Shown: piece by piece, positions 1 through 23,855 of the stretch | Numbering within the stretch: position 1 is the stretch's first letter | How the letters are laid out: each line of letters begins with the position of its first letter | DNA from: a virus | Direction: 5' to 3' (one strand) | DNA: 23,855 nucleotides | IMG/VR virus record: IMGVR_UViG_3300035158_000239 | Span: 1-23,855 of that record | The notes under the pieces: generated by a model | What the model saw: the letters and a program-made list of their open reading frames with translations, nothing else | Database searches by the model: none | What the model was told of the DNA's origin: nothing | Program-made: the position numbers and the translations under genes

Positions 1-83
1 CGCTGCGCTGCGCAATCTTCATCATCGGCGCACTTCCAAAGGTAATCTATGGCTTCCAAAGCCACTTCGTTCTTATTTGTCAT
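1..83 (-). CDS. Hypothetical protein, 3' end cut by window edge
   Basis: The first 27 codons of a minus-strand ORF starting MTNKNEVALEAIDYLWKCAD run off the left edge. The start is supported by an AAAGGA Shine-Dalgarno seven bases upstream. It overlaps the end of the preceding 28-codon ORF by 11 bases, which suggests translational coupling in the primase operon. The visible part is acidic and helical, and I recognise no family. Confidence 0.5.
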   Translation of the reverse strand, partial: MTNKNEVALEAIDYLWKCADDEDCAAQ

Positions 84-159
84 TGTCGGTTCCTTTTCGT
101 TTATCATAATTAACCTCTTTCGTGGGAAAACGGCGATAAATGCTTACAATACTGGTCAT
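73..159 (-). CDS. Small hypothetical protein, 28 aa
   Basis: A short minus-strand ORF begins 12 bases after the primase stop codon. A strong GAGGGG Shine-Dalgarno, which overlaps the primase TGA stop, lies about eight bases before its ATG. The product starts MTSIVSIYRRFPTK and is basic, without a recognisable domain. It overlaps the next ORF by 11 bases. The good ribosome binding site and tight packing favour a real gene, but the length makes this uncertain; it could simply be a leader that couples translation to the next gene. Confidence 0.4.
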   Translation of the reverse strand: MTSIVSIYRRFPTKEVNYDKRKGTDNDK

Positions 160-171
160 TATACGCGCCCC

Positions 172-2514
172 TCATATCTCTATTTCTTCCTCAATTGGTT
201 CCAATTCATATTTCCGCCATAACCGTTCTGTTTTGCGGGTATGCGGGTTATATTCTGCCCTGTTATCGTAACCATGATGACGCAGAATTGTTGAGATACG
301 GCGCTGCGCGCGTCCATCCCGTTCCTTTTTAGCCAATCCCATTTCGGACATGATATCATTTATCCGGAAGGAAGCGCGCAACCCTATGGCTTCCAAAACA
401 TCATCTGTCCAAACATCATGATAAATACGTTTTGCTTGTTCGGCTTCAGCCATGCGCATTTCTTGCGGAGTCGGCCCGATATAAAGGCCTTGTTTATACC
501 AATGAACGGCTTCAGCCCATAGCTGGACGCGGTCACGCTTGATGCTGTCCAAATCAATCTTCTTAACCGTACAAGGCCAATAACGCCTGTTTCCTGTGGC
601 GTCCTTCAGATATTCATAGCTGTTTGTGGTTGCGGCCAGAACAAACTGGCGAGGGAACCGGCGGACGGTGCGCGCATATGGCAGGCGGCAATCGTCATGC
701 TTCATCGTTATCCAGCGCTTGATTTCATCATCATCTTTCTTGCTGAATCCTTCCAGTTCCGCCAGTTCACAAATAATGGATCCCTGCACCTTCATAATGG
801 TGTCTTTGTCGCCAATGTCCCGGATGCTGACGCTGTCTGTGAAATAAGACACTGGCGCGTCATCACCAAAAGTTGCCAACGCTTCCAACGCTGTTGATTT
901 ACCTTTGCCCTGCTTTCCTTCCAAAACAAGAATGTGGTCAAATTTGCAGCCAGGTTCATAGATACGCCTCACAGCAGCAGTCAGCCATTTCTTCCCGATA
1001 AATGCCAGATAATCACTGGCTTCATCTTCACAGCCCAAATAATAGGTAAGCCATTTATTCAAGCGTTCCTGTCCGTCCCACTCCAGGGAATCAAAATAAT
1101 CGCGCGCGGGATGAACCTGATTTTCCATTGCAACGGCTTCAATCGCCTTCACGACATTGGCCGTGTTTGGTGCGATTCCAAACATTTCCAGTTCAGAAGC
1201 CGTTCTGGTAACGATAACATCATCAATTTCTTGAACTTCAAAATCACCATGCCTTACCCACGCAGGGCAGCGATTTATAAGAATCGAATGCGAAAACGCA
1301 TCATAAATAAACATGCCGCGAAATGACGGATTGAATTGCAGCATCAAAATCATGTTGCGCAGGGATGAGCCCTTGACCTTGCCGTTTTTGTCCATCAACA
1401 GCAGGTCACGCCAGTTTTCTTCCGCTTGCAGGTCGCGGATGCCCTGCAATTCCTGTTCATATAAATGTTCTGGAACGTAATTGCCGTAATCTTCAAGGGA
1501 AGGGTGGGGAATGTCTGCGTCCTGATCGGAATGATGAAAGGAAGCGCTTTGCGGATTGTCGGAAACGGAAGGGCTTGCAACTTTCTCGCCGACATTCCCC
1601 ATTCGTATTTTAACCGCTTCCAGACCTTCACTGCAATGTAAATCATTAAAATCAGTACGTTTCTGTTCATCATTTTGCGGAAAATCTGGCCAGATTATAA
1701 AGCCGCCAACCGTGCCGGCTGCAATCTTTCCTTTTTCGATGCCGACATTAAACGGCTGTCCCTTGATTTGCGTAAATTGGTCATTGTCCGCCGCAATGAT
1801 GATACGCGCATCTGGATATTTTTTACGGATAGCTTCCGCAACGGGTTTTAGATTTCCAGCATCAAAGGCAACAATGACAGGATAGCCAGTGGCTTCCCTG
1901 ACGCTGGCACCTGTTGCAAATCCTTCGCAAATAACCAATGTGCTTTTATCATCCTTGCTTGTTGCCAACGCCGTATAGCAGCCAGCCTTTTTCCCGCCTG
2001 TAATAAAGCGCTTGGTTCCGTCTGGCGCTATACGCTGCAGATTAACAATCTGTTGGCCGTCATAAATCGGGATATAGACGTTGTCACCAAATATGCGCGC
2101 CGTATAAAGTTTGACCTGTTTCCGCTCCAGATAAGGTGTGCTGCCCTGTTTGGCACAGGTGTTCCAGCGCCTGACGGCAATTTTTGCCGCCTTCTCATTT
2201 TGCTCCTTTATTTCAGCATCCCGCTTGCGGCGTTCCGCATCATATTTTTTCTTCAATTCAGCCTTTTCTTCAGGTGTCAGGCGCTTATTGGATTTGCTGT
2301 GCCATTTATGTGTTTCGCCTTGCTTGAAATTAAGGAACCATCCAACGGCAAATTCGTTTTCTATTTTAAGCTGGAAGACGCCGTTCTTTTTGCCGTTGCG
2401 GTCACCTTCAACCGCGTAACGGTGCTTGCGGTCATCCGCCACAATGTCTGCGGTACGTTGTGGCGCACATCCTGCTGCGCGCATGGCGTCTATAAATTCA
2501 GCAATAAAGTCCAT
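172..2514 (-). CDS. Phage primase-helicase (TOPRIM + VirE-type P-loop ATPase)
   Basis: This 780-residue protein combines two replication activities. Residues about 190-250 form a TOPRIM domain: CEGFATG at 196-202 supplies the catalytic Glu, and DND at 243-245 the metal-binding acids. Residues about 470-680 resemble the virulence-associated E family of phage helicases: Walker A GKQGKGKST at 533-541, an acidic strand IICELAELEG at 580-589, and a sensor-like region AATTNSYEYL near 628. A lysine/glutamate-rich helix (85-115) precedes the primase part. It likely lays primers and unwinds DNA at the phage fork. The ATG follows the methyltransferase TAA with no gap, and GGGGA five bases upstream serves as the ribosome binding site, so the two are probably translationally coupled. 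The usual N-terminal zinc finger of such primases is not evident. Confidence 0.93.
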   Translation of the reverse strand: MDFIAEFIDAMRAAGCAPQRTADIVADDRKHRYAVEGDRNGKKNGVFQLKIENEFAVGWFLNFKQGETHKWHSKSNKRLTPEEKAELKKKYDAERRKRDAEIKEQNEKAAKIAVRRWNTCAKQGSTPYLERKQVKLYTARIFGDNVYIPIYDGQQIVNLQRIAPDGTKRFITGGKKAGCYTALATSKDDKSTLVICEGFATGASVREATGYPVIVAFDAGNLKPVAEAIRKKYPDARIIIAADNDQFTQIKGQPFNVGIEKGKIAAGTVGGFIIWPDFPQNDEQKRTDFNDLHCSEGLEAVKIRMGNVGEKVASPSVSDNPQSASFHHSDQDADIPHPSLEDYGNYVPEHLYEQELQGIRDLQAEENWRDLLLMDKNGKVKGSSLRNMILMLQFNPSFRGMFIYDAFSHSILINRCPAWVRHGDFEVQEIDDVIVTRTASELEMFGIAPNTANVVKAIEAVAMENQVHPARDYFDSLEWDGQERLNKWLTYYLGCEDEASDYLAFIGKKWLTAAVRRIYEPGCKFDHILVLEGKQGKGKSTALEALATFGDDAPVSYFTDSVSIRDIGDKDTIMKVQGSIICELAELEGFSKKDDDEIKRWITMKHDDCRLPYARTVRRFPRQFVLAATTNSYEYLKDATGNRRYWPCTVKKIDLDSIKRDRVQLWAEAVHWYKQGLYIGPTPQEMRMAEAEQAKRIYHDVWTDDVLEAIGLRASFRINDIMSEMGLAKKERDGRAQRRISTILRHHGYDNRAEYNPHTRKTERLWRKYELEPIEEEIEI

Positions 2515-3558
2515 TTAGTCCCCGACAACCTGCGTTTTATACGCTATCTTATGATGATTTTCGCAATTTTTGTCCAAAATCTCATTTCCTTGACCCCACT
2601 TTTCAATTATTAAAATCCCATGTCCCAAAATTTCAGGTATCTGCGGAACAACCGCATTTCCTAGTCCTGCAAGTCTGTCCACCCCTTTGGAAAGCCCATT
2701 ATTAATTCTGCGAATGAGGGGTTTAGGTATATCGGGTCTTTTGAAGTAATCCTTAATCCCTCTGACATTTTCGCACCACGAAAATGCTTGCTTCCACGAA
2801 AGCGATTCTGGCTGGATCCCTTGCCCTCGGTCGCACCTATTGTTGGCAAAAGCCCTCTGTGATACAGACGTGTCTGTATGTGTTCTTGGCAACCATTTTC
2901 TTCCCTCACCTGATTCCTGACAGTTCCAGAACCTTGCGCTGTTACTGTTGGCAATAAACCAGATTCTGTCACGTCTATGCGGCGCCCCAACGGCACAAGC
3001 TGGAATAACAAGCGGTTGGCAGTCGTATCCGATTCCTTCAAGGTCTTCACAGATTTTGTTGACAAGCATCTTTTCCTGTCGTGTGTATATTCCACTGAAA
3101 AAGTCGTAGTTCGGACATCTGGAAGCGGCTCTGCTTTCCACCGCAACGTTACCAAATCCGACCCCCATGCTTCGCAAGCCATTAACATTTTCGCCAATAA
3201 CCCAGCGGGCGTTTGTTTCCTCAATAATTCGCAGCATTTCTGGCCAGAGGTAACGGTCGTCTTCCGTTCCAAGTCTTTTTCCTGTGCAGCTGAAGGGTTG
3301 GCATGGGAATCCGCCTGTAACAATGTCAATTGTTCCCCTGTAAATTGATTGTCCGTCATAAAACAGCTCCCCATTTCTATATGATAAAAGCCTTATATCC
3401 TTAGCCAGCGGGACATTTGGCCAATGCTTATTCAAAACCTTGCCTGCAAATTCGTTAATGTCGCAAAAAGCAGCCGTTTCAAAACCGCCAGTGCGTTCCA
3501 GGCCAAGCGAAAAACCGCCAATTCCAGAAAACAGGTCTAAGATTTTAAGTTTTTGCAT
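2515..3558 (-). CDS. dcm: DNA C5-cytosine methyltransferase
   Basis: This enzyme should transfer a methyl group from S-adenosylmethionine to cytosine C5. Motifs appear in the family order: SAM-binding DLFSGIGGFSLGLE (8-21), catalytic GGFPCQPFS with Cys86 (82-90), ENV (123-125), RRDRIW (195-200) and C-terminal GNAVVPQ (300-306). I chose the ATG at 3558 (MQKLK, 347 residues) because AAGGA lies six bases upstream and the longer ORF would add 26 residues before motif I. Residues about 133-165 look like an insertion compared with the usual spacing between the ENV and RRDR motifs. No cognate endonuclease is adjacent, so it may protect the phage against host restriction. A second ORF is nested in another frame and probably constrains the target-recognition region. 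Confidence 0.95.
   Translation of the reverse strand: MQKLKILDLFSGIGGFSLGLERTGGFETAAFCDINEFAGKVLNKHWPNVPLAKDIRLLSYRNGELFYDGQSIYRGTIDIVTGGFPCQPFSCTGKRLGTEDDRYLWPEMLRIIEETNARWVIGENVNGLRSMGVGFGNVAVESRAASRCPNYDFFSGIYTRQEKMLVNKICEDLEGIGYDCQPLVIPACAVGAPHRRDRIWFIANSNSARFWNCQESGEGRKWLPRTHTDTSVSQRAFANNRCDRGQGIQPESLSWKQAFSWCENVRGIKDYFKRPDIPKPLIRRINNGLSKGVDRLAGLGNAVVPQIPEILGHGILIIEKWGQGNEILDKNCENHHKIAYKTQVVGD
2661..3359 (-). CDS. Nested overlapping gene inside the methyltransferase, 232 aa
   Basis: The whole ORF lies within the methyltransferase gene on the same strand in a different frame. GGGGAG seven bases before its ATG (MTDNQFTGEQLTLLQ) gives it a strong ribosome binding site of its own. Recognisable segments are TSGQKCCELL, a W-rich stretch LVTLRWKAEPLP, SRLLFQLVP-like NRLLFQLVPLGRR, GLLPTVTAQG, and the C-terminus LNPSFAELIMGFPKGWTDL. 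From memory, proteins ending NPxxVExxMGFPxGWTxL are common in phages beside Dcm-type methyltransferases, often unnamed or labelled methyltransferase; I could not check this. It has none of the catalytic methyltransferase motifs, so the function is unknown. The tail MGFPKGWTDL reads over the bases that encode NGLSKGVDRLAGLG in the methyltransferase. Confidence 0.65.
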   Translation of the reverse strand: MTDNQFTGEQLTLLQADSHANPSAAQEKDLERKTTVTSGQKCCELLRKQTPAGLLAKMLMACEAWGSDLVTLRWKAEPLPDVRTTTFSVEYTHDRKRCLSTKSVKTLKESDTTANRLLFQLVPLGRRIDVTESGLLPTVTAQGSGTVRNQVREENGCQEHIQTRLYHRGLLPTIGATEGKGSSQNRFRGSKHFRGAKMSEGLRITSKDPIYLNPSFAELIMGFPKGWTDLQD

Positions 3559-3716
3559 TCGTTTCCTTCCGTTCCGCTTAATCATGCTGCTCCAACTATT
3601 TGACCAAGTCAATAGACAAAATAAAAAAAGTTCCATTGACTGTGCAAAAATATTAAATTCCTAACCTTTCACACTAATTCACGCATATGATTTCATGTGA
3701 AATAATCAATTTAAAT
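3559..3716 (-). promoter_or_regulatory. Intergenic control segment upstream of methyltransferase
   Basis: The gap between the ribbon-helix-helix gene and the methyltransferase is AT-rich and non-coding. It holds an imperfect palindrome at 3596-3615 (CTATTTGACCAAGTCAATAG, core TTGAC-CAA-GTCAA) about 38 bases before the methyltransferase start. A second one at 3690-3703 (ATTTCA-TG-TGAAAT) lies near the end of the upstream gene. Each TTGAC could double as a -35 box, but no convincing -10 lies at the right distance. Operator function is inferred. Confidence 0.3.
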
Positions 3717-4127
3717 TCAATGAGGATAACCAGCGCCGCAACGCGGACAATTGGTTATGCCGTTGTGGATAAAGCTGCATTTCTGGCAAGAAACATTCTG
3801 TTCCGTTCTGGCATAGATGCAGACATACCTATATACCATGCTTTTAAGCATCTGGCCTGGCTTTACGCCGCTGGCTTTACACAGATTAATAAAGTTGCTG
3901 TGCAGGCTTAATGGAAGCTTGAAGCCAATATATTTTACGGACTTCTCTTTGCCGTTTTTAAGAAATTCCAAATCATCTGTATTGTATGACCTAAACCCGC
4001 CGTGCGCCTTAACATAATTTGAAATTAGCGTTTCAATCATGTCAGTGCGGGATGCTTTTCCCTCAATCATCTTGTCCAGTTCAAGGACCAGATTTTCATC
4101 CAAATTCATGGAATAAAGTTTTCTCAT
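3717..4127 (-). CDS. Ribbon-helix-helix DNA-binding regulator with zinc ribbon
   Basis: The 136-residue product looks like three small modules. Residues 1-42 (MRKLYSMNLDENLVLELDKM onward) fit a short strand followed by two helices, as in Arc/CopG-type ribbon-helix-helix proteins. Residues about 64-103 (VKYIGFKLPLSLHSNFINLC onward) repeat this pattern. The C-terminus has four cysteines, CQKC (114-117) and CPRC (127-130), spaced like a zinc ribbon. AAGGAG seven bases upstream fixes the start. It is the first minus-strand gene after the control region, and two perfect 13-bp palindromes lie just upstream, so I infer an autoregulated transcription factor for the early genes or the divergent switch. 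The exact family is not recognised. Confidence 0.6.
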   Translation of the reverse strand: MRKLYSMNLDENLVLELDKMIEGKASRTDMIETLISNYVKAHGGFRSYNTDDLEFLKNGKEKSVKYIGFKLPLSLHSNFINLCKASGVKPGQMLKSMVYRYVCIYARTEQNVSCQKCSFIHNGITNCPRCGAGYPH

Positions 4128-4145
4128 TTTTCCGCTCCTTTCAAA

Positions 4146-4182
4146 AAAGTTTTACTTTATATTTTCAGCAAAGTTTTACTTT
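4146..4182. promoter_or_regulatory. Twin 13-bp palindromic operators
   Basis: The perfect palindrome AAAGT-TTT-ACTTT occurs at 4146-4158 and again at 4170-4182, 24 bases centre to centre. Both lie just upstream of the ribbon-helix-helix gene and overlap its probable promoter. Paired short palindromes are a typical arrangement for ribbon-helix-helix repressors binding as dimers of dimers, so autoregulation is the natural reading. No binding data are available. Confidence 0.55.
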
Positions 4183-4187
4183 TTCAA
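4156..4187 (-). promoter_or_regulatory. Probable promoter of the ribbon-helix-helix gene
   Basis: On the minus strand TTGAAA (4187-4182) could be a -35 box and TATAAA (4161-4156) a -10 box. The 20-base spacer is longer than the usual 16-18, so this is weak. One palindromic operator overlaps the -10 and the other touches the -35, as expected for a repressed promoter. Confidence 0.35.
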
Positions 4188-4200
4188 TCGAAAAAATCAA

Positions 4201-4223
4201 AAACAGGCCAAAAACCCCTGTTT
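4201..4223 (-). terminator. Possible minus-strand intrinsic terminator
   Basis: AAACAGG (4201-4207) and CCTGTTT (4217-4223) form a 7-bp stem with a 9-base loop. Read on the minus strand the stem is followed by TTGATTTTTT. It would stop leftward read-through just before the regulator's promoter. The stem has few G:C pairs, so confidence is low. Confidence 0.3.
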
Positions 4224-4351
4224 CTCACACGTCTTTGTAAGACTGGTGTAAGAAAAAAATGGCAGTTTCATGCGGGTTCTAACACTATTACTATATTACA
4301 CCTATATATAAACATTATTATATACTATATATATGGGGAGGGGGTAAAAGG

Positions 4352-4372
4352 CGCATATGCGTATATATACGC
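4352..4372. repeat. Overlapping perfect palindromes
   Basis: CGCATATGCG (4352-4361) and GCGTATATATACGC (4359-4372) are perfect palindromes that share three bases. Alternating purine-pyrimidine runs like these bend or melt easily and can bind dimeric proteins. The role is unknown. Confidence 0.4.
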
Positions 4373-4476
4373 GCTTAGGGTTTTTAGGTTTTTGTGGTGT
4401 AAGAGTATTTTTACAAAAAAATGTGCTTTTTATTCTTTTATATCAACGTCTTACACTCTTACATGACATGGTGTGA
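4357..4476 (+). CDS. Possible small hydrophobic peptide, 39 aa (doubtful)
   Basis: An ORF starting MRIYTRLGFLGFCGVRVF follows AAAGGCGC two bases before its ATG, the same octamer found before the large-terminase start at similar spacing. The product is hydrophobic and could be a single membrane helix. It overlaps palindromes and three of the GTGTRAGA sites, so this stretch is at least as likely to be purely regulatory. Confidence 0.2.
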   Translation: MRIYTRLGFLGFCGVRVFLQKNVLFILLYQRLTLLHDMV

Positions 4477-4533
4477 GAGAGCTGTTAGAATGATTTAAGT
4501 TGTTTTTGGCGCTACAGGGGATAAAATAAGGTC

Positions 4534-5004
4534 ATGGCAAAAAAGAAAATGGGAAGGCCGTCTTCCTACACTCAGGAAAAAGGAACTAAAATTGCAGCGC
4601 TTATTGCAATGGGATGGAGTGCTAAAAAAATATGCGCAGAAGACGATATGCCTTCTTTGCAGACGTTCTTCAACTGGTTGAGAATAGAGCCAGATTTTCT
4701 CGACCTATACACGCGCGCCAAAGAAGAGCAGGCTGACGCGCTGATTGAGGAAATGCTGGATATTGCCGATGATGCAAACGGGGACAGCAAAGTTAAAAGC
4801 CAGCGTGACCGCCTGCGCATCGAAACGCGCAAATGGCTGGCTTCAAAGCTTAAACCAAAACGTTATGGTGACCGCATGATCCATGCCGGCGACGAATCCG
4901 CGCCGATTGCGACAAAAATGGATGATAGGGACAGAAACGTTTTGGCGCATTTCTATAACAATTATGCGGAACGGATTAACCAAACTGAAAATGAAGGAAC
5001 TTGA
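4534..5004 (+). CDS. terS: Terminase small subunit (Sf6-like)
   Basis: This 156-residue protein would bind the packaging site on concatemeric phage DNA and hand it to the large subunit. The N-terminal MGRPSSYTQEKGTKI region starts a helix-turn-helix fold, followed by EDDMPSLQTFFNWLR, AKEEQADALIEEMLDIADD and RKWLASKLKPKRYGD. This order is typical of the Sf6 gp1 group of small terminases, and the length is also typical. The ribosome binding site is poor: AAGG is only two bases from ATG and AGGGGA is twelve bases away, so a leader effect is possible. It opens the rightward block, upstream of the large terminase but separated from it by two small genes and a terminator. Confidence 0.88.
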   Translation: MAKKKMGRPSSYTQEKGTKIAALIAMGWSAKKICAEDDMPSLQTFFNWLRIEPDFLDLYTRAKEEQADALIEEMLDIADDANGDSKVKSQRDRLRIETRKWLASKLKPKRYGDRMIHAGDESAPIATKMDDRDRNVLAHFYNNYAERINQTENEGT

Positions 5005-5140
5005 AAACCTATGTGGATATTTTTTGGTTGGAATCGGGATGGGCGCCTTAGCCTATGGCCTTGACATTCCGGCGGCGCAGGCAGTGTTTGCCGTCTTCGC
5101 CGTAACCATTGGCCTGCACTGGATTAAATCGCCTGCTTGA
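4991..5140 (+). CDS. Small membrane protein, two helices (holin-like size)
   Basis: A 49-residue product (MKELENLCGYFLVGIGMGAL...) overlaps the last 14 bases of the small terminase, suggesting translational coupling; no clear Shine-Dalgarno is present. Residues about 8-24 and 28-45 are hydrophobic and could form a membrane hairpin, with the short polar ends on the same side. Size and topology resemble small holins, but no lysis cassette is adjacent and many phages encode unrelated tiny membrane proteins, so function is open. A longer in-frame start at 4883 lies inside the terminase gene without a ribosome binding site and is not preferred. Confidence 0.5.
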   Translation: MKELENLCGYFLVGIGMGALAYGLDIPAAQAVFAVFAVTIGLHWIKSPA

Positions 5141-5208
5141 TTTGAACGCCTAAAAAGGGGATTATAACGGTTAATATTAACAACCCTTGCAAGAAAGGCG
5201 CAAAACCA

Positions 5209-5859
5209 ATGGCTAAATCATTTGAAGAACTGGAAGCAATGGAAGTTGGCCAGCTTAAAGGCATTTTGAAAAGCCTTGATGTTGCCGTTCCTGTTTTAGA
5301 CTACAGAAAATCCGAAAACAAAACCAAGCTTGTCCAGCTTGCTTATGACGTTCAGCAGGCGGATCCCGTTGAACCCGTTGGCGAAGAAAAGGCTGATACG
5401 TCTGAAGCCGATGCGCAGCGTGCGGAAGATAGCGAAATTGATATTGATGCCATGCTTGACCAAGTCGCTGATTTCTTTGGCGGCACAATTGAAGCTGTTG
5501 GTGAAACGGAGGATGAGGTTACCATTTTTGCCGTTGTGTCTGAAGACGGTAACGAAATCGAGCGCGGCACATTCCTTAAGCTGAAGGAAAAGGTTGAAGC
5601 CGTCCGCCGCCAGGAGGCGGAAAACGCAGCCGCAATGCCTGACCTGCCGCGAACACCTGAAGAACAGGCAGCGCCTAGCGAAGAATCGTTGTCTGAAATT
5701 GACCAACGCTTATTGCCTCTGAAGCGGATTGGCCTTAAAGTTGAAGTCGGACAGGACGTTGTCAAGCTGCGATTCGGTTCAAAAGCCGTCACAACAACCG
5801 TCCACCAGCCGGTTCATCGTATCGTTAAAACGGCTGAAACGCTGGTAAAAGTTCGGTAG
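5209..5859 (+). CDS. Acidic hypothetical protein, HeH/SAP-like N-terminus
   Basis: The 216-residue product is acidic. Residues 1-50 (LEAMEVGQLKGILKSLDVAV...) have the helix-extended loop-helix look of small SAP/HeH nucleic-acid-binding motifs. An acidic linker (51-80) rich in E, D and A follows, and then two segments that alternate strands and helices. A ribosome binding site AGAAAGG lies about ten bases before ATG. A strong terminator directly follows, so it ends the first small plus-strand transcription unit. No family assignment is made; a DNA-binding partner in packaging is only a guess from its position. Confidence 0.6.
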   Translation: MAKSFEELEAMEVGQLKGILKSLDVAVPVLDYRKSENKTKLVQLAYDVQQADPVEPVGEEKADTSEADAQRAEDSEIDIDAMLDQVADFFGGTIEAVGETEDEVTIFAVVSEDGNEIERGTFLKLKEKVEAVRRQEAENAAAMPDLPRTPEEQAAPSEESLSEIDQRLLPLKRIGLKVEVGQDVVKLRFGSKAVTTTVHQPVHRIVKTAETLVKVR

Positions 5860-5891
5860 CTTTCTTCTTTCCTAGGTTGGTGTGTAAAATG

Positions 5892-5926
5892 GCCCTGCCA
5901 GCGTAAAAAACTGGCAGGGCTTTTCT
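5892..5926 (+). terminator. Strong intrinsic terminator
   Basis: GCCCTGCCAG (5892-5901) pairs perfectly with CTGGCAGGGC (5911-5920) across a 9-base A-rich loop, followed by TTTTCT. It lies between the acidic protein gene and the large terminase. The T-run is short, but the 10-bp G:C-rich stem is convincing. Confidence 0.85.
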
Positions 5927-5937
5927 GTGTGTGGGGA

Positions 5938-5975
5938 TTGTCATACAATAAACGATAAAGATTAATAATTATTAA
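5938..5975 (+). promoter_or_regulatory. Candidate late promoter and palindromic operator
   Basis: Downstream of the terminator, TTGTCA (5938-5943) may be a -35 box. AT-rich -10 candidates lie 18-20 bases further on. TTAATAATTATTAA (5962-5975) is a perfect 14-bp palindrome that covers the -10 region and abuts the ribosome binding site. A new promoter is expected here because of the terminator just upstream; the exact boxes are uncertain. Confidence 0.4.
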
Positions 5976-5983
5976 AGGCGCGC

Positions 5984-7528
5984 ATGTCTGATCCAAGAGA
6001 AATTGAAGCTGTTTATGAAGCCTGCCGGCGGTCATTCGATGCTTTTGCCATGAAAGCATTCGGGTCTGTCGAAGGTGATGCGGCAACCTATGAATGGAAC
6101 TGGCATATTGGTTGTATCGCGGAACATTTGGAAGCCGTTGCAAAAGGTGAAATCAAACGCCTAATCATTAACGTTCCGCCAAGAACGCTTAAATCTTATC
6201 TGATCATGCAGGCCTTCCCTGCCTGGCGCATGGGTGTGGCGCCGCACGAAAAGTTCATTGGAACCAGCTATTCGCACAGCCTTGTTGAAGACCAGATTGT
6301 TAAATGCCGCCGAATCATAACTGATGATTGGTACAAGGAAGCCTTCCCCGAAACGCGAATTGACCAGAAGCAAAACCAGAAGCACCATTTCGCCACAACA
6401 GGCCGTGGAATGTATTATGGCGGCGGTATTCTTGGAACCATCACAGGTAAAGGTGCAGATTATGTGTTGGTTGATGACCCTGTTAAGCCTGATGAAGCGT
6501 TGTCAGACCAGATCAGGGGCAGAACCAATGAAGCAATCAGAAATACACTGTTCAGCCGCTTCAATGACCCGCGTGTTGGCCGTTTTGTAATGATTATGCA
6601 GCGTCTGCATGAGGATGACCCGACAGGCCATTTATTGCAGGACGGCGGCTATACGTTGCTGAAGCTGCCTGCTGAAGCCGTGAGCAGCCCTGTCATCATA
6701 ACACTGCGTGATAAATTCTGGACGATGAAGAAAGGGCAGCTTCTTTTCCCTGACCGCCTGACGCCTGAAGTGCTGGAAGAAAAGCGCCGCGACATGCTGG
6801 ATTACAACTATGTTGGCCAGTATTTGCAGGAACCAGTACCGCTTGGCGGCGGCGAATTTGTTGATACCTGGGTTAATTACTATGACGAAAGCGGAATCAA
6901 GGCGCGCGAAATGAACGTTTACATTTTGTGTGACGCCGCTGGCGGTGAAGAGTTGCAGAAGAAGAAAAAGAAAAAATCAGATTACACCAGCTTCATTGTG
7001 GTTGGCCTGCATAACGATAATAATTATTACCTGCTGGACATTGTCCGTGACCGTCTCAATCCAACAGAACGTGTGGATAAACTGTTTGAACTGCACAGGA
7101 CATGGAACGGCCTGACAGGGAAGCCGCCTAAAGTCGGTTATGAGAAATACGGCCTTATGTCTGATACCCATTACATTAGGGAAAAGCAGAAGCAGACTGG
7201 TTACAGATTCGCAATGGTTGAACTTGGCGGAAAGATGCAGAAGGAAGAACGTATTCGCCGCATGATTCCTGACTTGCAAAACGGGCGTTGGTGGTTTCCG
7301 CCGTCCAAGCTTTATACCGATTATGATGGCAGGACAATTGACCTGGTTCAGGAAATAATCAAGTCCGAAATGGGAACCTTTCCACGCGCGCGTTATGATG
7401 ATATGCTTGACGCATTGACGCGCATATATGATGCTGAAATGCAAGCGGTATTTCCTAAGATAAAAACACCAGCCGCGCGCAGGCACCAACTAAGTCAGCA
7501 AGGCTATAACCATTTCACGGATTTTTAA
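5984..7528 (+). CDS. terL: Terminase large subunit
   Basis: This 514-residue motor pumps DNA into the prohead and cuts it. The ATPase half has Walker-A-like VPPRTLKS (64-71) and Walker B VLVDDP (161-166). The nuclease half has an RNase H-like set of acids: Asp317 in ILCDAAGG, Glu387 in GYEKYG and Asp472-473 in DDMLDAL. A run of six lysines (326-331) before SDYTS is a slightly extended form of a basic loop often seen there; it is encoded by an A-rich tract. AAAGGCGC precedes the ATG. The next small gene begins two bases after the stop. Confidence 0.95.
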   Translation: MSDPREIEAVYEACRRSFDAFAMKAFGSVEGDAATYEWNWHIGCIAEHLEAVAKGEIKRLIINVPPRTLKSYLIMQAFPAWRMGVAPHEKFIGTSYSHSLVEDQIVKCRRIITDDWYKEAFPETRIDQKQNQKHHFATTGRGMYYGGGILGTITGKGADYVLVDDPVKPDEALSDQIRGRTNEAIRNTLFSRFNDPRVGRFVMIMQRLHEDDPTGHLLQDGGYTLLKLPAEAVSSPVIITLRDKFWTMKKGQLLFPDRLTPEVLEEKRRDMLDYNYVGQYLQEPVPLGGGEFVDTWVNYYDESGIKAREMNVYILCDAAGGEELQKKKKKKSDYTSFIVVGLHNDNNYYLLDIVRDRLNPTERVDKLFELHRTWNGLTGKPPKVGYEKYGLMSDTHYIREKQKQTGYRFAMVELGGKMQKEERIRRMIPDLQNGRWWFPPSKLYTDYDGRTIDLVQEIIKSEMGTFPRARYDDMLDALTRIYDAEMQAVFPKIKTPAARRHQLSQQGYNHFTDF

Positions 7529-7530
7529 TA

Positions 7531-7740
7531 ATGGCACAAAGATTGATTGAAGGGGAAAAAAGAATAACAGACCTTCCGTGTCCGCCAACAGGACAATGCC
7601 AGATGATTGAACAGATGCAGTTCGGTCTTCATTCAATCGAAATCCAGAAAATGGGAATAACTGCTTCCAAGGTTTATGTGCGTGACTATACGCATTGGCA
7701 ACATGCTTTTGATGCGGCAATGGACAAGGCAGGTTTATGA
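7531..7740 (+). CDS. Hypothetical protein between terminase and portal, 69 aa
   Basis: A small soluble protein (MAQRLIEGEKRITDLPCPPT...) starts two bases after the large-terminase stop and overlaps the portal start by four bases (ATGA). Tight packing on both sides strongly suggests a real, coupled gene. It has two cysteines (CPPTGQC) and a helical C-terminus (HAFDAAMDKAGL). I recognise no family; its position suggests a role in packaging or portal assembly. Confidence 0.6.
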   Translation: MAQRLIEGEKRITDLPCPPTGQCQMIEQMQFGLHSIEIQKMGITASKVYVRDYTHWQHAFDAAMDKAGL

Positions 7741-9845
7741 TGAAGTCACGGGATGAAATAGCCAAGCAGTTCAAGCGTCATCTGGATATCTCCAAATCAA
7801 AGCTTGGAAAGCAGTACCGAAACACCAAAAAATGTCAGGCCTTTTATGCTGGTGACTTCATGAAATATGAAGACGCCATAACTGTTTCTGACACTGCCGG
7901 CCGCGCCAAAAAGGTCATGGTTAAATTCAACAAGGTCAAGCCCTATGTCAATGCCGTCAAGGGCTTCATGGCGCAGAACAGGCGCGTTCAGAAATATGAA
8001 GCGCGGATTCAGAACAGCCGCATTCAGGAACTGTTTAGTTCATACGCCAACAGCATTGCCAAATATGTCCGCGACAACGCCGATGCTGACCAGGTTGAAA
8101 CGCAGCAAGACGGTGACTTACTGATTAATGGCTACGGCGCCATTGAAACTGCGCTGTCATATGGCGAAGGTTACGCCACAACGGAAGAAGACGGCCAGTT
8201 TATCTGTGGCAGGCTTGACCCGCTTAGTGTCGGATGGGATCCGTATGCGAAGGCAACAAACCTTCTGGGTGCCAGGTGGGTTTATTCCTGCAAGGAATAT
8301 CACATTGATGATGCCAAGTTGCTGTTTGATGACAACAATGAAGAACATTTTGAAGAAGCCGAAACGGATGACGCAACGGCCCATGAATATTTCCCGAATG
8401 GCGGAAGCTATGACAAAATAGCGCCTTACGATTATGCCAACAAAGAAGACAACATGGTAAAGGTTTACTTTTACCAGTGGTACGATATTGAACCATACTT
8501 TAAGGTAGCCAATCCCCTTTACCAACTCCAAGACCCGCAAGCCGTCCAGTTCGCAGATATCTTTTTGCAAGGTCTGGCGCAGGAAGCAGATGGTGAATTT
8601 GACCCGCGCGCGGAACTGTTGACGTTCGGAACAGACCTGAAGGCAAAGCTGGAAGAATATTTTGGTGATTTCCTCGGAGAAGTGTTTGAGTTCAAGCGCA
8701 AGGTTTTCTATACCGCCGTTATCAGCGGCGAACACGTTTTCACGGCCTATAAATCAATATCACAGCAAGGCTTCACGATTCAGTTCAAGACAGGTGATTA
8801 TGATGCCGTGAATAATATCTGGACAGGCCTGGTCAATTCCATGATGGAACCAGGCCTGTATTACAACAAGGCGCTTACTGAATTGATGTTTACGATTGCA
8901 GCCAATTCCAAGGGTGGCGTTTATGTGGAAGAAGACGCGGTTGACGATATCGCTGAATTTGAACACAACTATGGCAAGACGGACGGCGTTGTTAAGGTCA
9001 ATCCTGGCGCGCTGGCTGCTGGCAAAATTCAGGACAAGAAAAGTCCGCATGTTCCAACTGGCCTTGACCAAATCGTTAATATCGCAGACCAAGCCCTTCC
9101 TGATGTAAACGGCATTGACCCTTCATTTCTCGGAACGCGCGAATTTGCCAATGACACTTATGCCTACCAGCGCGCGCGTATCAAGCGTGTCATGTCAGTT
9201 CTGGCCTGCTATTTTGATGCTGCCAAGCTTTACAGCAAGCGCAATGCCAGAATCATGCTGGATTTGATGAAGGTGTTTGTCCAGAACAATGAGAACATGA
9301 CGATTCGCGTTGTTGGTGAACAAGGGCAGGCTATGTTTTTACGCCTGTCCGAAAAGCAGCTTTCCGCTGAATATGACGTCCAGACCGAAGAAGCGCCGCT
9401 GTCTGCTGAAGACAAACAGGAACAGGCAGGCGTTCTGTCTGGTATCGGCGACAAGCTTATTATGGCCGATCCTGTTGCGGCAAAAACCATGTATGGCATG
9501 GCAGTTGAATTGATGCCGCTGGACTTCAGCATGAAGGAACGCGCGCTTCAGGTTCTTAAACCGAAAGAAGGCGAAATTGACCCTGCTTATGTCCAGCAGC
9601 TTGAAGCGCAGGTTAAGGCGCTGATGGATGCAGGCAGACAGGCGCAGTTGCAGAAAACCATTGCTGATGCTGAATTGACACTGGCGCGCGCGGAAGAAGC
9701 CAAGCGTAAAACAAGCAAGGTTGATGCTGATATTGCTAAAACACAGGCTGAAACTGTTGAAACTTTGGAAGACAGTGAACAAAGAAGCCTTGAAAATGAA
9801 GCAATTAAACGGTCTAATGTTACAGACGTGCGAATTGTCTTGTAA
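7737..9845 (+). CDS. Portal protein (P22-like)
   Basis: The 702-residue protein would form the dodecameric ring at the capsid vertex through which DNA enters and leaves. Its large size, N-terminal region (KVKPYVNAVKGFMAQNRR, then YGAIETALSYGEGY and RLDPLSVGWDPYAK) and position directly after the terminase fit the P22 gp1-type portals of podoviruses. The last 100 residues (VQQLEAQVKALMDAGRQAQL onward) are a long charged helix resembling the C-terminal barrel of P22 portal. The start overlaps the preceding gene in ATGATG, so either of two adjacent Met codons may be used. Confidence 0.88.
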   Translation: MMKSRDEIAKQFKRHLDISKSKLGKQYRNTKKCQAFYAGDFMKYEDAITVSDTAGRAKKVMVKFNKVKPYVNAVKGFMAQNRRVQKYEARIQNSRIQELFSSYANSIAKYVRDNADADQVETQQDGDLLINGYGAIETALSYGEGYATTEEDGQFICGRLDPLSVGWDPYAKATNLLGARWVYSCKEYHIDDAKLLFDDNNEEHFEEAETDDATAHEYFPNGGSYDKIAPYDYANKEDNMVKVYFYQWYDIEPYFKVANPLYQLQDPQAVQFADIFLQGLAQEADGEFDPRAELLTFGTDLKAKLEEYFGDFLGEVFEFKRKVFYTAVISGEHVFTAYKSISQQGFTIQFKTGDYDAVNNIWTGLVNSMMEPGLYYNKALTELMFTIAANSKGGVYVEEDAVDDIAEFEHNYGKTDGVVKVNPGALAAGKIQDKKSPHVPTGLDQIVNIADQALPDVNGIDPSFLGTREFANDTYAYQRARIKRVMSVLACYFDAAKLYSKRNARIMLDLMKVFVQNNENMTIRVVGEQGQAMFLRLSEKQLSAEYDVQTEEAPLSAEDKQEQAGVLSGIGDKLIMADPVAAKTMYGMAVELMPLDFSMKERALQVLKPKEGEIDPAYVQQLEAQVKALMDAGRQAQLQKTIADAELTLARAEEAKRKTSKVDADIAKTQAETVETLEDSEQRSLENEAIKRSNVTDVRIVL

Positions 9846-9868
9846 AAACAAACAGAAAGGATCGACAA

Positions 9869-10174
9869 ATGCTTACCAATGAAGAACTGCAACGCAAACT
9901 GTCACAGTCACCAGCACCGCGCGTGACCGAAGAACTGATTGAAAGCCGCATTACTGACACGCGGTTTGAACGTTTCTCTGAAACTGTCACTGTCTGCGAA
10001 ATCAAGCTGGACAATGGGTATTCCGTGCGCGGCGAATCGGCCTGCGTAAATCCTGAAAATTACAATCAGGAAATTGGAGAAAAGATTGCTTATGATAACG
10101 CATTCAACAAGCTTTGGCCGCTGTTTGGCTTCTTGCTTGCTGAAGGCAATCATATTGAAAAGCAAGCTGCATAA
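9869..10174 (+). CDS. Gp49-family phage protein (N4 gp49 / Sf6 gene 66)
   Basis: This 101-residue protein has the pattern of the Gp49 family: an RITDTRFERF lead-in, VTVCEIKLDNGYSVRGESAC, then NPENYNQEIGEKIAYDNAFN and KLWPLFGFLLAE. AGAAAGGA eight bases upstream is an unusually good ribosome binding site. The biochemical role of the family is not established. Here it sits between portal and scaffold genes, and the gap after it contains the solitary CRISPR repeat. Confidence 0.8.
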   Translation: MLTNEELQRKLSQSPAPRVTEELIESRITDTRFERFSETVTVCEIKLDNGYSVRGESACVNPENYNQEIGEKIAYDNAFNKLWPLFGFLLAEGNHIEKQAA

Positions 10175-10213
10175 CCCACGCGAAAAGGGGAAGGCCTTGA
10201 AACAAAGCCATAC

Positions 10214-10245
10214 GTCGCCCCCCATGCGGGGGCGTGGATTGAAAC
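10214..10245 (+). CRISPR. Solitary type I-C CRISPR repeat (candidate RNA anti-CRISPR)
   Basis: A complete 32-nt repeat starts GTCGCCCCCC and ends GTGGATTGAAAC, the signature of type I-C repeats; as I recall, the Desulfovibrio vulgaris I-C repeat differs by a single base in the loop region. CGCCCCC (10216-10222) and GGGGGCG (10228-10234) form a 7-bp stem with loop CATGC. The remaining 11 bases TGGATTGAAAC (10235-10245) equal the 5' handle left by Cas5d cleavage at the stem base. No second repeat lies at spacer distance and no cas gene is in the window. It lies in the 113-base gap between the Gp49-family and scaffold genes, in the sense of late transcription. Phage solitary repeats that act by mimicking crRNA are known as Racrs. 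No separate sigma70-type promoter is clear upstream, so it may be cut from the operon transcript. Confidence 0.88.
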
Positions 10246-10258
10246 CCCGCCATTTTTT
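10226..10258 (+). terminator. Terminator-like hairpin overlapping the CRISPR repeat
   Basis: GCGGGG (10226-10231), inside the right half of the repeat, can pair with CCCCGC (10245-10250), which begins at the last repeat base. The loop is 13 bases, and CA then TTTTTT (10253-10258) follow. This has the form of an intrinsic terminator and would end a short repeat RNA just 13 bases after the handle. The pairing is exclusive with the 7-bp CRISPR stem, which has a tighter loop and forms first, so efficiency is uncertain. Confidence 0.45.
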
Positions 10259-10287
10259 AACCAAACCCACATGAAAGGCGCAAAATC

Positions 10288-11232
10288 ATGGGACTAGAAG
10301 AGCAGATTAAAAAAGAAGAAGAAGAATTGGAAAAGCTGGCCAAAGCTGAAGAAGAAGGCCAAGACCATAAAGACGATGATAAGGCTGACGCGGCTGAAGA
10401 AGCCGATGCCGGCGAGTCTGAACAGGGCGAAGAAGAAACCGATTCCGAAAAACAGGATGATGACAAAGCCGCTGAAAAAGACGGCGAAGAAGATCCTGAC
10501 AAGGAAGATGGTGATGACGAAAAAGAAAAGGACGGCAAGGGCAAAGATGACAAATCAGACAACAGCCTTGCCGCACAGTTGCGGATTGAGCGCAAGCAGC
10601 GCAAGCAACTGGAAGAGCGGCTTGAAGCAGTGGAGCGCCAGCCTGAAAAAGAACGGGACGGAAAGCAGCGGTCCACAGAAAAAGAACTGACTGCTGAAGA
10701 ACGTCTTGACCAGATGGAAGCTGAACGCGAAACAGAACGTCTGCGCAATCAGGCAATCAATGAATTTAACGAAATTGAAGCCGAATTTGCCAAAGAAACG
10801 CCTGATTATGAGCCCGCCAGCGCGCATATGATTAAAAACATGATTCAGGGCATGATGTATGCAAACCCTGCAATCAGCCAGCGTCAGGCCATTGCTGTTG
10901 CACAAAATCAGGTTTTGCAAATCGCAGCGCGCGCCGCGGCCAAAGGGCTTAATCCTGCCGAAACACTGTATAACATGGCTTTTGAACGTTATGGTTACCA
11001 GCCGCAAGCTGGCGGCGGTGATGGCAAAGACAAAGGCGCATCCGCCAAAGCTGAAGCCGAAAGGCTGAAGAAAATCCAGCAGAACAAGAAACGTTCTGCT
11101 TCAGCATTAGCAGGTGGTGGACAAAGCGGCACCGCTACTGTAACATTAGAAGAAGCTGGCAAGATGGATCTTGGTTCATTTTCAAACCTTTCTGAAGCTG
11201 AAATTGACCAAATGATTGCTGATGCAGGCTAA
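10288..11232 (+). CDS. Capsid scaffolding protein
   Basis: The 314-residue product is extremely charged. Residues 1-90 are dominated by E, D and K with almost no hydrophobics. Residues about 93-165 form a coiled coil (RIERKQRKQLEERLEAVER onward). The C-terminal half is helical with an alanine- and glycine-rich segment, and the protein ends with SEAEIDQMIADAG. Position directly before the major capsid gene and this composition are typical of scaffolds that shape the prohead and then leave or are degraded. AAAGGCGC lies six bases before the ATG. The long antisense ORF opposite its acidic part is serine-rich, a mirror of the codon bias and not a gene. Confidence 0.82.
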   Translation: MGLEEQIKKEEEELEKLAKAEEEGQDHKDDDKADAAEEADAGESEQGEEETDSEKQDDDKAAEKDGEEDPDKEDGDDEKEKDGKGKDDKSDNSLAAQLRIERKQRKQLEERLEAVERQPEKERDGKQRSTEKELTAEERLDQMEAERETERLRNQAINEFNEIEAEFAKETPDYEPASAHMIKNMIQGMMYANPAISQRQAIAVAQNQVLQIAARAAAKGLNPAETLYNMAFERYGYQPQAGGGDGKDKGASAKAEAERLKKIQQNKKRSASALAGGGQSGTATVTLEEAGKMDLGSFSNLSEAEIDQMIADAG

Positions 11233-11440
11233 AACCTACCGTTCCTTGTTCTAAAGGAATGAGCGCCGCCAGGCTTTAAGTGGACGTTTTGCGGGGAAAC
11301 GGCAATTCCCCGTTCAAATGTCAAAGGTGGTCGCGCACTTAAAAACGCAGTCGCTTACCGGAGCGAATAACAAGATTCCGTGCTGCAATGACGTTTGAAG
11401 TTTTCAGTCTTAAACTTTAACCAACATTGGAGCAAAAACC
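11233..11440 (+). ncRNA. Structured leader RNA upstream of major capsid gene
   Basis: The 208-base gap before the capsid gene is rich in perfect inverted repeats: TTCCTT/AAGGAA (11242-11259); TTTAAGTG (11275-11282) with CACTTAAA (11336-11343), enclosing CGGGGAA/TTCCCCG (11292-11312); TCGCT/AGCGA (11351-11366); and AAGTTT/AAACTT (11398-11417). None has a following T-run, so these are not plain terminators. No convincing ORF lies here. The capsid ribosome binding site GGAG comes after the last hairpin. A transcript-stabilising or translation-controlling leader for the most highly made protein is the likely role, by inference. Confidence 0.45.
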
Positions 11441-12574
11441 ATGTCTTCAACTTCCATGACCACTTCCAACAGCTTGGCAGTCAAGCTGTTTGAGAAGAAA
11501 ACGTGGATCCAGATGATGCAGAAATCCTGCCTGGGCCACTTGTTTAACCGAGGCTGCATTTACTTCCCTGAAGAACTGCTTGGCAAAGATGCCAAAGGTG
11601 ATCAGGTAACCTTCGCTTACGTTGGCAAACTTACCAACGTTCCTATTGGCGAAGGCGGCACTTTGGACGGCAATGAAGAAGCGCTTGACCTTGAGAATCA
11701 CGCTATGGCTATGAACGTTTCACGCCTTGGCGTCCTGTCTCCAAACACAAACACCATTGAGCAACAACGCACAAAGGTAAACTTCAATGCTTCTGCTGTT
11801 GAAGCCCTGAAGCGCCGTGCTGTTGAACTTATGGACAGTTCTGTTTGGAACCAACTGGCAGGCTTTAACCCCTCTGGAAGCTTTACGCTGAACGGCACGA
11901 CTTATACGACTGCCGCGCAGAAACTGCACGTCCAAGGGCATAACACGCCAGTTGCGCCGACAACCAACCGCATCATTCGCGCTGGTTCCCAGGCCAATGA
12001 CCAATCCTTGACCAGTTCTAACATTATGGCACTGGACTTGATTGATTACGCACTGGAAAAAATCAGCAGCAGTGACCAGCCTATTGAGCGTCTGGACGGC
12101 GAAACGTATGACCTTTACCTTGCGCCGGAACAGATTGTTGACCTGCAACAAAACAGTTCTGCCAAAATCAAATGGTATGACATGCAGTTTAACAAACTGG
12201 CTGGTAATCAGGGCGATGCAACCATAGAAAAGAGTTACAAAAACGGCATGGTCTGTGCTGGCCGTTACCGTAACGTCTTCATCTATGAAGCGCCGCGCAT
12301 CCCGAATGGTGTAAATTCATCGGATTCTTCCGTTGTCGCAAACACCAAACGGGCGGTTCTGGTTGGACGTGATGCCCTGTCATTCGCTTCGCCTTTCGGC
12401 GGACGTGTGACGGACAGTGACGTTCCGATGAAGATGTTTAGCCAGCTTAAAGACTATGATTACTTCAAGGGGCAAGAAGGCCGCTTGCTGTATGGTCTTA
12501 AGAAAATGTCGCCTTCCAATAAGGAAGATATCGGCGTTCTGGTTATCGCAACTTACGCCGCTGCGCATAGCTAA
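11441..12574 (+). CDS. Major capsid protein (N4-gp56 family)
   Basis: This 377-residue protein matches the N4-gp56 (DUF4043) family of HK97-fold shell proteins: an N-terminal LAVKLFEKKTWIQMM helix, GDQVTFAYVGKLTNVPIGEG, SRLGVLSPNTNTIEQQRTKV, a central LYLAPEQIVDLQQNSSAKIK and the C-terminal LLYGLKKMSPSNKEDIGVLV. It would assemble around the preceding scaffold to form the icosahedral head. GGAG eight bases upstream is the ribosome binding site. A hairpin-rich leader precedes it and a terminator-like hairpin follows, consistent with separate high-level expression. Confidence 0.92.
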   Translation: MSSTSMTTSNSLAVKLFEKKTWIQMMQKSCLGHLFNRGCIYFPEELLGKDAKGDQVTFAYVGKLTNVPIGEGGTLDGNEEALDLENHAMAMNVSRLGVLSPNTNTIEQQRTKVNFNASAVEALKRRAVELMDSSVWNQLAGFNPSGSFTLNGTTYTTAAQKLHVQGHNTPVAPTTNRIIRAGSQANDQSLTSSNIMALDLIDYALEKISSSDQPIERLDGETYDLYLAPEQIVDLQQNSSAKIKWYDMQFNKLAGNQGDATIEKSYKNGMVCAGRYRNVFIYEAPRIPNGVNSSDSSVVANTKRAVLVGRDALSFASPFGGRVTDSDVPMKMFSQLKDYDYFKGQEGRLLYGLKKMSPSNKEDIGVLVIATYAAAHS

Positions 12575-12586
12575 TCTGGTCTGATG

Positions 12587-12614
12587 GGCGGCTAACGCCG
12601 CCTGTCTTTCTCTT
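12587..12614 (+). terminator. Terminator-like hairpin after capsid gene
   Basis: GGCGGC (12587-12592) and GCCGCC (12597-12602) form a perfect all-G:C stem with loop TAAC, followed by the pyrimidine run TGTCTTTCTCTT. The interrupted T-run suggests partial termination, which would set a capsid-rich transcript ratio. Confidence 0.55.
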
Positions 12615-12638
12615 AACCAAATAGATGGAGACCTTACA

Positions 12639-13094
12639 ATGACTACACCTTCTATCTTGTCGGACAAAGCCACGGCACGGGATGCGAAAGTTGACCGTTC
12701 TGGCGCAGTCCGTTCCCAAAAGGCCGTTGCCACTGTCCCTGACACAACGGCTTCTGCAACTGTTATTGGCATGATTCGCTTTGAAGGGGGATTCAGCCTT
12801 GACCAGTTGGTTGTAAAATCTGATGACCTGACCGCCAGCACGGCTTTGCTGCTGCATGTTGGGTATGTCTATGACGATGATACAACATACTCCAATGATG
12901 CTGACGCCTTCTTTCAAAGCGCTGATATTGCACAGGACGCAGGTTCTCTGGTCTGGCCTGTTGCAGACGGCCGTTCAAACGAAGGATTCGTTGCGGATGC
13001 ACCTGGCTATATCGCAATCACAACCGCTGCTGCTGCAACGGACGCGGCTGGTGATGTGCATGTCATGGCCGTTTTCCACTATGACGAAGACTAG
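12639..13094 (+). CDS. Probable virion protein after capsid gene, 151 aa
   Basis: The product (MTTPSILSDKATARDAKVDR...) is acidic, alanine- and threonine-rich and strand-forming, with few lysines after residue 30. GGAG precedes the ATG. Genes in this position of podovirus operons often encode head decoration or stabilising proteins, and the composition fits a surface beta protein, but I do not recognise the family. It lies between two hairpin terminators and thus forms nearly its own expression unit. Confidence 0.5.
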   Translation: MTTPSILSDKATARDAKVDRSGAVRSQKAVATVPDTTASATVIGMIRFEGGFSLDQLVVKSDDLTASTALLLHVGYVYDDDTTYSNDADAFFQSADIAQDAGSLVWPVADGRSNEGFVADAPGYIAITTAAAATDAAGDVHVMAVFHYDED

Positions 13095-13103
13095 GAAAAA
13101 ATG

Positions 13104-13140
13104 GGGTGAGGCGCATGATTTGTGCCTTACCCTTCCTTCT
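13104..13140 (+). terminator. Intrinsic terminator, 12-bp stem
   Basis: GGGTGAGGCGCA (13104-13115) pairs with TGTGCCTTACCC (13121-13132), with two G-T wobbles and a 5-base loop, followed by TTCCTTCTT. It closes the unit before the glycosyltransferase gene. The stem also covers an alternative upstream ATG of that gene at 13122, which argues against using it. Confidence 0.6.
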
Positions 13141-13157
13141 TAACAAAAGGCGCTTTT

Positions 13158-13814
13158 ATGGATAACAAAGGTTTAATGATTGGCATTCCTACACGCGGCT
13201 TATGGCAGTCGCGTTTTGGTGTGTGCTTGGCAATGCTGACCGCAAACCTTGTCAATAACAAGGTTCCTTTCGCCGTCAACAGCGCGGAAACAAGCTGTCT
13301 GTCACGTTCCCGCCAAGAATTGATGGAAGGCGCAAAAAAGCTAGGCTTCCGTCATCTGCTGTTTCTTGACGATGATATGACGTTTCCAGCCAGCGTATAT
13401 CAGGACTTTCTTAAACACGGTAAAGACGTTGTTGCGGCCAATTGTGTCACACGTTCTGCCAAATCGCCGCGATTTACCGCTGCCGCTGATGGATTCCTGC
13501 TGAACAGCAAGGAAATGACTGGCTTGACCAAGGCTGACAAGGTTGGTGCTGCCGTCATGCTGCTGGACATGAATGCTTTTCAAGACGATATTGGCGGACT
13601 GTTTGAAGTTCCGTGGGATGATGAAAAGAAAGCCTATCATGGCGAAGATTACACATTTTGCCGCAAGCTGAAGCAGCGCGGAACTGATATCTGGATTGAC
13701 CATGACGTTTCAAAGCATATCGGTCATATCGGTCTTTACACCTTCACTGCTGATTATGCGGATGCATTGATGAAGCAGGCACAGGACAACCCTGAAGAAA
13801 TGGAAAGGGTTTAA
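13158..13814 (+). CDS. Glycosyltransferase, GT-A fold (family 2-like)
   Basis: The 218-residue protein has the layout of a metal-dependent GT-A glycosyltransferase. IGIPTRG opens the nucleotide-binding fold, LLFLDDDMTFP (67-77) carries the DxD-type sugar-nucleotide and metal site (Asp71-73), and HGEDYTFCRKLKQRG (161-175) resembles the GED acceptor or base motif, followed by His187 and His190. I chose ATG 13158 because AAAGGCGC lies four bases upstream; the longer ORF would start inside a terminator stem. It is embedded among head and tail genes, so its substrate may be a virion protein, or alternatively phage DNA or host surface sugars. Transfer reaction and substrate are inferred. Confidence 0.75.
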   Translation: MDNKGLMIGIPTRGLWQSRFGVCLAMLTANLVNNKVPFAVNSAETSCLSRSRQELMEGAKKLGFRHLLFLDDDMTFPASVYQDFLKHGKDVVAANCVTRSAKSPRFTAAADGFLLNSKEMTGLTKADKVGAAVMLLDMNAFQDDIGGLFEVPWDDEKKAYHGEDYTFCRKLKQRGTDIWIDHDVSKHIGHIGLYTFTADYADALMKQAQDNPEEMERV

Positions 13815-13817
13815 GGA

Positions 13818-14459
13818 ATGGCAACGTTCGGAGACATTTTAACGAAGGTCGTTAAGCGCCTTAAAGACCCGAATAATGTTGAAATATCATCTTCGGACGT
13901 TGCCACCGTTATTAATGACGCAATTCAGCACTGGTCTAAAATCCGTTTCTGGTTCAATGAGTTTCAAGACACGGTCACGCTGACGGCCAATGACCCTGTT
14001 CTTCCTACGCTATCTGTCACGCCGCTTTATCTGTTCCAGCAGGGCGGCATAACCATTAATTATGCGCAAACCCGCTGGCCGCTTAAGCCTGTTTCCAGTC
14101 TTGAATATGATGAAATGAACGTTCAAGGCCAAGGTATCCCATTTGCCTATACGGAACGTAACGGTGGTTATGAACTCTATTATTATCCTGATGCTGCCTA
14201 TTCAGCAGTTGTGCGCGGTGTTAAAGCATATGAAGAATTTGCCACAGATGGCTCAGAAAACAGCCAAAGCAATGACTTCACAACCAACGCCGCTGACCTG
14301 ATTATATATGAAGCCTTGGCGCGCCTGTTTGGTGAAATCAAGCAAGATCCAAAGATGGAATCTTACTATGCGAATCGCGCAATGAATGAAAAGTTGTCAT
14401 TGATGAAGCAAACAAACCGCCGTAAATCAACTGGCCGCATTGCAGTGGAGGGATTTTAA
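13818..14459 (+). CDS. Head-to-tail adaptor (P22 gp4-like)
   Basis: A 213-residue protein starts three bases after the glycosyltransferase stop, with AAAGGG in that gene's last codons as the ribosome binding site. The N-terminus (TFGDILTKVVKRLKDPNN, then ATVINDAIQHWSKIRFWFNE) and C-terminal helices (ADLIIYEALARLFGEIKQDP) resemble tail accessory or adaptor proteins of P22-type phages, which sit beneath the portal and seal packaged DNA. Position before the gp10-like hub gene supports this. The assignment rests on pattern and context. Confidence 0.65.
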   Translation: MATFGDILTKVVKRLKDPNNVEISSSDVATVINDAIQHWSKIRFWFNEFQDTVTLTANDPVLPTLSVTPLYLFQQGGITINYAQTRWPLKPVSSLEYDEMNVQGQGIPFAYTERNGGYELYYYPDAAYSAVVRGVKAYEEFATDGSENSQSNDFTTNAADLIIYEALARLFGEIKQDPKMESYYANRAMNEKLSLMKQTNRRKSTGRIAVEGF

Positions 14460-15224
14460 ATGCCGACATACACAACAAACTATAATTTAGCAAAACCTAA
14501 TGTAAACAGCGCCGATGATGAAGATCTTTGGGGTGACCAGCTAAATGACAACCTTGATATCATTGACACACAGATTAAGGCCAACGCTGATTTGGCCGCA
14601 CCATCAAGCCTGACGAAAGCCGCTGATTACACGCTTGATGCTGGTGACAATAACAAGACAGTTCTGGTTGATGCCACAGCGGGAAATGTCACAATAACGG
14701 CTGATGCAACGCTGGCAAACGGCTTCCGCTTTACTCTTATCCGTATTGACAATACTGCAAATACGGTCACTTTTGACCCGACTGGCGGACAAACTGTGAA
14801 TGGCGGCGCCACAAAAACGCTGGACTCGCAATATTCGCGCCTTTCCGTGGTTTCCAATGCAACAAACTGGTTTATTGAGGACGAAACGTTAGGCCTTGCA
14901 TCTGCTGCTGAAACGCTGGATGGTGCCTTGGCAACAAAAGCACTGACGCCTGCTGGATTTGCAGGCAACAAAAACCTTGCGCAGGACGGTTATTATAAGT
15001 TCCCTGGCGGTCTTATCATCCAATGGGGAACAGGTCAGGAAGGCACAAACACGCTTCCAACAGCTTTCACAAGCGCCAGCACATATGCTGTTGTGGCTGT
15101 TAAAAATGTTGCTGGTTCTGATGACTCCAGCAATACGGTTCAAAATATTTCAGGCACACAGTTCACCTACAGAAAAGGGGACGTTGAAACAGAAACATGC
15201 AACTATATTGCAATTGGATATTAA
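14460..15224 (+). CDS. Small tail fibre/tip protein with gp53-like C-terminal domain
   Basis: The 254-residue protein abuts the adaptor gene. Residues 1-45 (NYNLAKPNVNSADDEDLWGD) resemble an N-terminal attachment segment found in phage fibres. The middle is a beta-rich region (60-140), followed by a helical neck (147-170). The C-terminus has the pattern of gp53-like tail fibre tips: DGYYKFPGGLIIQWG (176-190), a threonine- and valine-rich sheet, and the ending CNYIAIGY. It probably binds a host receptor or caps a fibre. Its place between adaptor and tail hub genes is unusual, because the main fibre gene is 7 kb downstream. Confidence 0.7.
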   Translation: MPTYTTNYNLAKPNVNSADDEDLWGDQLNDNLDIIDTQIKANADLAAPSSLTKAADYTLDAGDNNKTVLVDATAGNVTITADATLANGFRFTLIRIDNTANTVTFDPTGGQTVNGGATKTLDSQYSRLSVVSNATNWFIEDETLGLASAAETLDGALATKALTPAGFAGNKNLAQDGYYKFPGGLIIQWGTGQEGTNTLPTAFTSASTYAVVAVKNVAGSDDSSNTVQNISGTQFTYRKGDVETETCNYIAIGY

Positions 15225-15227
15225 TGA

Positions 15228-17279
15228 ATGACAACAACGGTTTCGCGCTATATTGACATTAATGTTACACCTGGCGTCTGTCCTGATACGGATATGACGC
15301 GCGCCGAAACGCCGCATTTCACTGCCGCTGATAAAATCAGGTTTGTAAAGGGAAGGCCGCAAAAAATAGGCGGGTGGAAAAAAATCCTGATGAATAGCGC
15401 CGTCACTTTAGGCTGTGTCCGTGCCGTATTCAGCGCGCAGTTGGATGAAAAGCTTCAAACAATTCTAGGCGGGAGTAAAGCGCTTGGCGCGCTGATTGGT
15501 TCAAGCCTGAATAACATTACCCCTCTGGATGCAACCACAATAGCTGTTGCTAACAGTATTGATACGCACTATGCGACATTGGCCAATAATCCATTATCTA
15601 CAACAGACGGAAGCAATGAAGTTATTGTTTCCGACACTGAAGCCGCGCTTTTTAAGGCTGGTGATTCATATGTTCTTTCTGGCGCAACCGCTGTTGGCGG
15701 TATCGGAACCAGCCAGCTAAACAAAACTCATATTGTGCGCGCAGTTGATGCCGATAATGACCAGATCACAATCAAGGCTTCAAGCAATGCGACAAGCACG
15801 GCAACTGGCGGCGGCGCTTCAGTTGTCCGTTCAAGCGGACTTATCACGATTAATGACACTGCACACGGCCAAATAGATGGTTCTCGCGTTAAGATTACCG
15901 CTGCTGGAAATACTGGCGGCATTTTGGCCGCTGAAATCAATCTGGAATTTCAAATCAGAAATGTTCAGACAGACAGCTTTGACGTGATGACGGCCGGCAC
16001 AGCCACAAGCAGCGTTTCTGGCGGCGGTGGTGCTTCAACTGAATATCAACAGCAGATTGCGGCTGGCATTTGTGATGAAACAAATGGTCAAGGTTACGGT
16101 ATGGGGCTCTACGGCGTTGGCCTGTACGGAACGGCGCTTGTTTCCGCAAACGGCAGACGTTATCCGCGAATCTGGTTCTGTGACGTTTTTGGGGACAATA
16201 TCCTGACGACGCCAGGCAACCAAGGCGGAATTTACACATGGGATGGTGCCTTGATTGGCGCACCAGTGCTTGTTTCCAATGCACCGACTGACGTTAATTA
16301 TGCGTTTGTTTCCAATAATATTCTTGTCACATTTGGTTCTGGACAGCGCAACCGTGTAAAGGCCAGTGACCAAGGCGATATTACAAACTGGACAAGCAGC
16401 AGCACGAATCAGGTTTTCACAGATGACATTGAAGGGGCCGGCCTGCTGCGTTCACACGTATCATTGAACGGAACCAACCTTATATTTACCAACAATCAGT
16501 GCTACACCTTCCGCTATATCGGATTGCCGCTGATTTGGGAAATTAAGTTTAAGGATAACATAGGAATCATTGCACCAATGGCACGCGTTGTTGTCAAAGG
16601 CGTTGCGTATTGGATGGGTGAAAACAATTTTTATGAATGGCGCGGCGGAAACGTTGAAGTCATGAAGTCAAACACTGGCAATGAAAGCACACTTCTTAAC
16701 TATGTTTTCCAAAACATAAACCGTGGACAGCTTTCCAAATGCTTTGCATGGTACAACAAACGCTATGATGAAATCTGGTTTCATTATCCGTCTGAAGGCA
16801 GTAATGAAATTGACCGTGTCGCACGTTATCATGTAACGGAAAAGCACTGGACTCCTGACACATTTGACCGTCTGGCGGCTGAATATCCAAACCCGAACGC
16901 GCAGTTCCCGCGCCTTATTGACAGCAATAATAATTTTTATCGACATGAAGTTGGAAATGATGATGATGAAAGCGCAATGCCGTGGTCTTTGACAACCAAT
17001 TTACGTGACTTTGGCACTGATAACGTGCTGAATCCTGAAATTGTGCCTGACAGCATACAAACTGGCAATATAACGCTTGTGGCAGAAAGCTTTTCTTATC
17101 CGCAATCACCAACAGCAAAAAACACACGGACAATCACAATTGAGCCGACAACGCCAGTTTCGGCGCTTGGTGTTGATGGACGATTTGTTCAATACACGCT
17201 TTCTGGTGAAGCTTTAGGGCAAAACTGGATTATGGGTAAATGGAAGGAATCAATACAAGACAGTTCAAGGTCACAATGA
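15228..17279 (+). CDS. Tail hub / packaged DNA stabilisation protein (P22 gp10-like)
   Basis: This 683-residue protein starts three bases after the preceding stop. It resembles phage DNA-stabilisation and tail hub proteins: an N-terminal DKIRFVKGRPQKIGGWKKI segment, repeated glycine-rich GMGLYGVGLYG (291-301), WFCDVFGDNILTTPGNQGG, SNNILVTFGSGQRNRVKAS, WTSSSTNQ and FTNNQCYTFRYIGLP, which suggest a beta-propeller. Residues about 129-200 and 204-271 look like two related beta domains, each ending in a glycine-rich GGGAS stretch, and appear to be an inserted tandem duplication. It would attach to the adaptor and hold DNA inside the head. Confidence 0.75.
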   Translation: MTTTVSRYIDINVTPGVCPDTDMTRAETPHFTAADKIRFVKGRPQKIGGWKKILMNSAVTLGCVRAVFSAQLDEKLQTILGGSKALGALIGSSLNNITPLDATTIAVANSIDTHYATLANNPLSTTDGSNEVIVSDTEAALFKAGDSYVLSGATAVGGIGTSQLNKTHIVRAVDADNDQITIKASSNATSTATGGGASVVRSSGLITINDTAHGQIDGSRVKITAAGNTGGILAAEINLEFQIRNVQTDSFDVMTAGTATSSVSGGGGASTEYQQQIAAGICDETNGQGYGMGLYGVGLYGTALVSANGRRYPRIWFCDVFGDNILTTPGNQGGIYTWDGALIGAPVLVSNAPTDVNYAFVSNNILVTFGSGQRNRVKASDQGDITNWTSSSTNQVFTDDIEGAGLLRSHVSLNGTNLIFTNNQCYTFRYIGLPLIWEIKFKDNIGIIAPMARVVVKGVAYWMGENNFYEWRGGNVEVMKSNTGNESTLLNYVFQNINRGQLSKCFAWYNKRYDEIWFHYPSEGSNEIDRVARYHVTEKHWTPDTFDRLAAEYPNPNAQFPRLIDSNNNFYRHEVGNDDDESAMPWSLTTNLRDFGTDNVLNPEIVPDSIQTGNITLVAESFSYPQSPTAKNTRTITIEPTTPVSALGVDGRFVQYTLSGEALGQNWIMGKWKESIQDSSRSQ

Positions 17280-17557
17280 CAACACAGCCATATCCATTTA
17301 TTGAAAATGATAGCAACGCCATTCTTGGTGAGTTTTGCCGCGAATCTGCACGTTTGCGGGAACAGGATATTGCAGATTTTTCAAACCTTTCAAATGTGTT
17401 TATGAAAGGAAGAAAAGTTGGAAAAATACCAACGGGAAGTTCTGACGTTTCAGCAGGCGACCGTATAGGAGATTTTAACTATGACGCAAGCTATCTTTAC
17501 ATTTGCGTTGACAATTCAGGGGCTGCTTGGCGGCGCATAACATTAGGGAGTTGGTGA
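17276..17557 (+). CDS. Hypothetical tail-region protein, 93 aa
   Basis: The start ATG overlaps the hub gene stop (ATGA), and AAGG six bases upstream supports it over an in-frame ATG at 17240. The product (MTTQPYPFIENDSNAILGEF...) has a helical front and a beta-rich back ending YLYICVDNSGAAWRRITLG, a pattern seen in small phage virion proteins that carry a fibre-type strand motif. The next gene follows after one base. The role is unknown; a tail component is likely from context. Confidence 0.55.
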   Translation: MTTQPYPFIENDSNAILGEFCRESARLREQDIADFSNLSNVFMKGRKVGKIPTGSSDVSAGDRIGDFNYDASYLYICVDNSGAAWRRITLGSW

Positions 17558-17558
17558 C

Positions 17559-18491
17559 ATGGGGTTTTTCGAAAGCGTAGGAACTTTTTTGCATGGTGAT
17601 GACCAGCCAGCACAATCCCGTTCACAATCTGGATTTGCATTGCTTCCTGAAGAAGTTCAGAGCGCATACACAGGATATGCAAAAGACCTGACAAGAATGT
17701 TCAAAGGCGGTGCTGCGGATGATATGCTTACACCGCTTCCGCAAACGGAATACGAAACAACAGCCTTAAATGCAATTGGTAAAGGCTTCACGCCAACTGC
17801 TGAAACATTGCAGTCTGACATTTCAATGCAGATGAACCCATTTGATAATTATGTTATCAATGACATCAACCGTGAAGCGGCTGGTGGTTATTCAATTTTT
17901 AAAACAGCATTGGATGAAGCAGGACAGTTTGGTTCCAACCGCCAGATTCTTGGTGCAAATGATATTGAGAACACACGCCTGAATATGATTGGTAAGTTTA
18001 AACAAGACCAATACAACAAAGCCCTTGATAACAGCCTGAACCAGTTGACACAGCAGCGTGCGGCGGATGCTGGCTTGCAGATGGGTGCTGGTGAGTTCTT
18101 GCGCGGTCTGGACACTGGTACACGTCAAGCACCTGTGAATGCAATAACGCGCTTTGGAAAGCTTCTTAGTGTTCTTCCAACATCTGGTGGTTCAGAAAGT
18201 AATAGGTCTGGTCCTGTTGATGAATATGGTGCAATGGACTTTGCTGGTGATGTTGGCAAAGTTGCTGCAATCTTTTCAGATGAACGTCTTAAAAACATTT
18301 ACCGCAAGGTTGGTGAAGAAAACGGTCATAACCTTTATGAGTTTAGCTATATTGCTGACCCTGGCCGCCGCTATATTGGTGTTATTGCACAGGAAGTTAA
18401 AGAAAAGAATCCAGAGGCTGTGTATGTGAAAGACGGCTTCCTTGCTGTTGATTACGCACGCATTGGTGTTGAAATGAAGGAGTTAGCATAA
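17559..18491 (+). CDS. Ejection-type virion protein with C-terminal S74 chaperone domain
   Basis: The 310-residue product has two parts. Residues 1-200 are helical, with PEEVQSAYTGYAKDLTRMFK and a glutamine- and asparagine-rich stretch, resembling internal or ejection proteins of podoviruses. Residues about 238-308 match the peptidase S74 intramolecular chaperone: SDERLKNIYRKVG (240-252), with Ser240 and Lys245 as the expected catalytic pair, then YEFSYI, YIGVIAQEV (272-280) and DYARIGVEM. Such domains trimerise a protein and then cut themselves off, usually from tail spikes. AGGGAG precedes the start, and the end overlaps the next ATG by one base. Confidence 0.75.
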   Translation: MGFFESVGTFLHGDDQPAQSRSQSGFALLPEEVQSAYTGYAKDLTRMFKGGAADDMLTPLPQTEYETTALNAIGKGFTPTAETLQSDISMQMNPFDNYVINDINREAAGGYSIFKTALDEAGQFGSNRQILGANDIENTRLNMIGKFKQDQYNKALDNSLNQLTQQRAADAGLQMGAGEFLRGLDTGTRQAPVNAITRFGKLLSVLPTSGGSESNRSGPVDEYGAMDFAGDVGKVAAIFSDERLKNIYRKVGEENGHNLYEFSYIADPGRRYIGVIAQEVKEKNPEAVYVKDGFLAVDYARIGVEMKELA

Positions 18492-21400
18492 TGGCATTCA
18501 GTGACCTATTTTCTGGCGGAACAATGAGCATGAAGCCTTATGATGAATTGAATGCAGGCGGAAAGATTGGTCTTGCACTTCAATCATTGAAGGATCCAAT
18601 GGCGGTTCAGAATTACAGGGCTATGGCTTTGGCTGAACAGGAACGCCGTGACAAAGAAGCAAAGATGGAAGCGCTGAAGCAGCTTTCACAGGACATGATG
18701 GGCGAAACAGACGGCGTTCCGAATGAAGCTGGCGTTATGGGGCCGGTGCAGCTTAAAGACCCTATTTCACAAAAAGAAGCGCTTATTAAATACGCTGGCA
18801 TTACAGGCGATTATTCAGGGTTGTTTGGAATCGGCGCACGTCCGCCAGCGGCATTGCAAGTTGCTGATGAACTGGCAGCAGCGCGCGCATCTGGCGACAA
18901 AAACAGAATCAATGACATTCTGTTAGCTGGAAAGCTGACAGACAAAGGCGTTATATACAATTCAGAAACAGGAATGTATGAAGACGCTGCTGGATATGGC
19001 GGCGCTCTTGGCTCTCTTGGCCGTCAAGAAAACTATGGCGGCGAATCTGGAACGCTTCAGGCGCAGCGGGATTACAAGCCGCAAGTTATGCAGGCCGAAT
19101 ATTTGCAGGAAGGCTTCCAGAAGCTTCCTGCCTTGCAACGGGCGCTTCAATCAAAAGAACTGTCTGAAAGCTTTATCCAGCCCAAAATTGATAGCGTCTT
19201 GGCGCGCGCCAATGAATTTAATACCGGATTTGGCGGCGCTATTGGCAGCTTGGTTCCTGGCTCACCTGCGTATGATCTCAAAGTGGATATTGATACGCTT
19301 CTGGCCAATGCTGGATTTGATAAGCTGCAACAGATGCGGGATAACTCACCGACTGGCGGCGCCTTGGGGCAGGTTTCGGAACGTGAATTGGCGCTTTTGC
19401 AAGCCGCGCAGCAAGCTATTTACCAGTCGCAAACCAAAGAACAGCTACAGAAGAATCTTAAAGCGTTTCAGGAACAGCGCCTTAAATCGTTGCAGGCCGT
19501 CCGTGAAGCGTACATTCAGGACTATGAAAGGTTTGGTGGGAAAAGGGATCCAAACCTTCCTACACCAGAACAAACATTTGGAAAGTATCAGAAACAGCCT
19601 TCAAAATTTGATGGGGTTTCAGATGAACAGTTACTAAAAATAATCAATGGTCAGGCTGATAAGTTAAATTTGTCTGAATTGGAAAAACAGCACGGCTTGC
19701 CGGCCGGACTGCTTAATGCTGTTCTTATGGCAGAAAGCGCAGGTGATGCAAGCGCCGTTTCTCCAAAAGGCGCACAAGGGCTTTTCCAATTCATGCCAGA
19801 AACAGCTCAGTCATATGGCATAGATCCTTTTGACCCTGCACAGTCTGCCAGCGGCGCGGCTCGTATGTATGCAGACCTGTCTAAACAATACGGCGGCAAT
19901 CTGGACAAGATGCTTGCCGCCTATAATTGGGGTTCAGGAAACATGGAAAAATATGGCCTTGATAATATGCCAGATGAAACGCGCGGGTATATTCAGAAAG
20001 TCAGTTCCTTAATGCAGGACGTTGCACCGCAATTTTCCAAAGAAGAAGCGCTTGAGGAAGCAAAAAGACGAGGATTGACGGTTAATGGAAAAGGTGGAGT
20101 AAACGAATTTTCCCGCGAAGAAGCCATTGCTGAAGCCAAGCGCCGCGGTCTTTTGACTGGCGATAACAACCACCCGCAACAGCAAAATTCTGTTCAAACC
20201 GTTAAACAAGAACAGCCTGGATTCTTGGCCAGAATGGGAAGGGATATTAATAAAAGAATAAGACAGGGCGCGGAAACTTTGCAGCGCGATCAGGGCATTG
20301 CGGAAGATGTTTTTCAATTAGCAGGTCAAGGCGTTCTTGGCTTCGCTGGTGATACGGTAGGAAACGTTTTGCTGTCTGGTATTAATTATACGCCGCAACC
20401 AGTGAAGGATGCTGCTGGTTCTGCCTTGGCAACCATAGGAAAACTTCCTTCATTTGGTGGCGGCACCATTGGCGAAAAAATACCAGGTGAACTGCAAATG
20501 CTTAGCCAAAAATATGATAAATTTGCAGAAGAAAACCCGCGCGCAGCGGCAAACATAGAATCTGGCGTTAATATAGGTTCAATGCTTTTTGCCCCGACAA
20601 AAGCAGTTGGTACGGGCGATAAAATCTTGGACGTTGGAAAGAAAATTGAAAAGATTGGAAGTCCTGCTGTAAGAACCGCTGACGATTTGGCCGAAATGTC
20701 CAGAAAGGCATACAAGACCGCTGAACAGGCAGGCGGCAACGTTTCTGCTGCTGCAACTGATGACATTATCAATGACGTTCTGAACCGCATAGACCTTAAA
20801 ACTTCTGAAGCCAAAACAATATTCCCGAATCAGGCCAAGGAAATTGAAGACACTCTATTCAATCTTATTGATATGAGTGGAAAGCCTATGACCTTTCAAG
20901 GAATTGAGGAAATAGACAAAATCCTTACCTTGAAAAAGAAAAACCACTTCAATCCTGCCACAGGCGGACTTGATGAAATAGGTGCTGCATATGATGAAAT
21001 TCAGGACGCTTTGCGCGAAGGCGTTGTAACGGCAATTGAGCAAGGAAAAATCAGCGGTGGGCCGGAAGCCTTTAGGGCGGCAAAAGAAGCCAAAAACCTT
21101 TGGTCACGCAGGATTAAGCTTCAGAACATAGAAGATATTATTCAGCGCGCAGAACGCATGGATAATCCCGCAAAATCTTTTCAAGTCCAAGTCGGACAGC
21201 TTTTGGAAAACAAAAAGAAAATACGGTCATACAGCAAAGCTGAACGGGAGCTTCTGGAAAAGATTGTTAAGCTTGGGCCGAGTGATGAAATTTTAAGGTC
21301 TTTGGGCAGCAGGCTTGGCGGTATCATATCCCTTGGCACTGGCAATCCGCTGACTGGCGGAGCATTAACGGTTGGAGCAAAAACAGCAAGGGAAATTGGC

Positions 21401-21613
21401 AACGCCAGACAACTTAAAAAGCTTAATGAAGCTGGCCAAACTATTGCTTATGGCGGACCACCGCCAAAACCTTCAGCTTTGGCGAAAATAGCTAAGCCAG
21501 TTGGACAATCTGTAAGATTGACAGGCGAAACGGCAAAGGCGCTGGATTCGCCTGCTCTCCAAAAGCTTATGCAGATCGAACTATATAATCAGTATTTTGG
21601 AGAAGAAAAATAG
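18491..21613 (+). CDS. Large ejection protein with lytic transglycosylase domain
   Basis: This 1040-residue protein is probably ejected with the DNA to open the cell wall. Residues about 396-508 form an SLT-type transglycosylase: LLNAVLMAESAGD with catalytic Glu415, SPKGAQGLFQFMPETA (424-439) and AAYNWGSGNM (476-485). The first 380 residues are helical. The motif EEAxxEAKRRGL occurs twice (518-529 and 543-554). Residues about 600-720 contain alanine- and glycine-rich possibly amphipathic segments. The rest is helical and charged. AAGGAG eight bases upstream supports the start. Similar fused proteins sit at the end of the ejection cluster in other podoviruses. Confidence 0.8.
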   Translation: MAFSDLFSGGTMSMKPYDELNAGGKIGLALQSLKDPMAVQNYRAMALAEQERRDKEAKMEALKQLSQDMMGETDGVPNEAGVMGPVQLKDPISQKEALIKYAGITGDYSGLFGIGARPPAALQVADELAAARASGDKNRINDILLAGKLTDKGVIYNSETGMYEDAAGYGGALGSLGRQENYGGESGTLQAQRDYKPQVMQAEYLQEGFQKLPALQRALQSKELSESFIQPKIDSVLARANEFNTGFGGAIGSLVPGSPAYDLKVDIDTLLANAGFDKLQQMRDNSPTGGALGQVSERELALLQAAQQAIYQSQTKEQLQKNLKAFQEQRLKSLQAVREAYIQDYERFGGKRDPNLPTPEQTFGKYQKQPSKFDGVSDEQLLKIINGQADKLNLSELEKQHGLPAGLLNAVLMAESAGDASAVSPKGAQGLFQFMPETAQSYGIDPFDPAQSASGAARMYADLSKQYGGNLDKMLAAYNWGSGNMEKYGLDNMPDETRGYIQKVSSLMQDVAPQFSKEEALEEAKRRGLTVNGKGGVNEFSREEAIAEAKRRGLLTGDNNHPQQQNSVQTVKQEQPGFLARMGRDINKRIRQGAETLQRDQGIAEDVFQLAGQGVLGFAGDTVGNVLLSGINYTPQPVKDAAGSALATIGKLPSFGGGTIGEKIPGELQMLSQKYDKFAEENPRAAANIESGVNIGSMLFAPTKAVGTGDKILDVGKKIEKIGSPAVRTADDLAEMSRKAYKTAEQAGGNVSAAATDDIINDVLNRIDLKTSEAKTIFPNQAKEIEDTLFNLIDMSGKPMTFQGIEEIDKILTLKKKNHFNPATGGLDEIGAAYDEIQDALREGVVTAIEQGKISGGPEAFRAAKEAKNLWSRRIKLQNIEDIIQRAERMDNPAKSFQVQVGQLLENKKKIRSYSKAERELLEKIVKLGPSDEILRSLGSRLGGIISLGTGNPLTGGALTVGAKTAREIGNARQLKKLNEAGQTIAYGGPPPKPSALAKIAKPVGQSVRLTGETAKALDSPALQKLMQIELYNQYFGEEK

Positions 21614-21642
21614 GTTACAATACAACAAGAAAGGGTTAACAA

Positions 21643-21975
21643 ATGTCCAAACATACAGCCACTATTGATGCCAATGAAAGCGTTGAAATCTGTTCCGTGT
21701 CACGCGGTACGGATATGGACGCTTATGAGGTTACCGTTTTTGCCACAGGCGCCTTTGGAAGCGGAACGGTTACGATTCAGGCCAGTCCTGACGGCGGAAC
21801 AACCAAGGTAACGCTGAAGGACGTTGGCGGAACAACCGTTTCAATTACACAAGACGATGTTTATAACATTCGCCTTGGTTACGCAGGAAAGCTTGGGGAA
21901 GAAATCAAGCTTTATGCCACAATGCAGGGTGCAACCGATCCTGACGTGGCTATTACAGCATTTGATAACAGGTAG
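21643..21975 (+). CDS. Small beta-rich structural protein, 110 aa
   Basis: The 110-residue product (MSKHTATIDANESVEICSVS...) is almost all strand-forming, with GSGTVTIQASPDGGTTKVTL in its centre, similar to small phage tail or head decoration proteins of immunoglobulin-like or jelly-roll type. AGAAAGGG about eight bases upstream supports the start. It sits between the ejection protein and the tail fibre, so a tail-associated role is likely but unproven. Confidence 0.55.
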   Translation: MSKHTATIDANESVEICSVSRGTDMDAYEVTVFATGAFGSGTVTIQASPDGGTTKVTLKDVGGTTVSITQDDVYNIRLGYAGKLGEEIKLYATMQGATDPDVAITAFDNR

Positions 21976-21977
21976 AA

Positions 21978-22151
21978 ATGAGCAAGCTAAAACGCCCTAT
22001 CCGTGATCCGTTATATGACGAAATTTATCGTCCGATAAATGACGATTCAAACCCATTGCCAGACAATCAGTATTTCACGGATGATAACACGCATAATGCT
22101 TATTATACCGATGACAACAAAAACAATCATTATGTAGCGGTGGATCCATAA
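21978..22151 (+). CDS. Small acidic protein upstream of tail fibre, 57 aa
   Basis: This ORF (MSKLKRPIRDPLYDEIYRPI...) starts two bases after one stop and ends directly against the next ATG, so it fills the gap completely. The product is rich in D, N and Y, with the pattern YFTDDN and YYTDDN repeated, and it ends YVAVDP. It may be an adaptor or calcium-binding-like tail peptide, but no family is recognised. Confidence 0.55.
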   Translation: MSKLKRPIRDPLYDEIYRPINDDSNPLPDNQYFTDDNTHNAYYTDDNKNNHYVAVDP

Positions 22152-23648
22152 ATGGTTGACAGAACCCTTCCAACATTAACTGAAACGTCCGCTCCTGCGG
22201 ATACAAGCCTTTTTCTTATCCGCCGCAACGGGCAGACAGAAGATGAAAAGGTTACAGGGCTTAATCTGAAGGCCTATATGAGTGATGCGCCAACAATTTC
22301 AGGCGGCACAATCAATAACGCCGTTATTGGCGGTTCAACGCCAGCAGCAGGAACATTTACAACACTGGTTGCCAACAGCATAGACACTGGACAAGGCGCG
22401 GCTGAATGTTACGCAATGGATCAGGCAGTTCAGACAACAGATGCTGTCCAGTTTAGCAGCCTGACATTGACCACTGATTTGGCTGTTGCGCATGGCGGAA
22501 CGGGTTCTTCAACAGCTTCAGGCGCGCGCACAAACCTTGGGTTAACAATTGGCTCTGACGTTCAGGCATATGACGCTGGACTGGCTTCTATTGCTGGACT
22601 GACAACAGCGGCAAACAAGGGAATTTACACCACTGCATTGGACACATACGCAGTTTATGACCTGTCTGCTGGTGGACGTGCACTTTCCAATGTAGCAGGA
22701 ACAGCCAACACATTCCCTTATTTCAGTGCGCTAAACACAGTTACGCTTGGAAGTATCACAGCCGCTGGCCTTGCACTTCTTGATGACGCAGACGCAGCAG
22801 CACAGCGCACAACGCTTGGTCTGGTTATAGGCACAAACGTTCAAGCTTATGACGCAGGGCTTCAGTCAATTGCAGGATTGACAACTGCTGCTGACCGCAT
22901 GATTTACACAACAGCGTCTGACACATATGCAGTAGCAACGCTAACCAGCTTTGCAAGAACGCTTCTTGATGACGGCAATGCTTCAACGGCGCGCACAACG
23001 CTTGGTCTTGGCACTATCGCAACGCAGGCGGCAAACAATGTTTCAATAACAGGCGGTTCTATCACTGGGATCGCAGATCTGGCAGTTGCAGACGGCGGCA
23101 CTGGTGCTTCAACTGCTGGCGGCGCGCGCACCAACCTTGGCCTTGGAAGTATTGCAACACAAGACGCGAACAATGTCACGATTTCAGGCGGGGCGATTAC
23201 AGGCATTTCCGATATTGCGATCGCCGACGGCGGCACAGGAGCAAGCACTGCTGCTGCTGCCAGAACCAATCTTGGTCTTGAAATTGGTGTTAATGTTCAG
23301 GCATATGACGCAGATGCTTTGGTTGATTATTTTGAAAGCTCGGAGATAACAGTAAGCGCAGGGAGCAAAACGTATTCAGCATCACACGGTCTTGGCGCAA
23401 CCCCGCGCTTGATTAAGGCGATTCTTGTCTGTAAAACAGCAGACCTAAACTATGCCGTTGGCGATGAAGTTGATTTGTCTGGGTGTAATAACGACAGTGG
23501 TAATACAGCTTCTGCTTACTATAGCAACTCCACAAACGTTGTTTACTCGCAGGCAAGCAATATACAGCTAACAGATGGTGCTGGCGGCGGCGGGATTAGC
23601 ACAATTGATTACAGTGATTGGAAACTAGTGTTTAGGGCTTGGCTATGA
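22152..23648 (+). CDS. Tail fibre protein with tandem repeats
   Basis: The 498-residue protein has an N-terminal virion-binding region (LPTLTETSAPADTSLFLIRR), a long shaft of repeats (107-388), and a C-terminal head (395-498). The shaft has units built on ADGGTGASTAxxARTNLGL and VQAYDAGLxSIAGLTTAA, a common phage fibre repeat that trimerises as beta-helix or collagen-like rod. The head starts with a SHGLGATPRLIKAILVCKTA segment, has a GNTASAYYSNSTNVVYSQAS patch and ends WKLVFRAWL, and is the likely receptor-binding part. It follows the small acidic gene without a gap and overlaps the next by ATGA. Confidence 0.85.
   Translation: MVDRTLPTLTETSAPADTSLFLIRRNGQTEDEKVTGLNLKAYMSDAPTISGGTINNAVIGGSTPAAGTFTTLVANSIDTGQGAAECYAMDQAVQTTDAVQFSSLTLTTDLAVAHGGTGSSTASGARTNLGLTIGSDVQAYDAGLASIAGLTTAANKGIYTTALDTYAVYDLSAGGRALSNVAGTANTFPYFSALNTVTLGSITAAGLALLDDADAAAQRTTLGLVIGTNVQAYDAGLQSIAGLTTAADRMIYTTASDTYAVATLTSFARTLLDDGNASTARTTLGLGTIATQAANNVSITGGSITGIADLAVADGGTGASTAGGARTNLGLGSIATQDANNVTISGGAITGISDIAIADGGTGASTAAAARTNLGLEIGVNVQAYDADALVDYFESSEITVSAGSKTYSASHGLGATPRLIKAILVCKTADLNYAVGDEVDLSGCNNDSGNTASAYYSNSTNVVYSQASNIQLTDGAGGGGISTIDYSDWKLVFRAWL
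22470..23315 (+). repeat. Tandem coding repeats in tail fibre shaft
   Basis: Related blocks of about 35-90 codons recur with drift. GGCGGCAC(T/A)GG(T/A)GC lies near 23094 and 23228, with a divergent copy near 22495. GTTCAGGCATATGACGC or a close variant lies near 22560, 22847 and 23295. Recombination between them could change shaft length. Confidence 0.75.
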
Positions 23649-23855
23649 CCACAAAGTATTATTATAAAAACGGAAAATTTGTCGGTTCACATACGGGTGA
23701 TCAGGGTAAAAAGCCGCATTTTTTTGAAGGCTGTACTGCTAAGAACAGTCCGCCAAAAAACAGTGTTGGTTCCTATGCCGACAAACGTCGTAAAGCGTAC
23801 CAGCAACATGAAGGCCTTCCAGATAATGTTTGGGACAATATCGACGAAATATGGA
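23645..23855 (+). CDS. Hypothetical protein, 3' end cut by window edge
   Basis: The start ATG overlaps the tail fibre stop codon (ATGA), and 70 codons are visible. The product (MTTKYYYKNGKFVGSHTGDQ...) is basic and polar, with YADKRRKAYQQHEG and DNVWDNIDEIW near the cut. It resembles small proteins of unknown function downstream of phage fibres. Because the end is missing, no function is assigned. Confidence 0.6.
   Translation, partial: MTTKYYYKNGKFVGSHTGDQGKKPHFFEGCTAKNSPPKNSVGSYADKRRKAYQQHEGLPDNVWDNIDEIW

Follow-up and report, generated by a model that had tools for sequence, protein, structure and literature searches.

The 23,855-nt window that we analyzed, positions 1 to 23,855 of the viral record IMGVR_UViG_3300035158_000239, carries a single type I-C CRISPR repeat that is probably an RNA anti-CRISPR (Racr) and that would follow an Acb4-type sponge gene as the second of the two parts of one cassette. 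We favor this reading because the element is an exact copy of a working I-C repeat, is solitary, intergenic and in the sense orientation, lies beside an anti-CBASS homologue, and belongs to a cassette that the relatives of the phage do not carry. The initial annotation had already proposed the repeat as a Racr candidate, and its exact sequence, isolation, position, orientation and neighbor support this candidacy.

The repeat occupies bases 10214 to 10245 of the plus strand, which read exactly GTCGCCCCCCATGCGGGGGCGTGGATTGAAAC, and no other copy was found in the whole 23,855-base virus record when up to 3 mismatches were allowed. Folded alone, the repeat RNA forms a 7-bp stem (5' arm at 10216–10222, 3' arm at 10228–10234), a 5-nt loop (10223–10227) and a free 11-nt handle, UGGAUUGAAAC (10235–10245), with a folding energy of −15.1 kcal/mol, in agreement with the intact stem, loop and handle that had been described from the letters. 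When the RNA was folded within three transcript contexts, stem formation was 77–87% in two of them and 22% in the third. Known type I-C processing places a predicted Cas5c (Cas5d) cut at the 3' base of the stem, between 10234 and 10235, immediately before the sequence that is recognized as the handle (PMC7684278). The combination of the hairpin with a ATTGAAAC-type handle identifies the repeat as type I-C, and identical repeats adjoin cas5c, cas7c and cas8c.

The flanking open reading frames span 9869–10174 and 10288–11232, so that the repeat lies between an upstream stop at 10174 and a downstream start at 10288; no plus-strand gene covers it, and its orientation is that of the operon. A search for a second repeat within 120 nt gave at best 16 of 32 identical bases upstream and 13 of 32 downstream. 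From the best of these flanking matches we conclude that the repeat is solitary, which, together with the exact sequence and the single copy, upholds the earlier claim of a lone full-length 32-nt I-C repeat. A degenerate mini-array was ruled out, since the second repeat is absent. The element is like the viral CRISPR mini-arrays (repeat-spacer-repeat) in being a virus-borne repeat without cas genes, but it differs from them in having one repeat only, with no degenerate second one, and adjacent sequence for which no target was identified. Neither cas genes nor cas families were detected among the window proteins scanned, as had also been stated for the operon. Solitary Racr-type units are taken to match a known CRISPR repeat by 90% or more across 90% or more of its length, to lie between genes, and to have neither cas genes nor, within 100 bp, another repeat, whole or partial, that matches by >70%; here the match was 100% over 32 nt and the surroundings were as described. 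A functional Racr would in addition be transcribed as or into a small RNA, inhibit the cognate interference and meet a host system of the same subtype. An Rfam search with the repeat returned no match, and blastn of the bare repeat against named phages returned none spanning most of its length, in a search whose sensitivity is low for so short a query.

The identical 32-mer was found in 36 bacterial contigs of a one-genome-per-species collection, belonging to Desulfobacterota, Alphaproteobacteria, Magnetococcales, Nitrospirota, Bacteroidales and others. In contigs with at least two copies the spacing was 33–36 nt with few exceptions, which makes most of them true arrays, and in one contig (L094) the array of identical repeats adjoins a complete type I-C operon, cas5c-cas8c-cas7c-cas4-cas1c. 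By our own arithmetic, 24 kb of sequence would match one of the ~18,000 known 32-mer repeats by accident with a probability of the order of 1e-10, and a chance resemblance to I-C repeats is excluded. We also searched for the coat protein in 385 genomes from the class of a repeat-bearing alphaproteobacterium and in 297 genomes from the phylum of a repeat-bearing deltaproteobacterium, and obtained no match in either set, although both searches were run without a positive control and show little. The spacers of the arrays produced only short, chance-level matches to the phage, none of them convincing. In the Magnetococcales bacterium ER1bin7 (L085, ~4435–4468), whose array repeat is identical to GTCGCCCCCCATGCGGGGGCGTGGATTGAAAC, the reverse complement of one spacer is nearly an I-C repeat (TCGCCCCCCCATGGGGGGGCGTTGATT); this odd spacer could derive from a phage solitary repeat or be an array artefact.

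The gene that ends 39 nt upstream of the repeat (9869–10174, plus strand) encodes a 101-aa protein of PF13876 (Phage_gp49_66), identified through Pfam, a PDB sequence match and Foldseek. The protein matched PF13876 with an E value of 5.5e-24 and 84.9 bits (curated cut-off, 27) and the Acb4 chain of PDB 9e4w with an E value of 5e-5. Its structural model (pLDDT 93.7) gave 13 Foldseek matches below 1e-3, all 13 of which are Acb4 chains; the best was again 9e4w (TM 0.60–0.73), and the next fold appeared at an E value of 0.017. The protein can be firmly placed in the PF13876/Acb4 family. The founding member of this family is Acb4, an anti-CBASS sponge that binds CBASS cyclic nucleotides; the SPO1 protein binds cyclic dinucleotides and blocks CBASS, and all eight homologues tested bound 3'3'-cGAMP (PMC11722364). 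We carried the published SPO1 Acb4 residues over to the window protein through the ungapped 9e4w alignment. Besides family and fold, the predicted anti-CBASS homologue shares with Acb4 (PMC11722364; 9e4w) the adenine-pocket residues N63 (here N66) and I66 (here I69), and aromatic residues replace the stacking positions F48 (Y51) and F62 (Y65). Unlike the SPO1 protein, it lacks the guanine contacts K36 and E49, which are Thr and Ser, respectively, and the contacts Y57 and T70 also differ. The initial annotation had located the repeat correctly between a Gp49-family gene and the scaffold gene, but had treated the former as neutral context, whereas it is an Acb4 homologue.

The local gene order is portal (7737–9845, plus strand; PF16510 P22_portal, E 1.4e-58), the 101-aa gp49_66 protein, a probable scaffold (10288–11232, plus strand) and a Phage_capsid_3 coat. 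The scaffold open reading frame had no Pfam or PHROG match; it precedes the coat gene and is 45–48% identical to its counterpart in relatives. In six close relatives with coat proteins 78–84% identical to that of the window (L072, L073, L074, L113, L114 and L115) and in three distant ones (L121, L122 and L123), the portal is followed directly by the scaffold; in all nine, ~20–40 nt separate the portal stop from the scaffold start, and both the acb4-like gene and the repeat are missing. Homology on the right side restarts at ~10253, where the window reads TTTTTTAACCAAAC and L073 reads TATTTAACCAAAC. The direct portal-scaffold junction of the nine relatives and this restart led us to conclude that the plus-strand segment from 9846 to ~10252 (right edge approximate), comprising the acb4-like gene, the 39 nt and the solitary repeat, is a gained cassette. 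Gene and repeat together make up one predicted anti-defence cassette inserted between two head genes, and its absence from the nine relatives is as expected for accessory counter-defence cargo. Two further relatives (L120 and L124) have other open reading frames at this junction, namely ~2.7 kb of collagen-like and glycine-rich, repetitive structural-type sequences, so that insertions may recur there.

Because no relative carries the cassette, selection on this copy is not measurable, and the intact stem and handle could also mean that the insertion is young. The argument from intactness to selection is weaker than it had been put, since a recent acquisition would look intact too, and the refutation that had been proposed, in which related phages would retain the gap while the stem decayed, does not apply, as the nine relatives lack the whole insertion. 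It is conceivable, then, that the repeat is functionless, was captured recently from a host array via illegitimate recombination, and is intact because it is young. Its exact identity to host repeats together with its absence from all relatives fits a recent gain, and it has no promoter of its own. We nevertheless consider this unlikely: the repeat came with, or landed precisely beside, an anti-CBASS homologue, in an intergenic position and in sense, and passive gain does not predict the non-random position, orientation and pairing that solitary I-C repeats of viruses display as a class.

To define this class we searched viral contigs with a degenerate I-C pattern, which recovered 70 stretches, and a looser pattern added more; once arrays and duplicates were removed, 68 solitary viral I-C repeats were retained, including some from the few contigs (e.g. 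L175) that carry CRISPR loci of their own. All seven stem pairs were intact in 65 of the 68, through paired changes, while the search pattern fixed three pairs only. Upon shuffling of the stem partners (2000 shuffles), a mean of 22 and a maximum of 32 repeats had all pairs. With gene calls from a simple codon-based caller, which is crude, 42 of 66 repeats were intergenic compared with 10% of random positions (P 2e-25), and 30 were co-directional with both neighbors versus 6 (P 7e-5). Viral I-C solitary repeats behave like functional RNAs. Their stem pairing owes as much to faithful mimicry as to selection within phages, as the pairs vary among host repeats too. Among the 25 most frequent families listed for their 147 neighbors, there was no known Acr family.

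Several individual members of the class drew our attention. Two near-identical phages (L020 and L057) have the same I-C solitary repeat and, with its end 24 nt upstream of it, a shared promoter close to the consensus (TTGACA-N18-TATGGT); they then part at an indel of ~80 nt whose start coincides exactly with the repeat's 3' end. Identical I-C repeats, in twos or threes, are dispersed over kilobases in other cases (L003/L005, from contig 3300031673_000079; L011/L042; L012/L013), and in contig 3300031673_000079 ~22 nt upstream are also common to two of the repeat copies. A Cas5-like neighbor was considered as a partner of solitary repeats and rejected; the large contig in which it occurs, L175, also has a Cas7-like gene and an array of CRISPR repeats, and is not a true solitary case. 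With its Cas5-like and Cas7-like genes and an array of the I-C type, this 113-kb viral contig possibly holds a phage-borne CRISPR system.

A type I-C racr as such is already known, and the novelty that had been attributed to an I-C instance does not stand. RacrIC1, which has been published and tested, follows acrIC5 in a Bifidobacterium prophage, forms a transcript of two parts with it and is reported to inhibit type I-C (PMC10651486, Camara-Wilpert et al. 2023), a precedent by which I-C repeats can act as RNA anti-CRISPRs. Both elements are solitary type I-C repeats that a phage genome carries immediately behind an anti-defence gene. They differ in the partner, which is an acb4 homologue here and acrIC5 there, in the site, which is here the portal-scaffold junction of a P22-like podovirus, and in that the present element is a candidate. 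The same report announced in 2023 more than 2,000 viral solitary repeats from a survey of IMG/VR3 and an enrichment of racr candidates near acr genes (PMC10651486), and the present contig may already figure in that survey. In the literature searched we found no paper that treats both Acb4 and RNA anti-CRISPR. A recurrent acb4-repeat module was rejected: none of 37 acb4 loci had an I-C repeat and none of 49 other I-C-repeat records had PF13876, and the pairing is therefore a single case.

No convincing sigma-70-like promoter was found close upstream of the repeat (best, 8 of 12), which makes co-transcription with acb4 the likely expression route; by analogy with acrIC5-RacrIC1, the repeat likely shares a transcript with the acb4-like gene. 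The head genes on either side point to expression late in infection, at a stage when an anti-CRISPR is of less use. This, the lack of a convincing promoter, the stem formation of 22% in one transcript context, the single occurrence of the pairing with acb4, the altered Acb4 pocket residues and the empty host searches all weigh against the favored reading.

Type I-C systems are devoid of Cas6; Cas5c cuts the repeat and retains the 11-nt 5' handle, which is clamped by Cas5c and Cas7 in the type I-C Cascade and is where Cascade is nucleated, and the Cas5c-Cas7-crRNA complex is stable without Cas8c (PMC7684278). Cas5d, or else Cas7 loading, had been named beforehand as the likely target, and Cas5d is the right inference for type I-C. 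If the host has an I-C system that matches, the hairpin of the candidate Racr would be bound by Cas5c (Cas5d) and cleaved at its 3' base. The downstream product would begin with the authentic 11-nt 5' handle, run on into phage mRNA (CCCGCCAUUUUUUAACC...) and be a dummy crRNA on whose handle Cas5c and Cas7 could nucleate. The resulting dummy Cascade would lack a useful guide, and fewer host crRNAs would become working effectors. Meanwhile the Acb4 homologue would bind CBASS cyclic nucleotides, and two host defences would be covered together. For RacrIF1, it is reported that the decoy is bound and cut by the host crRNA endonuclease and that the upstream piece, without the 5' handle, collects Cas6f and Cas7f (PMC10651486). 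The present element resembles RacrIF1, as described there, in being a solitary repeat that would serve as an RNA decoy; it differs in belonging to type I-C, without Cas6, where Cas5c and Cas7 would more likely be trapped by the downstream, handle-bearing piece. We put forward only tentatively the full picture of one transcript that yields two unrelated immune blockers and whose Cas5c-cut, 5'-handle-bearing mRNA, unlike RacrIF1, traps Cas5c and Cas7. The I-C case thus poses a clear mechanistic question: is the trap the piece upstream of the cut, which it is in I-F, or the downstream piece with its handle?

The same cut could instead mark a Cas5c-dependent processing or regulatory site, at which the late mRNA is severed between acb4 and the scaffold gene, or the downstream sequence could become a crRNA-like guide. 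The repeat is inside an operon, a Cas5c cut is expected there, and repeat-like sequences can mediate Cas-dependent repression according to the Racr authors (PMC10651486). However, the relatives run the same genes without the repeat, the decoy model too would entail cutting, and the 36 nt after the repeat had no meaningful match in the viral or bacterial loci examined; we regard both variants as quite improbable. There is very little to recommend an attachment-like core at which the phage would integrate into host CRISPR arrays or recombine with them, as integration inside the head operon would separate portal from scaffold and no integrase was found among the window proteins scanned, even if the record may be a fragment and an integrase could lie elsewhere. 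Finally, the likeness to a repeat might be superficial and the element a plain hairpin or terminator of the mRNA, to which the strong G+C hairpin between two genes would correspond; this is scarcely credible, since no T run follows the stem directly, no terminator was called, and the 11-nt handle and the entire 32-mer are identical to I-C repeats.

The cassette adds a well-supported type I-C racr candidate that travels with an anti-CBASS homologue as one insertion, and counter-defences aimed at different immune systems may reach phages together, in a single package. The genes beside solitary repeats are a suggested route to undiscovered anti-defence genes.

Elsewhere in the window, the minus strand carries a complete C5 DNA methyltransferase gene at 2515–3636 (phrog_363, E 2e-69). 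A 237-aa open reading frame at 2661–3374, also on the minus strand, matches a different methyltransferase family (phrog_1008, E 2e-20) and lies wholly inside that gene in another frame, an apparent case of nested dual coding.
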